A stretch of DNA of 64,000 bases from a virus. A model generated the notes under the pieces. It was not told where the DNA came from, ran no database searches, and was given only the letters and a program-made list of their open reading frames with translations. This document shows, one piece after another, positions 1-64,000 of this stretch (position 1 is its first letter; the number at the start of each line of letters is the position of its first letter). Both the position numbers and the translations under genes were made by a program. The stretch spans positions 38,000-101,999 of IMG/VR virus record IMGVR_UViG_3300047564_002353; one strand, given 5' to 3'.

Positions 1-568
1 TATTAATATTGATATTATTCGGAGGATAGTATCTAGACGATCCAACTAATGGGGGAGATATTGATCCGTTTATTGCTACACTAATATATGTAGATCCATC
101 AGCACCTCTGCTACCTGTATATCCTCCAGCAGGACCTGCTGATCCAGTATATCCTACAATTCTACCTACATTGGTCCAACTACTGCCGCCCCATACCCAA
201 AGATATCCAGTGTCGTCAGTAATATACCCATCACCGATATCGCCGACATAAGGATCAGGCAGATTAGCACTCGATGCAACTGTGCCTACAATGGCTACAC
301 TGGTACCGTCAGTTCCATTGGATCCGGCACTGCCTGTATAACCTTGACTACCTGTGTATCCAACGGCGGCAAATTCTCCTGGTATACCTTGACTGCCAGT
401 ATATCCTATTGATCCAGTATATCCTTGACTACCAGTATATCCTTCACTACCTGTATAACCTGTGCTGAGAGAAGTTGCCTTCCAGTAGACACCATTAAAC
501 ACCCAGGAACGATTACCTTCGGTGTACGTGTCATTTAAACTAGGATTGTTAGGAAAATTTATAGGCAT
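1..568 (-). CDS. Collagen-like tail fibre protein (C-terminus beyond window)
   Basis: Starts MPINFPNNPSLNDTY at an ATG and reads off the left edge, so the C-terminal part is missing. After about 35 residues it enters Gly-X-Y repeats (GYTGSQG type). It then has one globular module (GTSVAIVGTV...GDGYITDD...LWVWGGSSWTNVG), the same module that occurs five times in the 1505-aa protein at 9937-14454, and then more repeats. Inferred: a trimeric virion adhesion protein. A late promoter lies immediately upstream. Confidence 0.85.
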   Translation of the reverse strand, partial: MPINFPNNPSLNDTYTEGNRSWVFNGVYWKATSLSTGYTGSEGYTGSQGYTGSIGYTGSQGIPGEFAAVGYTGSQGYTGSAGSNGTDGTSVAIVGTVASSANLPDPYVGDIGDGYITDDTGYLWVWGGSSWTNVGRIVGYTGSAGPAGGYTGSRGADGSTYISVAINGSISPPLVGSSRYYPPNNININ

Positions 569-577
569 AATACTTTC

Positions 578-585
578 TATTTATG
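578..585 (-). promoter_or_regulatory. T4-type late promoter CATAAATA
   Basis: Minus-strand CATAAATA. By T4 late-promoter geometry the transcript would start about 4 nt before the ATG at 568, leaving almost no leader and no Shine-Dalgarno site. Confidence 0.55.
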
Positions 586-587
586 AA

Positions 588-3500
588 TTATTGTAACAGT
601 AGTGGTGCTGTAGGTACTACAATAGTACGATCATATAATGTAACACGTAAATCACTGATATATCCATTAAAATAACTAGCGCCGCCGCCTCGAGCAGCTC
701 CTAGATAAATTATATCAGTTTGATTAAAATCTGTGCTTACAGTACCAGTCGCACTTACAGTACCATCGATATAGATATTAAATTGGTTAGCACCTATTCC
801 CGATCTTACCACAGCGATATGTGTCCAAACTCCGGTTGATATTGTAGTAGTTGTAGTTATGGCTGTGCTAACATTTGTAAATACAACTTGATTTGTAGCA
901 CTTAAAGACAGTGCCCACCCTGTTGGAGTACTAGCACCTTTGTTAATAAGATTACCTGAATTTCCAGCGATGATATAAATCCACATGTCTATTGTAAAAT
1001 TTTTAAGACTAAATGTATGGTATGGTAAATGTGCAATTTTTAATCTATTATTAACAGTACCGTCAAAGAATAAACTTGTTTTGCCCCATTTACTTAATTG
1101 AGAACTCACTCTTGCATTTGTAACATCGGAGTAAATTGTAGATTTAGTAGTAAAATCTTTCATAGCTGCGCTGTCAAAATTTGTTAACATTACACATTCT
1201 TCAAAAGTAGTGTTTATGTTATTTGTATTTGGGTAGGAACTAATAGAATTAGAACCATGAGTATTTAAAGGTGCAATAGGAGGAGTAAACACAACATCTC
1301 CAACAGCTGATCCTCCTGTGTAAACTCCAACACCCTTGACTATTCTTAAATCAAAAATGTATCCTCGAAAATGATTAGTGCCGTCTGAACCAATTCTAGG
1401 ACTTCCAGTTCCGTTAGCCGAATTCGTTCCTGTGGCGTTGATATTTTGTAATACACCATTTATGTATACTCTACAGGTTCCGCTTATTCTTGTCCATACC
1501 ACGTGTGCCCAAGCATTATATGGTACGAATAAAGCTGCTACATCTGTTGCGGCGTGCGTATATATTTGCCAAGCTAATCTATTGCTGCTTCTTAAAAAAA
1601 GTTGGTACGAATTTGTAGCACTTGAGGTCCAGAAATTAAAAATCATACGACTCACTGCTGCCGTGTTTGTAGGATAAATCCAAGATTCTATAGTAAAGTC
1701 GCCTGTGCCTAAAGAAAGAGAGCTTTGCTCATTTACTGTTGTTAATAAATCATTACTTCCATCAAAATAACAACTAGTGCCGTTTGTCAGTTCATCGTAT
1801 TGAGTAGATGGTGCAAATGGCGTAAATGGTTGTGTTGCAACTGTTCCGCTGGCAGTTAATATAAATGAATTGTTACTATTGTCGACAAATCTATTCGATT
1901 GACAAGTTAATAGAGTTGTTTCTGATCCAGTTAATGCAGAAATATTTGTTCCTGCACTTTGAATTCTAGATAACGGCGATGTTGGTGGAGTAAATGTACC
2001 GGTGTACACTGCGGTGCCGTTAACCACACGAAAATTGGAAATGTTTCCAAGCATAAATGCAGTAGATCCTGTAAGTGACCCAATATATGAAATTTGAGCA
2101 GTAGGACTAGCTATTGTTGCAGCAGTAAAACTAATTACAGATGATCCATTCAAATACAAGTTGCAGGCACTTCCATTTTTTACGAAGGCAATATGATACC
2201 ATCCACTTGTAGTTATGATACCAGTAGATGATGCAATAGTTGCCTCACTTGTGCCAGTAATTGAATAAAATATCTGAAGTGCGCCAGTAGTCAATGCTGC
2301 TATAGACAATCCTCTAATACCACTTCCACTACTATTTGCATCCCTGGCAAAAAAAACTCTATTGGATGCCAATGAATCTACCTTCGCCCACATTTCAATA
2401 GTAAAGCTATTAGCAGCAGTCCACAGTGCATTAGCAGCAGCAATACTTAAATAATCCCCAGTGCCATCAAAATAATTACTCCACCCTACGTGACTAAATG
2501 GAGTGAATGTGCTTGTAGCTACATCTCCAGAAAAACTAATAATTCTATGTGAATTTACTTTATCAAACGCAACTTTATTATTATAATCTCTGCGTCCTTT
2601 TAATGTTAATATACTTGTGCTTGAAGCTGAAAATGTTGTATTAACATTAGTTGTTACGGAGTACGGAGTAGAAGATCCATACGGCAATAAATCAGCGATA
2701 GGCGGTGTAAAATCGCCTGTGTAAACTGCAACACCTTTTACAATACGGAAATTACTAATAAACCCACTCCAGGGATCGGTAGTGTCACCTTGTACACCTA
2801 TTCTAAATTCTTTAAGGAAGCCGCTGAACCAAATATTAGTATCAGCAAATGTTCTTGCACCTCCAGAATCAGACTTTCCATTAATATAAAAGTATATAGA
2901 ATTACCACTTCTTACCACAGCAAGATGTACCCAGGTATTGTATGGAACAGAGTCAGTAGAAGTTAACGTAGCAGTGCCGCCATCTGATTCTTTTCTCAAT
3001 ACAAATTCTATTTTACTTGCTGTAGTTATACGCCAAATCCATGCTCCGCCGCCTGACCATGTACTTGCTATACCCCGTATAGCACTAAATGCAACATTAG
3101 AATAAACCCAAGCTTCAAAAGTAAAATCACTACTTCCCATTAAGAAAGCATCACTGAACCCTGTGGCTGTTGTAGGAATTGAAACATATTGTGATGTGCT
3201 ATTTGCAAAATATCCGCTGCCTGAAGTTATATCTGTGTTTGCAAATGGGCTAAACGTCACAGTTTCTGCCTCACCGCTTTTTGTTAAATTCAATTTATAT
3301 GAACTGTTATCAACAATGTTACCATTTTGACAAGTTAATAGACTTGTTTCGGTACCTTGAGGAGGATTAACGCCTCCACTAGTTATTCCTAATGGAGCAG
3401 TAGGTGGTGTGAAAGTAGTTGTATAAACTGCCCTTCCTTTGACTACTCTAAGATTACTGATATATCCGTTCAAATCATTTGCGTTGAGGTATCCGCAACC

Positions 3501-4919
3501 AATTTTTGGTCCTCCGATTACATAATCATTTGCATCAGTATATGTTGACCCGGTTTGTGTACCATCGAGATACATTTTAGTAGATCCTGAACTTTTCACC
3601 ACTGCAATATGATACCACCGACTTGTGCTTAAAGTTGCTCCGGCTATTCTATTATTGCCTACAAAATAAGTTAGTACTCCAGCATTTAGATAAATTACCG
3701 GAGATATAGTAGTGGAACCGGTTCTACCATCATACAATGTTCCTGACGTACCTGAAAGCAAATACAACCATCCTTCAATGGTAAAATCTCCAGTGCCCAT
3801 GGTAAACACAGAGTTACTAGGTGCGTCTATAAAATCATCAGTTCCATCAAAATAAACACTATATCCAGTGTTAAAAGGACTAAATGAAACTGCTTTTGGA
3901 TTCTCAAACGGAGTTTGTTTAACTATTTGAAAAGCATTGTTTGATTCATCGGCTAAAAAAGGGTTAGTACCAGTATCACCAGAAATTAGAAGCACAGTAT
4001 CCTTAAAAAAGATATCTCCTAATATTACAGCCCAAGTTATAGATATTGTTGAACTTCGATTTGAAGTTTCAGCAGTAGCAGTAAGATTAGCCGGTACCGT
4101 TTCTGTTTGAGTAACAGTTCCTGATATTACACCTGTTTCAGCGTTTAGGCTAAATCCACTAGGTAAAGCACTAGCAGTGTAATCTATATCATAGCCTGTT
4201 AATGCTGATGCGTTTAAATTTACAGATGCAGTATTAGCATTTATATTAATAGTGCTACCATTAGTTGGGTATGACCAAATAACTACATCTGTATTCACAG
4301 TAACATTAAATTCTCTTGTGGATGTTTGTAATTCTGCGTCCGTTGCACGAACAGTAAAGGTATACGTATCGTTAGTAGTTGTTGCTTGTGCTGTTCCTGT
4401 TAGTGTTCCATCATTATTAAGAGTCGATCCTGGAGGAATTAATCCACTTACAACATCATATGTAATAGCAGAGTCTGATGCAGCAGACACTGAGGACGAT
4501 ATCGCAGTTGTTTCATAAAAATTACCTATATTACCTGTTGCTGTTACAAAATTAGGAGAACCAGAATACTGTATTCCTGGAACTAAGACTGCTGCTCCGC
4601 CTGATGGATTAATTAATAATACACTATAAGTTCCTGAACTGTTTGCAGGAGAAGTAAATGAAATACGTTTGTCACTTAGAACACTTACAGGACTAATTGA
4701 TACTCCGCCTATTGAAAGAGTTAGTCCGGATTCAAAACCATTACCATTTATATAAACAGTTTCTCCTCCGGCTGGTATTAAAGCCAATGCATTAGAACTG
4801 TCTACTTCAAATCCGCTTATATAAGGTGCGGGTAAAACTTTTTGTAAATGTTTTTCAACAGAATTAATTCTGCCTTCGTTATCACGAGAACGAGTTCCAC
4901 GTCTACTAGAATTAGACAT
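588..4919 (-). CDS. Giant tail adhesin with Ig-like and five LamG-like domains
   Basis: 1443 aa. Order: a short polar N-terminus, an IPT/TIG-like Ig domain (about 31-120), two putative-Ig (He_PIG-like) domains with 'SGLIPPGSTLNNDGTLTGT' and 'LPSGFSLNAETGVISGT' motifs (about 125-300), then five concanavalin/LamG-like repeats. Each repeat starts like YFDGT.DY, contains FTIE.W and ends in ISNLRVVKG.AVYT..FTPP. Such lectin-like sandwiches usually bind glycans, so a host-surface adhesin is inferred. The ATG overlaps the stop of the upstream gene (TAATG), so the two are probably translationally coupled. Confidence 0.85.
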   Translation of the reverse strand: MSNSSRRGTRSRDNEGRINSVEKHLQKVLPAPYISGFEVDSSNALALIPAGGETVYINGNGFESGLTLSIGGVSISPVSVLSDKRISFTSPANSSGTYSVLLINPSGGAAVLVPGIQYSGSPNFVTATGNIGNFYETTAISSSVSAASDSAITYDVVSGLIPPGSTLNNDGTLTGTAQATTTNDTYTFTVRATDAELQTSTREFNVTVNTDVVIWSYPTNGSTININANTASVNLNASALTGYDIDYTASALPSGFSLNAETGVISGTVTQTETVPANLTATAETSNRSSTISITWAVILGDIFFKDTVLLISGDTGTNPFLADESNNAFQIVKQTPFENPKAVSFSPFNTGYSVYFDGTDDFIDAPSNSVFTMGTGDFTIEGWLYLLSGTSGTLYDGRTGSTTISPVIYLNAGVLTYFVGNNRIAGATLSTSRWYHIAVVKSSGSTKMYLDGTQTGSTYTDANDYVIGGPKIGCGYLNANDLNGYISNLRVVKGRAVYTTTFTPPTAPLGITSGGVNPPQGTETSLLTCQNGNIVDNSSYKLNLTKSGEAETVTFSPFANTDITSGSGYFANSTSQYVSIPTTATGFSDAFLMGSSDFTFEAWVYSNVAFSAIRGIASTWSGGGAWIWRITTASKIEFVLRKESDGGTATLTSTDSVPYNTWVHLAVVRSGNSIYFYINGKSDSGGARTFADTNIWFSGFLKEFRIGVQGDTTDPWSGFISNFRIVKGVAVYTGDFTPPIADLLPYGSSTPYSVTTNVNTTFSASSTSILTLKGRRDYNNKVAFDKVNSHRIISFSGDVATSTFTPFSHVGWSNYFDGTGDYLSIAAANALWTAANSFTIEMWAKVDSLASNRVFFARDANSSGSGIRGLSIAALTTGALQIFYSITGTSEATIASSTGIITTSGWYHIAFVKNGSACNLYLNGSSVISFTAATIASPTAQISYIGSLTGSTAFMLGNISNFRVVNGTAVYTGTFTPPTSPLSRIQSAGTNISALTGSETTLLTCQSNRFVDNSNNSFILTASGTVATQPFTPFAPSTQYDELTNGTSCYFDGSNDLLTTVNEQSSLSLGTGDFTIESWIYPTNTAAVSRMIFNFWTSSATNSYQLFLRSSNRLAWQIYTHAATDVAALFVPYNAWAHVVWTRISGTCRVYINGVLQNINATGTNSANGTGSPRIGSDGTNHFRGYIFDLRIVKGVGVYTGGSAVGDVVFTPPIAPLNTHGSNSISSYPNTNNINTTFEECVMLTNFDSAAMKDFTTKSTIYSDVTNARVSSQLSKWGKTSLFFDGTVNNRLKIAHLPYHTFSLKNFTIDMWIYIIAGNSGNLINKGASTPTGWALSLSATNQVVFTNVSTAITTTTTISTGVWTHIAVVRSGIGANQFNIYIDGTVSATGTVSTDFNQTDIIYLGAARGGGASYFNGYISDLRVTLYDRTIVVPTAPLLLQ

Positions 4920-5278
4920 TAACTTATTTCCTCATAACTACAAATACCTTCGAGATCGCTGTTAGCACTGGCTGTGAGTCTAATAGAATCTCCTTCTTCT
5001 AAATATATTAATACACTTTTATCAATCACAGTGAATGCAGTGCCGGCTGGTATTGATACTAATTTTATTAAGTGTGTAGCTGTTCCGCTTCGATATATAT
5101 CAGCAGTTAAAGATGCTGCATTTGTTCCATCAACATTTGACACTATAAGACTGTTTATTTTTAATATTTTTCCGCTAGGTGATGCATTAGAAACTATCGC
5201 AGTAGCTGATGTTGTTATAGCTAAAAATTGAGTCTTTGCATAAATTTGTGAAACTGCTATTATATTCGGGTTTGCCAT
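4919..5278 (-). CDS. Small beta-rich virion-associated protein
   Basis: 119 aa starting MANPNIIAVSQIY. The start at 5278 is preferred over the in-frame ATG 12 nt upstream because GGAGG lies 6 nt before it. It shares a layout with the 111-aa protein at 7315-7650: a strand-rich domain with 'LYTT/ITTSATAIVSN', 'NSLIVSNVDG' and '...LEEGDSIRLTASANS'. Such small proteins sit beside fibre genes in T4-like marine phages. A fibre accessory or decoration role is inferred. Confidence 0.7.
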   Translation of the reverse strand: MANPNIIAVSQIYAKTQFLAITTSATAIVSNASPSGKILKINSLIVSNVDGTNAASLTADIYRSGTATHLIKLVSIPAGTAFTVIDKSVLIYLEEGDSIRLTASANSDLEGICSYEEIS

Positions 5279-5279
5279 T

Positions 5280-7322
5280 CTATCCTCCAAAAACTATTGT
5301 CATAGCGATACTTTGACCAATAGTCACATCGCCTTTTGATCCGGTATAACCTGTATCTCCACGCAACCCAGATGCATTAACTTCGACCCATTGTTGACTA
5401 TCACCGTCGTCTACATATACTGTTAAAATTCCTTCGTTGGTATCATACCAACGATCTCCAATCACAGGACTTACTGGCGGATTAGTTCCCCATGTAAACG
5501 AACTTTCTCCTTTACTTCCAGTATATCCTAGTGATCCTACATATCCAATGTCTCCCGTTCTTGAGAATGTCAAAAACATATCTGCATTATTGTCATAAGG
5601 AGTGATAGTACCTATAACATAAGAGATAGTTAAATTTACATAATTTGAATTATCTGTAACAGATCCAGTAATGGAATAAAATGTAAAGTCTTCTGGATTA
5701 GCTTGACTGGTAAACTTTACGTAGCCTCTGTTGTCTGTGGTGCTGTCTGCTACAGTTGTTAGATATGTATGTATATCATTTCCAAAATAGTCATATCTGT
5801 TAATAGCTGCTGAAGTTACACTAGACAAATTAGTATTGTTAAGAGAAAATTTACCTGAACCTGGATCTGAATTTACAGCGGTCGTCGTATTAAAATTATA
5901 ACCAAATGTGGCACCACCGAAGTTACCTGACAATCCTCGACTACCTGTGTATCCAATATCACCTTGTGATCCTGTATACCCAATGACTGTACTTGCACTA
6001 CCAGTATAGCCGATATCACCTTGACTGCCAGTATAGCCGATATCACCTTGACTGCCAGTAAATCCATAACTACCAGTAAATCCAGTAATACCTTGACTAC
6101 CTGTATAACCTTGAATACCCTGACTGCCTGTATAACCTTGAATACCCTGACTGCCTACGAATCCAGTAACTCCTTGAATACCCTGACTACCTGTATAACC
6201 TTGACTACCTGTGTAACCAATATCACCTTGACTGCCTGTATAACCAATGACCGTGCTTGCACTACCAGTGTAACCAATATCTCCTTGACTACCTGTATAG
6301 CCTTGACTACCTGTATAGCCTTGAGCTCCGTCGGCTCCAATAAATCCGTCGGCTCCAGCACTACCTGTATAACCCTGAATACCTTGACTGCCTGTATATC
6401 CGATATCACCTTGACTACCTGTATAACCAAATGATCCAGTATATCCAGTAATACCTTGACTACCTGTATATCCAATATCTCCTTGTGATCCGGTGTATCC
6501 TTGACTACCTGTATAACCTTGAATACCCTGACTACCTGTATATCCGATATCACCTTTATCACCAGTACGTGCAAAGGTTACTATGATATCTTCATTATTG
6601 CTAAATGAATTAGCACTTCCAGAAACATAACTTATAGGTACTGTGAAATATGTCGAGTTATTTGTACTATTGGCAGTGATAGCAAATATTGCAAAGTCAT
6701 CGCTATTAGCTTTATTGCTTATTCTAACGTGACCTTTGAGCTGACTAGTGCTTGCATCTATCGTTGTCAAATAAGCATCAAGGTTTACATTGTTATCATC
6801 TGTATCTTGAATGTAAAGAGTCGTTGCTGTAGTAATGTCACTTTGATTAACTTTTAATTTTCCAGTACCTGGTGCTGAATTATCTGTATCTGTAGAAAAA
6901 GTATAATCAAATGTCACTCCGCCAAAGTTGCCTTGCGGACCTTGACTACCTGTATATCCTTGACTACCAATATAACCTGTATCACCTTGACTACCTGTAT
7001 AACCAAATGATCCAGTATATCCAATATCACCTTGACTACCTGTATATCCAATATCACCTTGACTACCTGTATAACCAAATGATCCAGTATATCCAATATC
7101 ACCTTGTGATCCAGTATAACCTTTAAAATCGTTGGCGTAAGTAGTAATGTCGGTCCAGGTCCTAGAACCATCAGTATCGCCAATTAGGACACTGTTATTA
7201 ACTGGTGGTAAACCTAAATCGGGTTCAGCATTACTAACATCTAAATAGTCATAACGATCTGCATCAAGTGTTGCACCCGATTTCTTTTTTACTTTGCCAC
7301 TGACTAAACGACTTTTACTCAT
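5280..7322 (-). CDS. Collagen-like repeat tail protein, 680 aa
   Basis: N-terminus MSKSRLVSGKVKKKSG. Gly-X-Y tracts (GYT GSQ GDI type) alternate with two related beta-rich inserts (starting FGGVTFDYTFSTDT and FGGATFGYNFNTTT) and end in a 'SFTWGTNPPVSPVIGDRWYD' module typical of phage fibres. The repeats contain almost no proline. Start ATG overlaps the previous stop (TAATG). Inferred: trimeric tail fibre. Confidence 0.8.
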   Translation of the reverse strand: MSKSRLVSGKVKKKSGATLDADRYDYLDVSNAEPDLGLPPVNNSVLIGDTDGSRTWTDITTYANDFKGYTGSQGDIGYTGSFGYTGSQGDIGYTGSQGDIGYTGSFGYTGSQGDTGYIGSQGYTGSQGPQGNFGGVTFDYTFSTDTDNSAPGTGKLKVNQSDITTATTLYIQDTDDNNVNLDAYLTTIDASTSQLKGHVRISNKANSDDFAIFAITANSTNNSTYFTVPISYVSGSANSFSNNEDIIVTFARTGDKGDIGYTGSQGIQGYTGSQGYTGSQGDIGYTGSQGITGYTGSFGYTGSQGDIGYTGSQGIQGYTGSAGADGFIGADGAQGYTGSQGYTGSQGDIGYTGSASTVIGYTGSQGDIGYTGSQGYTGSQGIQGVTGFVGSQGIQGYTGSQGIQGYTGSQGITGFTGSYGFTGSQGDIGYTGSQGDIGYTGSASTVIGYTGSQGDIGYTGSRGLSGNFGGATFGYNFNTTTAVNSDPGSGKFSLNNTNLSSVTSAAINRYDYFGNDIHTYLTTVADSTTDNRGYVKFTSQANPEDFTFYSITGSVTDNSNYVNLTISYVIGTITPYDNNADMFLTFSRTGDIGYVGSLGYTGSKGESSFTWGTNPPVSPVIGDRWYDTNEGILTVYVDDGDSQQWVEVNASGLRGDTGYTGSKGDVTIGQSIAMTIVFGG
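5939..7124 (-). repeat. GYTGSQGDI collagen-like coding repeats
   Basis: Two Gly-X-Y tracts (about 6930-7124 and 5939-6554) made of near-identical 27-nt units. The repeats give long open frames on the other strand, which should not be annotated as genes. Confidence 0.85.
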
Positions 7323-7650
7323 TAGATGTTTCCAAGATACTTAAAATTAAATTTATAGTACTATTAGCACTGACTACAGCTTTAACACTAGATCCTTCTT
7401 CTATAACTAATTTACCTGTTGTTACTTCTGCTGCATCATTGGGAGGTATTTCAAAAGCATTTAACATAACATAATCTGTACTATTCTTTCTAAGAGTAAA
7501 AGTTATAGTAGCTGGACTATTTCCTATGTTACTAGCTTGAGCACCTAACACAATAGTAGTTAAACCTGTAGGTGTAGTATAAAGAGTCTGCTCTGATGTT
7601 GTTAATTCGTATGCTTTAGTTCTAAACGTGTTTAAAGGCAAAGTTGCCAT
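7315..7650 (-). CDS. Small beta-rich virion-associated protein
   Basis: 111 aa, MATLPLNTFRTKAYELTTSEQ. Same layout as the 119-aa protein at 4919-5278: 'TLYTTPTGLTTIVLGAQASNIG', 'IPPNDAAEVTTGKLVIEEGSSVKAV'. A Shine-Dalgarno GGAGATTAATTT precedes the ATG. Its stop overlaps the start of the 680-aa fibre gene. Structural accessory role inferred. Confidence 0.7.
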   Translation of the reverse strand: MATLPLNTFRTKAYELTTSEQTLYTTPTGLTTIVLGAQASNIGNSPATITFTLRKNSTDYVMLNAFEIPPNDAAEVTTGKLVIEEGSSVKAVVSANSTINLILSILETSNE

Positions 7651-7653
7651 AAA

Positions 7654-9906
7654 TTAATCTCCAATTGCCAATATGTAAGGTGTCATAACAGCGAACAAAC
7701 TCTTAGTGAATGTTCTACCAGTAATGGTTCCTGTGTTTCTATTAATCACTAAGTCGTTACCAATTCTAAAATCGCCTCGTTGATCTGTTCCTGTATAATA
7801 AATTTTTCCTTGGTTAACCTGCACTACTTGATTTTCTGTCACAGGTATACCGCCAAGGTATGGAAGAGCAGTATTTACATTAGTGCCGGCACCGACCCAT
7901 TCAAATGTTTGTCCAGCTGCTGTAATCAAACTAAATTGATGAAAAGTAACTGCTGCATTATCAGCTATTTCACTAGCAGTTTCTTCTAAAGTAATTGTAC
8001 TCGAATAGGCATTTTCAACAAGATTCGTAACTATATCAAACAAACCGTTAGCGATTCCAACTTCTGTATTAGTGGCTGCTGGATTACTAGTATTTTGACT
8101 TACGGATCCATTTAATGCAGAAACATTAGTATTAACTAAACAGGCCGCTGCTACAGTTTTTAGATATGCAAATGTATCTATAGTAGCCTGTTTTTCTCCG
8201 GCTGGAACTTGTAGCGTGCCTGTGCTGTAATATTCATCAGCTGCATCAGCAGTTTGACTATTACCTCCATAGAGTATATCATATGTTATTGAATCAATAA
8301 TATAACCAATATCTCTACGGCATTTAGTAGAGTCATAACTTAAAGCTGGATAGTTTGCAGTTATGTATGCAATACCTTCCTCGATAAAGAAACTACGGTT
8401 GGCTTGTAAAATTGTTTTAGCTCTAGAATTGTTAGTTGATACACCTGTTGGATTGTTAAATGAATATGCAGGTGCAACTCCTATACCATTGTTTATTATA
8501 TTAGTGATTGTATTGAAATTAGTCTGAACTCTAGTATACTCAGGACCTTGTGTGCTATCTGAACTTAGTATATCAAGTACTGCATCTCTAGCAAAATTTA
8601 TACCTGCTATGGTTTCTGTTTTTTGATTTGTTGTTACTTCACTGGCAGTTGCTCTATAATAACTTATACCTGCTTGTACAGATTTATAGTTGGTGTTTAG
8701 AACCATATCATCTACTACAGCATCGATAATTAGTCCAACATCTCTACTACATTTAAATTGATTAAAATCAAATGTAGGATAAGTTTCGTTCAAATAATCA
8801 ATTACATCAATTTGTATTTTACTTTTTGCATCTAGAACATTTTGTCTAGCATTTCTAGCATCTGCTGGTTCTGCTGCATAACTTGGAGAACTAATGGTAG
8901 TTGACCCGCTGGTAAAAGCAGTGCTAGTGGCCAATGTATAATAAGTTTCATCTCCTACAAATTTTACTGCATCTCCGACATTTGGTCTTGTGGTTAAATT
9001 ATCAACGACAAAGGTTCTACCTGAAGTAGTTCCATTAACTTTTCCTGAATATAGTGTAGAACTTACGCCGTCAGCTTTCAATCCATAATTACCAAAACTA
9101 CTGTTACTATTAGTTAAACTACAGAATCCACCGCTTTCACAAAGCACAGCAACATCACAACAAATAGTAAACACAGAAACTAATTGTGTGTTTCCTCTAT
9201 TTTTATGATGAATACCTATTCCACCTTGGTTATATTGTGTAAATGCATCAACTACCATACTACGTAAACCAGAACAGTGAGCACCATCAACACGCATACC
9301 AGTTCCTGTAGTAGTCATACTAGTGCAGTTTTGTACATAAGGACTGGTATGAATAACTCCTGCACTTCCGTTAGGGTTAAATGCTACCGCGGCAGACGGA
9401 CTTTCATGATCTTTAAAAGTCATATGTGCTAGATAAGCACCATTGTTTACATAAAATAAATCTTGTGTTTTATTCTGTGGACGAACGGTAACTGTTCTAA
9501 GATTGTCGCCAACAATAGCCACACCTTCAGGAACAGTTAAAGGATTAACTTCTGTGTAATCACCACTCTTAACAAATATCGTAGTGCCGTTAGTAGCAAC
9601 TTGTAGTGCAGATTTAATTGTTAGCTTACTGAGATTTAATGCAGTTCCATTATTTGAGTCATTGCCGCTTTTACTAACATAAAGAACATTCTGTACAGCA
9701 ATATTTCCTACACTACCTGCATAACCTGTACTACCTGAATATCCTCTTAGTCCACCGTAAGGCAATTCAGTCCAGGTATCATTACCGTTACCAATTTTAA
9801 ACAGATTAGTATCTGTTTCAATTCCCATTTCACCTTCGGCAAGAACCGGATCGACACTAGTCCACTCTGCGGCAAGTCCTCGTCTAAACTGTATTTGTAT
9901 GGCCAT
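7654..9906 (-). CDS. Mtd-N-like domain plus parallel beta-helix tail protein
   Basis: 750 aa. Residues 1-50 (MAIQIQFRRGLAAEW...LAEGEMGIETDTNLFKIGNG...W) match the N-terminal domain known from the major tropism determinant and many phage fibres, probably for virion attachment. A short GYSGS/GYAGS collagen-like hinge follows. Then 'VSKSGNDSNNGTALNLSKLTIKSAL...TVPEGVAIVGDN' begins a pectate-lyase-like right-handed beta-helix (about 75-290), typical of tailspikes or glycan binding. The C-terminal half is helical and unrecognised, with 'CRRDIGYIIDSITYD' motifs repeated twice. Confidence 0.8.
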   Translation of the reverse strand: MAIQIQFRRGLAAEWTSVDPVLAEGEMGIETDTNLFKIGNGNDTWTELPYGGLRGYSGSTGYAGSVGNIAVQNVLYVSKSGNDSNNGTALNLSKLTIKSALQVATNGTTIFVKSGDYTEVNPLTVPEGVAIVGDNLRTVTVRPQNKTQDLFYVNNGAYLAHMTFKDHESPSAAVAFNPNGSAGVIHTSPYVQNCTSMTTTGTGMRVDGAHCSGLRSMVVDAFTQYNQGGIGIHHKNRGNTQLVSVFTICCDVAVLCESGGFCSLTNSNSSFGNYGLKADGVSSTLYSGKVNGTTSGRTFVVDNLTTRPNVGDAVKFVGDETYYTLATSTAFTSGSTTISSPSYAAEPADARNARQNVLDAKSKIQIDVIDYLNETYPTFDFNQFKCSRDVGLIIDAVVDDMVLNTNYKSVQAGISYYRATASEVTTNQKTETIAGINFARDAVLDILSSDSTQGPEYTRVQTNFNTITNIINNGIGVAPAYSFNNPTGVSTNNSRAKTILQANRSFFIEEGIAYITANYPALSYDSTKCRRDIGYIIDSITYDILYGGNSQTADAADEYYSTGTLQVPAGEKQATIDTFAYLKTVAAACLVNTNVSALNGSVSQNTSNPAATNTEVGIANGLFDIVTNLVENAYSSTITLEETASEIADNAAVTFHQFSLITAAGQTFEWVGAGTNVNTALPYLGGIPVTENQVVQVNQGKIYYTGTDQRGDFRIGNDLVINRNTGTITGRTFTKSLFAVMTPYILAIGD

Positions 9907-9933
9907 TTTTTATAAAATCTGCTGTTATTTTAA

Positions 9934-9941
9934 TATTTATG
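9934..9941 (-). promoter_or_regulatory. T4-type late promoter CATAAATA
   Basis: Minus-strand CATAAATA about 27 nt upstream of the ATG at 9906. The short A/T-rich leader has no obvious Shine-Dalgarno sequence. Confidence 0.5.
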
Positions 9942-12900
9942 CGGTTACTCCGCCTGCATCTATGCTGCTTATTCCGCCGTAATTGCTGTCAGGAAAGCCG
10001 CCATCAAAATTTCCAAATGCTTCATTATTGCCTCCGCCGCCTCCGGTGCCATTAGTTCCTGCACTACCAGTATAACCCCTTGGCCCTTGAATTTGTCCTA
10101 CATCTATCCAGCCTGCTACAGTCCACACCCAAAGATGAAAATTATCTTGTGCAGTATATGCGTCACCATAACTACCTTGATACGAAGGATTTAGATTTGC
10201 ACTTGTAGCCACCGTTCCTAAGATAGTTACACTGGTGCCATCTGCTCCTCGGCTACCAGTATATCCAGTAAATCCACGTAATCCTATACCAGTTTCACCT
10301 TTACTACCAGTATATCCTAAAGCTGCATATTCTCCTGGTATACCTTGACTACCTGTATATCCGCCACTACCTGTAAATCCACGACTACCTGTAAATCCAT
10401 TTAATCCATCTAATCCACGACTACCTGTATAACCTTGACTGCCAGTATATCCTCTTGAACCAGAAAATCCTGTGCTACCTAGTTCACCTTGACTACCAGT
10501 AAATCCAATACTACCTTGACTACCAGTAAATCCAATACTACCTTGACTGCCTACATAGCCAACACTACCAGTAAATCCGACTGCACCTCTGCTTCCGGTA
10601 AAGCCTGTAGTACCTTGACTACCTGCATAACCTATATCGCCTCGACTGCCTACGAATCCAGTGTTTCCTTGACTACCTACGAATCCAGTGTTTCCTTGAC
10701 TACCAGAGTAACCAATAATTCCTTGTGGGCCTTCAGGTCCTCTAACTACCCCTACATCATTCCATTGTGACCCGGACCAAATATGCAAGTGGCCGTCATC
10801 GCTAGTAATATAACCGTCGCCTGTTGTTCCATTATATGTAATTGGTAGAGCAGAATATGTAGCTACTGATCCTACAATTGTAACACTAGTACCGTCTAAT
10901 CCTCGACTACCTGTATAACCTTGACTACCTGTATAACCTTGACTACCTACATAACCAATATCACCTTGTGATCCAATATATCCAACATCGCCTCGACTAC
11001 CAATAAATCCAGAAATTCCTTGACTGCCTGTATATCCGATATCTCCTTTACTTCCGGTAAATCCAATAATACCTTGACTACCAGTGTAACCTAAATCACC
11101 TCGACTACCAGTGTAACCAATATTACCTTGACTTCCAGTATAACCTTGACTACCAGTAAATCCAATACTACCTTGACTGCCTACAAATCCAATGTCGCCT
11201 TTGCTTCCAGTATAACCTTGACTACCACGACTACCTACAAATCCAATATCACCTTGACTACCAGTGTAACCTATATCTCCTTGACTACCAGTGTAACCAC
11301 GACTACCAGTAAATCCAATAATACCTTGACTGCCTGTATATCCGATAACACCTTGACTACCAGTAAATCCTATTGATCCAGAATACCCTTGTATACCTTG
11401 ACTGCCTGTATGGCCAATAGGTCCTTGTAATCCAGTTGGTCCTCTAACTAATCCTACATCATTCCACTGCGATCCAGACCATATATGTAAATGGCCGTCA
11501 TCGCTAGTAATATATCCATCACCTATTGATCCGTTATATGCAATTGGCAAGTTAGATTCTGTAGATACTGATCCTACAATCGTAACGCTAGTTCCGTCGT
11601 TACCTCTACTACCTGTATAGCCGATATTGCCTTGACTACCTGTATAACCATAGCTACCTGTATAACCTCTACTACCTGTATAGCCGATATTACCCTGACT
11701 ACCTGTATAGCCGATATTACCCTGACTACCTGTGTAACCAAATGATCCAGTAAATCCAATATTACCTTGACTACCTACGAATCCAGTAATCCCTTGACTA
11801 CCTGTGTATCCAATATCACCTTGACTACCTGTGTATCCAACCTCTCCCTTACTTCCAGTAAATCCAATAACACCTTGACTACCTGTATAGCCGATAACAC
11901 CTTGACTACCTATATAACCAGTGCTTCCAGTAAATCCAATATCGCCTCGGCTACCAGTAAATCCAGTAAATCCAACACTACCAGTAAATCCAGAAATACC
12001 TTGACTACCTGTATATCCAATATCGCCTTTACTGCCAGTAAATCCAATGTCTCCCTGACTACCAGAATAACCAATGACACCTCGGCTACCAGTAAATCCA
12101 GTAAATCCAACACTACCAGTAAATCCGATATCTCCTTTACTTCCGGTAAATCCAATAATACCTTGACTACCTGTATAACCGATGTCACCTTGACTTCCAG
12201 AATAACCAATATTACCTTGACTTCCAGAATAACCAATAGGTCCTTGCGGACCCTCAGGTCCTCTAACTAATCCTACATCATTCCACTGCGAACCTGACCA
12301 AATATGTAAGTGGCCGTCATTAGCAGTAATATATCCGTCACCTATTGAACCATTGTAAGAATTAGGAAGTTGATTTTGACTACTTACACTTCCAATTATA
12401 GTAACACTAGTTCCGTCTGAACCACGACTACCAGTAAATCCAACACTACCAGTATATCCAATAACACCTTGACTACCTACATAACCAATATCGCCTCGAC
12501 TACCTGTAAATCCAGTAATGCCTCGACTACCAGTATAACCGACTGATCCAATAAATCCTATGCTACCAGTATAACCAATATTACCTTGACTACCAGTATA
12601 GCCAATATCGCCTTGACTACCTATGTAACCAATATTACCTTGACTGCCAGTATAGCCGATATCTCCTTGACTGCCAGTATATCCGATATCTCCTTGACTA
12701 CCTACATAACCCGTATCGCCTTGACTACCTGTGTAACCAAATGATCCAGTAAATCCAATATTACCTTGACTACCTGTGTAACCGAATGATCCAGTAAATC
12801 CAATATTACCTTGACTACCTGTATAACCTTGACTACCTGTGTATCCTGTAGCACCAATACTACCAGTGTATCCAGTAGTGCCTCGACTACCAGTATAACC

Positions 12901-14454
12901 AATACTACCTGTGTAACCAATACTACCAGTATATCCAGTAATACCTTGACTACCTACAAATCCGATGTCTCCTTGAGGTCCAACGATTTGTCCTACATTA
13001 GTCCAACTACTACCAGTCCATACTTGTAGATTTTGTCCAACAATATAAGCATCACCTATGCCTGCGGAATTTTCTAATTGATTTAGATTATCTGCTTTTC
13101 CTAGTATTCTAACACTGGTACCATCTGCTCCTCGACTACCTACGAATCCAGCGATACCTTGACTACCAGTAAAGCCTATTCCTTGACTACCAGTATAACC
13201 AATAGCTACATTATAAAGTTGTTCGGATTGACCTCCAGCGTTTACTACCATTTCTAAGGCGCCAGTTGAACTGTTACGTCTTAAAATAATTTTAGAATTT
13301 TCTTCTCCAAACACAAACTCTGATGCTCTAACAGATACTAGGCCGCTGTTTGCATCTCTAAAAATAACGTTTCCATCATTGTCAACATTAATAGTAGTGC
13401 CATCGATATCAATAGTTTGATTGGTTACATATAAAGATTTAAATCTATAACTTGGGCTACCTAGATCATATAATCCATTTGCATCAGGTATCAGATCTCC
13501 TGGTATACTAGTAGTTCCTACTTGATCATACAGTAAAGCATTCTGAGTCGAGATAGTAAGTATTTTATAAGGGTCGCCTTCGGCGTCAGTAGTAATTGCT
13601 ATACCTTGCCCTGAACTAATTGTAAGAGTATCTAATCCGCTTGCTACTAAATCTTCTTGCCCTGCTACTTTTAGTGTTTTAAAAGTAGAGTTCATTGCTA
13701 TTTTAGCAGCACCTGATCCTAAATCTGAAACTGCAAAGCCGCTGTCATTATCAAACCTTAAGGTGTTAATATTAGTTAAGGTGTTAGAAATTTCATTGGC
13801 TGTGTTTATTTCACTTATCGTTAAACTAGAACCTACACCAGCTGAACCGGTGTATCCAGTAACTCCTGCACTACCTGTATAGCCAACTCCTTGACTACCA
13901 GTATAACCAGCACCTGCACTACCTGTATAGCCAATATCACCTTTATTACCCTGATCTCCTTTATCTCCCTTATTACCTTTTAAGTTTCCGGTAACATGAG
14001 TATTTTCAACACCATAGGATAAAGTTAAAGTTCCGTCTTCGTTACTTGAAATATCAGTTATACCAACACCAGATTCACCTTGACTGCCTGTGTAACCAAT
14101 ACTGCCTTGACTGCCTGTATAACCTATACCTGCACTACCAGTAAAGCCTCGTGGTCCTGATCCGTCACCTCCGCCGACAGTAAACCAATCAGGCGCTGAA
14201 CCATCATCATAATAAATGCTTAATTCGTTAGTATCAGGATTGTACCAAATGGTACCGTTGGAAGGTTCTTGAGGTTCAGTATTGCTAATTGTAGTAACAG
14301 AGTTACCGCCTATTGGAAGACCGCCAAGAGTTGCGCCGTCACTTAGACGTAGTTCTCCTGTTTCTACATTGAAGAATATGTTGCCTTCCTCGCCAACGAA
14401 CGATTCTATATCGTTTTTGACAAGTCCAGCTTTGATTTTACGGAAAAATGCCAC
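9937..14454 (-). CDS. Large collagen-like fibre with five globular modules, 1505 aa
   Basis: GTG start (MAFFRKIKAG). An Mtd-N-like domain (NIFFNVETGELRLSDGATL) is followed by Gly-X-Y repeats (GYTGSQG/GFTGSRG) interrupted by a beta-rich region near residues 210-420 and by five copies of a roughly 55-residue module (GTSVTIVGSV...GDGYITSDDGHLHIWSGSQWNDVG). The C-terminus is Gly/Asn-rich. The whole layout suggests a long trimeric fibre with regularly spaced lectin-like knobs. A hairpin covers the start codon and ribosome-binding site. Confidence 0.8.
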   Translation of the reverse strand: MAFFRKIKAGLVKNDIESFVGEEGNIFFNVETGELRLSDGATLGGLPIGGNSVTTISNTEPQEPSNGTIWYNPDTNELSIYYDDGSAPDWFTVGGGDGSGPRGFTGSAGIGYTGSQGSIGYTGSQGESGVGITDISSNEDGTLTLSYGVENTHVTGNLKGNKGDKGDQGNKGDIGYTGSAGAGYTGSQGVGYTGSAGVTGYTGSAGVGSSLTISEINTANEISNTLTNINTLRFDNDSGFAVSDLGSGAAKIAMNSTFKTLKVAGQEDLVASGLDTLTISSGQGIAITTDAEGDPYKILTISTQNALLYDQVGTTSIPGDLIPDANGLYDLGSPSYRFKSLYVTNQTIDIDGTTINVDNDGNVIFRDANSGLVSVRASEFVFGEENSKIILRRNSSTGALEMVVNAGGQSEQLYNVAIGYTGSQGIGFTGSQGIAGFVGSRGADGTSVRILGKADNLNQLENSAGIGDAYIVGQNLQVWTGSSWTNVGQIVGPQGDIGFVGSQGITGYTGSIGYTGSIGYTGSRGTTGYTGSIGATGYTGSQGYTGSQGNIGFTGSFGYTGSQGNIGFTGSFGYTGSQGDTGYVGSQGDIGYTGSQGDIGYTGSQGNIGYIGSQGDIGYTGSQGNIGYTGSIGFIGSVGYTGSRGITGFTGSRGDIGYVGSQGVIGYTGSVGFTGSRGSDGTSVTIIGSVSSQNQLPNSYNGSIGDGYITANDGHLHIWSGSQWNDVGLVRGPEGPQGPIGYSGSQGNIGYSGSQGDIGYTGSQGIIGFTGSKGDIGFTGSVGFTGFTGSRGVIGYSGSQGDIGFTGSKGDIGYTGSQGISGFTGSVGFTGFTGSRGDIGFTGSTGYIGSQGVIGYTGSQGVIGFTGSKGEVGYTGSQGDIGYTGSQGITGFVGSQGNIGFTGSFGYTGSQGNIGYTGSQGNIGYTGSRGYTGSYGYTGSQGNIGYTGSRGNDGTSVTIVGSVSTESNLPIAYNGSIGDGYITSDDGHLHIWSGSQWNDVGLVRGPTGLQGPIGHTGSQGIQGYSGSIGFTGSQGVIGYTGSQGIIGFTGSRGYTGSQGDIGYTGSQGDIGFVGSRGSQGYTGSKGDIGFVGSQGSIGFTGSQGYTGSQGNIGYTGSRGDLGYTGSQGIIGFTGSKGDIGYTGSQGISGFIGSRGDVGYIGSQGDIGYVGSQGYTGSQGYTGSRGLDGTSVTIVGSVATYSALPITYNGTTGDGYITSDDGHLHIWSGSQWNDVGVVRGPEGPQGIIGYSGSQGNTGFVGSQGNTGFVGSRGDIGYAGSQGTTGFTGSRGAVGFTGSVGYVGSQGSIGFTGSQGSIGFTGSQGELGSTGFSGSRGYTGSQGYTGSRGLDGLNGFTGSRGFTGSGGYTGSQGIPGEYAALGYTGSKGETGIGLRGFTGYTGSRGADGTSVTILGTVATSANLNPSYQGSYGDAYTAQDNFHLWVWTVAGWIDVGQIQGPRGYTGSAGTNGTGGGGGNNEAFGNFDGGFPDSNYGGISSIDAGGVTA
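10230..12990 (-). repeat. Tandem collagen-like coding repeats
   Basis: Dozens of 27-nt (GYT GSQ GDI) units separated by three almost identical globular modules. This is a hot spot for unequal recombination and assembly collapse. Repeat units differ at third positions, so they are not a recent single expansion. Confidence 0.85.
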
Positions 14455-14476
14455 ACTAAATCCCTTAATTTAGTGT
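14453..14476 (-). promoter_or_regulatory. Hairpin over the GTG start and RBS of the 1505-aa gene
   Basis: Perfect 9-bp inverted repeat ACACTAAAT / ATTTAGTGT with a 6-nt loop. In the minus transcript the loop reads TAAGGG, the only Shine-Dalgarno-like sequence, and the stem contains the GTG start. It could repress translation until melted. Confidence 0.5.
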
Positions 14477-14483
14477 ATTTATT
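14476..14483 (-). promoter_or_regulatory. T4-type late promoter AATAAATA
   Basis: Minus-strand AATAAATA directly upstream of the start-codon hairpin of the 1505-aa fibre gene. Confidence 0.5.
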
Positions 14484-14489
14484 GGTTTC

Positions 14490-14747
14490 TTACTTTTGAA
14501 AAATTGGGTTATTAGGATTTGGTTCTTCTTCATCTTGTGTAAGATCTTTAATTATTGGACTATCTTTGCCCATTTCGGCTTTCTTCATCTCAATATCTTG
14601 TTGCAAGGGAGGAACCATTACAGGATTGTCTTTGAGTTCGGTTGGATCTCTAGCATCATCGGCGCCAGGCATATCAATTTCTGGATCTCCATCTCCATTA
14701 ATTTTTATAGTTATTGGAACATTGATAACAAATTCTCTAGCTCTCAT
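14490..14747 (-). CDS. Small acidic protein of unknown function
   Basis: 85 aa, MRAREFVINVPITIKINGDG, rich in Asp, Glu and Pro. No domain recognised. The MRxxEF-like N-terminus recurs in other late proteins here (17743-19137, 19134-19409). It has a late promoter and a CGGAGAA Shine-Dalgarno site, so it is probably made late. Confidence 0.65.
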   Translation of the reverse strand: MRAREFVINVPITIKINGDGDPEIDMPGADDARDPTELKDNPVMVPPLQQDIEMKKAEMGKDSPIIKDLTQDEEEPNPNNPIFQK

Positions 14748-14765
14748 GCAAATTCTCCGTATTTT

Positions 14766-14773
14766 TATTTATC
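14766..14773 (-). promoter_or_regulatory. T4-type late promoter GATAAATA
   Basis: Minus-strand GATAAATA; predicted start about 12 nt before the ATG at 14747, leaving room for the CGGAGAA site. Confidence 0.55.
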
Positions 14774-14780
14774 GTTATAA

Positions 14781-14809
14781 TTGACTAAAATAATAAAAGG
14801 GCATATAAT
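14781..14809 (+). promoter_or_regulatory. Sigma70-type promoter
   Basis: TTGACT, 17-bp spacer, TATAAT. The expected +1 falls on the ATG at 14816, so the transcript may be leaderless. Confidence 0.7.
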
Positions 14810-14815
14810 GTAGCT

Positions 14816-15115
14816 ATGAAATATAAACCTGGTGAATCAATCGAAGAATGGGCAGATCGTGTTCGCATGTTCGAGTACGGTGAAGCTATTAAACAAATTG
14901 CAAATGGCCAAGATGTTAATGTAGTCATGGAAGCCATGAGCGTTCGAATCATGGAAAAAATAAAGTACCCATTACTTAAACAAATTAAAGAATGGGGCAC
15001 TTCAACTTATGATGCCACTGTAGCTAAAGAAAACTATAAAAAGAATTATTTAGATAAAACTCGACCAGTGGCAGATCATATGAACGATGTAGACGACCCA
15101 AATTATACTACTTGA
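14816..15115 (+). CDS. Small helical protein resembling the glutamyl-tRNA reductase dimerisation region
   Basis: 99 aa. The segment GQDVNVVMEAMSVRIMEKIK resembles the C-terminal dimerisation helices of HemA (pattern G.DP..vl..ms.rl..Kl.hp). No catalytic or NADPH domain is present. It is a lone plus-strand gene inside a minus-strand late cluster, with its own sigma70 promoter placed so that the mRNA would be leaderless. It overlaps the 3' end of the convergent gene at 15103. The HemA link is a weak inference. Confidence 0.65.
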   Translation: MKYKPGESIEEWADRVRMFEYGEAIKQIANGQDVNVVMEAMSVRIMEKIKYPLLKQIKEWGTSTYDATVAKENYKKNYLDKTRPVADHMNDVDDPNYTT

Positions 15116-15333
15116 GCTAACCCATAGATAGCATATACTAACATGGTTTTAGTATGCATATCATCTGCTTCGCTATCTAAAACATCAGTTCGAACTAAAT
15201 CTTCTAATAGTTCTTTATATTCATCAGTAGACATATTACCTTGTGCATATTGTTCTTGTAACTGAAGAGCCATTTGCGCTCTTTGTGCTACCCAAGGCTT
15301 ATCACTTTGTGCTAATTGATATAAATCGCTCAC
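15103..15333 (-). CDS. Unknown 76-aa helical protein
   Basis: GTG start right after the stop of the lipoprotein gene, with GGGAGA upstream. Mostly helical and acidic (MSDLYQLAQSDKPWVAQRAQ). No family recognised. Probably co-translated with its upstream neighbour. Confidence 0.65.
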   Translation of the reverse strand: MSDLYQLAQSDKPWVAQRAQMALQLQEQYAQGNMSTDEYKELLEDLVRTDVLDSEADDMHTKTMLVYAIYGLAQVV

Positions 15334-15717
15334 TTAAAATCTCCCTAATACGGCTTTCGCCACTGTACCACTTTGTGCATCTAACACTTTTTTCTTCATA
15401 TTACAATACGCTTCACTTCCCTGTTTAGTCATGCTACGATCATAAAAGTCATTAACAGTTTCATTCATTGGTTTTACTAAACGCAATACATCTCTAGTGT
15501 CTTTAACTTGGCTGTAAATGATTAGCCAATCCATATGTTTCTTAATCACTGCTACTTGCGGTGCGTGAGGTTCTTTGCAATCTAAATCTAATACACTTTG
15601 TCTAATGTCTATTACTGCACGACTTTGATTGTCATCCCAAAAGCTAGGTATTTTATCTTTAATTGTACTACAGCCCACTAATAATACAACAAGTAGACTG
15701 GCTGCTATTTTACGCAT
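15334..15717 (-). CDS. Putative outer-membrane lipoprotein
   Basis: 127 aa. Signal peptide MRKIAASLLVVLLVGC with lipobox LVGC (Cys16), so it is probably lipidated. The mature part is helical and Lys/Asp-rich. CGGAGAA precedes the ATG. Could be a lysis (spanin-like) or superinfection-exclusion lipoprotein; the sequence does not decide. Confidence 0.7.
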   Translation of the reverse strand: MRKIAASLLVVLLVGCSTIKDKIPSFWDDNQSRAVIDIRQSVLDLDCKEPHAPQVAVIKKHMDWLIIYSQVKDTRDVLRLVKPMNETVNDFYDRSMTKQGSEAYCNMKKKVLDAQSGTVAKAVLGRF

Positions 15718-15785
15718 TAATGTTCTCCGTATGGTATTACAGGACGATCATCGTCTGTATTATCTGGACCAATTAGTTGCACCAT
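15717..15785 (-). CDS. Tiny linking ORF (22 aa)
   Basis: MVQLIGPDNTDDDRPVIPYGEH. It starts inside the 3' end of the nuclease gene, and its TAA overlaps the ATG of the lipoprotein gene. It would fill the gap exactly and could couple translation. Supported only by this arrangement. Confidence 0.4.
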   Translation of the reverse strand: MVQLIGPDNTDDDRPVIPYGEH

Positions 15786-16207
15786 GATTGTTTAGCTTCT
15801 CCATAATATTCACGAGCAAACCCGTTAGCAATTAATTGAGCACGTAGGCTTTGGCCATCTAGAATGATATCACCTAGCACACGACCACCAAACTTATCCC
15901 AACCATAGATAACAACAAAACGTTGTACACTTCTTGCAACTAATTGTGTGGTAAATTTAGTGGCCATTGCACCACGCTCTGCTTCACTAGGACACTGAGC
16001 ACGATGGCCTTTTTCTGGTGTATCTACACCGTAGACTCGAATTGCTAACTGTGGTTTGATTGGTGCTGGAAGATATGGTGCAGCAATAACAACTGTATCG
16101 CCATCTGTGACTTTTAGAATCTGTGCTTCGTAAGTTACACCTTGTGGTGTTTTTTGTGCAAAAGCAAATAACGGTAATACTGCGAGTAATAATAGTAGTT
16201 TTTTCAT
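15773..16207 (-). CDS. Secreted thermonuclease (SNase-like)
   Basis: 144 aa with signal peptide MKKLLLLLAVLPLFAFAQ. The staphylococcal-nuclease fold is seen from 'ILKVTDGDTVVI', 'IRVYGVDTPEKG', 'AERGAMATKF' and 'GRVLGDI', including the expected Arg, Glu and Arg catalytic positions. The start at 16207 is chosen over an upstream GTG because AGGAG lies 5 nt before it. A periplasmic phage nuclease could degrade incoming or host DNA; this role is inferred. Confidence 0.85.
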   Translation of the reverse strand: MKKLLLLLAVLPLFAFAQKTPQGVTYEAQILKVTDGDTVVIAAPYLPAPIKPQLAIRVYGVDTPEKGHRAQCPSEAERGAMATKFTTQLVARSVQRFVVIYGWDKFGGRVLGDIILDGQSLRAQLIANGFAREYYGEAKQSWCN

Positions 16208-16227
16208 AAACACTCCTTTCAGAGTAT

Positions 16228-16635
16228 TTACTTAAACCAGCCTATTTTTTCTCCATTGTCTTTACGACGCTGCCACTCCTCTACACTATTAGGATATCTC
16301 CAAGCCCACACAGCCACTAGGGCCATTGTAATAGCTGTATAGATCACGCCCTTAATTGGAACTGTAAATGCCATAAAGATCAAACTACTGCTCATTACCA
16401 GTAGCATAGCATATTTGCCTTTTTGAGGGAACACACGCTTTTCTCCCCAATTGGTTAGGAAAGGACCAAATCTAGGATGATTGTACAACCACTTGTGCAT
16501 TCTGTCGCTGCTCTTACTAAAGCAATACGCAGCTCCTACTAAGAATATACTAAATGGTATGCCTGGTGTTACTAGACCAATGTAGGCCATTACCAAGCAT
16601 AACCATCCAAGTATAAAAAAGAAAAGTTTTTTCAT
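16228..16635 (-). CDS. DUF454 (YbaN-like) inner-membrane protein
   Basis: 135 aa. 'GWLCLVMAYIGLVTPGIPFSIFLVGAAYCFSKSS...WLYNHPRFGPFLTNW' is the DUF454 signature, with about four membrane segments. The start at 16635 overlaps the upstream TGA (ATGA). This family is bacterial and of unknown function, so a phage copy is unusual. Confidence 0.8.
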   Translation of the reverse strand: MKKLFFFILGWLCLVMAYIGLVTPGIPFSIFLVGAAYCFSKSSDRMHKWLYNHPRFGPFLTNWGEKRVFPQKGKYAMLLVMSSSLIFMAFTVPIKGVIYTAITMALVAVWAWRYPNSVEEWQRRKDNGEKIGWFK

Positions 16636-17144
16636 TGTAGATATTCTAACCAAGCCGGATCTCTGACTTGAAATGGCAAACTTTTACGTTTGTTAACAAG
16701 TTCATAATAACTAGGCTTATAAGGCTTGATTCTAGGCTTAGTTTTAGTACTGTTACTTTTACGAGCATTACAAGGTCCACAGGCTGTTACGCTGTTATCC
16801 CAAACACTCTTGCCACCCAAACTGATTGGATGTACATGATCCAATGTACAATCTTTTTTAGTTAAGCCAGTTCCACAATATTGGCAAGTATATAAATCTC
16901 TTAAGAATACATTGCCTTTACTAAAGCGAACAGCAGCTTTTGGCTTCATGTAATCTTTGAGCATGATGATGCTGGGAACTTGTGTTTCCCAACGAGCACT
17001 ACGCACGATCCAATTCTCATGCCAAGCTAATACGTGGGCCTTATCTAGGACCATGTATCGAATGGATTCTTGCCAATCGCATACACTCAAAGGAATGATG
17101 CTAACTGGTGCGCCATCTGCATTAAGAATAAGGGTATCTGACAT
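16632..17144 (-). CDS. HNH endonuclease
   Basis: 170 aa. C-terminal half has CQYCG...TLDHVHPISLGGKSVWDNSVTACGPCNARK, the zinc-stabilised HNH nuclease fold (two CxxC pairs, DH...N...N). The N-terminal 80 residues match the usual extension of this phage/bacterial subfamily. Could be a homing-type or packaging-related nuclease. A minus-strand sigma70 promoter lies upstream. Confidence 0.85.
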   Translation of the reverse strand: MSDTLILNADGAPVSIIPLSVCDWQESIRYMVLDKAHVLAWHENWIVRSARWETQVPSIIMLKDYMKPKAAVRFSKGNVFLRDLYTCQYCGTGLTKKDCTLDHVHPISLGGKSVWDNSVTACGPCNARKSNSTKTKPRIKPYKPSYYELVNKRKSLPFQVRDPAWLEYLQ

Positions 17145-17176
17145 TTTTATTAAATTTTAGGGGTTGTACAGATTAT

Positions 17177-17205
17177 ATTATATAATCAAATACAAAATTA
17201 TTCAA
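17177..17205 (-). promoter_or_regulatory. Sigma70-type promoter for the HNH gene
   Basis: Minus strand TTGAAT, 17-bp spacer, TATAAT, located inside the 3' end of the AlgH-like gene. Confidence 0.55.
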
Positions 17206-17746
17206 GTATCGTTTGAGCGAATTCTCGGGAAGAACGTTCGATTGATGATGTCCACTGTTCAGATGAATTTAGCTCAAACACTAAATTTCTTGAAGATGAC
17301 GCTATCAACCAACTTGTGTCATGATTGTAACCATTCACTCCTTGAATTTCAGAATTTAATTGATTTGGAGCCCATGCACATAATCCTGCAAAAATTCTCC
17401 AAAATTTTGGTTTATCGCCAATAGAAAATCTATAGAGTAAATCTGAACTGCTACTTAGACAAAAACGATCATTGATGTTTAAAGTATTACCACATTCCCA
17501 TTCTGAACTATGCAATACTGTCAATGCATTTACACTTACAGGACCGCCTACATATATGAAACCTGGAACATCGCTGTCCACACCATGTTGTGCAGAAAAC
17601 TCTTTAATGCTCATTTTGCTAGATTTATTTAAGACTAAACCAATACTTCCTCTGTCATGGTCTTCAGTTATAAAGATAACTGTTTTACTCCAAAAATTAC
17701 CTCTTACTGTTGGAGGAGCAATTAAAAGTTTTCCTGTTAAACTCAT
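17198..17746 (-). CDS. algH: AlgH/YqgE (UPF0301) homologue
   Basis: 182 aa, full length for the family. Signatures: 'GKLLIAPPTVRGNFWSKTVIFITEDHDRGSIGLVLNKS', 'FIYVGGPV' and 'AGLCAWAPNQLNSEI'. The molecular function of UPF0301 is unclear; AlgH is linked to alginate regulation in pseudomonads. It overlaps the upstream cell-wall hydrolase gene by 4 nt, so it is co-expressed with a late protein. Confidence 0.85.
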   Translation of the reverse strand: MSLTGKLLIAPPTVRGNFWSKTVIFITEDHDRGSIGLVLNKSSKMSIKEFSAQHGVDSDVPGFIYVGGPVSVNALTVLHSSEWECGNTLNINDRFCLSSSSDLLYRFSIGDKPKFWRIFAGLCAWAPNQLNSEIQGVNGYNHDTSWLIASSSRNLVFELNSSEQWTSSIERSSREFAQTILE

Positions 17747-19137
17747 GCCATTGATTGTATTTGTGAAAGTCTATTATCCACAGCAGCAACAGATATGCCA
17801 GCTTTGTTAGATCCTACTTTGTCATACCAGCTACGGCCGCCTCGACTTGGCGCTGGGAAACTGGCAAATTCCTGAGCAAGTCTATCCATAAATCTTTTAT
17901 TATCAATTCTTCCTGCAAGCCAATCATCTAATTGTCTTACACTACGTAATCTATATATGATTAATTTATCTTGATTTGCAGGACTAAATTTTTCTTTATT
18001 AGGATTCATACCTAAACCTACAACACATTCTGCTAATGTGTTAGGCATAAATTGATAACGTCCCGATGCAGCAGTTTCCATTGGCTTACCAGTAATTTTT
18101 CCTGCTTTGTAATCTCTTTGAAATTTAAAAAGTTCTGTGATAGTCATATCTAAAATCTCTGGATGTCGACGACTACCAAACATTATATCATAATGTCCTC
18201 GACTTTCAGGACCTGCAATAAGATCTAAGACTTCTCCTATTTTACCTTTAGTTACTGCATCATCAGCTAAATCAGGAAGTGTTGACTTTTCTGTAGTTGT
18301 TGTCGGAGTTTTTCTAGCAACTTGATTTGCATTAATCATGTCTAACATTTTAAATTCTTTTTCACCAAAGTTACTACCGCCACCTGCTAGTTCATAATCT
18401 TTCTTAAATGCAGCAACAGCTTTGGCTGTAAACGGACCATATTTGCCGTCGACTCCTGTTCTTCCTAAACTATATCCTAGAGTTTGTAATTCTGTTTGCA
18501 TTTTTATTACTTCGTCTTTGAATTCATTAGGGTATGGAGGACCTTGTTCTAATTCTAAAGAATTTTTAATTCTGTCTTTTACTCTTGGTGCACCTGGTTC
18601 TGAATCAGTTGTACCTAATCCTGGACTCGGTGTTGCTCCTGATAATACTTTATTAGAAGCATTTTTATAACCTGATGCATCTGCATGAACTCCATCTACT
18701 AATCTACTACCTTCTAAATCAACAATAGGAACTGATAAAGCTTGTTTAATCGCATCTCTTGTTTTTCTTCTAACCTCAGCGTTAGGTCTAGTACCTACTG
18801 GGAACAACAAATAAGTAACTTTTAATCCTTTGTTAGTTGCCGCATTTACTAATTGACTTACATTACCGGCAATTGTAGCAGGGTCAGGATTAGAAGCAAA
18901 TGTATCATTCGCTCCTACACTAATTAAGACAACACTGCCTTTTGGTATGTTATTGATTGCATTCATATGCATGGCGGCGGTTGAAGGAGTTCCATTCTTG
19001 CCTTTATTAGTCCAAGGGTTACCTGCATAGTTAGCCAGTCCAACTGCATGACTATCGCCCACTGTGTAATAACCTGTAGATCCTTCTTGATCTATTACCT
19101 TTTTTTCACTTAGAATCTTAAATTCGTTAAATCTCAT
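17743..19137 (-). CDS. Three-domain cell-envelope hydrolase: SGNH, peptidoglycan-binding, lysozyme-like
   Basis: 464 aa. Domain 1 (about 20-165) is an SGNH/GDSL hydrolase with GDSH, 'GANDTF' and the D-x-x-H pair in 'DGVHADASGY'. Domain 2 (about 205-265) is a peptidoglycan-binding type 1 fold (MQTELQTLGYSLGRTGVDGK YGP). Domain 3 (about 300-430) is lysozyme/transglycosylase-like (IAGPESRGHYDIMFG, ASGRYQFMPNTLAECV). N-terminus MRFNEFKILSEKK. Inferred: tail-associated enzyme that deacylates and cuts envelope glycans during entry, or an endolysin. Confidence 0.85.
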   Translation of the reverse strand: MRFNEFKILSEKKVIDQEGSTGYYTVGDSHAVGLANYAGNPWTNKGKNGTPSTAAMHMNAINNIPKGSVVLISVGANDTFASNPDPATIAGNVSQLVNAATNKGLKVTYLLFPVGTRPNAEVRRKTRDAIKQALSVPIVDLEGSRLVDGVHADASGYKNASNKVLSGATPSPGLGTTDSEPGAPRVKDRIKNSLELEQGPPYPNEFKDEVIKMQTELQTLGYSLGRTGVDGKYGPFTAKAVAAFKKDYELAGGGSNFGEKEFKMLDMINANQVARKTPTTTTEKSTLPDLADDAVTKGKIGEVLDLIAGPESRGHYDIMFGSRRHPEILDMTITELFKFQRDYKAGKITGKPMETAASGRYQFMPNTLAECVVGLGMNPNKEKFSPANQDKLIIYRLRSVRQLDDWLAGRIDNKRFMDRLAQEFASFPAPSRGGRSWYDKVGSNKAGISVAAVDNRLSQIQSMA

Positions 19138-19409
19138 TGTCCCTTCCTTGTACCATAATCAGGTAATGGACCACCGTATTTCTTACCTTTGATTTTTTTG
19201 CCGCCAACAGTGATTCTTACTTTATTTCCAGAAGCACCAACTAAATGGCTTTTGTCGCCTTCTCTAGCACGAAGACCTTGACTCTTACAACTAGCAAGAT
19301 TACTAGCTCCTAGGTCTTGGTTAGGAGTGGTGCTTAGACAAAGCTTTCTACTAGCTCGTTCGTCTAAATCATCTAATTCTTCTTTATTAATAAAATCTGT
19401 AGTTTTCAT
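19134..19409 (-). CDS. Small basic protein of unknown function
   Basis: 91 aa, MKTTDFINKEELDDLDERAS. The C-terminal half is Gly/Lys-rich (SCKSQGLRAREGDKSHLVG, GGKKIKGKKYGGPLPDYG). Its stop overlaps the ATG of the envelope hydrolase gene (4-nt overlap). A GTTAAATA late-promoter-like sequence lies just upstream. Structural role possible. Confidence 0.65.
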   Translation of the reverse strand: MKTTDFINKEELDDLDERASRKLCLSTTPNQDLGASNLASCKSQGLRAREGDKSHLVGASGNKVRITVGGKKIKGKKYGGPLPDYGTRKGQ

Positions 19410-19425
19410 AATATACTATTTAACC

Positions 19426-20256
19426 TTACACTTCAAGATCAAGCCACTCATAAACATTTAGCCATGGACGCTTGCCCACTGTTTCTTTTAAATGCGTTAA
19501 ATCTGCACAGGTTTTAGCCCTAAATCTTAACTTTTCGTCTTCGGGCATTGGAATCATTTTGACCTCGACTTGCTCTTGTTCTGCAATATATTCTGCAATA
19601 TCTAAAAAGCTATGACTTAATCCGCTGCCTACATTCCAAATGCCGCTGCCTTTAACTGTATTCATAAAATCTAAATGTAATTTACAGATATCTCCGACCC
19701 ATGTCCAATCACGTTTTATATGTTCAGCATTATCCCAAACTTCAATATATCCTTGTTTACGAGCTTGTTGACGCCATTTGTAGATTGCATTGGCTCTACG
19801 ACCACGCAAGTGCATCCACTTTCCGTAAACGTTGAAGTATCTAAAACCTTGTACAAAGGCAGTATGCGTTTGATTAAAAATGTATCTATCGATCAGATAC
19901 TTACTCCAAGCATAAGGAGTTTGTGGATAACATTCGGCATATTCACTAAAATTTTTAGTGTTGCCATAGACACTGCTAGAGCTAGCATATTGAAGATTTA
20001 CACCATGCTTTTGGCATTCGTGATACAACCAAACAGTGAAATCATAATTTTGATACATGACTTTTTCTACATTTGTTTCAGTCATGTCTGCTATGGCGCC
20101 AAGATGAATGACCCAATCGTATTCTAATACGTCAGGCCATTCATCTCTATTTGCACGCCAATCCCAACCATCGACAGTCCATTCTGGTTGGTGTCCAAAA
20201 TAGGACATCATATTCCGGCCAATAAATCCTTCACTACCGGTAATGAGAACTCTCAT
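19426..20256 (-). CDS. NAD-dependent nucleotide-sugar epimerase (HldD/RfaD-like)
   Basis: 276 aa. Rossmann motif GSEGFIG at 7-13, 'HLGAIADMTETN', catalytic YAWSK at 115-119, and 'GFRYFNVYGKWMHLRGR' and 'RDWTWVGDIC', which resemble ADP-heptose 6-epimerase. Acts on nucleotide-activated sugars. In a phage it may alter host LPS or feed glycosylation of virion or DNA; the substrate is not proven. Confidence 0.8.
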   Translation of the reverse strand: MRVLITGSEGFIGRNMMSYFGHQPEWTVDGWDWRANRDEWPDVLEYDWVIHLGAIADMTETNVEKVMYQNYDFTVWLYHECQKHGVNLQYASSSSVYGNTKNFSEYAECYPQTPYAWSKYLIDRYIFNQTHTAFVQGFRYFNVYGKWMHLRGRRANAIYKWRQQARKQGYIEVWDNAEHIKRDWTWVGDICKLHLDFMNTVKGSGIWNVGSGLSHSFLDIAEYIAEQEQVEVKMIPMPEDEKLRFRAKTCADLTHLKETVGKRPWLNVYEWLDLEV

Positions 20257-20274
20257 ATATACCCCTCTTAGAGG

Positions 20275-20282
20275 TATTTATT
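20275..20282 (-). promoter_or_regulatory. T4-type late promoter AATAAATA
   Basis: Minus-strand AATAAATA, followed by the palindrome CCTCTAAGAGG and a GAGGGG ribosome-binding site before the epimerase ATG. Confidence 0.5.
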
Positions 20283-20289
20283 GAGAGGG

Positions 20290-20736
20290 TCATCTCCTAT
20301 TATTTTTATAGTCCTCGTTAATAATAGTTTTTTTAGCATGGCATACAAAACATAAACATTTTACATTGGCGGCAGAATCATCACCACCATCTGCTCTACG
20401 TGTTTCATTATGGTCACCATGCATTAATACTCTAGCAACTCTACGTTTAATCATTTCATCTGCAATATCTTTTAAACGAGAATCTTCTAGAGAATTATAC
20501 CCGCACTCAGAACAAATCCAAGATCTATGAAATGTATGTAGACGATCAATACGACCCATACCACCATACTCTCTTTGCATGAGCTGATGTTCTCTACATA
20601 GTACATCCTGCCCCGGACCTTGCATCTGTGTAAGTTCGCTGCCACAACCTGGAACAGCACAAATTTTTCCTTCGTCCTTTAACAACTGAGTTGTGGTTTT
20701 AAACTTGTCATACTTGTAGTCCCTAAGAGTTTTCAT
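20290..20736 (-). CDS. HNH-type zinc nuclease
   Basis: 148 aa. Several zinc ligands: 'CAVPGCGSELTQ', 'DVLCREH', 'WICSECGY' and an HNH-like tail 'HGDHNETR...NVKCLCFVCHAKKT'. Adjacent and overlapping (4 nt) with the DGQH protein gene upstream, suggesting they function together, like a nuclease and a DNA-binding partner. Confidence 0.7.
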   Translation of the reverse strand: MKTLRDYKYDKFKTTTQLLKDEGKICAVPGCGSELTQMQGPGQDVLCREHQLMQREYGGMGRIDRLHTFHRSWICSECGYNSLEDSRLKDIADEMIKRRVARVLMHGDHNETRRADGGDDSAANVKCLCFVCHAKKTIINEDYKNNRR

Positions 20737-21899
20737 ATAAACAAGTCCTCATCAGCTGGAACGAATTCGCTGTTGGTTCTAGGTTCTGGAAATTCCAAAT
20801 GAGGAAGATTTTTAGAAAGCTGTTTAACTAAGAAGGGATAACCGTGTAATGGCTCTTTATTAAATCGAGAGCTAACTCCATACACATGAGCATCATGCCA
20901 TACTTGATATGCAATCTGTGCCCGGACCCAAAATGTACTATTGGGTTCGAAATCACAATTCCAATATTTTTTAGTAATGCTTGCAATTTCATAAATGTAA
21001 GAGCTGTCTACTTTAATTTTGGCAGCACGACAGCGATCAAAGAAATATGACATCATGACAATTTCTTTTTCCACTACTGGACGATTATGACATCCTGCTG
21101 CTACAAGATAATCGCACACCCAATCCAATGTTTCTGGATTTAGTTTCATAAATTCTTGAGTACGACTGATTGCTCCTGCTTGTTTAGAATCTCCAAAATC
21201 AGTTTTGGTTAAAAAGAGATCATATTTTTCCAAAATTTGTTGTTTAGCTTCAACAAGGATCCATTCTGGTTTTTTAGATCCGTCAATTCGAACACCGTAA
21301 ATCATTTGCTCAATTTGATCAAACGTGTCTAATAGTTCTTTATATTCTCCACCATTGTGTCCAACAAAACTATCACGCATTTCAGGCTTTTGATCTGTTT
21401 TGTAAACATTAACAGGAACCATAATTTCGTCTTTTTCTGGATCTAATTCAAAAATCTGTGTTGCAATTATCCATAGTACCACCAAAGTATGTTGACCATC
21501 CCATGCCACATATTCTTCTTTCTTTTTATTTGGTTTGTAAACCTGTATAGGCATAACTTTAACAGGATTGAAATTGTTTAAAATTTCGCAACACCAAAAA
21601 TGTTTAAGTAATCGTTGCATGGTCGCATCGATTTTTGAAAACTTCATTTGGATATTTTTTGATTCCGGGAGTTTATCTAGCAGATCATCCCAATTTTTAA
21701 TATCAGGATTTCTCCTACGCCATTCTGCTATGGCTGCGGATAATGATCTATCCACTGTTCGTTGAGTAATCGAAGGCAGATCGTTATATGTGTCGTTCCA
21801 ACGATCTTTAATTTTTAGAATTAAACTTGCACCATTATTAAAACGTGCATTTTTTTGGCTTGCATAGCTCGTGGCTACATTGATAGTTTTAGTAAGCAT
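20733..21899 (-). CDS. DGQH-motif (ParB/DGQHR-like) protein
   Basis: 388 aa from MLTKTINVATSY. The start at 21899 is supported by AGGAG 7 nt upstream. 'EYVAWDGQHTLVVLWII' resembles the DGQHR/ParB-like fold found in nuclease- or phosphorothioation-associated proteins, and is followed by a mostly helical C-terminal region. Transcribed from its own minus sigma70 promoter with the HNH gene. DNA-processing or defence role inferred. Confidence 0.65.
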   Translation of the reverse strand: MLTKTINVATSYASQKNARFNNGASLILKIKDRWNDTYNDLPSITQRTVDRSLSAAIAEWRRRNPDIKNWDDLLDKLPESKNIQMKFSKIDATMQRLLKHFWCCEILNNFNPVKVMPIQVYKPNKKKEEYVAWDGQHTLVVLWIIATQIFELDPEKDEIMVPVNVYKTDQKPEMRDSFVGHNGGEYKELLDTFDQIEQMIYGVRIDGSKKPEWILVEAKQQILEKYDLFLTKTDFGDSKQAGAISRTQEFMKLNPETLDWVCDYLVAAGCHNRPVVEKEIVMMSYFFDRCRAAKIKVDSSYIYEIASITKKYWNCDFEPNSTFWVRAQIAYQVWHDAHVYGVSSRFNKEPLHGYPFLVKQLSKNLPHLEFPEPRTNSEFVPADEDLFI

Positions 21900-21955
21900 T
21901 TTAGTTCTCCTATGTTTGCTTAGTTCCAGGCGGCCCATCCGCATATGGTGAAGTG

Positions 21956-21984
21956 ATTATATGGTTATTGATCTTAATTGTCAA
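21956..21984 (-). promoter_or_regulatory. Consensus sigma70 promoter, minus
   Basis: TTGACA, 17-bp spacer, TATAAT on the minus strand, driving the DGQH/HNH pair. It is divergent from the plus promoter 13 bp away. Confidence 0.75.
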
Positions 21985-21996
21985 ATCTAATTTTAC

Positions 21997-22025
21997 TTGA
22001 CTTTTACCAAATATTCTAATATAAT
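21997..22025 (+). promoter_or_regulatory. Sigma70 promoter, plus; start of the small-gene region
   Basis: TTGACT, 17-bp spacer, TATAAT; starts the long plus-strand run of overlapping small genes. Confidence 0.7.
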
Positions 22026-22057
22026 AGCATCATGTTCAACAAATGCAGGAACTTTCC

Positions 22058-22243
22058 ATGCGTTACATTTTTGCAATTATTACTTTATCGCTAACAGCAT
22101 GTTCTACTATTGAACAAATAGCAACAACTTGTCCAGGACTACGTCCGCATGATCCCCAAATGTGTAGAGGCGAGTTTTTCCAACAACTGCCCAATTTTGA
22201 AAACGAAGCATTGATCCGTAGACAACGTGGAGAAATTTGGTAA
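22058..22243 (+). CDS. Small lipoprotein
   Basis: 61 aa from MRYIFAIITLSLTACSTIEQ with lipobox LTAC. This ATG is preferred over one 15 nt upstream because AGGA precedes it. The mature part has two more cysteines and a charged C-terminus. First gene of the operon. Could act at the outer membrane, for example in superinfection exclusion; unproven. Confidence 0.7.
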   Translation: MRYIFAIITLSLTACSTIEQIATTCPGLRPHDPQMCRGEFFQQLPNFENEALIRRQRGEIW

Positions 22244-22566
22244 TGAAAGCATACAAGGAAATTACTGATTGGGCAAGCCCTAATCATACCTATCTTTTGG
22301 ATGGTACAAACCTAGTGGCTTATATTATAGACGGAACTAATAATCCGTTTTATTTTAAGAATCCAATTAAAGGATTTGACAAGCGTGGTCGCAAATTTAT
22401 CGAATTAGATGACAACCCGTTCGAAGTGAAAGTACAATCCGCTCTTAGAGAAGTTAAGGGCAGTAAAGGTAATAGCTATTTTGTTAACGATGTAGAAGGC
22501 ACTTGCACCTGTCCAGGCTTTATATACAGAGGCAAGTGTAAACACGTGGAGACAGACAGTGAATAA
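22243..22566 (+). CDS. SWIM zinc-finger protein
   Basis: 107 aa. C-terminal SWIM finger CTCPGFIYRGKCKH (Cys88, Cys90, Cys99, His101). The N-terminal 70 residues are unrecognised. SWIM fingers mediate nucleic-acid or protein binding. Start overlaps the previous stop (TAATG). Confidence 0.75.
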   Translation: MKAYKEITDWASPNHTYLLDGTNLVAYIIDGTNNPFYFKNPIKGFDKRGRKFIELDDNPFEVKVQSALREVKGSKGNSYFVNDVEGTCTCPGFIYRGKCKHVETDSE

Positions 22567-22768
22567 TCGACTTGAAGATTTGTTGTACCAATCTGGACTG
22601 ACTGCACAGGGCTGTTGGGACGAGCTTGACGACTATGCAAAGCAAGGTATAGAAAAGTTCGCCGAGTTGATTGTGCGAGACAATATCCAGACCTTGCGTA
22701 GTAACGGCTATGACGATGCAGCACAGTGTCTACAGGATATACACTTTGGACTTGACTATCCAGTATGA
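22559..22768 (+). CDS. Family B small protein (FAELIV motif)
   Basis: 69 aa, GTG start. MNNRLEDLLYQSGL then 'IEKFAELIVRDNIQTL': the pattern shared with the genes at 29443, 30252, 30585 and 31143. Helical; function unknown. Overlaps its neighbours on both sides. Confidence 0.65.
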   Translation: MNNRLEDLLYQSGLTAQGCWDELDDYAKQGIEKFAELIVRDNIQTLRSNGYDDAAQCLQDIHFGLDYPV

Positions 22769-23220
22769 CTAAAAGAATCTTTTATGAAAAGGTTGGGCGT
22801 AGGTACAAGCCTGTGTATGAGTATGACCAAGGCCTGATGGATGCTTTTCCTAAAGGCATTCATTTGATTATGTGCTACCCTGGAGGGCAATCAACTCGTT
22901 ACAGTGTTGATCCTAACTATGCTGCTATGATTGCCGCAGGCCGTGTTGCCGAAGATGCTATCTGCGAAGCTATTCGTAAAGCGTCTGAACTACGTCCTAC
23001 TCGTACAGCTATGACACAGGCAGAAATTGACGCTTGGGAAAATCTTGTTGAAGTATGGGGAGAGAATGTACGAACACTAAATGGATTGTCAGTGCGCGAC
23101 ATTGCCGAAGCCGGTGTTAAGGCTATGATGTCAGAAGCTGATCAACTACTACAGAATCCCAGTGTGCGCCTAGCATACGAAAAGTTTTTAACAGTGGCCA
23201 GATTGGTCAAGGAGAAATAA
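22765..23220 (+). CDS. Conserved phage protein, unknown function
   Basis: 151 aa, MTKRIFYEKVGRRYKPVYEYD; contains 'HLIMCYPGGQSTRYSVDPNYAAMIAAGRVAEDAI', a strongly patterned block that I recall from many aquatic phages without an assigned role. Overlaps both neighbours by 1-4 nt. Confidence 0.75.
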   Translation: MTKRIFYEKVGRRYKPVYEYDQGLMDAFPKGIHLIMCYPGGQSTRYSVDPNYAAMIAAGRVAEDAICEAIRKASELRPTRTAMTQAEIDAWENLVEVWGENVRTLNGLSVRDIAEAGVKAMMSEADQLLQNPSVRLAYEKFLTVARLVKEK

Positions 23221-23495
23221 TGACAGATTTGTTATACTTTTTTGCTGTACCTATTTTTATTATCATTATATTCACAATGTTGTACAGAGGCGGTAGCAAG
23301 AACTATAAGATTATTAAAGAAACAAACACATTAGGAGAATCAAAATACGAAGTGTGGTTTGAATACGAAAGTCTAGACTGTGCCAGTCGCAATTGGCACA
23401 AGGAAGCAGAGTATGCTACATTAGAAGAAGCAGACGCATTCATAGCTAGACAATTTAAAACTAGAGAAACCGTTAGAGAAGGAAAACTAAAATGA
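23220..23495 (+). CDS. Single-pass membrane protein
   Basis: 91 aa. N-terminal membrane segment LLYFFAVPIFIIIIFTMLY, then a cytoplasmic soluble domain 'YKIIKETNTLGESKYEVWFEYE...ATLEEADAFIARQ' of the small alpha/beta type. Unknown function. Confidence 0.65.
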   Translation: MTDLLYFFAVPIFIIIIFTMLYRGGSKNYKIIKETNTLGESKYEVWFEYESLDCASRNWHKEAEYATLEEADAFIARQFKTRETVREGKLK

Positions 23496-23683
23496 TTTTT
23501 ATTGCTATGTTTACTGCTATTGCTTCCTTCTTCCTAGCAGGTATGCATGCCAGTTTGATTACAACAAACAAACAGGATAAACTAACCGTTAGACCAATGC
23601 AATACATTTGGATTGGTATCCTTATTCTTAATGGATTGTACTTTTTTATTTCCAGCATTGGTTATTACTCTTGTGACATATGA
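23492..23683 (+). CDS. Two-pass membrane protein
   Basis: 63 aa with two hydrophobic segments (MIFIAMFTAIASFFLAGMHA and YIWIGILILNGLYFFISSIG) joined by a basic loop. Overlaps neighbours by 4 nt on each side. Unknown function. Confidence 0.6.
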   Translation: MIFIAMFTAIASFFLAGMHASLITTNKQDKLTVRPMQYIWIGILILNGLYFFISSIGYYSCDI

Positions 23684-23913
23684 AACTTAAAACTTGTGAA
23701 GTAGGCATGTTTAAACTGCCAGGTATTATTGTCGAACGTCCAGAAGATTGGAGTGACCATCTATGGGAATCTACACAAGATGAAATGGATGTATGGGCCG
23801 CCAGTGAACAAGGCACGGGAACACGCATGACAGAATATCTTTGGAGCTTTCGTAAAGAAAGTCAAAGAGATTGGTTTATATTAAGATGGAGTGGTAATGA
23901 AGAGACGAATTAA
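23680..23913 (+). CDS. Family A small protein (C-terminal DWFILRWS)
   Basis: 77 aa. First member of the expanded family whose proteins end in a strand-helix unit with motif [W/F]-x-x-L-[K/R]-[W/Y/F]. Here 'RMTEYLWSFRKESQRDWFILRWS' plus a 6-aa tail. Unknown function. Confidence 0.7.
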   Translation: MKLKTCEVGMFKLPGIIVERPEDWSDHLWESTQDEMDVWAASEQGTGTRMTEYLWSFRKESQRDWFILRWSGNEETN

Positions 23914-24196
23914 AAAGGTAGATCGAAGATTCAAAGGGTTTCATGATTGGAAATATTATGTAGATCTAGTTAAGTCGCCTATAGCCACAGAAGAACATTT
24001 TTATAATATCCAAGTATGGTGTTGGGATACATGGGGTCCTAGCAAGGAAATATCTTTTTGGAATGAAGCTAGAGATAAAGGTTGGCGAGATAAAACACAA
24101 AACGATAAGTGGTGTTGGCATCTCGACGAGTGGACTGCTAGAATATACTTGAAGTCTGATAAAGAAGCAGACTGGTTTTCACTAAAGTATGCGTAA
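23897..24196 (+). CDS. Family A small protein (DWFSLKYA)
   Basis: 99 aa. Tryptophan-rich: 'YNIQVWCWDTWGPSKE' and 'EWTARIYLKSDKEADWFSLKYA'. The WGPS block aligns with FGPT in the P-loop member at 24451. Start chosen at the ATG with GGAG 5 nt upstream. Confidence 0.7.
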   Translation: MKRRIKKVDRRFKGFHDWKYYVDLVKSPIATEEHFYNIQVWCWDTWGPSKEISFWNEARDKGWRDKTQNDKWCWHLDEWTARIYLKSDKEADWFSLKYA

Positions 24197-24458
24197 GCGA
24201 GCTATCGTGAACAGTAGAAATATACGCGACGATTACTTTATTGCTCTAAGAAAAGCTTGGATGGAGTTCCACAAACCTAGAGATACTATGGCATCACCGG
24301 AAAATCATCGGTTGAATACTAACGATTTTTATCGTTACTGCGAAAACAAATGGGGCTTCAAAGTCTTACAATCGGATGGAGGTATCAGTGAAAACTATAG
24401 TGTAGTAGACGATGCTAAATTTATGTTGTTTAAATTAAAATACTATTCTCGTGTATAA
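24189..24458 (+). CDS. Family A small protein (FMLFKLKYY)
   Basis: 89 aa. Mostly helical N-terminus, then 'KVLQSDGG...VVDDAKFMLFKLKYY'. Overlaps neighbours by 8 nt on each side; no ribosome-binding site of its own is needed if coupled. Confidence 0.65.
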   Translation: MRKRAIVNSRNIRDDYFIALRKAWMEFHKPRDTMASPENHRLNTNDFYRYCENKWGFKVLQSDGGISENYSVVDDAKFMLFKLKYYSRV

Positions 24459-24834
24459 ATGGCAACAGGAAATTTTAAATCGAATGGCACAATTTAAAGG
24501 CAAAGGATTGATTACAATGACCGGACGAGGTAGTGGCAAGTCTTGGAATCGAGATGCTGTTCGACGGCTGATAGACGATCTTGGACCATATACTCTTAAA
24601 ACTGAAGTAAGACAACTGCACGAAGAGCCTTACTATGTTATCCAGCCTGTAGGCTGGATGAATGCTAGCGAGAACAGCCAATGGAGTAATATGGTTGGCT
24701 GGTGCGTAGAAACATTTGGTCCTACTAGTGACGACGGTGTGTGGACTCCTGGACAGCGTTGGTATGTGAACAATGCTAAGTTTTGGTTCAAAGATGTCAA
24801 AGACAGAGATTGGTTTATCCTGAGGTGGTCATGA
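24451..24834 (+). CDS. P-loop plus family A fusion protein (DWFILRWS)
   Basis: 127 aa, GTG start. Residues 1-31 (MYKWQQEILNRMAQF...GRGSGKS) look like the Q-motif and Walker A of a terminase- or helicase-type ATPase. No Walker B or further ATPase core follows. The remainder is the full family A domain: 'YYVIQPVGWMN', 'GWCVETFGPTSDD', 'RWYVNNAKFWFKDVKDRDWFILRWS'. Could bind nucleotide or be a remnant fusion. Confidence 0.7.
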   Translation: MYKWQQEILNRMAQFKGKGLITMTGRGSGKSWNRDAVRRLIDDLGPYTLKTEVRQLHEEPYYVIQPVGWMNASENSQWSNMVGWCVETFGPTSDDGVWTPGQRWYVNNAKFWFKDVKDRDWFILRWS

Positions 24835-25040
24835 GAGTTTTGAATAAAAAATATTGGCCGCATCTAGTGGTTATTGATAAACCCAGTGACACATTAAATC
24901 TTACAGAAATGGAAATATGGTTAGGTAATCAATTTAAGACTTATCATAAAAGATGGTATATTGTTCAAGGATTTCGTCATACAGAATTTTATTTTAAAAC
25001 TGAAAAAGATGCACATTGGTTTTCTTTGAGATGGTTATGA
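24831..25040 (+). CDS. Family A small protein (HWFSLRWL)
   Basis: 69 aa, MRVLNKKYWPHLVVIDKP; ends 'RHTEFYFKTEKDAHWFSLRWL'. ATGA overlap at the start, confirming the 24831 ATG over the longer frame. Confidence 0.7.
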   Translation: MRVLNKKYWPHLVVIDKPSDTLNLTEMEIWLGNQFKTYHKRWYIVQGFRHTEFYFKTEKDAHWFSLRWL

Positions 25041-25321
25041 CTACACGAATCGATTTGATCTCAGGTGTAGGTTGGATGCTGTTTCACGAGTTACACGAAC
25101 AGTATGCAGGCATGCCTGGAGAACAGTTTGTCGAACTGTTCGAACAGACTTATCACTGTCGAATCGGATACTCATTTGTAAAACCAGTAGAAGGAGCTGC
25201 ACCTGTGAAACATTTCTATATGGAATTTACTCCAGAACAGTTTACTATGTTTCAATTAAAATACGCAGATCATCCTCAAAGAATAGTTTTTATGCCTGAA
25301 GAGCGGTTCAGTGATAATTGA
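25037..25321 (+). CDS. Family A small protein (FTMFQLKYA)
   Basis: 94 aa, MTTRIDLISGVGWMLFHE; 'VKHFYMEFTPEQFTMFQLKYADH' then a 15-aa tail. ATGA overlap with the previous stop. Confidence 0.65.
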   Translation: MTTRIDLISGVGWMLFHELHEQYAGMPGEQFVELFEQTYHCRIGYSFVKPVEGAAPVKHFYMEFTPEQFTMFQLKYADHPQRIVFMPEERFSDN

Positions 25322-25589
25322 TATTACAGAACTGTTTACAATACAACACAAAGCTATGGCCTCAGTGCTTGACTGGTTGGATCATCACGTAGGCACATAC
25401 ATAGGACCAGGCACTGGATTCTGTGATGATTTATACATCGATGGTGGAAGAGAATCTGTATTACATATCGGTCAAGGTTGGCAAATTAGTGCAGTAGATT
25501 ATGTAGATGGATATGGTCATACAATGATCTATGAATTAGATATCACCGACGATAAGTTGGCTACATTTTTTATATTGAAGTTTTTATAA
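25311..25589 (+). CDS. Family A small protein (ATFFILKFL)
   Basis: 92 aa, GTG start; ends 'MIYELDITDDKLATFFILKFL'. N-terminal helix followed by a Gly/Asp-rich loop. Overlaps both neighbours. Confidence 0.65.
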   Translation: MIIDITELFTIQHKAMASVLDWLDHHVGTYIGPGTGFCDDLYIDGGRESVLHIGQGWQISAVDYVDGYGHTMIYELDITDDKLATFFILKFL

Positions 25590-25828
25590 TGAGCGTACAG
25601 AAACTATTTGTGAATCATATTGACGCTAATCGTACTTTGGACATTGTCTACGAACTTAGAGCCATGGGTCTACAAAATGGTATAGACTTTAACTTCTGTT
25701 ATATTAATAGAGAACAAGGTTGGCTAACGCTTGATGAAGACGGAGAGCCATATGAAGAACCTTGGGGTGCTGAATTCACTTTTACAGACGAGAAGTGGGC
25801 CACTTGGTTCACACTAAAATACCTATGA
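25589..25828 (+). CDS. Family A small protein (ATWFTLKYL)
   Basis: 79 aa, MSVQKLFVNHIDANRTLD; ends 'EFTFTDEKWATWFTLKYL'. The last 30 nt recur almost unchanged at 26113-26142. Confidence 0.7.
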   Translation: MSVQKLFVNHIDANRTLDIVYELRAMGLQNGIDFNFCYINREQGWLTLDEDGEPYEEPWGAEFTFTDEKWATWFTLKYL

Positions 25829-26109
25829 CAATAACTAGATCAGAGATAGAAGAAGAACTAACTGCTGAGATGGCTAAGACTATACAAGAAGAATTAGATG
25901 CTGATATTATTTGGCATTTAATTGAACGAGAAAACTGGCCTTATGATTATTATATCGAATTGCGACCAATGGATCTGGCCTGGGTTAGTCAGACTTTTAA
26001 GGTAGAAGATTTTATATATAGAAACGGTACTATATACTTCAAACAGGAAAAACATCTAACGTGGATGAAATTAAAATATCCAGGGTCTCAGCCTTTAAGG
26101 AGAGCATAA
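25825..26109 (+). CDS. Family A small protein (LTWMKLKYP)
   Basis: 94 aa from MTITRSEIEEELTAEM; ends 'TIYFKQEKHLTWMKLKYP' plus a 9-aa tail that reads into the duplicated segment. ATGA overlap at the start. Confidence 0.65.
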   Translation: MTITRSEIEEELTAEMAKTIQEELDADIIWHLIERENWPYDYYIELRPMDLAWVSQTFKVEDFIYRNGTIYFKQEKHLTWMKLKYPGSQPLRRA

Positions 26110-26112
26110 TAG

Positions 26113-26142
26113 GCTACTTGGTTCACACTAAAATATCTATGA
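26113..26142 (+). pseudogene. Fossil 3' end of a family A gene
   Basis: 30 nt, 28 identical to 25799-25828, reading ATWFTLKYL-stop and again ending in CTATGA over the next ATG. No ORF precedes it, so it looks like a leftover of a deleted or recombined paralogue. Confidence 0.65.
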
Positions 26143-26390
26143 AATTAATACAAACACTTTGGTGGAAGTACTTTCCGGGAGTGAAAGTGAAAATTGCTTG
26201 GCCTTTAGATCAACCTGCAGATCCGAACGAACATTACAGACCGTGGATAGAAAAACATATAGGCAAACAAGGATGGCACTGGGACTGGACTATGGAAGAT
26301 AACGATGCTGCCGATAACTTATTAACTCTAAAAGTTTGCAAAAGTAAAAGTAAGTATGCTACAATTGCCGCATTACAATGGAGCAAATGA
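26139..26390 (+). CDS. Diverged family A protein (TIAALQWSK)
   Basis: 83 aa from MKLIQTLWWKYFPGVKVKIAW. The C-terminal 'KSKYATIAALQWSK' keeps the helix and aromatic end but lacks the F-x-LK core. Start set by the ATGA of the duplicated segment. Confidence 0.55.
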   Translation: MKLIQTLWWKYFPGVKVKIAWPLDQPADPNEHYRPWIEKHIGKQGWHWDWTMEDNDAADNLLTLKVCKSKSKYATIAALQWSK

Positions 26391-26587
26391 AATTTAAGAT
26401 CGATATACCCAAAGATAGGAAAGGCTATTGGGTAGAACTTCATAGTCCGCACCTGCTTCATGAATTAAAGATGATCGAAATAGATCTTTGGGTTAAAGAA
26501 AATCGATTAGGCAAGCGTATGGCTTTCAATATGTGGAAACTTAAAAACGAAAAAGCACGTAATTGGTTTATACTAAAATGGAGTTAA
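26387..26587 (+). CDS. Family A small protein (NWFILKWS)
   Basis: 66 aa, MKFKIDIPKDRKGYWVELHS; ends 'MAFNMWKLKNEKARNWFILKWS'. ATGA overlap start preferred over the ATG 9 nt upstream. Confidence 0.65.
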   Translation: MKFKIDIPKDRKGYWVELHSPHLLHELKMIEIDLWVKENRLGKRMAFNMWKLKNEKARNWFILKWS

Positions 26588-26588
26588 T

Positions 26589-26819
26589 ATGAATATTGAC
26601 TTATTACCTTGGATATTAATTGTACAAATTTGGACAGCAGACAGTCCTGGACAGATTAATTTAGTATATAGAAAAGAGTATCCAAAATATGAAGAATGTA
26701 TGGCAGCACGTAAAGAATGGATTGACAAAAAATTTGTCGCAATATGTGGAGTTAAAAGTGAAACCAATAAAGATGCATCAGAGAACTTGGAAACGTCTCC
26801 TAGAAAGACTGCACACTGA
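26589..26819 (+). CDS. Family C secreted two-cysteine peptide
   Basis: 76 aa. Hydrophobic N-terminus MNIDLLPWILIVQIWTADSPG, then 'YPKYEECMAARKEW...FVAICGV'. The spacing of two cysteines after a signal-like segment recurs at 29694, 36614 and 47575. Periplasmic location inferred. Confidence 0.6.
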   Translation: MNIDLLPWILIVQIWTADSPGQINLVYRKEYPKYEECMAARKEWIDKKFVAICGVKSETNKDASENLETSPRKTAH

Positions 26820-27102
26820 ATATCCTAACAGTTATTTTCTCAGACACAAAATGAAAGAGAAGTTAGGATTCACTGTGCGTGAGCATAATGCTTGGATTCC
26901 TAATAAAAACTATGCTCAAGAATATGCTACTTATGAAGAGGCTAAGAACAGTCCAGATGAGTTGAATATGTTATTGAGTTTGCCTCCGGAACATGGACGC
27001 ACAAGAACAGAAATACATTTAGATTTTTACAGTGAGAACAAACGCACAATGTTCTTACTCAAATACTCAGAGGAGTTAGCGAACGATGATAAAAGGTATT
27101 AA
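26773..27102 (+). CDS. Family A small protein (TMFLLKYS)
   Basis: 109 aa from MHQRTWKRLLERLHTEY; 'RTEIHLDFYSENKRTMFLLKYSEEL'. Basic helical N-terminus. Start is uncertain within the overlapping upstream gene. Confidence 0.6.
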   Translation: MHQRTWKRLLERLHTEYPNSYFLRHKMKEKLGFTVREHNAWIPNKNYAQEYATYEEAKNSPDELNMLLSLPPEHGRTRTEIHLDFYSENKRTMFLLKYSEELANDDKRY

Positions 27103-27469
27103 TAGCAGTAGTAAACATATTACAGTGATCGGAGGATCACCATCTAATCCTTACATAAGTCCAGGTGCAGTAGGTTCTGGTGCTGTACGCTGGAACGGTA
27201 ACACTAACTGTATGGAAATTAATGATGGCAATATGTGGCAGCAATTGAATAGTTCTTATACTAGCATAGATCTCGATGAAGAAGCTAAACAGATCCTAGC
27301 ATGGGCAGCTGAAAAGATGCGTAAAGAAAAGGAACTGGAAGCATTATGTGAGAAGTATCCTGGCCTGGCCAAGGCACGTGATAACTACGAACTATTCAAA
27401 AAGTTTGTAGATGCACAGGAGCAAGCAGACCACGATCACGAAGGAATGCAAGTAGCTGCATCACCTTAA
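27086..27469 (+). CDS. Conserved T4-like phage protein
   Basis: 127 aa. MIKGINSSSKHITVIGG, then 'GAVRWNGNTNCMEINDGNMWQQL', a fibre-type short beta module, and a helical C-terminal half with 'KELEALCEKYPGLAKARDNYELFK'. Widespread near this position in related phages as I recall; role unknown, perhaps virion-associated. Confidence 0.7.
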   Translation: MIKGINSSSKHITVIGGSPSNPYISPGAVGSGAVRWNGNTNCMEINDGNMWQQLNSSYTSIDLDEEAKQILAWAAEKMRKEKELEALCEKYPGLAKARDNYELFKKFVDAQEQADHDHEGMQVAASP

Positions 27470-27499
27470 AAAACTAGTATTTTTTAGATTTTTAAGACT

Positions 27500-27507
27500 G
27501 ATAAGTA
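27500..27507 (+). promoter_or_regulatory. T4-type late promoter GATAAGTA
   Basis: GATAAGTA; predicted +1 about 2 nt before the ATG of the DD-peptidase gene at 27515, a near-leaderless arrangement. Confidence 0.55.
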
Positions 27508-27514
27508 TTCTACT

Positions 27515-28357
27515 ATGAAAAAATTACTACTAACTACACTTTTGGCTTTTGCTTTGGCTGGTGTGGCAGAAGCAAAGCCTCATAAGAAACATAAAAAGAT
27601 TAAGAGCCGCAGTGCCAAGACTGTTCAAGTCAAAAAACAAAAGAGCACAGGCTATGTACATTATGCTACAGGCAGTTATGTATTGTTCGATTATGACAAC
27701 GGCGAATTTAACGACGAGTTTAATCGTAATCAAGTACGTAGTATAGCTAGCATTACTAAAATGTTTACTGCTATTACAGTGATTAATAGTAACGCTAATC
27801 TATACGAAAAACTGTATGTCACTGGTAAGAACGGCGGCAAAGTTCCCCGAGGCACTTATGTTACACGTATGGACTTGTTAAAGGCTATGGTAATGAACAG
27901 TGACAATCTTGCTGCTGAAGTCTTAGCTAACAATCATCCTGGCGGATTTGAAAAGTTTTTATTGGACGCTAACACTTACAATAAGAATATTGGCCTGATT
28001 CATACAGAGATAGTAGATAGTTCTGGATTGCTACCAGGCAATGTTAGCACAGCCAGTGAATTAGTCCTGTTCTTAAATTCAATTAAAGACAATGCAGTGA
28101 TACAAGACATTGGTGCACTACGTCAATATGACTTAGATGTACCAAAAGGTCGACGAACTTATCATATTAAATTTCATAACACTAATCCTGAACTGTATAA
28201 GTATGATAATATTCTAATCAGCAAGACAGGATTCACTAACAGTGCTGGTAGATGTGTTATGATGTTAGTGGAGAAAGGCCAAAAGACATATGCACTAATT
28301 GTACTTGGTCAACCAAATGTACAACGTCGTAGCCAAATAGTTGCTAAACTAATATGA
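27515..28357 (+). CDS. Serine D-Ala-D-Ala peptidase / penicillin-binding protein (S11-like)
   Basis: 280 aa. Signal peptide MKKLLLTTLLAFALAGVAEA, then a basic linker and the peptidase domain. The three active-site motifs are intact: SITK at 79-82, SDN at 129-131 and KTG at 237-239. It lacks the C-terminal beta domain of DacA-type enzymes, so it resembles PBP7/endopeptidase forms. Acts on peptidoglycan cross-links in the periplasm. With a late promoter it may serve lysis or envelope remodelling. Phage copies appear rare. Confidence 0.88.
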   Translation: MKKLLLTTLLAFALAGVAEAKPHKKHKKIKSRSAKTVQVKKQKSTGYVHYATGSYVLFDYDNGEFNDEFNRNQVRSIASITKMFTAITVINSNANLYEKLYVTGKNGGKVPRGTYVTRMDLLKAMVMNSDNLAAEVLANNHPGGFEKFLLDANTYNKNIGLIHTEIVDSSGLLPGNVSTASELVLFLNSIKDNAVIQDIGALRQYDLDVPKGRRTYHIKFHNTNPELYKYDNILISKTGFTNSAGRCVMMLVEKGQKTYALIVLGQPNVQRRSQIVAKLI

Positions 28358-28698
28358 GTGTAACCGGTTATCAACATACTTACTTTACAGGGTACTTAGG
28401 CGAAACTCCTACCAAACGTATCCACGAAAATATGGTTATAGAAGATAAGGTGCATAAAATACACGATGTAACTGTGCACCGTTTTACCATGAGCGATGTA
28501 GAAGATCCAGACTTATATGCTGCTGAACCATTAATCAAATGGCAACGTAGCGAAAAGGGTGCCTGGGTTATGGCTCACGCTGTGGAAAGTCCTGTTTGGC
28601 ACAGAATGATTGATCACTCCAGTTTTGGTTATACTTATGTTATCCGTGCTAGACTAAAAGACGTAGACTATACCTTTTATCAACTCAAATGGTCTTGA
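28354..28698 (+). CDS. Family A protein (YTFYQLKWS)
   Basis: 114 aa, MSVTGYQHTYFTGYLGETPTK; 'GYTYVIRARLKDVDYTFYQLKWS'. One of the longer family members. ATGA overlap with the DD-peptidase gene. Confidence 0.65.
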   Translation: MSVTGYQHTYFTGYLGETPTKRIHENMVIEDKVHKIHDVTVHRFTMSDVEDPDLYAAEPLIKWQRSEKGAWVMAHAVESPVWHRMIDHSSFGYTYVIRARLKDVDYTFYQLKWS

Positions 28699-28723
28699 CT
28701 TAAAGACTAATCTGCTGTACAAT
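28695..28723 (+). promoter_or_regulatory. Sigma70-type promoter
   Basis: TTGACT, 17-bp spacer, TACAAT, overlapping the last codons of the previous gene; serves the 28754 gene. Confidence 0.6.
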
Positions 28724-28753
28724 ACCTATATTACTAACTAATCAGGAGCTGCA

Positions 28754-29119
28754 ATGGCTAACGTTTCTATGGTCGCCGGTTGGCAACTGTTGAGAAGTTT
28801 TCGTGATGTAGAAGAACGAGCTAACAAAATTGGTCTGAAATTTGCTCCTAGCAAATATAGCGGAATGGAATTTGATACTATCGCTCTTATTCCGCTTGAT
28901 GAACATTTACCAATTTACAACAGAGAAGCAGAAATATTTACAGGCACATTACAAGATATTAACAGTTGGATACGTGGTGTGGAATGGAGTCGTAATTATG
29001 ATAACCTTATGATGAGTAAGAACGATGAAAAACGTAAAACAGCAGAGAACAAGTATCAGCAAAGAGAGCTTCTTAAAGTTATCCGAGACGGTGAAAAACA
29101 AAAAAAGCTTGACAGATGA
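28754..29119 (+). CDS. Conserved small phage protein
   Basis: 121 aa with AGGAG before the ATG. 'KFAPSKYSGMEFDTIALIPLDEHLPIYNREAEIFTGTLQDINSWIRGVEWSRNYDNLM' is a well-ordered block seen in other aquatic phages as I recall; the C-terminus is a charged helix. Function unknown. Confidence 0.7.
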   Translation: MANVSMVAGWQLLRSFRDVEERANKIGLKFAPSKYSGMEFDTIALIPLDEHLPIYNREAEIFTGTLQDINSWIRGVEWSRNYDNLMMSKNDEKRKTAENKYQQRELLKVIRDGEKQKKLDR

Positions 29120-29126
29120 TATAGAT

Positions 29127-29252
29127 ATGGAAAAATATATCTGTGAAGGCTGCGGTACAAAATACTTTGATACCGGTCTTTACTTTTATGGTAAGCCCAG
29201 CACAAAATGTCTTTGGTGTACTAAGTTTCCTAAACAGAAAGAACGTAGATGA
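29127..29252 (+). CDS. Zinc-ribbon mini-protein
   Basis: 41 aa, MEKYICEGCGTKYFD...KCLWCTKFPKQKERR. Two CxxC pairs about 20 residues apart form a probable zinc ribbon with a basic tail; nucleic-acid binding likely. Confidence 0.6.
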   Translation: MEKYICEGCGTKYFDTGLYFYGKPSTKCLWCTKFPKQKERR

Positions 29253-29446
29253 AAATCAATATGACTTGTTCTGAATGTAATACTGCCGTGACAAATGGAC
29301 AAGGATGGTTTTGTACTAATTATCATAAAATCTCAGGATACTTTTGCTCTACCTGTTATGACAAGATATCGCACGACAGTTACGGTCGTCCAGAAAGACC
29401 CAATGATTATTTGTTAATGTTAATCAAACACGGAGTTAAACAATGA
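29249..29446 (+). CDS. Zinc-binding small protein
   Basis: 65 aa; MTCSEC and FCSTCYDKI CxxC pairs plus Cys/His in between (WFCTNYH). Treble-clef or ribbon-like. ATGA coupled to the previous gene. Confidence 0.6.
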   Translation: MKINMTCSECNTAVTNGQGWFCTNYHKISGYFCSTCYDKISHDSYGRPERPNDYLLMLIKHGVKQ

Positions 29447-29697
29447 ACGAACGAATTCGAGAATGTTGGCTTAAGGCTGCTAGAGAAGATTCTGATGACA
29501 AATGGGATACACAAGAACAATTTATTGAAAGATTCGCCGAGTTGATTATACAGGAATGTGTTGAACAAATTCAGATTTGTTCTGAGCAAATTAAAAATGA
29601 TGACGGATATGCTGACGATAATATTTGGCCTATAATGCAGTCTATAGTAGATGCGGTAGCAATTGATGTTAAAGAACATTTTGGAGTTGAATCATGA
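29443..29697 (+). CDS. Family B small protein
   Basis: 84 aa. MNERIRECWLKAAR, 'QFIERFAELIIQECVEQIQ', and C-terminal 'VKEHFGVES'. The full family pattern is MNERI(R/K)xL...FAELIvxEC...hFGVe. Function unknown. Confidence 0.7.
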   Translation: MNERIRECWLKAAREDSDDKWDTQEQFIERFAELIIQECVEQIQICSEQIKNDDGYADDNIWPIMQSIVDAVAIDVKEHFGVES

Positions 29698-29903
29698 TAT
29701 ACACACTATTCATTTGGACTGTGGTTGCTGCCAGCGTAGAATCACATTTGCCCGCACACAAGCACATGGACTGGCGACCACTGGCTACAGTGGAGTCATA
29801 TGAGTTGGATAAATCTCATGACAAGATGATGGCCAAATGCGAAGGTGTTGCACAACAATTAAACATTCCCAAAGATAGATATCGTTGCATTAGGACGAAA
29901 TGA
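29694..29903 (+). CDS. Family C secreted two-cysteine peptide
   Basis: 69 aa; hydrophobic start MIYTLFIWTVVAASV, then '...MMAKCEGVAQQLNIPKDRYRCIRTK' with the paired cysteines. Overlaps the family B gene by 4 nt. Confidence 0.6.
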   Translation: MIYTLFIWTVVAASVESHLPAHKHMDWRPLATVESYELDKSHDKMMAKCEGVAQQLNIPKDRYRCIRTK

Positions 29904-29911
29904 GGTAAACA

Positions 29912-30112
29912 ATGAACGAGCAAGTTGAAGCGATGTGGCGTGATCCTAGATTCCAACTGCTATCTGATTTGGATCGTCTACTAGATAGTAGCAAGATATG
30001 GGGAGGTATGGAATGGGTATATCATCCTATCCATCCAGCTAAGTATCGTCCAATGGCTGAACGAGTACGAGCAGAGTTGGGTAAGCTTTACGAAGAATAT
30101 GGAGTAGAATAA
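29912..30112 (+). CDS. Small unknown protein
   Basis: 66 aa, MNEQVEAMWRDPRFQLLSDL; N-terminus MNE and C-terminus YEEYGVE echo family B but the FAEL core is absent. GAGGTAA Shine-Dalgarno. Confidence 0.6.
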   Translation: MNEQVEAMWRDPRFQLLSDLDRLLDSSKIWGGMEWVYHPIHPAKYRPMAERVRAELGKLYEEYGVE

Positions 30113-30255
30113 TGCCTAGGTTTATTGTTGATCTATGGCTAGATGGTTATGAAACCGAAGAAGAAATGATAGAAGCCTGTGAAGAATTTATCTACGAACA
30201 ATTAAACTTCACAGCCAGCTCAGTTAAGATAGAGAGAATAGAGGAAACGGAATGA
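30112..30255 (+). CDS. 47-aa conserved phage protein
   Basis: MPRFIVDLWLDGYETEEEMIEACEEFI... 'LNFTASSVKIERI'. A short alpha/beta protein with clear TAATG and ATGA overlaps at both ends. A distant relative may be the 49-aa protein at 42037. Function unknown. Confidence 0.7.
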   Translation: MPRFIVDLWLDGYETEEEMIEACEEFIYEQLNFTASSVKIERIEETE

Positions 30256-30464
30256 ACGAACGAATTCGAGATCTAGTTAGAGAATCCAATTTGGATGTGT
30301 ATGGATTAGGCAAAGACAGGTATAAGTGGGAATACACTATAGAAAAGTTCACCGAGTCGATTGTGAAAGAATGCGGCGTAGCACTAAGTCCTATGTTGCG
30401 TGATATGGTCAGTAGGGGACAAGCATACGATTTGATTAAAGAACATTTCGGAGTTGAAGAATGA
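30252..30464 (+). CDS. Family B small protein
   Basis: 70 aa, MNERIRDLVRESNLDVYGLG, 'IEKFTESIVKECGVAL', 'LIKEHFGVEE'. Same family as 29443. Confidence 0.7.
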   Translation: MNERIRDLVRESNLDVYGLGKDRYKWEYTIEKFTESIVKECGVALSPMLRDMVSRGQAYDLIKEHFGVEE

Positions 30465-30601
30465 AAAAATTTATCATACTAACTTGTATTTTGTTAACTG
30501 GCTGTAGTGTTATACAAACTACAAGAAACGAAATTAATAACGAGATAACTGGTTTCAAAGAAGATTGGATTAGGACATTTCATCGTGAACGAACGAATTA
30601 A
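30461..30601 (+). CDS. Small lipoprotein (46 aa)
   Basis: MKKFIILTCILLTGCSVIQT: short signal with lipobox LTGC, then a 31-residue mature part. ATGA overlap start. The size suits a spanin-like or exclusion lipoprotein, but context does not decide. Confidence 0.6.
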   Translation: MKKFIILTCILLTGCSVIQTTRNEINNEITGFKEDWIRTFHRERTN

Positions 30602-30782
30602 AGAACTAATGTTAAGCAAAGGCTTACACAAAAACATCAGTGAAGACTGTCAACATCGTATGGAAATGCTGGCTGAATTGATTGTAGAAGAATGTGCTTA
30701 CGCTGTACAAGATTTTGTGAATCATCGTCGGCCGGCTAGCGAGTACCCTGAACTTTTAAAACATCACTTTGGAGTAAAATAA
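30585..30782 (+). CDS. Family B small protein
   Basis: 65 aa, GTG start, MNERIKELMLSKGLHKN, 'MEMLAELIVEECAYAV', 'LLKHHFGVK'. Confidence 0.7.
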   Translation: MNERIKELMLSKGLHKNISEDCQHRMEMLAELIVEECAYAVQDFVNHRRPASEYPELLKHHFGVK

Positions 30783-30835
30783 TGTTCTGGTTTATGATAT
30801 CAGTAGTAATGATTGTTTGGATTTTGAAGGATTGA
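30782..30835 (+). CDS. Tiny membrane peptide (17 aa)
   Basis: MFWFMISVVMIVWILKD, wholly hydrophobic, TAATG overlap with the previous stop. Supported only by position and composition. Confidence 0.35.
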   Translation: MFWFMISVVMIVWILKD

Positions 30836-30838
30836 ATA

Positions 30839-31123
30839 ATGAATATCCCAAGAGTTTCGTCTGCTTTATTACACGAAGTATCACAATGGTCCATTAGAAA
30901 TGATCAGGTGCAACGATGGCATGCAGAAAAGAATAGAGAAGTTAACTATGAAGAACAAAGTAAACTTCTAGCTTTACAGGAAGCTAACAGATTACTTCGA
31001 AATTATAACTATCAAAAAGATACAGAATGGATTAAAAACTACGAGTTTTATGAATCCATTAAAGAACAGAGACTGTTAGCACAAAGCACTGTTAGAGGAA
31101 TCTTTATTGATAGATATGTTTAA
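30839..31123 (+). CDS. Unknown helical protein
   Basis: 94 aa, MNIPRVSSALLHEVSQWSIR; predicted all-helical and charged. No family recognised. Confidence 0.6.
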   Translation: MNIPRVSSALLHEVSQWSIRNDQVQRWHAEKNREVNYEEQSKLLALQEANRLLRNYNYQKDTEWIKNYEFYESIKEQRLLAQSTVRGIFIDRYV

Positions 31124-31142
31124 TCTTTAAGAGGAATACTTC

Positions 31143-31397
31143 ATGAACGATCCTTTTCGTAAAATTGCAGAAGACACACACTTTAATATCTATATGAGTG
31201 ATCTATGGACTGGCACCGCACGACGATTTGCTGAAGCTATCGTTGAAGAATGTGCTCAGTGCTGTGGCTCACAAGCAGATATGCGAAACATTCGAAAACG
31301 TTTTAGTCTATCTGTAGAAAGTAATATAAAATATCCTAGTCCAGAAGCACAAGGCCATCATTCACAATATGATAGAGAACTCAATTTGAAACAATGA
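31143..31397 (+). CDS. Family B small protein
   Basis: 84 aa, MNDPFRKIAEDTHFNIY, 'ARRFAEAIVEECAQCC'. The usual HFGVE end is replaced by an unrelated tail. Confidence 0.65.
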   Translation: MNDPFRKIAEDTHFNIYMSDLWTGTARRFAEAIVEECAQCCGSQADMRNIRKRFSLSVESNIKYPSPEAQGHHSQYDRELNLKQ

Positions 31398-31648
31398 CTA
31401 GATATTATACTGTAGAATATATTGATAAGCATCCGTCATATGACTACGATATCTATTGTATGGAACATTATACAGAGGATCGTGTATTAGAGGAATATTG
31501 GGCATATTGGATTGATAAAATAATCAAGTTGGGTCGTATGCAAATTGCTCTAAGCCCTAATGTAAAAGAATACTGTATAGAAGATTGGTGCATAGGACAA
31601 TTAGCCGCTAGAAATCATTGGTTAGAAGCACAGGATTTATATACTTAA
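31394..31648 (+). CDS. Unknown aromatic-rich protein
   Basis: 84 aa, MTRYYTVEYIDKHPSYDYD; acidic and Tyr/Trp-rich. ATGA overlap. No family recognised. Confidence 0.55.
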   Translation: MTRYYTVEYIDKHPSYDYDIYCMEHYTEDRVLEEYWAYWIDKIIKLGRMQIALSPNVKEYCIEDWCIGQLAARNHWLEAQDLYT

Positions 31649-31658
31649 AGGATAGAGT

Positions 31659-31805
31659 ATGATAGGTGAAATGATAGTGTGGGGATTCTTCTCTGCAATA
31701 GGATGGATGGCTGCTAACTGGACCGTAGGAAAAGTGTTTCCAGATGCTCCGCCAGCTCAAGTTCAACCAGAAAAGAAAGAAGAAAAGAAAAATGAAAACA
31801 TTTGA
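31659..31805 (+). CDS. Small membrane protein (48 aa)
   Basis: MIGEMIVWGFFSAIGWMAANW membrane segment followed by a Pro/Gln linker and a Lys/Glu-rich tail (EKKEEKKNEN). Its 3' end overlaps the next gene. Confidence 0.5.
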   Translation: MIGEMIVWGFFSAIGWMAANWTVGKVFPDAPPAQVQPEKKEEKKNENI

Positions 31806-32013
31806 TACATTCGAAGAAGTAGTCGGAATGGAGCATTGTATGAAGAGACCCGTTGTGGTTCATGCTAAGAAGATGCACGAAGAATTCCGAGTTAATACCT
31901 TAGAAGGCAACTACAAACAAGGTAAACCTGGAGACTATCTCATGCGAGGTATCGACGGCGAGCTGTATATTTGTGACGGTGCAATTTTCGAACGAACTTA
32001 CGACTTTGTTTAA
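31792..32013 (+). CDS. Conserved small phage protein (PGDYLMRGIDGELY motif)
   Basis: 73 aa from MKTFDTFEEVVGME. 'VVHAKKMHEEFRVNTLEGNYKQGKPGDYLMRGIDGELYICDGAIFERTYDFV' is a compact beta domain that recurs in many phages and some bacteria with no known role. Confidence 0.7.
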   Translation: MKTFDTFEEVVGMEHCMKRPVVVHAKKMHEEFRVNTLEGNYKQGKPGDYLMRGIDGELYICDGAIFERTYDFV

Positions 32014-32022
32014 GAATAACAC

Positions 32023-32051
32023 TTGACAAAATACACTGAAGATAGTATTGT
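32023..32051 (+). promoter_or_regulatory. Sigma70-type promoter of the suppressor tRNA
   Basis: TTGACA, 17-bp spacer, TATTGT, ending 9 nt before the tRNA. Confidence 0.65.
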
Positions 32052-32060
32052 AATGAATAA

Positions 32061-32136
32061 GCACTGATAGCTCAATGGTTAGAGCTAGAGTCTCTAAAGC
32101 TTTAGGTTATGGGTTCGAGTCCCATTCAGTGCACCA
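32061..32136 (+). tRNA. tRNA-Sup(CTA), amber suppressor
   Basis: Complete 76-nt cloverleaf including encoded CCA: acceptor GCACTGA/TCAGTGC, D stem GCTC/GAGC, anticodon stem AGAGT/GCTTT (two G-U pairs), loop CTCTAAA, T stem ATGGG/CCCAT with TTCGAGT loop. With U33 conserved, positions 34-36 read CTA, which decodes UAG. Amino-acid identity cannot be read from the sequence (discriminator A73). Confidence 0.85.
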
Positions 32137-32153
32137 ACTATATAGGAATCAAT

Positions 32154-32408
32154 ATGCCTTATAATTTTGAACTAGCAGCCAGCGCAGAAGTAACTGCGGA
32201 TGTGGTTAAAGAAATGGTTTGTAATCTTGTACAGGAACAAACTGGAAAACATATTGTAGATGTAAAAGTATCCATCATAGAAGGACAGTTCCAAGGCTTT
32301 AAATTAATTTTTGAATCTGAACAAGCTGAATTGGTTTCTGATACAAAACCCATTGACAAAAAACCTAAAGTAATTGATAAAAAATGGAAACCCTTTATCT
32401 GGGAATAA
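32154..32408 (+). CDS. Conserved small phage protein
   Basis: 84 aa from MPYNFELAASAEVTADVVKE; 'VCNLVQEQTGKHIVDVKVSI...FKLIFE' small alpha/beta fold and a Lys-rich tail. First ORF after the suppressor tRNA, likely in the same transcript. Confidence 0.65.
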   Translation: MPYNFELAASAEVTADVVKEMVCNLVQEQTGKHIVDVKVSIIEGQFQGFKLIFESEQAELVSDTKPIDKKPKVIDKKWKPFIWE

Positions 32409-32435
32409 TAAATAACTTTTTAAGGAGAAATAAAA

Positions 32436-33005
32436 ATGTCGTAGATTGAATTTGCTTGTACCGACTTAGTTTTCCACTTCAATAAGAAGCACTTGGAAGA
32501 CTCGACCATTCCTATGTGGGTCGTTAAATTTCATGGGGAAACTTACTATGTAGAGCACGTTGATTGTGAAGTAGCGTGGAGCACTAAAGAAACGCCGGAC
32601 AACAGTCATACCAAAGGCAGTATCAAAGTCAAAAATGTATTACTGACTATAGACGACGATAACTGTGCCCGTATTACAACTCTTACCCTAATCGATAAAA
32701 TAAGACTGCGTAACCAAAAGTTAGGCATTACTCGTATTATTTTTCGTTACGGCGATAAGATGCATAACGCTCTACAAAAAAACGAATATAAACACAGTCC
32801 ATTTAAGAACGTCAGCGGCGGTTGTGGTACCAGCTGGGTAGTCTGTGATTTACTCAAAAAAACAGAGTTCACTTTGGCTAGCCTAAAATACTCAACGGAC
32901 TTTAGAGTACTCAAACCAAATGAAGCATACTACAAGGCATACGATGCTCCTGGTACTTATATTGACGAAGATGATTATGAAGAATTTGACACAGAAGAGG
33001 AGTGA
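32436..33005 (+). CDS. Amber-interrupted family A protein (TAG at codon 3)
   Basis: A strong AAGGAG lies 8 nt before ATG TCG TAG ATT GAA. The frame after TAG stays open for 186 codons: 'IEFACTDLVFHFNKKHLED...PMWVVKFHGETYYVEHVDCEVAWSTKETPDNSHTKG'. The stretch right after the amber looks like genuine protein, and the only start after the TAG that would keep most of the frame is a TTG at 32493 without a good ribosome site. Full translation would need readthrough by the suppressor tRNA encoded 300 nt upstream. Ends near 'EFTLASLKYS', the family A motif. Confidence 0.75.
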
Positions 33006-33014
33006 TAGTATAAT
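32986..33014 (+). promoter_or_regulatory. Sigma70 promoter immediately before a start codon
   Basis: TTGACA, 17-bp spacer, TATAAT, lying in the end of the amber gene. The expected +1 coincides with the ATG at 33021. Confidence 0.65.
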
Positions 33015-33020
33015 ATGAAA

Positions 33021-33209
33021 ATGAAGAAATATGCAATTAATAGACAGAATCTAAACGAAATACTAGGTGAACTGGCAGCACTAAGATTGAAACCAAGCGA
33101 ACATTATGTTATTGGTTATCATAAAGATCCATACCAACCAATCTTAGAATTCAAAGATCCTAGACACGAACTATTATGGAGAGTTGCAGTTGGCTATAAG
33201 TACGCCTAG
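33021..33209 (+). CDS. Small unknown protein, probably from a leaderless mRNA
   Basis: 62 aa, MKKYAINRQNLNEILGELAA; ends 'FKDPRHELLWRVAVGYKYA', loosely like the family A end. An ATG 6 nt upstream is in frame but lies before the expected transcript start. Terminates at TAG, with a second in-frame TAG three codons later. Confidence 0.6.
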   Translation: MKKYAINRQNLNEILGELAALRLKPSEHYVIGYHKDPYQPILEFKDPRHELLWRVAVGYKYA

Positions 33210-33531
33210 TTGTCCTAGAGTAATTCGATTTGGTCGAGTGGCTGTGATCCACAGCCCCCAACATGGTGCTGGATGGTACAGCTGGCACGGAATCGAAGAA
33301 CTACTGTTCGATCCTGAACTGGTAGATATGATCGAACGCGGTGCCCTAGCCGAGGAAGTAGAAGCTTATTGTGACTCCCATTATCAAAATGAACATGGTT
33401 CTGCTTATTGGGGCGGAATTGACGATTTGGTTATTAAATGGATACCTGAAGGCAGTATATTTAGAATACATGAATATGACGGTGCCGAAGCAATTATTCT
33501 ACAGGATGATGACAATTGGATAGTGGCATAA
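33184..33531 (+). CDS. Conserved phage protein (IHSPQHGAGWYSWHG motif)
   Basis: 115 aa, apparent TTG start. 'RVIRFGRVAVIHSPQHGAGWYSWHGIEELLFDPELVDMIE...IKWIPEGSIFRIHEYDGAE' is a distinctive conserved block with several His residues, which I recall from T4-like marine phages. Function unknown. Confidence 0.7.
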   Translation: MQLAISTPSCPRVIRFGRVAVIHSPQHGAGWYSWHGIEELLFDPELVDMIERGALAEEVEAYCDSHYQNEHGSAYWGGIDDLVIKWIPEGSIFRIHEYDGAEAIILQDDDNWIVA

Positions 33532-33746
33532 TTAAAGTTCTGATCACTGATCACGGACTCAAAAACTACGATCAGGCAAGATTACATTTTATTGATGCCA
33601 GCATTTGGGCATTAAAAAACTGTCGTAGCTTTCAAGGATACGAGATTGTAGAAACAGCAGATGTCAGTTATGAATGGGATCAGATAGCAGAATATCGATT
33701 TAAAGATCCTCGTGATGTTACACTTTTTAAATTAGCTTGGCTATGA
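33516..33746 (+). CDS. Family A small protein (VTLFKLAWL)
   Basis: 76 aa, probable TTG start; 'WDQIAEYRFKDPRDVTLFKLAWL'. Overlaps both neighbours. Confidence 0.6.
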   Translation: MDSGIIKVLITDHGLKNYDQARLHFIDASIWALKNCRSFQGYEIVETADVSYEWDQIAEYRFKDPRDVTLFKLAWL

Positions 33747-33958
33747 ATCAACTACTTAAAGATATTATCTATATACTGCTTGTATTTGCCTTAATCTATA
33801 TAATGTTTTATCTTGGCACTAGGCACAATACCTTAGAAGAAAAAATGGCAAGATACGATTGCAGTCTATCAGAATTTGTTCCAGATGTTCCTCCGGAAGT
33901 CAGAGCGGAATGCCGTCGTAGAGCTATCGAACGTATTAATCAACAACAGGGTCAGTAA
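33743..33958 (+). CDS. Single-pass membrane protein
   Basis: 71 aa from MNQLLKDIIYILLVFALIYI; N-terminal membrane segment then a soluble part with two cysteines (YDCSLSEFVPDVPPEVRAECRRR). ATGA overlap start. Confidence 0.6.
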   Translation: MNQLLKDIIYILLVFALIYIMFYLGTRHNTLEEKMARYDCSLSEFVPDVPPEVRAECRRRAIERINQQQGQ

Positions 33959-33959
33959 A

Positions 33960-34313
33960 ATGGATTTCTTATTGGGTATTTTAACAGGCATCGCTATTGG
34001 ATTCTTTTGGGGTGTGTGGCGTGCTACACAGAGCTTTATACAACGTATAATTGAACGCCCAGAAGAAATTAAAGAAATTATGTCTAGAGTACAGCAATTA
34101 TCCAAAGAAGATAATACTACGACACCTTCTATTGATACTTCAAACGATATTAAAATTGAACATCATCAAGGCACAGTCTATCTCTACGATAGCAACAACG
34201 AATTCCTAGCACAGGGCACAGATGTTACAGCCGCATTGGATGCTGCAAAACAACGATTCCCAAATAGAAAATTTGCCTATCGGCTAAACTTGCCTGAGGA
34301 ATCTAACCAATAA
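33960..34313 (+). CDS. Membrane-anchored protein with C-terminal alpha/beta module
   Basis: 117 aa from MDFLLGILTGIAIGFFWGVW. Membrane anchor, a linker, then 'IKIEHHQGTVYLYDSNNEFLAQGTDVTAALDAAKQRFPNRKFAY', a short domain found in other phage proteins. Unknown role. Confidence 0.6.
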   Translation: MDFLLGILTGIAIGFFWGVWRATQSFIQRIIERPEEIKEIMSRVQQLSKEDNTTTPSIDTSNDIKIEHHQGTVYLYDSNNEFLAQGTDVTAALDAAKQRFPNRKFAYRLNLPEESNQ

Positions 34314-34316
34314 GAC

Positions 34317-34345
34317 TTGCAATTACAAACATAATAACTTATAAT
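34317..34345 (+). promoter_or_regulatory. Sigma70-type promoter
   Basis: TTGCAA, 17-bp spacer, TATAAT upstream of the helix-turn-helix gene. Confidence 0.55.
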
Positions 34346-34402
34346 TGTGATACTGCGAACAGCAGACTTTAAAGCCTGTTTATTACTATAAGGAGATTAG
34401 GC

Positions 34403-34672
34403 ATGTTTCAAAAACTTAACAAAGGCACCAAGGCCTTCAAACTTTTCACTGCACTTTACAATGGCGAGACTTTGACTCCCGCACAAATCCAAAAACGTTT
34501 TGGCATCAAAAACGTTACCGCTGAAGTTAGTCGTGTACGTCAAGGCGGATATGCTGTCTATGCCAAGCAAGAGAAAGCCACTAACGGTGTTCGTGTTACC
34601 CGTTATGAAATGGGTATGCCAAGCCGCGCTATCGTGGCTGCTGGCTATCGTGCTCTTGCACTAGGCCTCTAA
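34403..34672 (+). CDS. Winged-helix/HTH DNA-binding protein
   Basis: 89 aa. 'GETLTPAQIQKRFGIKNVTAEVSRVRQGGYAVYAKQ' is a helix-turn-helix with a wing. It has its own promoter, AGGAG site and a strong terminator, so it is a single-gene unit. Candidate regulator acting on the palindromic sites near 37.7 kb, which is an inference. Confidence 0.7.
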   Translation: MFQKLNKGTKAFKLFTALYNGETLTPAQIQKRFGIKNVTAEVSRVRQGGYAVYAKQEKATNGVRVTRYEMGMPSRAIVAAGYRALALGL

Positions 34673-34710
34673 TAAAACCCGTAGCCATCTAGTCACTGGC
34701 GGTTTTTAAA

Positions 34711-34732
34711 GCACTCTGAGGAGTGCTTTTTT
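34711..34732 (+). terminator. Rho-independent terminator
   Basis: GCACTC-TGAG-GAGTGC hairpin followed by six T residues, downstream of the HTH gene. Confidence 0.85.
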
Positions 34733-34763
34733 ATTGGCTTAAATATCATAAACAGGAGCGAAC

Positions 34764-34985
34764 TTGTTAATTGTAGACTATGATGATTTGGGCATTGCTA
34801 CCTATATGGTATGCAACAATCAAGGAGTGTGCCTTATTAGAACTACCAGTAGTCGTATTGCCAACTACATAGAACGACATGTACATCAAGCACATCCCGA
34901 ACTTAGACTCTTAGTAGGAGGGGATCCTGGCAGTCGTACTCCTAAACTGATTTGGCGACACATACGTAAATTCAACACCCGCTAG
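34764..34985 (+). CDS. Small basic protein, unknown
   Basis: 73 aa, TTG start with AGGAG upstream. MLIVDYDDLGIATYMVCNNQ; 'RLLVGGDPGSRTPKLIWRHIRKF'. No family recognised. Confidence 0.55.
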   Translation: MLIVDYDDLGIATYMVCNNQGVCLIRTTSSRIANYIERHVHQAHPELRLLVGGDPGSRTPKLIWRHIRKFNTR

Positions 34986-35049
34986 CCACATTTATACCGG
35001 CAAGGAACTATCTGTCTTAAATATTTTCCTCAACCCTAGAGGAGAACTT

Positions 35050-35991
35050 ATGGCAACTAAAAAGCCCGCAGCTAAACCTGCAACCAAAAAACCCGCAGTA
35101 AAGAAACCCTTGGCTCGAACTAAAAAACCAGTAGCAAAACCAAAAACAGTTACCAAGGCTAAAACTACTAAAAAACCACAGGTAGTGGAATCTGTAGAAG
35201 CAGAACTAGACTTTAAACCAGTGAGCAGCTTTATGAGCTTACATGCTGCCATGGATCCAGAAGCACAACAAGCCATGATCGCTGAACAGACTAGACGTGC
35301 TTTTGATGTAGAAGCTTATGTACAGTTTAATGTAGCTCAAACTCAAGTGGCCCGTTCAATCGTAGAAGAAAACGTCACTGACGCCATGCAATCTTGGGCC
35401 ATTAACGCCGGCGGTAATAGAGAAATGATCATGCGTACTACCGATGATGTATATCGTAATCGTCTTATGATGTTGAACTTGCTGAAACCAGAAACAGCTG
35501 AACAGGCCGCATTCCAAGAATCAATGATTAACAAAACTAAATTGGAATACCTACAACATCGTAATCTAATGAATCGTCGTATGGTAGAAATTGCACAGGA
35601 AATGGCCACTGCTATTAAGAACATTGGCACAGCCAGTGAAAAGTTCTATCACGCCAACGAAGAAATGGCAGCATTTATTTCAGATGTAGCCACAGAAAAT
35701 GCTCAATGGCTTGACGGCGGTCTACGTGACGAAATGCGTGAAGCTACCAACATCACTAACGATCAACGTATCCAGCATACCATGGAAGTTAGCCAACTCC
35801 TAGCTAAAGATGCACAGACTAATCGTGTGCGTATTAAGGAAGTAGCAGAATTCGCACAGGGCCTAGGCGACAGCCTACAAGAACTACAGGAAAACGGTAA
35901 CGAACTACGCGAAGAAGTTATTACTCTACGCGAAAGCATTGATGCTAATCAGCGCAGAGTAGCGGATACTATCGTTGGAAAACGTAGATAA
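35050..35991 (+). CDS. Histone H1-like N-terminus fused to coiled-coil protein
   Basis: 313 aa. Residues 1-45 are Lys/Ala/Pro repeats (KKPAAKPATKKPAVKKP) like H1/AlgP-type DNA-binding tails. The rest is long helical, predicted coiled coil (EVSQLLAKDAQTNRVRIKEV, SLQELQENGNELREEVITLRE). A nucleoid- or DNA-bound scaffold is inferred. GC-richer than its neighbours. Confidence 0.75.
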   Translation: MATKKPAAKPATKKPAVKKPLARTKKPVAKPKTVTKAKTTKKPQVVESVEAELDFKPVSSFMSLHAAMDPEAQQAMIAEQTRRAFDVEAYVQFNVAQTQVARSIVEENVTDAMQSWAINAGGNREMIMRTTDDVYRNRLMMLNLLKPETAEQAAFQESMINKTKLEYLQHRNLMNRRMVEIAQEMATAIKNIGTASEKFYHANEEMAAFISDVATENAQWLDGGLRDEMREATNITNDQRIQHTMEVSQLLAKDAQTNRVRIKEVAEFAQGLGDSLQELQENGNELREEVITLRESIDANQRRVADTIVGKRR

Positions 35992-36229
35992 AATACTGCT
36001 GAAATCTGAGCCTCCTTCAGTGACCGACATGGTAGTACCCTGGAAGAGGCGCAGTAGACTACGTCGTATACTGACTCAAATTAGACGTATACGACGCAGT
36101 CAACCACATCTTGCTCTAGAATATCGCAGAGAAAATCAAGATGTTTATATCACACTACGCAACGAACGAGATTTTCTACTGTTCAAATTGATGTGGCCTC
36201 AAGACTTGCCACAGTGGCGCAGAGTCTAA
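35975..36229 (+). CDS. Family A small basic protein (DFLLFKLMWP)
   Basis: 84 aa, start uncertain (TTG 35975; an ATG at 36029 is possible). Very Arg-rich middle (WKRRSRLRRILTQIRRIRRS), then 'DVYITLRNERDFLLFKLMWP'. The basic arm suggests nucleic-acid contact. Confidence 0.55.
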   Translation: MENVDKILLKSEPPSVTDMVVPWKRRSRLRRILTQIRRIRRSQPHLALEYRRENQDVYITLRNERDFLLFKLMWPQDLPQWRRV

Positions 36230-36253
36230 ATACGGCGTAGCCGCCGCGGTACT

Positions 36254-36261
36254 GATAAGTA
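36254..36261 (+). promoter_or_regulatory. T4-type late promoter GATAAGTA
   Basis: Inside the palindrome GTACT-GATA-AGTAC; predicted +1 at the ATG of 36266. Would drive the membrane-peptide cluster late. Confidence 0.5.
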
Positions 36262-36265
36262 CTGT

Positions 36266-36526
36266 ATGTGGACCATTAATATCTTCTTCTTCCTAGCTGT
36301 ATTCCTGGCTATACGTCAAGGGGATCTCTGGGCCTTCGCTGTAATTATACCCTCTTATTTGTACTTGCTGAACCTTATTACTAACATGGAAGAAGACAAT
36401 GGAACTGATCTCACTACTACGAGCTCCCGCAGCTATAGCGATTACCCTGATACTGGGCTATTGGATGGTCAAGAGCATAATTTGGGTACAGAATCAAAAG
36501 GACGAAGAGATAGCTCGTCTGAATAG
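36266..36526 (+). CDS. Two-pass membrane protein (holin-like in form)
   Basis: 86 aa. Two membrane segments (MWTINIFFFLAVFLAI; LWAFAVIIPSYLYLLNLI), then a polar Ser/Thr/Asp tail. The tail overlaps another ORF in a different frame from 36399. The late promoter and topology fit a holin, but nothing proves it. Ends at TAG. Confidence 0.55.
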   Translation: MWTINIFFFLAVFLAIRQGDLWAFAVIIPSYLYLLNLITNMEEDNGTDLTTTSSRSYSDYPDTGLLDGQEHNLGTESKGRRDSSSE

Positions 36527-36548
36527 AGAACGCAATGATGTGGATTAA
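36399..36548 (+). CDS. Small membrane protein in overlapping frame (49 aa)
   Basis: MELISLLRAPAAIAITLILGYWMVKSIIW then a charged helix 'VQNQKDEEIARLNRERNDVD'. N-terminal anchor plus charged coil resembles an inner-membrane spanin in layout. Embedded out of frame in the previous gene. Confidence 0.5.
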   Translation: MELISLLRAPAAIAITLILGYWMVKSIIWVQNQKDEEIARLNRERNDVD

Positions 36549-36612
36549 TGCAATTTATCTTATAGCTGTTATTTGGGCTCTACTGGCCATTTGGATCGCT
36601 TACTTACAATAA
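36535..36612 (+). CDS. Membrane peptide (25 aa)
   Basis: MMWINAIYLIAVIWALLAIWIAYLQ, a single membrane helix, overlapping the 49-aa ORF and ending 1 nt before the next ATG. Confidence 0.45.
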   Translation: MMWINAIYLIAVIWALLAIWIAYLQ

Positions 36613-36613
36613 T

Positions 36614-36835
36614 ATGTGGATACTACTAATCAGCCTATACTTACCGCAATCACTAGGCCAAACTCAGAGCAAAGGTATTATACATGCTCCACAACCCGGC
36701 TACGAACAATGCCAAAAAGAACGTGATCGTGTACAACAATCATGGCACTTGGATGGATATCGAACCAGTGCTAGATGTATATACATTAAACACTACAGTA
36801 CAAACAACGGAGCTTACAATGAATCAACTAAATGA
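36614..36835 (+). CDS. Family C secreted two-cysteine peptide
   Basis: 73 aa. Signal-like MWILLISLYLPQSLGQTQS, then 'GYEQCQKERDRVQQSWHLDGYRTSARCIYIK'. Same pattern as 26589, 29694 and 47575. Confidence 0.6.
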   Translation: MWILLISLYLPQSLGQTQSKGIIHAPQPGYEQCQKERDRVQQSWHLDGYRTSARCIYIKHYSTNNGAYNESTK

Positions 36836-36998
36836 ATACTTATGGGATAACCCAGCACCCGCTCCAGCTAGTGATAACAGCGAAGAAACTACAAATAAAG
36901 TTGAAGATACTCTAGCATGGCTTATAGGTGTAACCAGTATAGTCATCCTAGTATTGAGCACAGCATATACAATAGTCTCTATGTGGGAACGATTATAA
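36819..36998 (+). CDS. C-terminally anchored membrane protein (59 aa)
   Basis: MNQLNEYLWDNPAPAPASDN, acidic N-terminus, then WLIGVTSIVILVLSTAYTIV. Start ATG at 36819 lies inside the end of the previous gene. Confidence 0.5.
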   Translation: MNQLNEYLWDNPAPAPASDNSEETTNKVEDTLAWLIGVTSIVILVLSTAYTIVSMWERL

Positions 36999-37052
36999 AC
37001 CAAATCATAGCTTAGGCCCCGCTGCGCACTTTAACGATATTGAGAACGAATT

Positions 37053-37358
37053 ATGATATTCCCTGAACTACCTAAACGATTTAATCAACAGTTGATTATA
37101 GCACAGACACCGCCACAGCTGAACACTGTAGAGGATACTGGCAACATACAAGAAGACAAGGCCCCGCTGCGCGGTATTACTGTAGAAGAATGGTGGCAGC
37201 AACATGGACTGGCTACAGATACACTAGGCCCCGCTGCGAGATCTAGCAGAGAACCCATAGATTGGCTAGCACGAGATGCGTGGGAATTCTATGCGTTATG
37301 CGTGTTTATGGTAACTTGGATTGTGTACTGGTATGGCAGTCATAGAGGCTTGTGGTGA
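37053..37358 (+). CDS. C-terminally anchored membrane protein (101 aa)
   Basis: MIFPELPKRFNQQLIIAQTP; ends in the membrane segment FYALCVFMVTWIVYWYG. Its coding sequence contains two of the GGCCCCGCTGCG repeats. Confidence 0.5.
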   Translation: MIFPELPKRFNQQLIIAQTPPQLNTVEDTGNIQEDKAPLRGITVEEWWQQHGLATDTLGPAARSSREPIDWLARDAWEFYALCVFMVTWIVYWYGSHRGLW

Positions 37359-37441
37359 AAACTATTATAGCTTGGATCACTATTGCAGCACAGACTATCG
37401 TGCAAGTATTGGCGGCTATTGGTTCTGCACATATTTGGTAG
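37355..37441 (+). CDS. Membrane peptide (28 aa)
   Basis: GTG start overlapping the previous TGA; MKTIIAWITIAAQTIVQVLA AIGSAHIW, ends at TAG. Last gene before the control region. Confidence 0.4.
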   Translation: MKTIIAWITIAAQTIVQVLAAIGSAHIW

Positions 37442-37713
37442 AAAGTATTTTAGCATAGCCTCTCGTGACCCCGACCATAGAAATTCTTCCTAACCATTCC
37501 TCACCATAGGGGCCTCTAGTCCGAACCATTCGGCCAAGGTCCGTCACACAATTCAACACTTTTCTACACAATGTCACACAATTCTGACACAATTAGACAC
37601 TTAGATGTCAATTTTCCCTGACAATCCGTATCTAGAATAGAGAATTTTAGCAAAATCGTACTAAAAAAGACACTGTGTTGCTCTTTTATTAAACTAGATT
37701 ATTAATATACTAA

Positions 37714-37729
37714 GTTAGTGTTCACTAAC
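37714..37729. promoter_or_regulatory. Palindrome GTTAGTG-TT-CACTAAC
   Basis: Perfect 7-bp arms. Shares GTTAGT with the sites at 37771, 37821 and 44084. Confidence 0.55.
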
Positions 37730-37770
37730 TGTTAACCAAACCAAAAGATTGCTGGTTGTACAATTTCTAG

Positions 37771-37790
37771 GTTAGTAAGCGCTTACTGAT
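37771..37790. promoter_or_regulatory. Palindrome AGTAAGC/GCTTACT
   Basis: 14-bp perfect palindrome in the context GTTAGTAAGCGCTTACTGAT; candidate operator. Confidence 0.55.
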
Positions 37791-37820
37791 ACAGTTGCTA
37801 TAGTATTAACACAGATATAT

Positions 37821-37840
37821 GTTAGTAAGTACTTACTGTA
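37821..37840. promoter_or_regulatory. Palindrome AGTAAGT/ACTTACT
   Basis: 14-bp perfect palindrome in GTTAGTAAGTACTTACTGTA, 50 bp centre-to-centre from the previous one. Confidence 0.55.
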
Positions 37841-37939
37841 TCTAGAAACGGCAGGCACCCTCCACGTCCATCCCCAGACACGCTGTTCGAACCGTTGGAC
37901 CTAGGAGTTGTTGTTTTTGTTCGCTCTCTTAGTGTGTAT

Positions 37940-37967
37940 ATTATAGCATCACTGCTCAAAAAGTCAA
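37940..37967 (-). promoter_or_regulatory. Sigma70 promoter, minus, without an evident gene
   Basis: Minus strand TTGACT, 16-bp spacer, TATAAT, followed by the usual leader ACACACTAAGAGAGCGAAC but no ATG. May drive a regulatory RNA through the palindromes, or be a relic. Confidence 0.55.
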
Positions 37968-38012
37968 CCAAAATATCCCTGATTCGCAAAAATACAACAC
38001 TATCTTTTTTGG

Positions 38013-38040
38013 TTGACAATTACTCTAGTTCGTGTATAAT
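38013..38040 (+). promoter_or_regulatory. Sigma70 promoter
   Basis: TTTTTTGG-TTGACA, 16-bp spacer, TATAAT; divergent from the minus promoter. Confidence 0.75.
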
Positions 38041-38071
38041 CATGACTTAGTTAGACAATTAAGGAGCTGAT

Positions 38072-38230
38072 ATGTATTCACTAGCATTCAATGAACTACG
38101 TGTAAAGCGTCTGTTTCGTTTTAACGGCAATGACTATATTAAAAACAGTTCGCGCACGGCACGTATGCTATCTAATGGGCGTATCTTTTACATTGGGCAA
38201 GCGGACATTGTACACCCTATTGCCTGGTAA
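38072..38230 (+). CDS. Small unknown protein (52 aa)
   Basis: MYSLAFNELRVKRLFRFNGN... 'ARMLSNGRIFYIGQADIVHPIAW'. Compact beta-rich, basic; AAGGAG site and strong promoter. Function unknown. Confidence 0.65.
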   Translation: MYSLAFNELRVKRLFRFNGNDYIKNSSRTARMLSNGRIFYIGQADIVHPIAW

Positions 38231-38237
38231 TTAGTGG

Positions 38238-38266
38238 TTGACATTTTGGAACTTTGGCTGTATACT
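38238..38266 (+). promoter_or_regulatory. Sigma70 promoter
   Basis: TTGACA, 17-bp spacer, TATACT upstream of 38297. Confidence 0.75.
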
Positions 38267-38296
38267 ACACGGACACTAACAAATTAGGAGCTGAAC

Positions 38297-38653
38297 ATGG
38301 AACTTACTCAATCGTTGGTCAATCACATGGTACTTGAAGCTAAAGAGGCTGCATACGAGGCAGCTGACAATTACTTTAGACAGCGTCTGAATGGTGTGGA
38401 TCAGTATGCCTGTGGCTTTGCTTGGGTTAACCTTTGGGAACACAATGGCGTCAAGCTCAAGGGTAACACTAAACTGGGCAAGATGCTTAAGGCAGCTGGT
38501 GTGCGTCAGGACTATACTAAGGCCTTTCAGATCTGGAATCCAAGTGGTTTGAGTGTACAGAACGTGGACTGTAAAGAAGTAGGTGCACAGGCTGCGGCTG
38601 ACGTGTTCAAGAAGTATGGATTCACTGCCTACGCTGGTTCACGTTTGGATTGA
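38297..38653 (+). CDS. Conserved phage protein (118 aa)
   Basis: MELTQSLVNHMVLEAKEAAYEAADNYF; 'YACGFAWVNLWEHNGVKLKGNTKLGKMLKAAGVRQDYTKAFQIWNPSG' is a block I recall from other phages and plasmid-like elements. Function unknown. Own promoter. Confidence 0.7.
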   Translation: MELTQSLVNHMVLEAKEAAYEAADNYFRQRLNGVDQYACGFAWVNLWEHNGVKLKGNTKLGKMLKAAGVRQDYTKAFQIWNPSGLSVQNVDCKEVGAQAAADVFKKYGFTAYAGSRLD

Positions 38654-38654
38654 T

Positions 38655-38701
38655 GTTGTAAGAATACAACGGTAGGATTTTGGTTGACAAAGCCTACCGT
38701 T
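38655..38701 (+). terminator. Nested hairpins fused to a promoter
   Basis: GTTGTA-AGAA-TACAAC hairpin, then the 9-bp inverted repeat AACGGTAGG / CCTACCGTT (38668-38676, 38693-38701), which encloses the -35 box of the next promoter. May end the upstream transcript and control the next. Confidence 0.5.
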
Positions 38702-38712
38702 GGTGCTATACT
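38684..38712 (+). promoter_or_regulatory. Sigma70 promoter inside an inverted repeat
   Basis: TTGACA, 17-bp spacer, TATACT; the -35 box lies in the loop of the 9-bp inverted repeat. Confidence 0.75.
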
Positions 38713-38744
38713 GTTGAAACTGTGTAAATGATAAGGAGCTGACA

Positions 38745-39005
38745 ATGCGTGAAGCAACCAATCGTATTTTGGAGCTGGTCGAAGAGGGCTTGCTGGACCG
38801 TGATACTGTGATCATGGCCTGCTTGAAGTATATGAGCGAGGACGATGTAGCCGATATGGCTCACGCCAACGAGTTCTTCCTGGACGAAGATGAAGACGAA
38901 GAAGACGAGGAGTGGGACTGCGATGACAGCGATGATGGTTATGCGCTGGCCTCAGCGGGTTTTGGCACTGACGAAGACTACGGTTACGCAGGAGACGAAT
39001 ACTAA
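38745..39005 (+). CDS. Acidic conserved phage protein
   Basis: 86 aa. Helical N-terminus (MREATNRILELVEEGLLDRD, 'YMSEDDVADMAHANEFF'), then a very acidic tail (DEDEDEEDEEWDCDDSDDG). Such tails can mimic DNA; an anti-host role is speculative. Confidence 0.7.
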   Translation: MREATNRILELVEEGLLDRDTVIMACLKYMSEDDVADMAHANEFFLDEDEDEEDEEWDCDDSDDGYALASAGFGTDEDYGYAGDEY

Positions 39006-39376
39006 TGCGACACTATACTGAGTTGGCTCGTTACGAGCGTGAGGGTTTTGACATCATTGTGGACAAGACCTGGGAAGATATCTACGTAGGCGATTGCTTT
39101 GACGATACTTGCTGGGACATCAAGGACATCTGTAACAAGATTGACTCTGGTTGCTTGGATTGGTTTATGCTTCGTGTACGTGTACTGGTAGACGGCTTGG
39201 AGCTGGGTTCGTCTTACTTGGGTGGTATGCTCTACGAAGATGCCAGTGAGTGCTTGATGGATGGTACTGCCGAGGATCAAATCTACTTGGCCATACAAGA
39301 AGCCAAAGCCCAGGTATGGCCCTTGATGCGTCGTTTACAAAGTATTAACGCTGATATGGAGGCCGCCTGTGGATAA
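39005..39376 (+). CDS. Conserved small phage protein (123 aa)
   Basis: MRHYTELARYEREGFDIIVD; 'WEDIYVGDCFDDTCWDIKDICNKIDSGCLDWFMLRVRVLVDGLELGSSYLGGMLYED'. Several cysteines. The TAATG overlap couples it to the acidic protein. Function unknown. Confidence 0.7.
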   Translation: MRHYTELARYEREGFDIIVDKTWEDIYVGDCFDDTCWDIKDICNKIDSGCLDWFMLRVRVLVDGLELGSSYLGGMLYEDASECLMDGTAEDQIYLAIQEAKAQVWPLMRRLQSINADMEAACG

Positions 39377-39527
39377 CTTTTTGGTTGACATTGAGTACGA
39401 TCCAGTATATAATAGTTTCATGGCTTGCTACTCCAATGGCGTAGTGATCCAGCTAGGAGCCACTAACTATCACGATGCGGTGTTAGAGGCAGATGGTATC
39501 GAACCTTATGAATACGAAGGAGCCTAA
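39369..39527 (+). CDS. Small conserved protein (52 aa), start ambiguous
   Basis: GTG start gives MDNFLVDIEYDPVYNSFMACYSNGVVIQLGATNYHDAVLEADGIEPYEYEGA. A consensus promoter lies inside the first codons, and its +1 falls on the internal ATG at 39420, which would yield a leaderless 35-aa form. The 'QLGA.NYHDAVLEAD' block is the conserved core, as I recall from related phages. Confidence 0.6.
   Translation: MDNFLVDIEYDPVYNSFMACYSNGVVIQLGATNYHDAVLEADGIEPYEYEGA
39385..39413 (+). promoter_or_regulatory. Sigma70 promoter within a short gene
   Basis: TTTTTGG-TTGACA, 17-bp spacer, TATAAT. Confidence 0.65.
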
Positions 39528-39812
39528 ATGAACATTCAGACTATTAATACTGCCATCATCAACGGCACTTGGGCTAACGAGGATTTGATGAGCATGATGG
39601 ATGCTATCAAGTTCAAACGTAAATTGCTCACTGAGCGTACTAAGGCTCAGTTGCGTGTAGGTGACAATGTGAACTTCACTAGTACTAGGACAGGACAGAA
39701 TGTCACTGGTGTAGTCATCAAGATTGCTATCAAATATGTCACTGTGCGTACTGTACAGGGCCTGTGGAAGGTGCCTGCTAACATGTTAAACAAGGTAGAA
39801 GATTTTGCTTAA
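39528..39812 (+). CDS. Conserved phage protein with KOW/SH3-like core
   Basis: 94 aa. Helical start MNIQTINTAIINGTWANEDL, then 'LRVGDNVNFTSTRTGQNVTGVVIKIAIKYVTVRTVQGLWKVPANML', an SH3-like barrel pattern typical of nucleic-acid-binding or small adaptor domains. Function unknown. Confidence 0.7.
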   Translation: MNIQTINTAIINGTWANEDLMSMMDAIKFKRKLLTERTKAQLRVGDNVNFTSTRTGQNVTGVVIKIAIKYVTVRTVQGLWKVPANMLNKVEDFA

Positions 39813-40023
39813 TCGAATATTAGAATGGGTGGCCTGTGGGGTCACCCTAGTTGGAGCTGCACTAACAGCTCAAAATATCTATCCTTTGAACACTTTGTTC
39901 TTAGAGTTAGGTGCATTGATCTATATCATCTGGTGTATACGTATTCGTAGAATCAGTTTAATTCTGGTCAATGTGACTTTGTTTTTAATTTATTTGCCAC
40001 CCTTAATAAGGAACTTTACATAA
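39805..40023 (+). CDS. Small polytopic membrane protein
   Basis: 72 aa, TTG start; two to three hydrophobic segments (WVACGVTLVGAALTAQNIYP; LFLELGALIYIIWCI; LILVNVTLFLIYLPP). Resembles short half-transporter-like phage membrane proteins. Role unknown. Confidence 0.6.
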   Translation: MLNRILEWVACGVTLVGAALTAQNIYPLNTLFLELGALIYIIWCIRIRRISLILVNVTLFLIYLPPLIRNFT

Positions 40024-40214
40024 TGGAACGCCATCGATTTAATGTTTGTATTGAACGCCGTGATGCTAATGGTATGTGGAGCATCAACAGCAATGATAAC
40101 TTTGATACTATTGTAGAAGCTCGTACTGTTAACGACGCTGAACGTATGCTGATGTCGCAGTATGGACATGGTGGAAACACTGTGGTCCGTGCTAACTATC
40201 GCGGACAGGCCTAA
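40023..40214 (+). CDS. Small unknown protein (63 aa)
   Basis: MERHRFNVCIERRDANGMWSI; 'EARTVNDAERMLMSQYG'. Alpha/beta pattern. Overlap with neighbours at both ends. Confidence 0.65.
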   Translation: MERHRFNVCIERRDANGMWSINSNDNFDTIVEARTVNDAERMLMSQYGHGGNTVVRANYRGQA

Positions 40215-40282
40215 TGACGCCTAATGTACCTAGGTGGCCCGAAGATCCCATGGACTACGAGCTGCCTCCACATACTGATTAG
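40214..40282 (+). CDS. Tiny Pro/Asp-rich ORF (22 aa)
   Basis: MTPNVPRWPEDPMDYELPPH...; TAATG overlap with the previous stop, ends at TAG just before a terminator. Confidence 0.45.
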   Translation: MTPNVPRWPEDPMDYELPPHTD

Positions 40283-40290
40283 CAAGTTTG

Positions 40291-40325
40291 CAACGGTGTT
40301 GTTTTTATGCAACACCGTTTTTTTT
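40291..40325 (+). terminator. Rho-independent terminator abutting a promoter
   Basis: AACGGTGTTG - TTTTTATG - CAACACCGTT hairpin followed by eight T residues. The T tract runs directly into the GG-TTGACT -35 of the next promoter. Confidence 0.85.
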
Positions 40326-40327
40326 GG

Positions 40328-40356
40328 TTGACTTTTCGAGTTCGTGGTGCTATACT
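40328..40356 (+). promoter_or_regulatory. Sigma70 promoter
   Basis: TTGACT, 17-bp spacer, TATACT, immediately after the terminator. Confidence 0.75.
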
Positions 40357-40389
40357 ATTGAAACTGTGTAAAACAACAAGGAGAGCGAG

Positions 40390-40635
40390 ATGTCAAACTA
40401 TCCAAATATGTCGTACTGTATGTTCGAAAACACTCAACTGGCCATGGATCAGCTGGCTACCTTTCTGCAAGAAGCAGATCAGGATGACATGCTGGACATG
40501 AGTAAGAGCGAGCTTCGTGCAATGCGTGAGCTGGTGGGCTACTGCGAACAGTACCTGCGCTTGGTTGAGGACTTTGACGACCAGCGTCAGCAGATCCTGG
40601 ATGCTTGTGAAGATGACGAAATGGAGGAGTTCTAA
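40390..40635 (+). CDS. Acidic helical phage protein (81 aa)
   Basis: MSNYPNMSYCMFENTQLAMDQLATFLQEA; highly acidic, helical, C-terminal CEDDEMEEF. I recall the N-terminal block from many phages; function unknown. Confidence 0.7.
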   Translation: MSNYPNMSYCMFENTQLAMDQLATFLQEADQDDMLDMSKSELRAMRELVGYCEQYLRLVEDFDDQRQQILDACEDDEMEEF

Positions 40636-40892
40636 TGTATACCGTTGAAGTTTACAAACAGGATCGCCGTACCAAGTCGGGTGAGCGGCTGGTACACAAA
40701 GCAGACTATGACACTGACAACATCAGTCAGCTGGAGCATAGTGTAAAGCATACGTGGCGCAAGGGCTATCGTTATGAGATTCACCAAACCTATGTGACCC
40801 GCAAGAACATGATGAATGGGCAGGAGTTCCAAGAGCGTTATGATACGCCCTACTACTGCTCGCCTAGATCTGAAACTTATTGGAGTTCATAA
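40635..40892 (+). CDS. Small unknown protein (85 aa)
   Basis: MYTVEVYKQDRRTKSGERLV; beta-rich, basic. TAATG coupled to both neighbours. Confidence 0.65.
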   Translation: MYTVEVYKQDRRTKSGERLVHKADYDTDNISQLEHSVKHTWRKGYRYEIHQTYVTRKNMMNGQEFQERYDTPYYCSPRSETYWSS

Positions 40893-41092
40893 TGTTAACA
40901 CCTAAACAACTATGGTTATTCAATCAGCTGGGCGAGGACCCTGCACAAGAGAAAGATGTACGCCTAAATCATCGTTTGTGTGTAGAGCAGTTTGGAGCTG
41001 TTAAGAATTTTACAACATGGCTGACCAAGCGTCTGTACCGCAAGTGGGAGTCGGATCGTCGCAGAAATACAACACCTTATCTAGGAGACTAG
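40892..41092 (+). CDS. Small unknown protein (66 aa)
   Basis: MLTPKQLWLFNQLGEDPAQE; basic helical 'TTWLTKRLYRKWESDRRRN'. Ends at TAG, which here appears to act as an ordinary stop. Confidence 0.65.
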   Translation: MLTPKQLWLFNQLGEDPAQEKDVRLNHRLCVEQFGAVKNFTTWLTKRLYRKWESDRRRNTTPYLGD

Positions 41093-41093
41093 T

Positions 41094-41210
41094 ATGTTAA
41101 AAATAGCAATAGGTATGGGCAGCATTGTTATGATGATTGCAACACTGATTACTGCTTTAGTAATAACTAGAATGTGTCTCAGTGCTGCACATCATTTTCT
41201 GCTGAAATAG
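41094..41210 (+). CDS. Small membrane protein (38 aa)
   Basis: MLKIAIGMGSIVMMIATLIT ALVITRMCLSAAHHFLLK; ends at TAG 1 nt before the next -35 box. Confidence 0.5.
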   Translation: MLKIAIGMGSIVMMIATLITALVITRMCLSAAHHFLLK

Positions 41211-41211
41211 G

Positions 41212-41240
41212 TTGACATTTGGGCACAGAGGTGCTATTAT
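41212..41240 (+). promoter_or_regulatory. Sigma70 promoter
   Basis: TTGACA, 17-bp spacer, TATTAT. Confidence 0.75.
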
Positions 41241-41273
41241 ATACACACTTAGACAACAACGAAGGAGAGCGAA

Positions 41274-41702
41274 ATGGGTACAAGAGCATTGACGTTTGTT
41301 TATGATGGCGACAAGCCAATCCTCAATCTTTACCGCCAGTATGATGGCTACCCAACTGGGCACGGTGCTGAACTAGCACAATTCCTAGAGGGCTTTACCA
41401 TTGTCAACGGTATTGGTCGCGAGACTACCCGTGTGGCTAATGGCATGGGCTGCTTGGCTGCACAGGTTGTAGCACACTTCAAAGACAGCGTGGGCGGATT
41501 TTATATCCACAGCGTTGACAGTAAGGAGTGCGGTCAGGACTACGAGTACCATGTGTACCAAAAGGACAAGGAGCTGCGTGTTCGCATTACGGATCGTGGC
41601 TGCAATATGTTTGGGCTTACAATCAGTGACACTAACGCCAGCATCTTTGACGGCTCTGTTGCAGAGTTTGTAATGTTCTGCTCTGAGCCACAAGCGGCAT
41701 AA
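41274..41702 (+). CDS. Conserved phage protein (MGTRALTFVYDG family)
   Basis: 142 aa. 'MGTRALTFVYDGDKPILNLYRQYDGYPTGHGAELAQFL' and 'QDYEYHVYQKDKELRVRI'. A recurrent small domain in phage genomes with no assigned role. Own promoter and GGAG site. Confidence 0.75.
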   Translation: MGTRALTFVYDGDKPILNLYRQYDGYPTGHGAELAQFLEGFTIVNGIGRETTRVANGMGCLAAQVVAHFKDSVGGFYIHSVDSKECGQDYEYHVYQKDKELRVRITDRGCNMFGLTISDTNASIFDGSVAEFVMFCSEPQAA

Positions 41703-41708
41703 ATTGGT

Positions 41709-41737
41709 TGACAAAGTGTAGGGCTGGTGTTATACTA
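41709..41737 (+). promoter_or_regulatory. Sigma70 promoter
   Basis: TTGG-TTGACA, 17-bp spacer, TATACT. Confidence 0.75.
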
Positions 41738-41766
41738 GCTCTACACTAACAAAACAGGAGCACAAA

Positions 41767-42027
41767 ATGGCTAGATTTGCAATTGAGCAGTATGTGGATC
41801 AAAAGAATCAGTGGGCAGGCTTGTTTGGTGGTCGGAAGCTGAGCTTGCTGAACAAGGCGGACAGGCAGCGGATTGCTGACAGTTTGGATGCAGACCTCAG
41901 CCCAGAGAATTTGAGCTGTGATGGCGAACTGCCTCGTGCGGAGGTGCAGAAGCGTTATAACTTCCTCACCCGTGCTGCCAAAGAGTTGAAGAGCATTGAC
42001 CCTGCTGTTGAAATGTACGGATTCTAA
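41767..42027 (+). CDS. Small unknown protein (86 aa)
   Basis: MARFAIEQYVDQKNQWAGLF; helical, charged. No family recognised. Shares a promoter with the next two genes. Confidence 0.65.
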   Translation: MARFAIEQYVDQKNQWAGLFGGRKLSLLNKADRQRIADSLDADLSPENLSCDGELPRAEVQKRYNFLTRAAKELKSIDPAVEMYGF

Positions 42028-42036
42028 GGAGCTAGA

Positions 42037-42186
42037 ATGAACAGAGAAGGATTGAACAGAATCGATCTTACTATTAGTATTTGGGTCGATACGGATGAGT
42101 ATCAAGACATAATTGAAAACTTGGATTACGATATCCAGCATCCTGCGGTCAAGGATATGGAACTCGTTGACGTAAACTACGAATAA
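42037..42186 (+). CDS. Small unknown protein (49 aa)
   Basis: MNREGLNRIDLTISIWVDTD; 'ENLDYDIQHPAVKDMELVDV'. Has the beta-alpha-beta feel of the 47-aa protein at 30112. GGAG site upstream. Confidence 0.6.
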   Translation: MNREGLNRIDLTISIWVDTDEYQDIIENLDYDIQHPAVKDMELVDVNYE

Positions 42187-42196
42187 GGAGACTGAT

Positions 42197-42763
42197 ATGC
42201 CTAACTGGTGCGAAAACAGTGTTGTACTCAAGCACGAAGACCCTACATTCGTTGCTCGTGCTCGTGAATCATTTAATCGCGGCGAGCTGTTGAATGAATT
42301 CGTTCCTGTACCTAAGGACTTGCTTGAGGCTATGGCAGGCAGTTTTGGTGATGCGGATAAGCAGAAGGACTTGGAGATTCAAACTGCATACAATATCAAG
42401 AACTATGGTTACAGCAACTGGTATGACTTCTGTATTGCAGAGTGGGGGACCAAGTGGGATATAGGTGCTAATGGTCAGCCTGCACAGGATATCGAAGGTG
42501 GGCTGATGTTAAACTTTGAATCAGCATGGGCTCCTCCGATTGAAGCATATAGCAAGCTGAAGAGTATGGGTTTCTATATTGAGGCTTTTTACTATGAAGG
42601 TGGCATGGGATTCTGCGGTGCTTGGATGGATGGTGAGGATGAATACTATCAGATCGAAGGCAACAGCGAATGGGTAGAAGCCAACATACCCGAGTATATC
42701 GACGAGGCGTTTGGTATCTCTCAAAATATGGCAGAATGGGAAGAAGAAAATGCAGAAGAATAA
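42197..42763 (+). CDS. Api92/YubB-like protein
   Basis: 188 aa. 'MPNWCENSVVLKHEDP' start, 'EFVPVPKDL', 'WYDFCIAEWGTKWDIG', 'LMLNFESAWAPPIEAY' are the hallmarks of the ferredoxin-like Api92/YubB (DUF1281-type) family on phages and plasmids. Function unknown. Acidic C-terminus. Confidence 0.8.
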   Translation: MPNWCENSVVLKHEDPTFVARARESFNRGELLNEFVPVPKDLLEAMAGSFGDADKQKDLEIQTAYNIKNYGYSNWYDFCIAEWGTKWDIGANGQPAQDIEGGLMLNFESAWAPPIEAYSKLKSMGFYIEAFYYEGGMGFCGAWMDGEDEYYQIEGNSEWVEANIPEYIDEAFGISQNMAEWEEENAEE

Positions 42764-42854
42764 ACCTGAGCAACAACGAGTACGTCCCAAGGAACCCAAT
42801 TGGGACTTCTCTGGGCTGGAAGCAGTAATTAGACTGTGGGCTAAATCAAAATGA
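42750..42854 (+). CDS. Tiny basic ORF (34 aa)
   Basis: MQKNKPEQQRVRPKEPNWDF...; overlaps the end of the Api92-like gene and the ATGA of the next gene, filling the gap exactly. Confidence 0.5.
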   Translation: MQKNKPEQQRVRPKEPNWDFSGLEAVIRLWAKSK

Positions 42855-43084
42855 GTAAACTACAACTACTTCACCGTCCATGGGTAGTATTTGATCCTCA
42901 TAATACTAACCATAGAAAGTATTACTCGGACTTTACCAAATATTCAACGTGGGGTCGTTGCCCTGTTAGGTTCATTATGGATGACGACAGTAACGATTTA
43001 GTAACAATGATTCAGCGTAAATTGGTAGAGTATTATGTAGTCAAAGAGTTTAATTTGGACGAATATAATGCAAAAAAGGCTTGA
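42851..43084 (+). CDS. Conserved small phage protein (77 aa)
   Basis: MSKLQLLHRPWVVFDPHNTN; 'YYSDFTKYSTWGRCPVRFIMDDDSNDLVTMIQRKLVEYYV'. A well-defined block known from other phages as I recall. Function unknown. Confidence 0.7.
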   Translation: MSKLQLLHRPWVVFDPHNTNHRKYYSDFTKYSTWGRCPVRFIMDDDSNDLVTMIQRKLVEYYVVKEFNLDEYNAKKA

Positions 43085-43109
43085 CACCAAACCAAAAGCA
43101 TAGTATAAT
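43081..43109 (+). promoter_or_regulatory. Sigma70 promoter
   Basis: TTGACA, 17-bp spacer, TATAAT, beginning in the stop codon of the previous gene. Confidence 0.75.
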
Positions 43110-43168
43110 TTGAACTGTAGTAGCAATATTACTTGTTTTTCTTTTAACACACACATGGAGATGTAACA

Positions 43169-43522
43169 ATGGCAACTGATAAAACTTATACCGTAGCTGG
43201 TACTTCTAAACACAATGGTGGCTTCAAAGTTCGTTTCGCTAACGATTTGATGCGTACCAAGAACCTGACCAAGTCTGGTCACACTGATATTGTTTTGGTT
43301 GAGCTGCCCAAGGCCATGCTCAAGATTGATGCTGTGAACTATATTGCAACTCTTGATGAGTTCAGCAATGTTGGTTCTAAGTCAGCTATCATGGACTATC
43401 TGGATCGCAATGATGCAGAGCCTAAAGCTAAGGCAGGCCCCGCTGCTAAGGCCCCTACTAAGGCCAAGGCACCAGCTAAGGCCAAGGCTGCTGAGACTGT
43501 AGACGAAGACGCACCCTTTTAA
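43169..43522 (+). CDS. Basic-linker protein with SSB-like acidic tip
   Basis: 117 aa. N-terminal 75 residues form an alpha/beta domain ('GFKVRFANDLMRTKNLTKSGHTDIVLVELPKAML'). Then a Lys/Ala/Pro linker (KAKAGPAAKAPTKAKAPAK) and the tip ETVDEDAPF, which copies the acidic ...PF end that SSB uses to recruit repair and replication proteins. Inferred: DNA-associated recruiter or competitor of SSB. Confidence 0.7.
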   Translation: MATDKTYTVAGTSKHNGGFKVRFANDLMRTKNLTKSGHTDIVLVELPKAMLKIDAVNYIATLDEFSNVGSKSAIMDYLDRNDAEPKAKAGPAAKAPTKAKAPAKAKAAETVDEDAPF

Positions 43523-43535
43523 TCGCGTGTGAGGC

Positions 43536-43574
43536 CTCCGTATCGTATAAATAATTTCACTATGCGATACGGAG
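43536..43574 (+). promoter_or_regulatory. 10-bp hairpin enclosing a late promoter and start codon
   Basis: CTCCGTATCG / CGATACGGAG with a 19-nt loop, followed by a T-rich stretch. The loop carries TATAAATA and the ATG of the next gene. May terminate the upstream transcript. Confidence 0.55.
43546..43553 (+). promoter_or_regulatory. T4-type late promoter TATAAATA
   Basis: Exact T4 late consensus; predicted +1 about 3 nt before the ATG at 43562. Confidence 0.6.
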
Positions 43575-43735
43575 TTTCTTTTTCAAACGATTATTTTGAA
43601 GGTGTGGTAGTAATACGTGACTTTCAAAGCGAACCCAAAGGCCGTGTATTGGCCATAATACCTAGAGAATCAAGACACGAGGCAGAACAGGAAGCACAAC
43701 GAATCTGCGACTTATTAAATAAATCCTTGCAATGA
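43562..43735 (+). CDS. Small unknown protein (57 aa)
   Basis: MRYGVSFSNDYFEGVVVIRD; 'PRESRHEAEQEAQRICDLLNK'. The ATG at 43562 is preferred over a GTG at 43529 because the late promoter lies between them. Confidence 0.6.
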   Translation: MRYGVSFSNDYFEGVVVIRDFQSEPKGRVLAIIPRESRHEAEQEAQRICDLLNKSLQ

Positions 43736-43905
43736 AATTTGAATTATACGAAGTTTGGAGTGAGGACTCTGACTTAGTAGATACTACAAGCAGTCTAGTC
43801 GAAGCTAGAATACTTGCTCAACAAGCACTTGACGAAGGTGCAGAGTTTGTTGTAATATATAGAGAAACAGACGAAGGCGATCTTGAAGTAGTTGAAGAAA
43901 TGTAA
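43732..43905 (+). CDS. Small acidic protein (57 aa)
   Basis: MKFELYEVWSEDSDLVDTTS; 'LVEARILAQQALDEGAEFVVIYRETDEG'. Typical small alpha/beta phage ORF, ATGA coupled to the previous gene, ending just before tRNA-Leu. Confidence 0.65.
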   Translation: MKFELYEVWSEDSDLVDTTSSLVEARILAQQALDEGAEFVVIYRETDEGDLEVVEEM

Positions 43906-43906
43906 T

Positions 43907-43993
43907 GCCCGGGTGGTGAAATAGGTAGACACAAGAGACTTAAAATCTCTCGCTCGAAAGGGCGTGCCGGTTCGATTCCGGCCTCGGGCACCA
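43907..43993 (+). tRNA. tRNA-Leu(TAA)
   Basis: 87 nt with a long variable arm, encoded CCA, anticodon stem AGAGA/TCTCT and loop CTTAAAA. Reads UUA/UUG, useful for an AT-rich phage. Confidence 0.93.
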
Positions 43994-44000
43994 CTAACAT

Positions 44001-44075
44001 CTGGCCGTAGGTAAATGGATATACCAGTAGCCTTCTAAGCTTCTATTCCAGGTTCGATTCCTGGCGGCCGGACCA
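44001..44075 (+). tRNA. tRNA-Arg(TCT)
   Basis: 75 nt, acceptor CTGGCCG/CGGCCGG, D stem GGTA/TACC, loop CTTCTAA with anticodon TCT, T stem CCAGG/CCTGG, encoded CCA. Reads AGA. Confidence 0.9.
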
Positions 44076-44083
44076 CTCCCTAG

Positions 44084-44099
44084 GTTAGTAAGCACTAAC
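44084..44099. promoter_or_regulatory. Palindrome GTTAGT-AAGC-ACTAAC
   Basis: Fourth copy of the GTTAGT palindrome, 42-57 bp upstream of the 44141 promoter. Confidence 0.5.
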
Positions 44100-44140
44100 T
44101 TACAAATCCCTCCAAAACAGTTAACTATTAAAATTTTTGG

Positions 44141-44168
44141 TTGACTTTTTTACGCAAAGCTGTATAAT
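44141..44168 (+). promoter_or_regulatory. Sigma70 promoter
   Basis: TTTTTGG-TTGACT, 16-bp spacer, TATAAT. Confidence 0.75.
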
Positions 44169-44201
44169 ACAAACACTTAAACAAAACAGCAGGAGCGTAA
44201 A

Positions 44202-44495
44202 ATGCGTGTAAAAAAAGCAACTAAAGCAGACGTAGCAACTATTGTAGCAATTATGCAAGCTGACTTAGCACGTTATGTGCAACTAACAAAAACAGTAGAC
44301 GCTGACGCAGACGACATTTACATAACAGAATTGCACTACGACGACATTGTGTACAATTACAATGCACTGTTGCAGTTTACGCAAGACAAAGACACAGTAA
44401 AATTGTGCGACGCACTAATTAAACAAGACACAATTGTGCGCGAGTTTTTTTATAAAACTGTACACTACGCAACAGACAATTATTTGTACTATTAA
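44202..44495 (+). CDS. Unknown 97-aa protein lacking Gly, Pro, Ser and Trp
   Basis: MRVKKATKADVATIVAIMQA...; predicted helical. The gene contains no GG, CC or TC dinucleotide, and the protein has no Gly, Pro, Ser or Trp. Strong promoter and AGGAGCG site argue it is expressed. Function unknown. Confidence 0.7.
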   Translation: MRVKKATKADVATIVAIMQADLARYVQLTKTVDADADDIYITELHYDDIVYNYNALLQFTQDKDTVKLCDALIKQDTIVREFFYKTVHYATDNYLYY

Positions 44496-44501
44496 TTTTG
44501 G

Positions 44502-44530
44502 TTGACAAAGTGTGTATAGTGTGCTACTAT
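44502..44530 (+). promoter_or_regulatory. Sigma70 promoter
   Basis: TTTTGG-TTGACA, 17-bp spacer, TACTAT. Confidence 0.7.
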
Positions 44531-44565
44531 ACACACACTTAAACAAAACACATAGGAGCGAAACT

Positions 44566-44745
44566 ATGCAAACAACTAAACAACAACTATTTGCTAAATT
44601 AGCAGAAGTGCAAGACCTGCTACATAACAGCACTTGCGACAGCGAAACTTTTGCACAAAGCTTGCAAGCTGACATAGGCTGGGCTGCGGAGCTGGACATT
44701 GCACTGCGTACACTTACAGACAATATAGATTATTACGTGGACTAA
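44566..44745 (+). CDS. Small helical protein (59 aa)
   Basis: MQTTKQQLFAKLAEVQDLLH; 'ADIGWAAELDIALRTLTDNI'. No family recognised. Free of TC on the coding strand. Confidence 0.65.
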   Translation: MQTTKQQLFAKLAEVQDLLHNSTCDSETFAQSLQADIGWAAELDIALRTLTDNIDYYVD

Positions 44746-44751
44746 AAACGG

Positions 44752-44780
44752 TTGACAAAGTGTGTGTACTGTGCTATTAT
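44752..44780 (+). promoter_or_regulatory. Sigma70 promoter
   Basis: TTGACA, 17-bp spacer, TATTAT; nearly identical to the 44502 promoter and leader. Confidence 0.75.
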
Positions 44781-44807
44781 ACACACACTAACACATAGGA
44801 GCGAGAA

Positions 44808-44972
44808 ATGGACGAAGCTAAAATTGAGCGGCTGGAACGTACACTGTGGGAGCTAGAGCAGCTGGCTAGTGAGCTGTTTGACATGGGCTACATTACACAG
44901 GGCAACATGATTTATGATGCTGTAGAAGCAATGGACATGGAATTGCAAGACGTAGTAGAGGGGAGAGCATAA
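44808..44972 (+). CDS. Small helical acidic protein (54 aa)
   Basis: MDEAKIERLERTLWELEQLA...; predicted two-helix hairpin. TAATG coupled to the next gene. No TC on the coding strand. Confidence 0.6.
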   Translation: MDEAKIERLERTLWELEQLASELFDMGYITQGNMIYDAVEAMDMELQDVVEGRA

Positions 44973-45205
44973 TGTTGCTTAAATACCAAATTGAAGAACT
45001 GCTGGCCCTGGATGCTGACGGCCTTGCTAGAATTGCAAGAGCCAGTGGTTACAAAGATGCTAAGTTCACTGACTGCGAGTTTGTGGGCATTACTAACGGC
45101 GGCGAGTTTGCATATAAAGCAACATATTTTGAGGACGGTGCGTACGACTTTACAAAATTGTATGTTCGCCGTGACCCTGCTGGGAACTATGTAGCAGACT
45201 ACTAA
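44972..45205 (+). CDS. Small unknown protein (77 aa)
   Basis: MLLKYQIEELLALDADGLAR; 'DCEFVGITNGGEFAYKATYFEDGAYDFTKLYVRRDPAGNYVADY' beta meander. Unknown. Confidence 0.65.
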   Translation: MLLKYQIEELLALDADGLARIARASGYKDAKFTDCEFVGITNGGEFAYKATYFEDGAYDFTKLYVRRDPAGNYVADY

Positions 45206-45217
45206 CACAAAAAACGG

Positions 45218-45245
45218 TTGACATTTTGGACAGTTAGTGTATAAT
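45218..45245 (+). promoter_or_regulatory. Sigma70 promoter
   Basis: TTGACA, 16-bp spacer, TATAAT. Confidence 0.75.
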
Positions 45246-45275
45246 AGCTGCATACGTTAACAAAAAGGAGCCAAA

Positions 45276-45518
45276 ATGTTTGCTACTGCTAAAAACAACA
45301 CTGCTTACGCTAAACTGTCCTTTTGCAAAAAACTGCAATTGTTTAAAATGATCGTTGCTTTTAATGTAACGCAGCGTAATGCTAAGGGCAAACTGTTGTT
45401 TCCTGTGCAACAAAAGTGCAACTATGTTAGTGGTCACTTTGCGCTAGAGGACCTTGCTAAACAGTTAACTGTTGCGGAGCAGCATCTGCGTACAAATAAA
45501 ATACAAATTGTAGAATAA
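45276..45518 (+). CDS. Small unknown protein (80 aa)
   Basis: MFATAKNNTAYAKLSFCKKL; basic, 'HFALEDLAKQLTVAEQHLRT'. No family recognised. Confidence 0.65.
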   Translation: MFATAKNNTAYAKLSFCKKLQLFKMIVAFNVTQRNAKGKLLFPVQQKCNYVSGHFALEDLAKQLTVAEQHLRTNKIQIVE

Positions 45519-45524
45519 TTTTGG

Positions 45525-45553
45525 TTGACAGTATAGCACCTTTGTGCTATACT
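45525..45553 (+). promoter_or_regulatory. Sigma70 promoter with palindrome in the spacer
   Basis: TTGACA, 17-bp spacer, TATACT; overlaps the 12-bp inverted repeat at 45528-45555. Confidence 0.75.
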
Positions 45554-45555
45554 GT
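45528..45555. promoter_or_regulatory. Operator-like palindrome over a promoter
   Basis: ACAGTATAGCAC-CTTT-GTGCTATACTGT, perfect 12-bp arms, covering the end of the -35 through the -10. Ideal position for a repressor. Confidence 0.6.
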
Positions 45556-45575
45556 GTTTTTAGTTAGGAGCGTTT

Positions 45576-45722
45576 ATGTACACATTATATTTTTATAACA
45601 GTGGCGGGGAACGTGAGACGCATGGCTCGCACCCTACACTGGAAGCAGCTCAAGCAGTTCAAGCTCAAATGCAGGAAGAATTTGGCGACGATGATTCGCG
45701 TTTTGAGATTGTAGTTACCTAG
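45576..45722 (+). CDS. Small acidic protein (48 aa) ending in TAG
   Basis: MYTLYFYNSGGERETHGSHP; 'ALEAAQAVQ'-type helix and acidic end. The TAG is followed in frame by three sense codons and the ATG of the next gene, so amber readthrough would fuse the two proteins. Confidence 0.65.
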   Translation: MYTLYFYNSGGERETHGSHPTLEAAQAVQAQMQEEFGDDDSRFEIVVT

Positions 45723-45731
45723 GAGCGTCTA

Positions 45732-45947
45732 ATGACAGAACTAAAAGATATGCAGGGCCGTGTAATCTCAGTAGGTGATCAGGTGGCCTTTGTGGGCTAT
45801 CACAATTCCAACACATTGACAATTGGTGTTGTAAAAAAGCTACATCGCGTTCGTGCAGAAGTAGAGTACAAGAGTTTGTGGTCAAATAAGTCTAAAGAGA
45901 TCCTTAACACACGGGGATTGGTCAAGATTGAAAAGGAGTTTGCATAA
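45732..45947 (+). CDS. Small SH3/KOW-like protein (71 aa)
   Basis: MTELKDMQGRVISVGDQVAFVGYHNSNTLTIGVVKKL: beta-barrel pattern resembling KOW/SH3 domains. AGGAGCG upstream overlaps the TAG of the previous gene. Confidence 0.65.
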   Translation: MTELKDMQGRVISVGDQVAFVGYHNSNTLTIGVVKKLHRVRAEVEYKSLWSNKSKEILNTRGLVKIEKEFA

Positions 45948-46153
45948 TGAATATTCTAGAACAGTTTGAAGAGTTGGGCAACAGAGCCAGCTTCCACTTT
46001 GCAGATGACAGTGGTAGAGAGTTTGACTCAGGTTTTGCTCGCCAGCGTGAAGCAGAAGCCTTGTTCGTTCAGCATCCCGAGCTGCGTGAGGAAATGACAG
46101 CAATCTCTAAGAGATTTTTGTGGACATTAAAGATTGACAAATTGGTTAGTTGA
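45947..46153 (+). CDS. Small unknown protein (68 aa)
   Basis: MNILEQFEELGNRASFHFAD; helical. Its last codons (KIDKLVS) double as the -35 region of the next promoter. Confidence 0.65.
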   Translation: MNILEQFEELGNRASFHFADDSGREFDSGFARQREAEALFVQHPELREEMTAISKRFLWTLKIDKLVS

Positions 46154-46162
46154 CTGTATAAT
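46134..46162 (+). promoter_or_regulatory. Sigma70 promoter
   Basis: TTGACA, 17-bp spacer, TATAAT, inside the end of a gene. Confidence 0.75.
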
Positions 46163-46194
46163 ATACACATACACTAACAAAACAGGAGCGAACT

Positions 46195-46446
46195 ATGTTT
46201 AAATTAGATGAGCCGCGTGAAGTACATTTCCAAGGCAAAACGTACACTACATGGCACGGTAGCCCATTTGACCGTGGCAGTGCAGACAGCTGGTACAGCC
46301 GCAGTGCTAAACCACACTGGTACCCCGAAGGCACTGGGCGTGGTGAGATTGTAACAGAAGAGCGCATGAGCTTGGCGGAAATTGAAGCATACTTCGCTGG
46401 CTATGACCACAATGAGCGGTTTGGTGGTAAGAAGAGCTGGGACTGA
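46195..46446 (+). CDS. Conserved small phage/bacterial protein (83 aa)
   Basis: MFKLDEPREVHFQGKTYTTWHGSPFDRGSADSWYSRSAKPHWYPEGTG...: a Trp/Tyr/Gly-rich block I recall as a recurrent small domain in phages. Function unknown. Confidence 0.7.
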   Translation: MFKLDEPREVHFQGKTYTTWHGSPFDRGSADSWYSRSAKPHWYPEGTGRGEIVTEERMSLAEIEAYFAGYDHNERFGGKKSWD

Positions 46447-46650
46447 ATTCCGGTTAGCACTTTCCTGAAAGTGCCGGGTGGGACACGTTAGTTATCCCGG
46501 TTGGCTAGGCTACCGTTAGCGCAATGCAGAGCAGAGCACCTAGATATCCGGACACAACCGGTAGCACGATACGCTGAAACAAATGTGGACAGGGAAACAA
46601 CTCCAGCATAGGGGCGATGATTGGAACCACGTGGCCTAAGCAACTAACAT
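46447..46650 (+). ncRNA. Candidate structured RNA or long 5' UTR
   Basis: About 205 nt, GC-richer than its surroundings, without an ORF. Shows CACTTTC-CT-GAAAGTG, CCGGG...CCCGG and a longer GCTACCG...CGGTAGC pairing encl. CCGGTT/AACCGG. Lies between two genes, the second lacking its own obvious promoter. No known class recognised. Confidence 0.45.
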
Positions 46651-46663
46651 TAAGGAGCTAATT

Positions 46664-47053
46664 ATGCCTAAAGCACAACCAGTAGAAGTTATTGACCTGC
46701 CCGAACTACGTAGCCTGGATATCAACGAAATGTTTGATGCTATGGACGAACTTGATTGCCCTATTGATATGATTAACGAGCGATTGATCCTAGACGGTGC
46801 ATATGGCTATCAATCAGCCACAGAAGGCATCCTCAATCACGAGAAATTCTACGACATCACCGACGACGAATACCAAGCCTGTGATGCGGGTATTCAGGCT
46901 GCAATGAAAGCCGTGAATGCTACACTGCGTCGCATGAATGTAGACTACGAGATTGTAGAAGTAGATCTCGCAGAAAGTATGGGCTTCATGTTGGTTGCTA
47001 AAGATGCAACAGCCAAGCAGGTTGCTAAAAATATAAAGAAAGGTCGGATCTAA
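46664..47053 (+). CDS. Unknown protein (129 aa)
   Basis: MPKAQPVEVIDLPELRSLDI; 'DELDCPIDMINERLILDGAYGYQSATEGI', 'EIVEVDLAESMGFMLVAKDATAKQVAKNIKKG'. Acidic with a basic tail. AAGGAG site. No family recognised. Confidence 0.7.
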   Translation: MPKAQPVEVIDLPELRSLDINEMFDAMDELDCPIDMINERLILDGAYGYQSATEGILNHEKFYDITDDEYQACDAGIQAAMKAVNATLRRMNVDYEIVEVDLAESMGFMLVAKDATAKQVAKNIKKGRI

Positions 47054-47058
47054 ATCGG

Positions 47059-47087
47059 TTGACAACCCAGCACCTTGATGCTATAAT
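47059..47087 (+). promoter_or_regulatory. Sigma70 promoter
   Basis: TTGACA, 17-bp spacer, TATAAT. Confidence 0.75.
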
Positions 47088-47117
47088 TACTACATACTGA
47101 AACAACAGGAGCAGACG

Positions 47118-47312
47118 ATGGGCTACAAGGTACTGGGCAACTACGAAGACGTCATGCAAGGATATGGTCCCCGCAAAGGACTGGAAGGCCCAATGAACTT
47201 TAACGGTCGTGTGGTCTACTACGATGTCCGAGAAGGCAAATACTGGGACCCACGCACCGACTTCTATCTCAGCCACTCAGAAGCATTGGAGATGTATGAA
47301 CTACGCACCTAA
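47118..47312 (+). CDS. Small unknown protein (64 aa)
   Basis: MGYKVLGNYEDVMQGYGPRK; 'GRVVYYDVREGKYWDPRTDFYLSHSEALEMYEL'. Beta-rich. Unknown. Confidence 0.65.
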   Translation: MGYKVLGNYEDVMQGYGPRKGLEGPMNFNGRVVYYDVREGKYWDPRTDFYLSHSEALEMYELRT

Positions 47313-47469
47313 ACCCTACTATCGTGTATCAATGAACCGCAAACGTCAGATCATTGATGCCACCCTAGACGAGTTGCATACCTTGCAACTGGATATGATT
47401 GACCAAGCAGTAGAGTATTCTGATCTACAAGAAGCCAAGGAATTGATCGACTGGATCCGTAAGCTATGA
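47296..47469 (+). CDS. Small helical protein (57 aa)
   Basis: MNYAPKPYYRVSMNRKRQII; 'LHTLQLDMIDQAVEYSDLQEAKELIDWIRKL' long helix. Starts in another frame inside the previous gene. Confidence 0.6.
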   Translation: MNYAPKPYYRVSMNRKRQIIDATLDELHTLQLDMIDQAVEYSDLQEAKELIDWIRKL

Positions 47470-47573
47470 CAGTATCAACAGTTGACTGTGTTGCTATTAT
47501 TGCAATACTGCTGGTTCTGGCAGTGGGCTTGATCCTTGCTGGTTACGAATTAGCACATCTACTCATAGGCTGA
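47466..47573 (+). CDS. Membrane peptide (35 aa)
   Basis: MTVSTVDCVAIIAILLVLAV GLILAGYELAHLL; one membrane helix, ATGA overlap start. Confidence 0.5.
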   Translation: MTVSTVDCVAIIAILLVLAVGLILAGYELAHLLIG

Positions 47574-47574
47574 T

Positions 47575-47730
47575 ATGTGGCTGCTTCTAACTATAGTATT
47601 AATCAATGGCGTACCAGACTTCATGGTCCTTGCAAAAACTACAACAATGACTGAATGCTTGAACTTGCTGAAAAAACAACCCAAGGATCCTAGTATGCAT
47701 TGTATCTACGCGAATTCGGTTGACAAATAG
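47575..47730 (+). CDS. Family C secreted two-cysteine peptide (51 aa)
   Basis: Hydrophobic start MWLLLTIVLINGVPDFMVLA, then 'TMTECLNLLKKQPKDPSMHCIYA'. The C-terminal NSVDK-stop overlaps the -35 of the next promoter; ends at TAG. Confidence 0.55.
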   Translation: MWLLLTIVLINGVPDFMVLAKTTTMTECLNLLKKQPKDPSMHCIYANSVDK

Positions 47731-47748
47731 CCCTAGTTTTGCTATACT
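47720..47748 (+). promoter_or_regulatory. Sigma70 promoter
   Basis: TTGACA, 17-bp spacer, TATACT. Confidence 0.75.
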
Positions 47749-47775
47749 GTTGAAACTGTAAACAAGGAGCGAACT

Positions 47776-48114
47776 ATGTTGCTAGTCATTCAAACCCAAA
47801 ACCAAGAAAACTACGGCGCACACGACTGGGACGGCCGTGGCGAGTGCCCACAGTACTGGAAGTTCAAGGGCGGTAACGAAATCAAGGTCCAGGGCGTAGA
47901 AGTGGGCATGGACTACCAGCAGATCGTAGAAAGCCTGCGTGGCCAAATCGAAGAAAACACCAACTTCTACCGCGTGTCAATCATAGGCTACAGTGTAGAA
48001 GCTGACAGCTACCTCAGCTGGTTCGAGCAGAGCCAACTGGACTACGATGGCGAGATTCTGTTCAAAGAACCTGTGATTGAATATCAAAAAACGGTTGACA
48101 AACTGGCTGTTTGA
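47776..48114 (+). CDS. Conserved phage protein (112 aa)
   Basis: 'MLLVIQTQNQENYGAHDWDGRGECPQYWKFKGG' is a recurrent phage motif; then a helical middle and 'EADSYLSWFEQSQLDYDGEILFKEPVI'. Unknown function. Confidence 0.7.
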   Translation: MLLVIQTQNQENYGAHDWDGRGECPQYWKFKGGNEIKVQGVEVGMDYQQIVESLRGQIEENTNFYRVSIIGYSVEADSYLSWFEQSQLDYDGEILFKEPVIEYQKTVDKLAV

Positions 48115-48123
48115 TAGTATTAT
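48095..48123 (+). promoter_or_regulatory. Sigma70 promoter
   Basis: TTGACA, 17-bp spacer, TATTAT, overlapping the end of the previous gene. Confidence 0.7.
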
Positions 48124-48152
48124 ATAAACACTGTAAACAAGGAGCAAATGAA

Positions 48153-48344
48153 ATGAACGATACTGCAATTTTCCGTGTAATGGGCGTACTGCAACTGCTA
48201 ATCGCCTTTATTAACTTCTACGTGGCCAATCAGGCACTGGCAGCCGGCACAGATGCCCTGAACATTGCTGTGGCTGCTGCACTGACTATGACCGGCGTGT
48301 TCTGCACTGTGGTTGGTGCTAAAATGTTTGGATGGTTGAACTAA
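48153..48344 (+). CDS. Two-pass membrane protein (63 aa)
   Basis: MNDTAIFRVMGVLQLLIAFINFYV... AAALTMTGVFCTVVGAKMF; two membrane helices. GGAGC site 7 nt upstream fixes the start. Confidence 0.6.
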   Translation: MNDTAIFRVMGVLQLLIAFINFYVANQALAAGTDALNIAVAAALTMTGVFCTVVGAKMFGWLN

Positions 48345-48481
48345 TGGGCAAGTTCTTCTTAGGCGTACTGGTCACCCTGGCTATTATGTATCCTGTGGCC
48401 ACTAAGCATTACTTTGGTACAGCAGTGGATACAACCAACGCCGTTGTAAAACATACACTGGAAAAACCCATTGACAAATAA
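48344..48481 (+). CDS. Small membrane protein (45 aa)
   Basis: MGKFFLGVLVTLAIMYPVAT, N-terminal membrane segment, then a short soluble helix; TAATG overlap. Its last codons (IDK) carry the next -35 box. Confidence 0.55.
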   Translation: MGKFFLGVLVTLAIMYPVATKHYFGTAVDTTNAVVKHTLEKPIDK

Positions 48482-48499
48482 ACAAAAAGACTGTATTAT
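48471..48499 (+). promoter_or_regulatory. Sigma70 promoter
   Basis: TTGACA, 17-bp spacer, TATTAT. Confidence 0.7.
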
Positions 48500-48526
48500 A
48501 CACACACTAACTGAACGGAGCGAACT

Positions 48527-48661
48527 ATGTATTCTAAATTTATTATCCGACTGCTGGACGCGATCCCAACGCCTACTCCAGAGCAGGGCGACCGTGCAGT
48601 AAACTTGACCCTGGCTTTTGTAGCAGGATTTATTGTGGCAATGTTGGCTTTTGGAGGTTAA
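48527..48661 (+). CDS. Small membrane protein (44 aa)
   Basis: MYSKFIIRLLDAIPTPTPEQ..., C-terminal membrane helix LTLAFVAGFIVAMLAFGG. CGGAGCG site upstream. Confidence 0.55.
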   Translation: MYSKFIIRLLDAIPTPTPEQGDRAVNLTLAFVAGFIVAMLAFGG

Positions 48662-48662
48662 T

Positions 48663-48881
48663 ATGATGACTTACGAACAAGCAATTCAAACTGTGGCACA
48701 GGCACGTGAAGACTTTATGAATCGCCGCCCTACACTGGCCTACGTTCCAGAAACTAGCATCGCACTGTTCTACGGTAAGGACGTTGAACTGGTGCAGCTG
48801 GACTTGCTCATGGCACAACGAGCAATTGAAGCAGCAGAAAGCGTACCCAATTTCCTGCGTAAGGACTTGACAGCAGCATAA
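48663..48881 (+). CDS. Small helical protein (72 aa)
   Basis: MMTYEQAIQTVAQAREDFMN; 'KDVELVQLDLLMAQRAIEAAESVPNF'. Predicted helical. Unknown. Confidence 0.65.
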   Translation: MMTYEQAIQTVAQAREDFMNRRPTLAYVPETSIALFYGKDVELVQLDLLMAQRAIEAAESVPNFLRKDLTAA

Positions 48882-48895
48882 ACATCAGTTATAAT
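48867..48895 (+). promoter_or_regulatory. Sigma70 promoter of the AAA+ gene
   Basis: TTGACA, 17-bp spacer, TATAAT, starting within the end of the previous gene. Confidence 0.7.
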
Positions 48896-48900
48896 ATCGA

Positions 48901-48924
48901 CTACACACTAGCAATAGTGTGTAG
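48901..48924 (+). promoter_or_regulatory. 5'-terminal mRNA hairpin with GNRA loop
   Basis: CTACACACTA-GCAA-TAGTGTGTAG, perfect 10-bp stem. Sits at the expected +1 of the AAA+ transcript, where it could protect the 5' end from decay. Confidence 0.55.
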
Positions 48925-48960
48925 CAATATTCTAACTAACACAGAGCGAAAGAGCGAACT

Positions 48961-49782
48961 ATGATGAATTTGGAAATCCCCAAGCTGGGCAAAAAGGCAG
49001 CAGAAACTAACGAACAGATCAAACAGCGTCTGCGTGATCGTTTTGAAATACTTAACGATATGACTCGTGCTGTTAAGAAGGGCGATGTACGTGCTATGAT
49101 CGTCACAGGCCCACCAGGCGTAGGCAAAAGCTTTGGCATTGAAGAAGTCTTGGGCAAGCACGACTTGATGGCGAACATTGCTAACAACACCAAGCTCAAG
49201 AAGTACGAAGTGGTCAAAGGTGCTATGAGTGCGTTGGGCTTGTATGCTAAACTCTACGAGTACAAAGACCCTAAGTCAATCCTAGTGTTCGACGACTGTG
49301 ATAGTGTACTGCAAGACGAACTGAGTCTTAACATTCTCAAGGCAGCACTGGATACATCAAAGAAGCGTATGATCCATTGGAACACAGACAGCCGTCTACT
49401 GCGTGATCAGGGCGCACCAAATAGCTTTGAGTTCAAGGGCGGTGCTATCTTTATCACTAACATTAAGTTTGAGAATGTACGTAGCAAGAAGCTGCGTGAT
49501 CACTTGGAAGCCTTGGAGTCACGCTGCCACTACTTGGATCTTACTATTGATACAGAGCGTGAGAAGATGCTGCGTATCGAACAGATCGTAGAAGATGGTA
49601 TGCTCACAGAGTATGAGTTTAGCACAGAAGAGCAAGCAGAGTTGATTCACTTTATTGACTCTAATAAGAAGAACCTACGCGAACTGTCACTGCGTACAGT
49701 ACTAAAGATAGCGGACTTGCGTCGTAGCTTTCCGCATAAGTGGCAGAGCGTAGCAGAGGTTACCTGTATGCGCCGCGGTTGA
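48961..49782 (+). CDS. AAA+ ATPase
   Basis: 273 aa. Walker A GPPGVGKS at 50-57, Walker B ILVFDDCD near 107-114, sensor-type 'GAIFITNIKF' and a C-terminal helical region. Resembles AAA+ proteins found in T4-like marine phages whose role is unassigned. Last gene of the plus-strand run, closed by a terminator. Confidence 0.8.
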   Translation: MMNLEIPKLGKKAAETNEQIKQRLRDRFEILNDMTRAVKKGDVRAMIVTGPPGVGKSFGIEEVLGKHDLMANIANNTKLKKYEVVKGAMSALGLYAKLYEYKDPKSILVFDDCDSVLQDELSLNILKAALDTSKKRMIHWNTDSRLLRDQGAPNSFEFKGGAIFITNIKFENVRSKKLRDHLEALESRCHYLDLTIDTEREKMLRIEQIVEDGMLTEYEFSTEEQAELIHFIDSNKKNLRELSLRTVLKIADLRRSFPHKWQSVAEVTCMRRG

Positions 49783-49829
49783 TTCGCTCCCAACCAGCAT
49801 ACTGAGTAAGGGCCATCGTGGCCCACTTG

Positions 49830-49872
49830 ATCCCCAGATGTCCGATTCGCTCCCGGCTCTGGGGATTTTTTT
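49830..49872 (+). terminator. Rho-independent terminator
   Basis: ATCCCCAGA / TCTGGGGAT stem with a 19-nt loop followed by seven T residues, ending the plus-strand block. GATTCGCTCCC occurs twice nearby. Confidence 0.8.
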
Positions 49873-50071
49873 CCTCTCGAGGTTGAGAAAATATTTTCGA
49901 AATGGTAGGGGGCCCGGGGCTTTATATTTTCTTTTTAGTTGCAATTTTTATAAACTGGTATAGGTGCAAAATCACCACCCCGAAAGGAAATAGTAGCTAT
50001 TTTAAAATTTTCGCGCGGAATTTTTTTAAACCCTGCAGGACCAATTCGGGTAAATTTCACTAAGTATTGTT
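49873..50071. other. Non-coding spacer
   Basis: About 200 bp, no gene seen. Contains a GGGGGCCCGGGG patch and the small hairpin AAATAG-TAG-CTATTT. ACTAAGTA before the next ATG is a one-mismatch late-promoter match. Confidence 0.4.
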
Positions 50072-50275
50072 ATGCAATATTGTTATCGTTACTGGGCGTG
50101 GACTACTGAAATACGTGACTCTGAAGCAGAGTTAATGCGTGATTTACAGTTATGGCATTGTGAAATAGAACGTAAAGGTGACAGTATCACTGTATGGGTC
50201 CCCGAATCTGCTCTAGCATTATTTCAGATCAAGTATCCTACAATGAATCCATATCCTGTGTTTGACCGTTATTAG
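50072..50275 (+). CDS. Family A-like small protein (LALFQIKYP)
   Basis: 67 aa, MQYCYRYWAWTTEIRDSEAE; 'SITVWVPESALALFQIKYP' then a short tail. Isolated plus-strand member far from the main array. Confidence 0.6.
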   Translation: MQYCYRYWAWTTEIRDSEAELMRDLQLWHCEIERKGDSITVWVPESALALFQIKYPTMNPYPVFDRY

Positions 50276-50909
50276 CCCAATATTCTGGTCGCACAAATTG
50301 TTTAAACCATGGGTTAGTCAATTCTTTTCTTGTTAAATCTCTGTAGTATTGTTGTTGTTCTACAGTAATATCTGTAAAGTATTCATAGGGACAAGGATCC
50401 AGCACCATGGTCAGTGTTATTCTAGGTGTAGGGTTGTTTGCTGCAAAATCCACACTGTGTATTTCCATAGGTCTAATCAATGTAGGTTCTATGATTTCAC
50501 AACAGTCCACTAGTTCAAGATCTTGTTCGTCGTAGTGCAAGTATTGCAGACCATTGGGTAATTGTTTAATTTTCACTGGATCTTGCGGTGTATTAAACTG
50601 ATAGAAGTTAGTCCAAGTATTAGCAGTGTTCAATATAGGCACATTCACACGTATAGGAATTGTAGTATGATCTCTATGTGGTCTAGCATTTTGATTGTGC
50701 TGCATAAAATAAGCACAGACCTGTATGACCTTCATGTTTAAATGATCAAATGCTGTCTGTATTTCAGGTACGTGATCAACAAATTCTTGCCATTTAAATA
50801 TATGGAATGGACTAGTATACTGTTCTTTAGTTTGTTTTATGTATGCTAGAGTATTAGTTTGAATTTCAGCTAGATGTTGTATGCTAATTCTAGACCAGTA
50901 AGTTTTCAT
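50238..50909 (-). CDS. 2OG-Fe(II) oxygenase-like protein
   Basis: 223 aa. 'ARPHRDHTTIPIRVNVPIL' gives the HxD, and 'PMEIHSVDFAANNPTPRITLTMVL' the distal His and the 2-oxoglutarate-binding Arg of the double-stranded beta-helix. Substrate unknown: protein, DNA base or small molecule. Confidence 0.7.
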   Translation of the reverse strand: MKTYWSRISIQHLAEIQTNTLAYIKQTKEQYTSPFHIFKWQEFVDHVPEIQTAFDHLNMKVIQVCAYFMQHNQNARPHRDHTTIPIRVNVPILNTANTWTNFYQFNTPQDPVKIKQLPNGLQYLHYDEQDLELVDCCEIIEPTLIRPMEIHSVDFAANNPTPRITLTMVLDPCPYEYFTDITVEQQQYYRDLTRKELTNPWFKQFVRPEYWANNGQTQDMDSL

Positions 50910-50914
50910 GTGTT

Positions 50915-50922
50915 TACTTATC
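50915..50922 (-). promoter_or_regulatory. T4-type late promoter GATAAGTA
   Basis: Predicted +1 coincides with the ATG at 50909 (leaderless). Confidence 0.5.
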
Positions 50923-50955
50923 TACAGCGTAGCTTCTCACTGAATTTATACACAG

Positions 50956-51207
50956 TCAATCCTTGACAAAGCCACGTTGACGCCATTGTTTAGTCTGTTC
51001 GTTGAGCCAATACTGTTTAAAGTCTTCTTTGGATTTAAATGTTTTTTGGAATTCTTCGGTGATCTGTAAGCAGGTCCACATATCCTGCCCGCCCAATTCG
51101 CCTTTCATGAACATGGTATCGCAGTCCCAGTAGAAGCTTTCCAGTACGTCTCGGGGTAGATCTTGCAGTGTCATAGCTGCTGTGAGGAACATGATAGGTA
51201 GTAGCAT
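50956..51207 (-). CDS. Small secreted/periplasmic phage protein (83 aa)
   Basis: Signal-like MLLPIMFLTAAMTLQ, then 'DLPRDVLESFYWDCDTMFMKGELGGQDMWTCLQITEEFQ', a conserved phage block with two cysteines. Good AAGGAG site. Function unknown. Confidence 0.7.
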   Translation of the reverse strand: MLLPIMFLTAAMTLQDLPRDVLESFYWDCDTMFMKGELGGQDMWTCLQITEEFQKTFKSKEDFKQYWLNEQTKQWRQRGFVKD

Positions 51208-51225
51208 GGCTGCTCCTTAAACAGT

Positions 51226-51233
51226 TATTTATA
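51226..51233 (-). promoter_or_regulatory. T4-type late promoter TATAAATA
   Basis: Exact consensus; leader of about 13 nt containing AAGGAG. Confidence 0.65.
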
Positions 51234-51301
51234 GGTATGTAAAAATCTTCTGCTGCTGCGCTGACGCTTCGCGCTATACTCTAGCGCGGCGACCCTGCGG
51301 G

Positions 51302-52051
51302 TTACTGTGATCTACGTTCCGGACCATAGCGCACATCATCATAGTCTGGAATGCTTTTACCGCCATCACTAATAGGATCCATTAAGACCAATTGTGGTCC
51401 AGTGCTAGATCCACGTACACGTATGTTATTACCGTGTAGGTCTACATCCCATTCTGGATTCTCTTGTAGGATTTTATCTATCAACATTAGTGCTTCTCGT
51501 AGTTGATCATCTCTAATGTTAGTATAGTTACTGCGTTCCACAGCGAGATTAACTTCGTGTGCTATTTCTTGCCATACAGCATAGCTAGGATTAGCATAAT
51601 TGCTAAAGTCTTTTTTTGTAATATCATCGTAGAACAGTCGTTCGTACATACCTTCAAGAGCTTCTTGCGGATAGTTGTCGCCTGATTGTAATTTTTCTAT
51701 ACGATATCTGGGACGTTGATTGCCTTTAGGGTCTTGTGTGATATCTACGTTATAGACCTGTGGAAAGAATGGATTACTGTATCCTGCTTTCTTTAAACTA
51801 TTAATTTCTTTAACATAAGCGTAGTAAGCATCTTTGTCCATCAAACTAGTAAGATGCGGTTTCTTTACAAATTCGTGTGGGTCACGCGGATTAGTTTGTC
51901 CACCACTATACCATCCTGGTTGTACACCTTTATCAGGGTCAGGATCACGTTCACTACGATCTTTCATAGTGTCGTAGTCGAAGTTGGGTTCACGACGACG
52001 TACACGTATATCTGTAACGTCGTATTCTTGTATAACTTCTAGTATGCGCAT
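51302..52051 (-). CDS. Kinase-like (APH-fold) phage protein
   Basis: 249 aa, MRILEVIQEYDVTDIRVRRR. 'FFPQVYNVDITQDPKGNQRPRYRIEKL' and the catalytic-loop-like 'DVDLHGNNIRVRG...LVLMDPISD' recall the aminoglycoside-phosphotransferase/kinase fold, though without a glycine loop. Activity uncertain. Preceded by a leaderless-type late promoter. Confidence 0.6.
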   Translation of the reverse strand: MRILEVIQEYDVTDIRVRRREPNFDYDTMKDRSERDPDPDKGVQPGWYSGGQTNPRDPHEFVKKPHLTSLMDKDAYYAYVKEINSLKKAGYSNPFFPQVYNVDITQDPKGNQRPRYRIEKLQSGDNYPQEALEGMYERLFYDDITKKDFSNYANPSYAVWQEIAHEVNLAVERSNYTNIRDDQLREALMLIDKILQENPEWDVDLHGNNIRVRGSSTGPQLVLMDPISDGGKSIPDYDDVRYGPERRSQ

Positions 52052-52144
52052 TTAATCGTATTTATCGTAGTCTATATTTTTAAATATCAGTATAATACAG
52101 AACACTGCTAACATGGCTATTATGAGGTCTGACAGATCGAACAT
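52052..52144 (-). CDS. Membrane peptide (30 aa)
   Basis: MFDLSDLIIAMLAVFCIILI FKNIDYDKYD; TAATG overlap with the radical SAM stop. Contains the promoter of the next gene. Confidence 0.55.
   Translation of the reverse strand: MFDLSDLIIAMLAVFCIILIFKNIDYDKYD
52059..52066 (-). promoter_or_regulatory. T4-type late promoter GATAAATA
   Basis: Predicted +1 about 2 nt before the ATG at 52051. Confidence 0.55.
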
Positions 52145-53271
52145 TAGTTTATTCCTTTATTTGTATATTCTTCAAACCATTGTGCCAGTTCTGGATTAAC
52201 CATGGCCAATGTTTCGTTTCTTACCCTATCCAATGACTGATTAAATTTTAAAAACAGTTCAGGATCTCCTTGCACAGTCAATTGACGTTTGATCAGTAAT
52301 TTCCACTGTGGAACTCTTGAACTGGTAGTATAATCTAATCTATCTATCAGTATATGTTTAACGGATTCGGGGATATGTTTCACGGTCATCCATTCTGGTC
52401 CGTCGATCATAGCAAAAGTGAATTTAACTGTAGGGAAGTTTTTAGTTATAAAGTTAGACAGCGTGTCCAAGCAGTTAACATTGTAGATAGATATTACACT
52501 GTAGACTTCAACTTTTTTCCATGTAAGAGTATAATATTTTAAATTTTCTACCACTGTGTCCCATTGACTGCCTTTACGCAGATAGTCGTTCAATTTTCCA
52601 TAGGCATCTATACTTAACACCCAATTAACTGCTGCACATTGTTCAAGCAACACTACTAGTTCGTTATCAGGTTTAACTGTGCAGTTTGTGATTATATCCA
52701 GAGTAAGTTGTGATCTGTTGCATTTAAGTAAGAATTTTTTTATTCTATCCTGCTCCAGCATGGGTTCACCGCCCACTATTTTAGCGTTGACCAATGAAGT
52801 AAAATCTGTATTTTCAATATAGTCGTCTATATTTTTCACACCTCTATCAAAGGGCATGTTTAATTTTATTGCATCCGGATACCAATATGTGCTCAGTTGC
52901 GGAGTACACATTCTGCATTTGTTATTACATAAATTGCTAAAAGCAAGGTCAATACTTTGTAACTTTGCAGTAGTTGGTATTTCAAAACGTTTATTTTCTT
53001 TTTTTTGATAGAAGTCAATTTTTTCTAATCGTAGACTATAATTCAAGCTGATTTCATCTATGTAGCATTTTGAGCATTCGACCACAGTTTTACCTTGCCG
53101 TACTTGATTTCTCACAGATTCTAAGTAAGGGTGATTGAACCAATTTTTATTATTGATATTTAAATCTTCGGGTAATTGTTTAGGGTTAAAATAGCAACAG
53201 GGATAAATTTTTCCATCAGGGCGAACATGTCCGTGATAAAATAGCAGTGGGCATTGGGATTTACTTGTCAT
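52144..53271 (-). CDS. Radical SAM protein with N-terminal Cys-rich (twitch-like) region
   Basis: 375 aa. Radical SAM motif SNLCNNKCRMC (Cys115, 119, 122) and 'VGGEP'. An N-terminal 'GKIYPCCYFN' and 'ECSKCY' could bind an auxiliary Fe-S cluster, as in twitch/SPASM enzymes. Likely modifies a peptide, base or sugar; no precursor peptide was recognised nearby. Leaderless-type late promoter. Confidence 0.8.
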   Translation of the reverse strand: MTSKSQCPLLFYHGHVRPDGKIYPCCYFNPKQLPEDLNINNKNWFNHPYLESVRNQVRQGKTVVECSKCYIDEISLNYSLRLEKIDFYQKKENKRFEIPTTAKLQSIDLAFSNLCNNKCRMCTPQLSTYWYPDAIKLNMPFDRGVKNIDDYIENTDFTSLVNAKIVGGEPMLEQDRIKKFLLKCNRSQLTLDIITNCTVKPDNELVVLLEQCAAVNWVLSIDAYGKLNDYLRKGSQWDTVVENLKYYTLTWKKVEVYSVISIYNVNCLDTLSNFITKNFPTVKFTFAMIDGPEWMTVKHIPESVKHILIDRLDYTTSSRVPQWKLLIKRQLTVQGDPELFLKFNQSLDRVRNETLAMVNPELAQWFEEYTNKGIN

Positions 53272-53275
53272 CCGT

Positions 53276-53283
53276 TATTTATT
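53276..53283 (-). promoter_or_regulatory. T4-type late promoter AATAAATA
   Basis: Predicted +1 at the ATG of the radical SAM gene. Confidence 0.5.
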
Positions 53284-53301
53284 TTAGGGTACTGGGCATG
53301 A

Positions 53302-53309
53302 AATAAATA
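53302..53309 (+). promoter_or_regulatory. T4-type late promoter AATAAATA
   Basis: Divergent from the previous one; a 14-nt leader carries AAAGGAG. Confidence 0.5.
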
Positions 53310-53328
53310 ATATTCTAAAGGAGAATGT

Positions 53329-54141
53329 ATGAATCAAATGTTAATAGACAGCGTAAGAAGATTAGTCGGAACAAATAATCCTAGAGCTGTGGATCATTTT
53401 AACAGTGAGTATCCAAAGTGGTATGTAGAGGAAATGCTACGTTTAGGGGAAAAATATCGTAATATACGTTGGTTGCCTTTAGACCTTCCTAAAATTGAAT
53501 TACCTAATTACGATGAGTTTCTAGACTTATTTGATAGGAAAAATGTAGATGTTAAGAGAGTAAGACCATGTGCTGCTGAGCCATGGAGTAAAGAAGATCA
53601 TCCATTAGGCGAAAACAGTAACTATCATAAAGCTCAATTCAAAGGATTGTGTTTTTATTCTAGAGAGCCAGAAAAGTTTTATGATGACAATTATGGTGAA
53701 ATTGCCACATGGACACGTACATATTGTCCTGATCCTATGTTTGATAAGATTGTACAGCAAGTTCATGATACATGGCCGTTTGCCATAGTGAACAATCTTT
53801 ACATTTGGGAAAGTGTAAAGGAAGTATTTCCGCACAGAGATCATACTATGTTTTGGAATCTTCCCACAGAGTTCAGAGCTATGCTGCATGATGAAAACGA
53901 GAAACCAACATTATATGTTGCAGATGTAGAACACGGTGATGCACATTATATTGACTTACCAGAAGATACTAATGTGTTTTGTTGGAGTAATGGTAGTCAA
54001 TTACACGGTAGTGATTTTTTTGGCAAACGTAAGCAATTGATGGTAATCACAGGATTTCTAAGTGTGAAAAAAACTGAAGCACTGATTGATAGAAGTATTG
54101 CCAAATATAAAGATAAATTAAATTATAAGTTAGAAATATAA
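53329..54141 (+). CDS. 2OG-Fe(II) oxygenase-like protein
   Basis: 270 aa. 'EVFPHRDHTMFWNLPTEFRAMLHDEN' gives HxD, and 'GSQLHGSDFFGKRKQLMVITG' the distal His and Arg. A lone plus-strand gene among minus genes. Possible hydroxylase; substrate unknown. Confidence 0.65.
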   Translation: MNQMLIDSVRRLVGTNNPRAVDHFNSEYPKWYVEEMLRLGEKYRNIRWLPLDLPKIELPNYDEFLDLFDRKNVDVKRVRPCAAEPWSKEDHPLGENSNYHKAQFKGLCFYSREPEKFYDDNYGEIATWTRTYCPDPMFDKIVQQVHDTWPFAIVNNLYIWESVKEVFPHRDHTMFWNLPTEFRAMLHDENEKPTLYVADVEHGDAHYIDLPEDTNVFCWSNGSQLHGSDFFGKRKQLMVITGFLSVKKTEALIDRSIAKYKDKLNYKLEI

Positions 54142-54143
54142 AA

Positions 54144-54383
54144 TTATTTCAAACCTTTCTTTTTATTTGACTCTGCTATACCTGACTGAATCATTTTTTT
54201 AAACATCAGCACTACACGATGTTTTTCTTTTTCGCTAAGGATTTTGACTAGTGTAAGTTTATCGTCATAGCTTTTAGCGTTATCAAGAAATTCTGCAGGC
54301 ACGGCCAATTTAGGTTTCTTTTTGGCCATTTCTTTTTTCATACTGGCCAATTGTTTTTTAGCGTCGTCGTTGTCAGTCGTCAT
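54144..54383 (-). CDS. Small Lys-rich helical protein (79 aa)
   Basis: MTTDNDDAKKQLASMKKEMA; 'DDKLTLVKILSEKEKHRVVLMFKKMIQ'. Overlaps the 3' end of the membrane peptide ORF. Unknown function. Confidence 0.65.
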   Translation of the reverse strand: MTTDNDDAKKQLASMKKEMAKKKPKLAVPAEFLDNAKSYDDKLTLVKILSEKEKHRVVLMFKKMIQSGIAESNKKKGLK

Positions 54384-54459
54384 AGTTTTCTTCTAGTAGC
54401 CAAAATAGTATTGCTATAACTGCTAGGGCAGACAATATAATTAACAAGTTAATCCACAT
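54373..54459 (-). CDS. Membrane peptide (28 aa)
   Basis: MWINLLIILSALAVIAILFW LLEENYDD with a perfect AGGAGG site and late promoter. A short late membrane peptide could act in lysis. Confidence 0.6.
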   Translation of the reverse strand: MWINLLIILSALAVIAILFWLLEENYDD

Positions 54460-54473
54460 AGTGTACCTCCTGT

Positions 54474-55256
54474 CTATTTATTGGGTTCGCAGTCTACCCA
54501 TTTTAAATTATTATAATGTTGATAAGGCCAAGATCCTTTAGGTATTACACAGACACCTAGTTCGGGATTATTTTCGATTCTAATTTGTACCACAGCCCAA
54601 ACTAGCCATACAAGGTATAGTATTGCAATAATACTAATGCTCCAGCAGGTTATTTTATATTGTAAGCGTTTTCTACGACGTCTTGCTGCTTTGGCTTTTA
54701 CCTCATTAGCTCGCATCTCAATAGCCACAGCACCGGCCTGCTCTCTGCCCACTATCTTCATCATTTCTTCAACTTCAGTCCATAGAGCACCTAGTTCTGG
54801 CGGACTTTGGTAGACCATGATTTCGCGTAGTTCTGCGCCCATAGCATCTAATTGTTTTCTTAGTAGAACACGCTGTAGAGCACGTTTACCTACGCTGTCT
54901 TCACCGTGATAAACTTCATATTTGCTGCGTCGTTCTTCTTCATCAAATACAGCTCTGCATTTATAAAGATTATCAAAGTATACGCCTAGTTGCTGTCCAA
55001 TTTCTGTATAGATATTGGTAGTATCACCAGCTTGTTTGTTAAGTTCGATGATGCGATTTTTTTCAGTGATATACTGATTTTTTTCCGCAATAGTAGGAGC
55101 ACGGTCTTTAAACTTGTTATGAAATTGATCGTCAAGGTCTTTGAGAACATCTTTAACGTCCCCAGCAGCACCTTTAATATCTTTATAAAGTTTGCAACCT
55201 TCTTTAACCAGTTTGACTGCGCCGTTGGCCAGGGCAAACAGGGTTAACGGGTCCAC
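54474..55256 (-). CDS. Membrane protein with coiled-coil region (260 aa)
   Basis: GTG start with AGGAGCGAG upstream. MDPLTLFALANGAVKLVKEG, charged helical middle, basic stretch ARRRRKRLQYK, then a membrane helix (WSISIIAILYLVWLVWAVVQ) and a C-terminal segment with two cysteines. No family recognised. Confidence 0.65.
   Translation of the reverse strand: MDPLTLFALANGAVKLVKEGCKLYKDIKGAAGDVKDVLKDLDDQFHNKFKDRAPTIAEKNQYITEKNRIIELNKQAGDTTNIYTEIGQQLGVYFDNLYKCRAVFDEEERRSKYEVYHGEDSVGKRALQRVLLRKQLDAMGAELREIMVYQSPPELGALWTEVEEMMKIVGREQAGAVAIEMRANEVKAKAARRRRKRLQYKITCWSISIIAILYLVWLVWAVVQIRIENNPELGVCVIPKGSWPYQHYNNLKWVDCEPNK
54475..54482 (-). promoter_or_regulatory. T4-type late promoter AATAAATA
   Basis: Inside the 3' end of the 260-aa gene, driving the 28-aa membrane peptide. 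Confidence 0.55.
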
Positions 55257-55304
55257 GGCCCTCGCTCCTGCATATTTCGCTCCAAATTGTTCGCTCAGTA
55301 ATAT

Positions 55305-55730
55305 TTACTGTTTATGCCAAGATAATCCTGGGTTATCTGCAATAGTTTGTCTAACACATTGGCTAAGGAACACAAAATTGCGACTCATAGTGCCGAACAG
55401 TTCTTGATTAATTTGTTCAGCAAAGTGATAGCTAGTTTGACCTATGTTATAGAAATATGTGTGATCAATGCCTTTTCGTAATAGCATTGTAGGGAATACG
55501 CAAGCGGCGAAGAATGCCTGATCGCCCAGTACTTTAGCAGCATGTGCCGTTTGAATTTGTAATAGGGTTTCGGCCCAACTAGGATCTGGTTGCCAGTCAG
55601 GTTTATCTACATAATTAGCCAGAACTGCGCTAATGTATTGTTCTATGTAAACAGGCATGGTCCAGCCGTATCGTTGTTTAGCTTGTTCCACGAGGTTAAA
55701 CCATGCCGAATAATACTCGGGTTCAATCAT
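55305..55730 (-). CDS. Unknown protein (141 aa)
   Basis: MIEPEYYSAWFNLVEQAKQRYGW; mostly helical, 'AHAAKVLGDQAFFAACVFPTMLLRKGIDHTYFYNIGQTSYHFAEQINQ'. No family recognised. The exact late promoter abuts its ATG. Confidence 0.7.
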   Translation of the reverse strand: MIEPEYYSAWFNLVEQAKQRYGWTMPVYIEQYISAVLANYVDKPDWQPDPSWAETLLQIQTAHAAKVLGDQAFFAACVFPTMLLRKGIDHTYFYNIGQTSYHFAEQINQELFGTMSRNFVFLSQCVRQTIADNPGLSWHKQ

Positions 55731-55737
55731 ACACTAT

Positions 55738-55745
55738 TATTTATA
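55738..55745 (-). promoter_or_regulatory. T4-type late promoter TATAAATA
   Basis: Exact consensus; predicted +1 about 2 nt before the ATG at 55730. Confidence 0.65.
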
Positions 55746-55749
55746 GTGT

Positions 55750-57168
55750 TTAGGGTTCAGTAGTGAGGTTGCTCAATAATTGTCTTAGTTTACTGCCTTC
55801 CACTTGTGTTTTGCTAGAAGGTACACTAGCTCCTTCAGCAGGGTCCGAATTCACAGTACTATTTCTTTGTAAACTATTTAAAATTTGTCTACTGCGCACA
55901 CTTTGATTATCATCTTCGGTTTGACCTTCTTCGCCTGGATCTGTAATTCTCAATGTATCAATATCAAAGTCTAGATCAATTTTCATACCTACACCAGAGC
56001 TACTTCTAGTTTTCATTAGTTGAATTTGATATTTGCCATGTTCACGCATAGCACGACTAGTAAAGATACCGAACACATTATCTGCTGTTTGGATTTTACT
56101 AAGTCCTCCTGAAATATGACTATGATCATATTCTACTTCTTCTACAGCGCCTCGATTTAACTGTGCTGCTGTAACCAGTACACATTGTTTTTCCATTGCT
56201 AAGTTACGTAGTTCTTCTGAAACATATTTGTCTTTAACGAATAAGTTTTCTGCTGATATTTTTCTACTTTGTGGCATCAGTAGATCGAGATAATCTACTA
56301 ACAGGATGTCTACTTTGCGTCCTAATTTAATTTCATATTCTTTAAGATAGCTTCTAATATCGTTAGCAGTCTTACCACTAGGCATATATTTTACTTGATA
56401 AGTTCCTGATTTTTTTCCAATCACTTTAACTTTCATTTCTACTTCGTCGATTTGTTTAAAGATATCTCTACTAGGAATATCAGTAATCATACTATCGATA
56501 CGCATACTAACCAGTTCTTCGCTAAGTTCCAATGTAAGATACACTACGTTCATACCTTGCAGAGCCCAATTAACTCCTAGATTAGCAAGGAAGAGACTTT
56601 TACCAGCACCTGATCCACCTGCGAAGATATTCAGTTCTCCTCGATTCATACCTCCGAACAATCGTTTATCTACAGTTTGCCAACCTGTACTCATTTGTCC
56701 GTTTTTATCTTTAATCCTCATTAATCTAGCTCTAGGGTCAGCGAAGTAGTCAGTACCCATGTCTTTAGTCAATCCAATTTGCACTGCTTGTTTAACTAAA
56801 TCTTCTACAGGGCCATACTCGCCTTTTTCTAGTAGATCGGCACTTTTCAAGATAGCTTGTTCAAGTCCTTTGTGTCTAATAAATGTTTCAAAATCTTGCA
56901 TAAGCCAATCATAATGTTCTTCTTTTAATTCTCCAGGAAATTTTAAATCAGATTTAGTAGCTGCATTAACAATTTCATAGGTAGGTAGTATACTGTGATC
57001 GACTACATAATCGTTAATAAATTTAGCTGTATTTTGTAATTTTCTATCAAATAGTTCGTGATTGTAAATGCTTTGACATCTTACAAAAGTTTCGGCATCG
57101 CTCAACATCATTTCCAAATAAAGATGTTGTATTTCATATCCATAATCTGCGTTTTGTCTTGTAGTCAT
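55750..57168 (-). CDS. 41: Replicative DNA helicase, gp41/DnaB-like
   Basis: 472 aa. RecA-type core: Walker A GGSGAGKS (near 185-192), Walker B 'DILLVDYLDLL', 'LVTAAQLNR', 'HISGGLSKIQTADNV' and the arginine-finger region 'LMKTRSSSG'. The N-terminal domain is helical as in T4 gp41. 5'-3' hexameric helicase of the phage replisome, partner of the primase at 58264. Its ATG overlaps the carbamoyltransferase stop. Confidence 0.92.
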   Translation of the reverse strand: MTTRQNADYGYEIQHLYLEMMLSDAETFVRCQSIYNHELFDRKLQNTAKFINDYVVDHSILPTYEIVNAATKSDLKFPGELKEEHYDWLMQDFETFIRHKGLEQAILKSADLLEKGEYGPVEDLVKQAVQIGLTKDMGTDYFADPRARLMRIKDKNGQMSTGWQTVDKRLFGGMNRGELNIFAGGSGAGKSLFLANLGVNWALQGMNVVYLTLELSEELVSMRIDSMITDIPSRDIFKQIDEVEMKVKVIGKKSGTYQVKYMPSGKTANDIRSYLKEYEIKLGRKVDILLVDYLDLLMPQSRKISAENLFVKDKYVSEELRNLAMEKQCVLVTAAQLNRGAVEEVEYDHSHISGGLSKIQTADNVFGIFTSRAMREHGKYQIQLMKTRSSSGVGMKIDLDFDIDTLRITDPGEEGQTEDDNQSVRSRQILNSLQRNSTVNSDPAEGASVPSSKTQVEGSKLRQLLSNLTTEP

Positions 57169-58142
57169 AATTTATTATATTTTATCTCTATATGTTTTGT
57201 GTCTTCGTCGGATTGATATTGCACATGATTTTTAGTATGGGCTAACACTGCTCCTATTGCACTGCTAGCATCTCCAGGCCAAGGTAAACTCCATATGCCT
57301 CGCCATTGATATCTTAGTTGTCGATTAAATTTACTATTATAAGCACATCCGCCCATATATACAAGATTTCTAAAACTGGTTAAGTTTCTTGCCTTAACCA
57401 TAATATAATCCATTTGTTCTTCAAATATTTTTTGTGTTGCAGCCGCGATATCATAAACATCTTGTTCTGAAAGATCATAATCAAAAGGCCAATTATAAAC
57501 ACCTTTATGTAGATTATATTTCAATACTGTAGGTTTTTTAAAGTAATTCAATATTTCATCGTAATACACATATGGGTTACCTTTGTCGCTTAATTGTTGG
57601 AACAGATATTCTTGTGATCCAGGTTGTAGTCCTACTAAATCTGTAAAGGCGCTGTAAAAGATTCCTAAACTGTTAGGATAGCTTTTACTCCAAAGTTTTT
57701 CTAAAGTTTTACCATGCCCTCTCCAGATGCTCATAGTTTCAAATTCCCCTATAGCATCTACCACTACGACTGCTGCTCTATTAAAACTGCTAGTATAATA
57801 TCCAGCAGCAGCATGACTATGATGATGTGCTGTATATACAATAGGGCAATCAATCTTAAACTTTTTCAAATATATACTAGGAATTTCTGAAATTTTAAAG
57901 CATTCTTTATATTGTCCAGCTCGTAGTTGTCTAAGTTTTTTCAAAAATGGTTTTTCATACCAATATACAGTTTTGGGTTCTCCATACAAAGTTTTAGCAT
58001 GATATATTATTTCTTCATTAAGATAATGATCTCCTCGAATATGAGTGAAATCACTGCTACGTCTATGCCATACAGGAACACCATCTCTGAATACACAGAT
58101 ACTGGCATCATGATTTAGTGCATTAATTCCCCAGACTATCAT
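57165..58142 (-). CDS. Carbamoyltransferase, NodU/TobZ-like N-terminal domain
   Basis: 325 aa. ASKHA-fold signatures: 'GINALNHDASICVFRDG', 'YTAHHHSHAAAGYYTSSF', 'VVVVDAIGEFETMSIW', 'LVYMGGCAYNSK'. Much shorter than NodU (about 570 aa), because the C-terminal YrdC-linked domain is absent. Such proteins transfer carbamoyl groups to hydroxyls of sugars. In phages this could modify a nucleotide or glycan. It sits between primase and helicase, suggesting a role linked to DNA. Confidence 0.85.
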   Translation of the reverse strand: MIVWGINALNHDASICVFRDGVPVWHRRSSDFTHIRGDHYLNEEIIYHAKTLYGEPKTVYWYEKPFLKKLRQLRAGQYKECFKISEIPSIYLKKFKIDCPIVYTAHHHSHAAAGYYTSSFNRAAVVVVDAIGEFETMSIWRGHGKTLEKLWSKSYPNSLGIFYSAFTDLVGLQPGSQEYLFQQLSDKGNPYVYYDEILNYFKKPTVLKYNLHKGVYNWPFDYDLSEQDVYDIAAATQKIFEEQMDYIMVKARNLTSFRNLVYMGGCAYNSKFNRQLRYQWRGIWSLPWPGDASSAIGAVLAHTKNHVQYQSDEDTKHIEIKYNKL

Positions 58143-58148
58143 AGTGTT

Positions 58149-58262
58149 TTACTTATAGATAAAAGGATCTCTTTTTTTCAATTCTTCCAAACGTTTTTTC
58201 CATCTGCGATGTTCTAAGAATCTATTGTAAGGATACATGATTATTTCTAAAAGTTTTTTCAT
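58149..58262 (-). CDS. Small basic protein (37 aa)
   Basis: MKKLLEIIMYPYNRFLEHRR WKKRLEELKKRDPFIYK. I recall similar short basic proteins beside primase in T4-like aquatic phages. Its last codons form the late promoter of the next gene. Confidence 0.65.
   Translation of the reverse strand: MKKLLEIIMYPYNRFLEHRRWKKRLEELKKRDPFIYK
58150..58157 (-). promoter_or_regulatory. T4-type late promoter TATAAGTA
   Basis: Predicted +1 about 2 nt before the carbamoyltransferase ATG. Confidence 0.5.
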
Positions 58263-58263
58263 T

Positions 58264-59232
58264 TTATACCTCGAACCATTTCTTTGCTAACAATTTTATT
58301 TTTAATGCAGAGTGTTCTTTAGCATTGATTATACTGTATAAGGTAGCTAATCTACCATATTTTAATAGTGCTTCGTTAGCATCCTTAATGTTTCGATCCC
58401 AGTTAGGAAAACTAACACTCCATTCGTTTTCAATAGCTTGCTCAATTAATTTTTTTCCAGCTTGGTCTCTGTCCGGTAATACTATAACTTCTCTTTTAAG
58501 TTGATTAATTAAATTTTTTTGATGTGAATTTATATCACTACCTAATAAAGCTACACCATCTACGCTAATAGCATCAAGTGGGCCTTCACACACTATAACA
58601 TATTTACGATTATCTTTTTGTCTATCAAAATTAAAGACATATCCAGGTTGTTGTTCTGAGATGTATTTTGGTTTACCATCTCTTAGTAATCGAGCTGTAA
58701 ATCCAACAATTTTATTATTAAAATAAAATGGAATAATTAATCTATTAGGATATGAAGAGCTCCAATACCATTCATAATCGTCTAGGTATAATCCACGATT
58801 AGCAATATATTCCATAGCCAATAACATTTCTTCATGAGTTTCTGTACTTCCTATTCTAACACTATCGGGAGGCAAGAATTTATCTACGAATTTTGGTAAT
58901 AATTCAAATCGACTTTTGTAGTCTGAGTTCTCTTTTAAGCGTAGAGCTTCTAAACTACATTTAGAAATCAAGTCGTCGGGTATGTTTAACCAACGCATCA
59001 ATTTCCGAAATTTTGCAGTTACAATTCTACCTGATTGCCAACTAGTTTTAAATCCGCAATTAAAGCAATGATAGCTGACACTGTCATTGATCATCATACC
59101 TCCTCGTTGCCTAGTATCAGCAGATGTACCATTATGATGACAACATACTGCATTAAAACTTATCCAACCACTAGGTGTTTTTTTTCTTTTCGGAGGCAAG
59201 AATGAATTAATTGTATCTATGATTAGACTCAT
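58264..59232 (-). CDS. 61: DNA primase, gp61/DnaG-like
   Basis: 322 aa. N-terminal zinc motif (VCCHHNGTSADTRQRGG ... YHCFNCGF), then a TOPRIM region 'VIVCEGPLDAISVDG' and 'VIVLPDRDQAGKKLIEQA'. Size and order match T4 gp61-type primases. Synthesises RNA primers with the helicase at 55750. Confidence 0.9.
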   Translation of the reverse strand: MSLIIDTINSFLPPKRKKTPSGWISFNAVCCHHNGTSADTRQRGGMMINDSVSYHCFNCGFKTSWQSGRIVTAKFRKLMRWLNIPDDLISKCSLEALRLKENSDYKSRFELLPKFVDKFLPPDSVRIGSTETHEEMLLAMEYIANRGLYLDDYEWYWSSSYPNRLIIPFYFNNKIVGFTARLLRDGKPKYISEQQPGYVFNFDRQKDNRKYVIVCEGPLDAISVDGVALLGSDINSHQKNLINQLKREVIVLPDRDQAGKKLIEQAIENEWSVSFPNWDRNIKDANEALLKYGRLATLYSIINAKEHSALKIKLLAKKWFEV

Positions 59233-59241
59233 AGATATATT

Positions 59242-60054
59242 TTACGATATTACTAATATTTTGTCAATGTTTCCGGTGTTCTCAGTGTCGGGTATATATT
59301 TGATCCTTAACCAACTTATATTATTACTATAATCGGTTATTTCGTTATATGTTTTACTGACCACATCGGTAGTGTTGTTGATATTAAATGTTTCTAAATC
59401 AGACCAATTTGTTGCTGTACTAACCACAGCATCCGTAGTTATTTGTACAGTGACCAATGCACTAAAGTTGTTTAATCTGAATTCTAATCTAATTTGATGT
59501 GAATCATTTACATCATTTCTTGGATTAACTTCTACCGAAGAACTATAATAGTTAGATACTTCTGGAGTAACTGAGTCATCGATAAGATACACAAATTTAT
59601 CTATAATTTGAGCTGGTACAGCTTCTGGTACTACGCCATTTAAAAGGTCAATAACTCCTGTGGCGCCGAACTGACTATCGCCATATAGTAAAGTTTTTGT
59701 TCCATCATCATTTAGAATATATAGACTAAATTTTAAGAATTGAGGCTTAATGTATTCTAGTTGTTCTGCATAAATGGTCATAGTAGCTAGTCCGGTGGTG
59801 TTATTCACAGGCTCTAAGTCTACAGTAAATATTTCAGTATTATAATGATCTAAAACAACACATTTTAGATTATAGTTTGTAATGGATATACGTTTTTGAT
59901 CTGCGTTTCTTACGTCGAATTCCACAACGTTTTTGACGCCTTTATATAGTTTTATTCTACGCTGGTACACAGGTCTCCACTCCACAGGATATGATGCCAA
60001 ATCGGCTACTACTGAAATTCTATTTGAATATAAATAACTTGAAATTTTTTGCAT
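59242..60054 (-). CDS. Beta-rich putative structural protein (270 aa)
   Basis: Start MQKISSYLYSNRISVVADL at 60054, chosen because the late promoter lies between it and an upstream ATG. 'RRIKLYKGVKNVVEFDVRNADQKRISI' and 'LVTVQITTD' point to immunoglobulin-like virion domains common in T4-like phages. Late expression fits. Confidence 0.7.
   Translation of the reverse strand: MQKISSYLYSNRISVVADLASYPVEWRPVYQRRIKLYKGVKNVVEFDVRNADQKRISITNYNLKCVVLDHYNTEIFTVDLEPVNNTTGLATMTIYAEQLEYIKPQFLKFSLYILNDDGTKTLLYGDSQFGATGVIDLLNGVVPEAVPAQIIDKFVYLIDDSVTPEVSNYYSSSVEVNPRNDVNDSHQIRLEFRLNNFSALVTVQITTDAVVSTATNWSDLETFNINNTTDVVSKTYNEITDYSNNISWLRIKYIPDTENTGNIDKILVIS
60029..60036 (+). promoter_or_regulatory. T4-type late promoter TATAAATA
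   Basis: Exact consensus on the plus strand inside the start of the minus gene; about 32 nt before the ATG at 60068. Confidence 0.55.
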
Positions 60055-60062
60055 CTTAACTG

Positions 60063-60070
60063 TATTTATG
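60063..60070 (-). promoter_or_regulatory. T4-type late promoter CATAAATA
   Basis: Overlaps the plus-strand ATG at 60068; predicted +1 about 3 nt before the minus ATG at 60054. Confidence 0.5.
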
Positions 60071-60445
60071 GCGAAATTAAGAGAAAACATACAAGAACAA
60101 TTACCCTTTATTTCAGTGCTTCATTACGGTGAAAACGAGTATGTAGGTATCATTATCAATCAAGATCAATATGTAACTAGTTTTTTTGACCTTGCGATGT
60201 TAAGGACTCCAGAGCACAAAGCTGGATTATTAGAAATAGGCGAGATATGGTGGTGGGAATCAAACAGACAAGTTCCTATTAATATCTTTCTCAGGAAAGA
60301 AATTGAACCTTATAGATACGCCATTAAAACTTTCAATAGTAAAGATGTAAGGGTAATGTTAGGACCAGTGGTAAACTTATTAAATCTAACAATTAAACGA
60401 GTTAAACGTAAATCTGTTCAATTAGTCAGAAGTCCAAAGCGTTAA
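60068..60445 (+). CDS. Conserved T4-like phage protein (125 aa)
   Basis: MAKLRENIQEQLPFISVLHYGENEYVGIIINQDQYVTSFFDLAML...'LGEIWWWESNRQVPINIFL'-type block; basic C-terminus. Recalled from other T4-like marine phages, role unknown. Divergent and overlapping transcription with the 59242 gene. Confidence 0.7.
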   Translation: MAKLRENIQEQLPFISVLHYGENEYVGIIINQDQYVTSFFDLAMLRTPEHKAGLLEIGEIWWWESNRQVPINIFLRKEIEPYRYAIKTFNSKDVRVMLGPVVNLLNLTIKRVKRKSVQLVRSPKR

Positions 60446-61020
60446 TAATGCTCGTATGCTACACTTTCGCAAATTAAGTTCATTTGTACTATTATCGCTT
60501 GTGCATACGCAATTGCATGTGCCTTTTTAAAATAATAGTCGTCATTCTCCGGTTTTTTCCAAACCTCCATCATTACTGTTTCCCAAGATTTGCCTATCAG
60601 ATATCGTTTCGCTGGACGAATTATTGCTAATACTGCGGCTAATTGTTCCAAGGTCTTGGGTTTCATGGTTCTTAATATATCGCCATGGCCGTTTATATGG
60701 AACAACAGATCCGTGAATTCGTCTTGCTCTAATAGATCCCATAATGGTTCGATCTCCATTAATTTGATTAAATGTTCTTCATTTTTAACATCTTTATATA
60801 TGCTTACATTTAAGAAATCAATTTTAAAATATCCTTCATCATCTGCTGTTTTATAGTCTATATTAGACAAATTTAAAATAGGATTTGAAGGAATTGATTG
60901 AACATATATACCAGTATTATGAGTAACTAGTTCGTTGTTTTGCAAGCGACTAGCCTTAACATATTGAATATGTTTTAATATTTGTTCCCTATCTGCAAAA
61001 TCGATATCGATATCAGGCAT
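60442..61020 (-). CDS. Miniature DnaE-like (Pol III alpha palm) protein
   Basis: 192 aa. The very start reads MPDIDIDF, matching the PDxDxDF catalytic motif of bacterial C-family polymerases. 'GYFKIDFLNVS' matches the third-Asp motif (KFDFLGL), 'LFHINGHGDILRTMKPKTLEQLAAVLAIIRPAKR' the following palm segment, and 'FKKAHAIAYAQAII' the FNKSHSAAYA motif. PHP, fingers and C-terminal domains are absent. Either a reduced polymerase or a catalytically repurposed remnant. Confidence 0.75.
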   Translation of the reverse strand: MPDIDIDFADREQILKHIQYVKASRLQNNELVTHNTGIYVQSIPSNPILNLSNIDYKTADDEGYFKIDFLNVSIYKDVKNEEHLIKLMEIEPLWDLLEQDEFTDLLFHINGHGDILRTMKPKTLEQLAAVLAIIRPAKRYLIGKSWETVMMEVWKKPENDDYYFKKAHAIAYAQAIIVQMNLICESVAYEHY

Positions 61021-61205
61021 TATTGTATAACTTCCGTTTCAAATAATAATAAGGGTAGATTTTTTGATAGAAACTCTGCATAATCAGTAGCTTCATCAAG
61101 GTTTTCAAAACCTTCTAATTTCACATAGATCGAGTCATCTTTTTCATTTACTAGAACCTGCATGGATAGTTCTGTGTTGGTGCTTCCAGAAACAACATAA
61201 GTCAT
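61020..61205 (-). CDS. Small unknown protein (61 aa)
   Basis: MTYVVSGSTNTELSMQVLVN; 'IYVKLEGFENLDEATDYAEFL'. Small alpha/beta. 4-nt or shorter overlaps with both neighbours suggest a replication operon. Confidence 0.65.
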   Translation of the reverse strand: MTYVVSGSTNTELSMQVLVNEKDDSIYVKLEGFENLDEATDYAEFLSKNLPLLLFETEVIQ

Positions 61206-61894
61206 AGTCCAACCTCCTTAATTATTTTTTTTACTAATTCCATATCTCGCTTTGATTCTTTAAACTTTTTAGACCAAAATACAGGGTCTATAATATTACT
61301 TATGGCAGATAGCTGAGTATCGTCTAGTTGATCTAATAGTTTTTTACCTGAAACAGAGTTTAATATTATCCAGGGACTTACTTTACCATCTTTAATATCA
61401 AACATTGCTCGATTTGTACTTACATAACTGAAATAGTGATCCCATTTACTATTGTTATTTTCAGCCCATTTTTCCATATGTTTTATAGACCGCTCTAGAG
61501 CAGTTTCTACAGATTCTGTTTTTATTAGTTCTAAAACATATTTTTCATACAATGCATCTTTACACCAGTGATCGATTTTAACACCACTTTTTACAGTCCA
61601 TTCTATGTATTTTTCTGGATATAGTGGATTTATATTAGATACAAAACTGCCGAATTTAACAAATGCATTATAATATGGGCTCTTAGAAAATTCTTCGTAT
61701 GTCTTTGGTTCTGAGGATTTTTGTACTAATGAATAAAATTTGTCAAAGGTTTGAAATCCAATCATCACATGTTTTTCTTTACGTGCAAGATGTCTTCTTT
61801 TTTGTTCGCACGTATGTACTATCAAAGTTTTTTCTTTTGTAAACTTTGATTTACAATGTACACAAATAAATTCTTGCGATAGCTCAGAAATCAT
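61202..61894 (-). CDS. Zinc-finger protein (230 aa)
   Basis: N-terminal C2HC finger 'FICVHCKSKFTKEKTLIVHTCEQKRRHLARKEKHV', then a helical body. I recall this block from T4-like cyano- and pelagiphages without a confirmed function. Its place beside the DnaE-like gene suggests DNA metabolism. Confidence 0.7.
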   Translation of the reverse strand: MISELSQEFICVHCKSKFTKEKTLIVHTCEQKRRHLARKEKHVMIGFQTFDKFYSLVQKSSEPKTYEEFSKSPYYNAFVKFGSFVSNINPLYPEKYIEWTVKSGVKIDHWCKDALYEKYVLELIKTESVETALERSIKHMEKWAENNNSKWDHYFSYVSTNRAMFDIKDGKVSPWIILNSVSGKKLLDQLDDTQLSAISNIIDPVFWSKKFKESKRDMELVKKIIKEVGL

Positions 61895-62370
61895 TTAAAA
61901 AAGTCTTTAATTTGTTTATCTGTATATCCAAACAATTTTGCTTGTTCTATACATTCTTTTTCATTAGTTAATTCAACAAGTAATTCAAGTTCATCGATTT
62001 TTTTATTCGGATATATCTCTGAAAGGAATTTAAAAATTTTATTATTATTATTTTTCTTTCTCTTAAACCCTATCCATTCGTGATAGAAGATATTTTTAGA
62101 TTCATGACTACACATACAAAGTAATTGCCAAAGTAACTTAGGATGTTTTTGTAAAATGTTCCAATGTTTATTGAAGTATTCGTTAACTGTTAAAATGTAA
62201 TGTTCTTGAATATCTCTATTGTTAGTTTTAACATTACTGATATATCTATTTAAAATATAGAATTCACTTTTTAACGCCTTTCGTTGATCGTCATTAATAT
62301 CATCCCATAATGATTTTACATTTAAATCGACTGCCGCCAATTTTTCTTTTAGTTCAATTTTTTCACTCAT
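61891..62370 (-). CDS. Unknown helical protein (159 aa)
   Basis: MSEKIELKEKLAAVDLNVKSLWDDINDDQRKALKSEFYILNRYISNVK; 'HWNILQKHPKLLWQLLCMCSHESKNIFYHEWIGF'. A conserved phage block by memory; a clamp-loader-like role has not been established. Coupled to both neighbours. Confidence 0.7.
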   Translation of the reverse strand: MSEKIELKEKLAAVDLNVKSLWDDINDDQRKALKSEFYILNRYISNVKTNNRDIQEHYILTVNEYFNKHWNILQKHPKLLWQLLCMCSHESKNIFYHEWIGFKRKKNNNNKIFKFLSEIYPNKKIDELELLVELTNEKECIEQAKLFGYTDKQIKDFFK

Positions 62371-62884
62371 AAAACAGTCCTTGATTTAAACACCAATTAT
62401 ACATGTCTTGATATGATAACTCATCTTTTTCTTTTTCAAATTGAATACTGAACAAATATCTTGGATTTTCAAAATTAATAACAGAATGTCTGTGCTGAGT
62501 ATTAAACAAATAGAATCTTCCTATCTTGTAAGGTAATATAGTTATAGAGTCATTGAAATCGTCAAGTGTGTCACCAAATAAACAATAACTAGTCTGATCC
62601 TCCATCAGCATATTGATAGTACATCCTCTAGTAAAATCTGTATGCCAGTTATATTCAGTAAATGGATCCATTTTAATAACCATACAGAATTTAACAGGAA
62701 ATTGGTCGTTAATTGATTTAAGCAATGGTTCCTTCAACCAAAAAATCTTTTCAATATCAAGCATATCAAAACCATCAACTCTGTGCCATTGCGTGGATTG
62801 TTTAAAGGATTGCAAGAGATTAATAATCAATTTTGAATCTGCGGGAAATTCTTTAAACAAATGATTAGTATTATTTTGGATCAT
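62363..62884 (-). CDS. 2OG-Fe(II) oxygenase-like protein
   Basis: 173 aa. 'PFTEYNWHTDFTRGCTINMLM' gives HxD; 'FYLFNTQHRHSVINFENPRYLFSIQF' gives the distal His and Arg. Third oxygenase-like protein in the window and the shortest. Substrate unknown. Confidence 0.7.
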   Translation of the reverse strand: MIQNNTNHLFKEFPADSKLIINLLQSFKQSTQWHRVDGFDMLDIEKIFWLKEPLLKSINDQFPVKFCMVIKMDPFTEYNWHTDFTRGCTINMLMEDQTSYCLFGDTLDDFNDSITILPYKIGRFYLFNTQHRHSVINFENPRYLFSIQFEKEKDELSYQDMYNWCLNQGLFYE

Positions 62885-63092
62885 CGATACTTAATCTATA
62901 CAATATTTTAACACGTTCACAGGCCTTATGTAAAGCTCTATTGGTTTTAGCGGCCTTTCTAATTTCAATCCAAAGTTTGTGTTCTTCTAATTCTTTCATT
63001 CCTTCGGAATAGGTAATAGTTCTTTCTAACGATCCCATTTCTCTTTCGTAAACAGTTTTACCCTTATCAGGACTTTCGTATATTTTAGTCAT
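62871..63092 (-). CDS. Small conserved protein (73 aa)
   Basis: MTKIYESPDKGKTVYEREMGS; acidic helical rest. A short block found beside these genes in related phages as I recall. Unknown function. Confidence 0.65.
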   Translation of the reverse strand: MTKIYESPDKGKTVYEREMGSLERTITYSEGMKELEEHKLWIEIRKAAKTNRALHKACERVKILYRLSIDDPK

Positions 63093-63649
63093 TTATATGC
63101 CACCACTCTGCTACACATTGCAGTTTTAGGATATTTGTTAGGTTCTGCAATAATTTTACTAAATCCTGCTTCCCTTAATAGTTTGCTCAAACTATCTACA
63201 CTATATCCCCATTTATGCATCATAGCTACATCTTGATATCTTACTATGTTACCAAAAATTCCTGCTATACCTTGTTTTAAAATTTTTCGATTATCGCTGT
63301 ATAATCTACTAGGATCATCTACAATAAATTTACACATTTTTAAAATATCAGGCCATTCCGTGGCCACAAATCCACCAGGCTTTAAGATTCTATGCCATTC
63401 CTTTAACATAGGAGGAACTTTGTCCGGCATAATATGTTCTATTACATGAACACTTAGAATCTCATCTATGCTATTGTCAGATACTGGATATATATCTGTA
63501 AGATTGTGAATGGTCACGCCTGGTTGACCTGCACAATAATCTCCGTCGACATTTATCCAGTCTTCGAAAATATTTGGACCACATCCTAAATGTAATCTTA
63601 TAGATTTATTTTCTTTTTGATGTTTATCAACTTCTTCAAGTAAAGTCAT
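63089..63649 (-). CDS. Class I SAM-dependent methyltransferase
   Basis: 186 aa. 'IRLHLGCGPNIFEDWINVDGDY' (motif I), 'SVHVIEHI', and 'LKPGGFVATEWPD'. Similar proteins sit in glycan clusters next to glycosyltransferases, as here. Probably modifies a sugar or virion glycan. Confidence 0.8.
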   Translation of the reverse strand: MTLLEEVDKHQKENKSIRLHLGCGPNIFEDWINVDGDYCAGQPGVTIHNLTDIYPVSDNSIDEILSVHVIEHIMPDKVPPMLKEWHRILKPGGFVATEWPDILKMCKFIVDDPSRLYSDNRKILKQGIAGIFGNIVRYQDVAMMHKWGYSVDSLSKLLREAGFSKIIAEPNKYPKTAMCSRVVAYK

Positions 63650-64000
63650 TTTTTATAGTCTTAAAAAAATTAAGCCATTTATTAGAAATTGTATCGATAG
63701 AATAAAACTTTTTAGTATATTCTTGGCCTAAGGATACCATTTTATTTACAGCATCAGGATTGGATTTTGCCCAGTTAATACCTTTAATAATATCTTTTGA
63801 CCAAACAAAATCTGCAAACTCCTTATAACTATCAAGCCTGCTAGTAAGTATGAATTTTCCAGAAGCTAAAGAATCGACTATTCTATTGGCACTTTTTGTA
63901 ATTGTTCTATAATGATTAACATCTACAGGAAGTAAAATCATATCACATTCAGCCATTAATTTTCCTTGCAGATTCCAATCCCATTCGTGAAATTTTATTT
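63636..64000 (-). CDS. Glycosyltransferase, C-terminal part (5' end beyond window)
   Basis: The frame is open to the window edge (…HEWDWNLQGKLMAECDMILL). 'NRIVDSLASGKFILTSRLDSYKEFADFVWSKDI' and 'NKMVSLGQEYTKKFYSIDTISNKWLNFF' match the C-terminal half of GT4-type transferases. Overlaps the methyltransferase gene, so the two probably act on one glycan. Confidence 0.7.
   Translation of the reverse strand, partial: IKFHEWDWNLQGKLMAECDMILLPVDVNHYRTITKSANRIVDSLASGKFILTSRLDSYKEFADFVWSKDIIKGINWAKSNPDAVNKMVSLGQEYTKKFYSIDTISNKWLNFFKTIKNDFT

What the first reader, a model, noticed from the sequence alone, without database searches (positions are those of the whole stretch)
60442..61020. 192-residue DnaE-like protein with all palm motifs
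PDIDIDF at residues 2-8, KIDFL at 66-70 and FKKAHAIAYA at 164-173 align in order with bacterial Pol III alpha, but the protein is about one sixth its size and a T4-like phage would normally use a B-family polymerase. It may be a minimal nucleotidyltransferase, a processivity decoy, or a subunit that hijacks the host clamp.
Basis: partly seen in the sequence, partly recalled or inferred. Interest (0 to 1): 0.75.

Follow-up and report, generated by a model that had tools for sequence, protein, structure and literature searches.

The report
Half of a split phage DNA polymerase
The small gene is a real, widespread phage gene encoding the second half of a stripped-down bacterial-type DNA polymerase whose first half is made by a separate, distant gene; the split enzyme was described from genome comparison in 2021, and I found no report of a test of its activity.

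Summary
In detail: window 61020..60442 (minus strand) encodes 192 aa with PDIDIDF, KIDFL and FKKAHAIAYA in Pol III alpha (C-family) order. It belongs to PHROG 11778, with at least 550 relatives found in IMG/VR. D3, D5, D7, K66 and D68 (E. coli D401/D403/D405, K553, D555) are invariant in 134 sequences. An AlphaFold model (pLDDT 92) aligns over most of its length only with Pol III alpha/PolC.

It is not a complete palm. It begins exactly at the DnaE junction 'RFLNPER|MPDIDIDF', so the GS (dNTP-binding) motif is missing, as are the thumb and a ~90-residue finger segment with 'LRRAMGKK'. In all 11 phage genomes examined and 6 of 8 long metagenomic records, a separate gene encodes the missing piece, ending '...GRGSSVxSYxL...EFLK-stop'. 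All 17 also encode a B-family polymerase. No fused copy was seen.

Best reading: catalytic C-terminal subunit of a two-protein minimal C-family nucleotidyltransferase/polymerase. Iyer et al. 2021 already reported this split enzyme in jumbo phages. Added here: residue-level conservation, exact cut and deletions, breadth, and occurrence in 141-kb phages. Activity is untested. The host-clamp hijack idea finds no support.

The parts
60442..61020 (-). C-terminal subunit of a split minimal Pol III alpha (192 aa): DxDxD metal-binding strand (residues 3-7), KxD strand (66-68), RPAK (135-138), FKKxHAxxY helix (164-172)
   Evidence: PHROG 11778 E=5.7e-66; five active-site residues invariant in 134 sequences; AF2 pLDDT 91.8; VIA-align Z 9.5 to Pol III alpha 3e0d over 188 residues, next unrelated fold Z 3.4
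61000..61014 (-). codons of residues 3-7 (D-I-D-I-D), equivalent to E. coli DnaE D401, D403, D405
   Evidence: D3, D5, D7 invariant 134/134; position in DnaE alignment
60817..60825 (-). codons of residues 66-68 (K-I-D), equivalent to E. coli DnaE K553, D555
   Evidence: K66 and D68 invariant 134/134; hhalign places them on the DnaE KxDxL column
60068..60445 (+). convergent 125-aa gene overlapping the end of the DnaE-like gene; phrog_11637, unknown function; constant neighbour
   Evidence: Present on the opposite strand in 47 of 47 relatives' loci; same arrangement in all eleven phage genomes looked at
58264..59232 (-). DNA primase (T4 gp61-like, Toprim), constant downstream neighbour
   Evidence: phrog_47 E=2e-42; 47 of 47 loci
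55750..57168 (-). DnaB-like replicative helicase (T4 gp41-like), constant downstream neighbour
   Evidence: phrog_19 E=3.5e-67, PF03796; 47 of 47 loci
61202..61894 (-). 230-aa protein of phrog_11058, unknown function; constant upstream neighbour
   Evidence: E=2.3e-63; 47 of 47 loci
61891..62370 (-). 159-aa protein, phrog_11758, unknown function; constant upstream neighbour
   Evidence: E=1.8e-13; 46 of 47 loci

Best explanation
The protein is the C-terminal catalytic subunit of a minimal, two-polypeptide C-family (Pol III alpha-type) nucleotidyltransferase, most likely a DNA polymerase. SHOWN: it carries the DxDxD strand, the KxD strand, the palm strand with H34/G37, the RPAK segment and the FKKxHAxxY finger helix of Pol III alpha; a second gene carries the preceding helices and the GRGS loop and stops exactly where this one begins; both are retained together. 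INFERRED: the two proteins bind each other so that the GS loop of one and the three aspartates of the other form one two-metal active site; the enzyme then adds nucleotides to primer or recombination-intermediate ends beside the B-family replicase, in the uvsX/uvsW/primase/helicase environment in which its gene lies. Lacking a thumb, clamp-binding region and the finger segment that in DnaE holds the triphosphate, it should be distributive by itself, relying on partners (perhaps the phage clamp loader/clamp, next to which the other half is encoded) or acting as a short-patch enzyme. Identity as half of a split Pol III core: about 0.95. Reassembly into a catalytically active enzyme: about 0.6.
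For: Homology and collinearity. Invariant D3/D5/D7/K66/D68 in 134 sequences at 35-81% identity to the window protein; four residues named beforehand all falling among 23 invariant columns of 192 has p about 1.6e-4. Invariant G-x-GRGS in 85 N-half sequences. Exact complementarity: on PF07733 the N-half covers positions 11-98 and the C-half starts at 86-101; N-half profile ends at E. coli residue 393, C-half structural alignment starts at 400. Co-occurrence in 11 of 11 phage genomes and 6 of 8 records of 180 kb or more, always as separate genes. No fusion in 157 C-half or 92 N-half loci. B-family polymerase in all 17. Conserved replication neighbourhood; N-half gene near the clamp loader.
Against: No partner gene was found in the window's own record, but that is a 102-kb fragment. 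The finger arginines of LRRAMGKK, invariant or nearly so in nine DnaE proteins, and the arginines of FERFLNPER are absent, so a normal dNTP-binding pocket is not assured and a catalytically dead scaffold cannot be excluded. Physical contact between the halves was not tested: no complex could be modelled, and the N-half structure job failed before the tool was withdrawn.
Confidence: 0.65

Rival explanations
1. Catalytically dead remnant: the two halves still assemble, but serve as a structural or regulatory subunit (for example of the B-family polymerase, primase-helicase or recombination apparatus) without nucleotidyl transfer.
For: Thumb and the LRRAMGKK finger segment are deleted; the phages already have a B-family polymerase.
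Against: All three metal-ligand aspartates, the KxD lysine and the GRGS loop are strictly invariant across distant phages, which is hard to explain without catalysis.
Confidence: 0.25
2. The C-half acts alone, or with a partner other than the GS half, as a distinct nucleotidyltransferase or DNA-binding protein.
For: AF2 gives a confident fold for the C-half on its own (pLDDT 91.8, pTM 0.78); the genes are far apart in most genomes.
Against: The GS half co-occurs with it in every phage genome examined and ends precisely at the missing junction.
Confidence: 0.07
3. Decoy or adaptor that captures the host sliding clamp or clamp loader by mimicking Pol III alpha.
For: Resemblance to host DnaE.
Against: The regions of DnaE that contact clamp, tau and epsilon (C-terminal, OB and PHP parts; general knowledge) are outside the 400-784 span matched. 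A clamp-motif pattern occurs in only 18 of 134 relatives and not in the window protein. A decoy would not need invariant catalytic aspartates.
Confidence: 0.02
4. Pseudogene, frameshift fragment or assembly artefact of a full-length dnaE.
For: One sixth of the size of DnaE.
Against: Intact in at least 550 IMG/VR loci and 63 phage records, with ATG start, constant length and constant neighbours; the other half lies tens to hundreds of kilobases away.
Confidence: 0.01

Closest known systems
[quoted passage not shown] 2021, Viruses 13:63, PMC7824862)
   Same: Same gene family: they report a phage-specific minimal Pol III alpha split into an N-terminal NTP-binding and a C-terminal Mg2+/template-binding protein, encoded by distant genes, accompanying a family B polymerase. 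Atu_ph07, which they place in that group, carries the homologue of this gene.
   Different: Nothing in kind. Here: an additional uncultured member, residue-level conservation, the exact cut and the two internal deletions, and members in two 141-kb phages, below the 200-kb jumbo limit.
Bacterial DNA polymerase III alpha (DnaE) and PolC
   Same: Collinear motifs, same catalytic triad, same fold over 184-188 residues.
   Different: No GS motif in this chain, no PHP, thumb, OB, clamp-binding or tau-binding parts; finger segment with LRRAMGKK deleted.
Full-length phage DnaE (e.g. Streptomyces phage Yasdnil gp54; phrog_405)
   Same: C-family homologue in a phage; weak direct similarity.
   Different: Those are single chains of about 1,140 aa with all motifs.
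CBB_328 of Pectobacterium phage CBB (Buttimer et al. 2017, PMC5259590) and gp316 of Atu_ph07 (Attai et al. 2018, PMC6102473)
   Same: Early reports of the other (N-terminal) half as a truncated Pol III alpha.
   Different: In the passages found, neither paper reports the C-terminal half studied here.

Membership tests
Split minimal Pol III alpha, C-terminal subunit (Iyer et al. 2021; PHROG 11778) | Full-length match to the family and separate small ORF starting at PDIDID | tested here: met
   PHROG 11778, residues 3-186, E=5.7e-66; stop codon within 41 codons upstream in all 157 relatives
Split minimal Pol III alpha, C-terminal subunit (Iyer et al. 2021; PHROG 11778) | Catalytic aspartates retained | tested here: met
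   D3, D5, D7, D68 and K66 invariant, 134/134
Split minimal Pol III alpha, C-terminal subunit (Iyer et al. 2021; PHROG 11778) | Partner N-terminal (GS-motif) gene elsewhere in the same genome | tested here: inconclusive
   Present in 11/11 phage genomes and 6/8 long records, including the 364-kb contig of the nearest relative (81% identity); not found in the window's own 102-kb fragment
Split minimal Pol III alpha, C-terminal subunit (Iyer et al. 2021; PHROG 11778) | Accompanied by a family B DNA polymerase | tested here: inconclusive
   Met in all 17 records with both halves; own record is a fragment without a match
C-family DNA polymerase (DnaE/PolC) as a single protein | Three catalytic aspartates in palm | tested here: met
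C-family DNA polymerase (DnaE/PolC) as a single protein | GS nucleotidyltransferase motif upstream of PDxDxD in the same chain | tested here: not met
   Protein starts at MPDIDIDF; the motif is in a separate protein in relatives
C-family DNA polymerase (DnaE/PolC) as a single protein | Thumb domain between the second and third palm motifs | tested here: not met
   D5 to H34 is 29 residues versus 108 in E. coli DnaE (403 to 511)
C-family DNA polymerase (DnaE/PolC) as a single protein | Finger segment with LRRAMGKK | tested here: not met
   R135 to F164 is 29 residues versus 117 in E. coli (639 to 756); segment absent
C-family DNA polymerase (DnaE/PolC) as a single protein | PHP, clamp-binding and OB regions | tested here: not met
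   192 aa spans only E. coli 400-784
C-family DNA polymerase (DnaE/PolC) as a single protein | Template-directed DNA synthesis | not testable with these tools
   Needs biochemistry

The most novel reading that the evidence does not exclude
The two halves form an obligate heterodimer that is the smallest C-family catalytic core known (about 350 residues in all), active without thumb and without the usual triphosphate-binding finger, and dedicated to a task other than bulk replication (primer-end or recombination-intermediate extension). It would be a living model of the ancestral Pol III core.
Probability: 0.3. Interest if true: 0.75.

Novelty: new member of a known kind. Interest (0 to 1): 0.45.

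Why it matters
A polymerase whose active site is assembled from two separately encoded proteins, the nucleotide-binding loop on one and the metal-binding aspartates on the other, would be very unusual, and here it has been retained beside a B-family replicase in a large phage clade. Because both halves are small and available from many phages, the questions of what the smallest working C-family polymerase is, and why a phage with a B-family polymerase keeps a second one, become directly testable. The idea itself was published in 2021; what I add is evidence that the active-site residues are under strict constraint in both halves.

Tried and rejected
(1) Looked for a full-length A- or C-family polymerase in the same phages: no PF00476 match over cut-off, and only one small ORF with PF07733 over cut-off per genome. 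(2) Looked for fused copies of the two halves: none in 157 C-half and 92 N-half loci. (3) Looked for cellular homologues with the C-half profile in 84,980 bacterial and archaeal genomes: two MAG contigs binned as archaeal (probably stray phage), otherwise mostly actinobacterial contigs matched only at residues 30-137, consistent with ordinary DnaE; this is an independent check of the homology. (4) Clamp-binding motif scan: none in the window protein. (5) A scan with the Vibrio phage copy found no IMG/VR relatives. (6) Structure of the N-half: job failed, then the tool was withdrawn; plain Foldseek search unavailable, so only the VIA-align second look was used. (7) Searched the open-access library for later experimental work on the split enzyme: only Iyer et al. 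2021 appeared; subscription journals are not covered. (8) The 61-aa gene just upstream (61020-61205) was considered as the missing piece and rejected: no family match, found in only 26 of 47 relatives' loci, and the true GS half is elsewhere.

Full report
OBSERVATION. The gene lies on the minus strand, 61020..60442, with an ATG start and 192 codons. The protein is a full-length member of PHROG 11778, 'DNA polymerase' (residues 3-186, E=5.7e-66), and weakly matches full-length C-family polymerases in PHROG (3e-6), NCBIfam polc (4e-5) and the Pfam finger domain (0.008, below cut-off). Its relatives number at least 550 loci in IMG/VR and 63 phage records covering at least 80% of it, among them Atu_ph07, Phosso, PA5oct/Paride, SCTP-2, RaK2, 121Q/PBECO4, GAP32, CBB and XaC1.

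HOMOLOGY TO POL III ALPHA. A profile of 24 relatives aligns with M. tuberculosis DnaE in four collinear pieces: MPDIDIDF (413), KMDFL (about 575), QLDG...RPGP (about 640-664) and FNKSHA (about 776) (whole-sequence E=0.0009). hhalign against nine full DnaE sequences fetched here (E. coli, plasmid DnaE1, error-prone DnaE2-like and one phage DnaE) gives E=2e-7 and also pairs H34/G37 with the conserved palm 'HAAG'. The reverse direction works too: a scan of 84,980 prokaryote genomes with the phage profile returned, apart from two probably stray phage contigs, mostly actinobacterial contigs matched at residues 30-137, as expected of ordinary DnaE. The AlphaFold2 model from 93 aligned sequences has mean pLDDT 91.8 and pTM 0.78. 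The structural second look lists only Pol III alpha and PolC entries down to Z 6.0 (best 9.5 over 188 residues at 3.8 A, 3e0d; 9.3 over 185 at 3.4 A, PolC 3f2b), then falls to 3.4 for unrelated folds. In E. coli numbering the model spans 400 to 784.

WHAT IS MISSING. DnaE reads ...GRGS..GSLVAY..GIT..DP....LLFERFLNPERVS|MPDFDIDF... The phage protein starts at the bar, so the GS motif that binds the incoming nucleotide in this fold (general knowledge of Pol beta-like nucleotidyltransferases) is not in it. Two further pieces are deleted: between the DxD strand and the HxxG strand there are 29 residues instead of 108 (the thumb), and between RP and F-K-K-x-H 29 instead of 117 (finger segment with the strongly conserved LRRAMGKK). 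There is no PHP, clamp-binding or OB part.

THE OTHER HALF. Searching nine phage genomes with Pfam PF07733 found exactly one ORF over the cut-off in each, matching only positions about 16-98 of the model. These ORFs encode small proteins (about 160-180 residues in most) ending '...GVGRGSSVASYVLFLIGIHRVNSITYELDFDEFLN-stop' or close variants. That is the DnaE sequence up to the junction at which the other gene begins. On the same Pfam model the weak matches of the C-half begin at positions 86-101. Against the PDB the N-half profile aligns with E. coli DnaE 320-393 (E=0.004), while the C-half model starts at 400. All 92 N-half loci stop 35-41 residues after the GxGRGS motif, and all 157 C-half loci have an in-frame stop within 41 codons upstream of PDIDID, so no fused form was seen.

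CO-OCCURRENCE. Both halves occur, as separate genes, in all eleven phage genomes examined (nine of 287-490 kb, one of them labelled partial, plus two complete 141-kb Alishewanella phages) and in six of eight IMG/VR records of 180 kb or more; the other two may be fragments. The nearest relative of the window (81% identity, 364-kb contig) has its two halves about 180 kb apart. All 17 records also encode a B-family polymerase, and none of the nine tested encodes an A-family enzyme over cut-off. The window's own record is a 102-kb fragment in which neither the N-half nor a B-family polymerase was found, so for this phage the pairing is inferred from relatives.

CONSTRAINT. In 134 distinct C-halves D3, D5, D7, K66 and D68 are invariant, as are H34, R135, P136, K138, F164, H168 and Y172. 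In 85 distinct N-halves the G-x-GRGS residues, R92 and E96 are invariant. The four residues named in advance (D401, D403, K553, D555 of E. coli) all fall among 23 invariant columns of 192, p about 1.6e-4. Even the divergent Alishewanella copies keep DVDID, KVD, RPAK, FKKSHAIAYA and GRGS. This argues for a working metal-dependent active site, but does not prove it.

NEIGHBOURHOOD. In the annotated phage genomes the gene sits between a recombination/helicase block (uvsX, uvsY or endonuclease, exonuclease, uvsW in those where it is annotated) and the primase and DnaB-like helicase, followed by a convergent gene of about 120 residues that usually overlaps or nearly abuts its end. In 47 of 47 fully sampled IMG/VR loci the convergent gene, a 282-aa neighbour, the primase, the helicase and a 230-aa upstream gene are all present. 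The N-half gene lies a few genes from the clamp-loader gene in RaK2, Paride and the nearest relative's contig.

MECHANISM. The best-supported reading is that the two proteins come together to rebuild one C-family active site: GRGS loop from one, three aspartates and the finger helix from the other. Shown: complementarity, co-retention, constraint, fold of the C-half. Inferred: physical assembly, catalysis, and a role in extending primers or recombination intermediates beside the B-family replicase. With no thumb, no clamp-binding part and no LRRAMGKK segment it should be non-processive alone. The main rival is an assembled but catalytically dead accessory subunit.

WHAT IS ALREADY KNOWN. Iyer et al. 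2021 (PMC7824862) described exactly this for 'group 2.2' jumbo phages: a phage-specific minimal Pol III alpha split into an N-terminal NTP-binding and a C-terminal Mg2+- and template-binding protein encoded by distant genes, accompanying a family B polymerase, which they suggest reconstitutes an enzyme and may resemble the ancestral state. The N-half alone had been noticed as a truncated Pol III alpha in phage CBB (PMC5259590) and as a Pol III alpha subunit in Atu_ph07 (PMC6102473). I found no later experimental work in the open-access library. The finding is therefore a new member of a known kind. Additions made here are the exact cut, the two internal deletions, the invariance of both halves of the active site over a large environmental sample, the absence of fusions, the constant neighbourhood, and members in phages below the jumbo size limit.

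VERDICT. Observation confirmed; interpretation partly right (C-family, beside a B-family polymerase) and partly wrong (not all palm motifs, not a self-sufficient enzyme, no sign of clamp hijack). Interest 0.45: striking and testable, but already reported.

Noticed in passing
window 32061-32136 (+): ARAGORN calls a tRNA with anticodon CTA (labelled tRNA-Pyl), i.e. a possible amber-suppressor tRNA; whether genes of this phage use TAG as sense was not checked.
   Followed up: no
window 57165-58142 (-): A Nol-like carbamoyltransferase gene lies between primase and DnaB-like helicase; 36 of 47 related loci hold a match to it.
   Followed up: partly
window 5280-14454 (-): Long proteins (680 and 1505 aa) made largely of GYTGSQG-type collagen-like repeats, probably tail-fibre or surface proteins.
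   Followed up: no
L115:1501-1983 (N-half), matches to phrog_7513 and phrog_13169: Two other phage protein families of about 460 residues (one of unknown function) carry a GS-half-like region near their C-terminal end, so further C-family polymerases split at the same place may exist.
   Followed up: no
L099 region of phage Paride; L347-L350 of the Alishewanella phages: The B-family polymerase itself is spread over two open frames in these phages (825+379 and 578+322 residues), perhaps split genes or insertions.
   Followed up: no
L307, L308: Two genome-collection contigs binned as archaea (a Natrialbaceae MAG and a Pacearchaeota MAG) carry this phage gene at 53-55% identity; probably mis-binned phage contigs.
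   Followed up: no
window 61205-62370 (-): Two upstream genes of unknown function (phrog_11058 and phrog_11758) are as constant as the replication genes around them (46-47 of 47 loci) and may be unrecognised replication proteins.
   Followed up: partly
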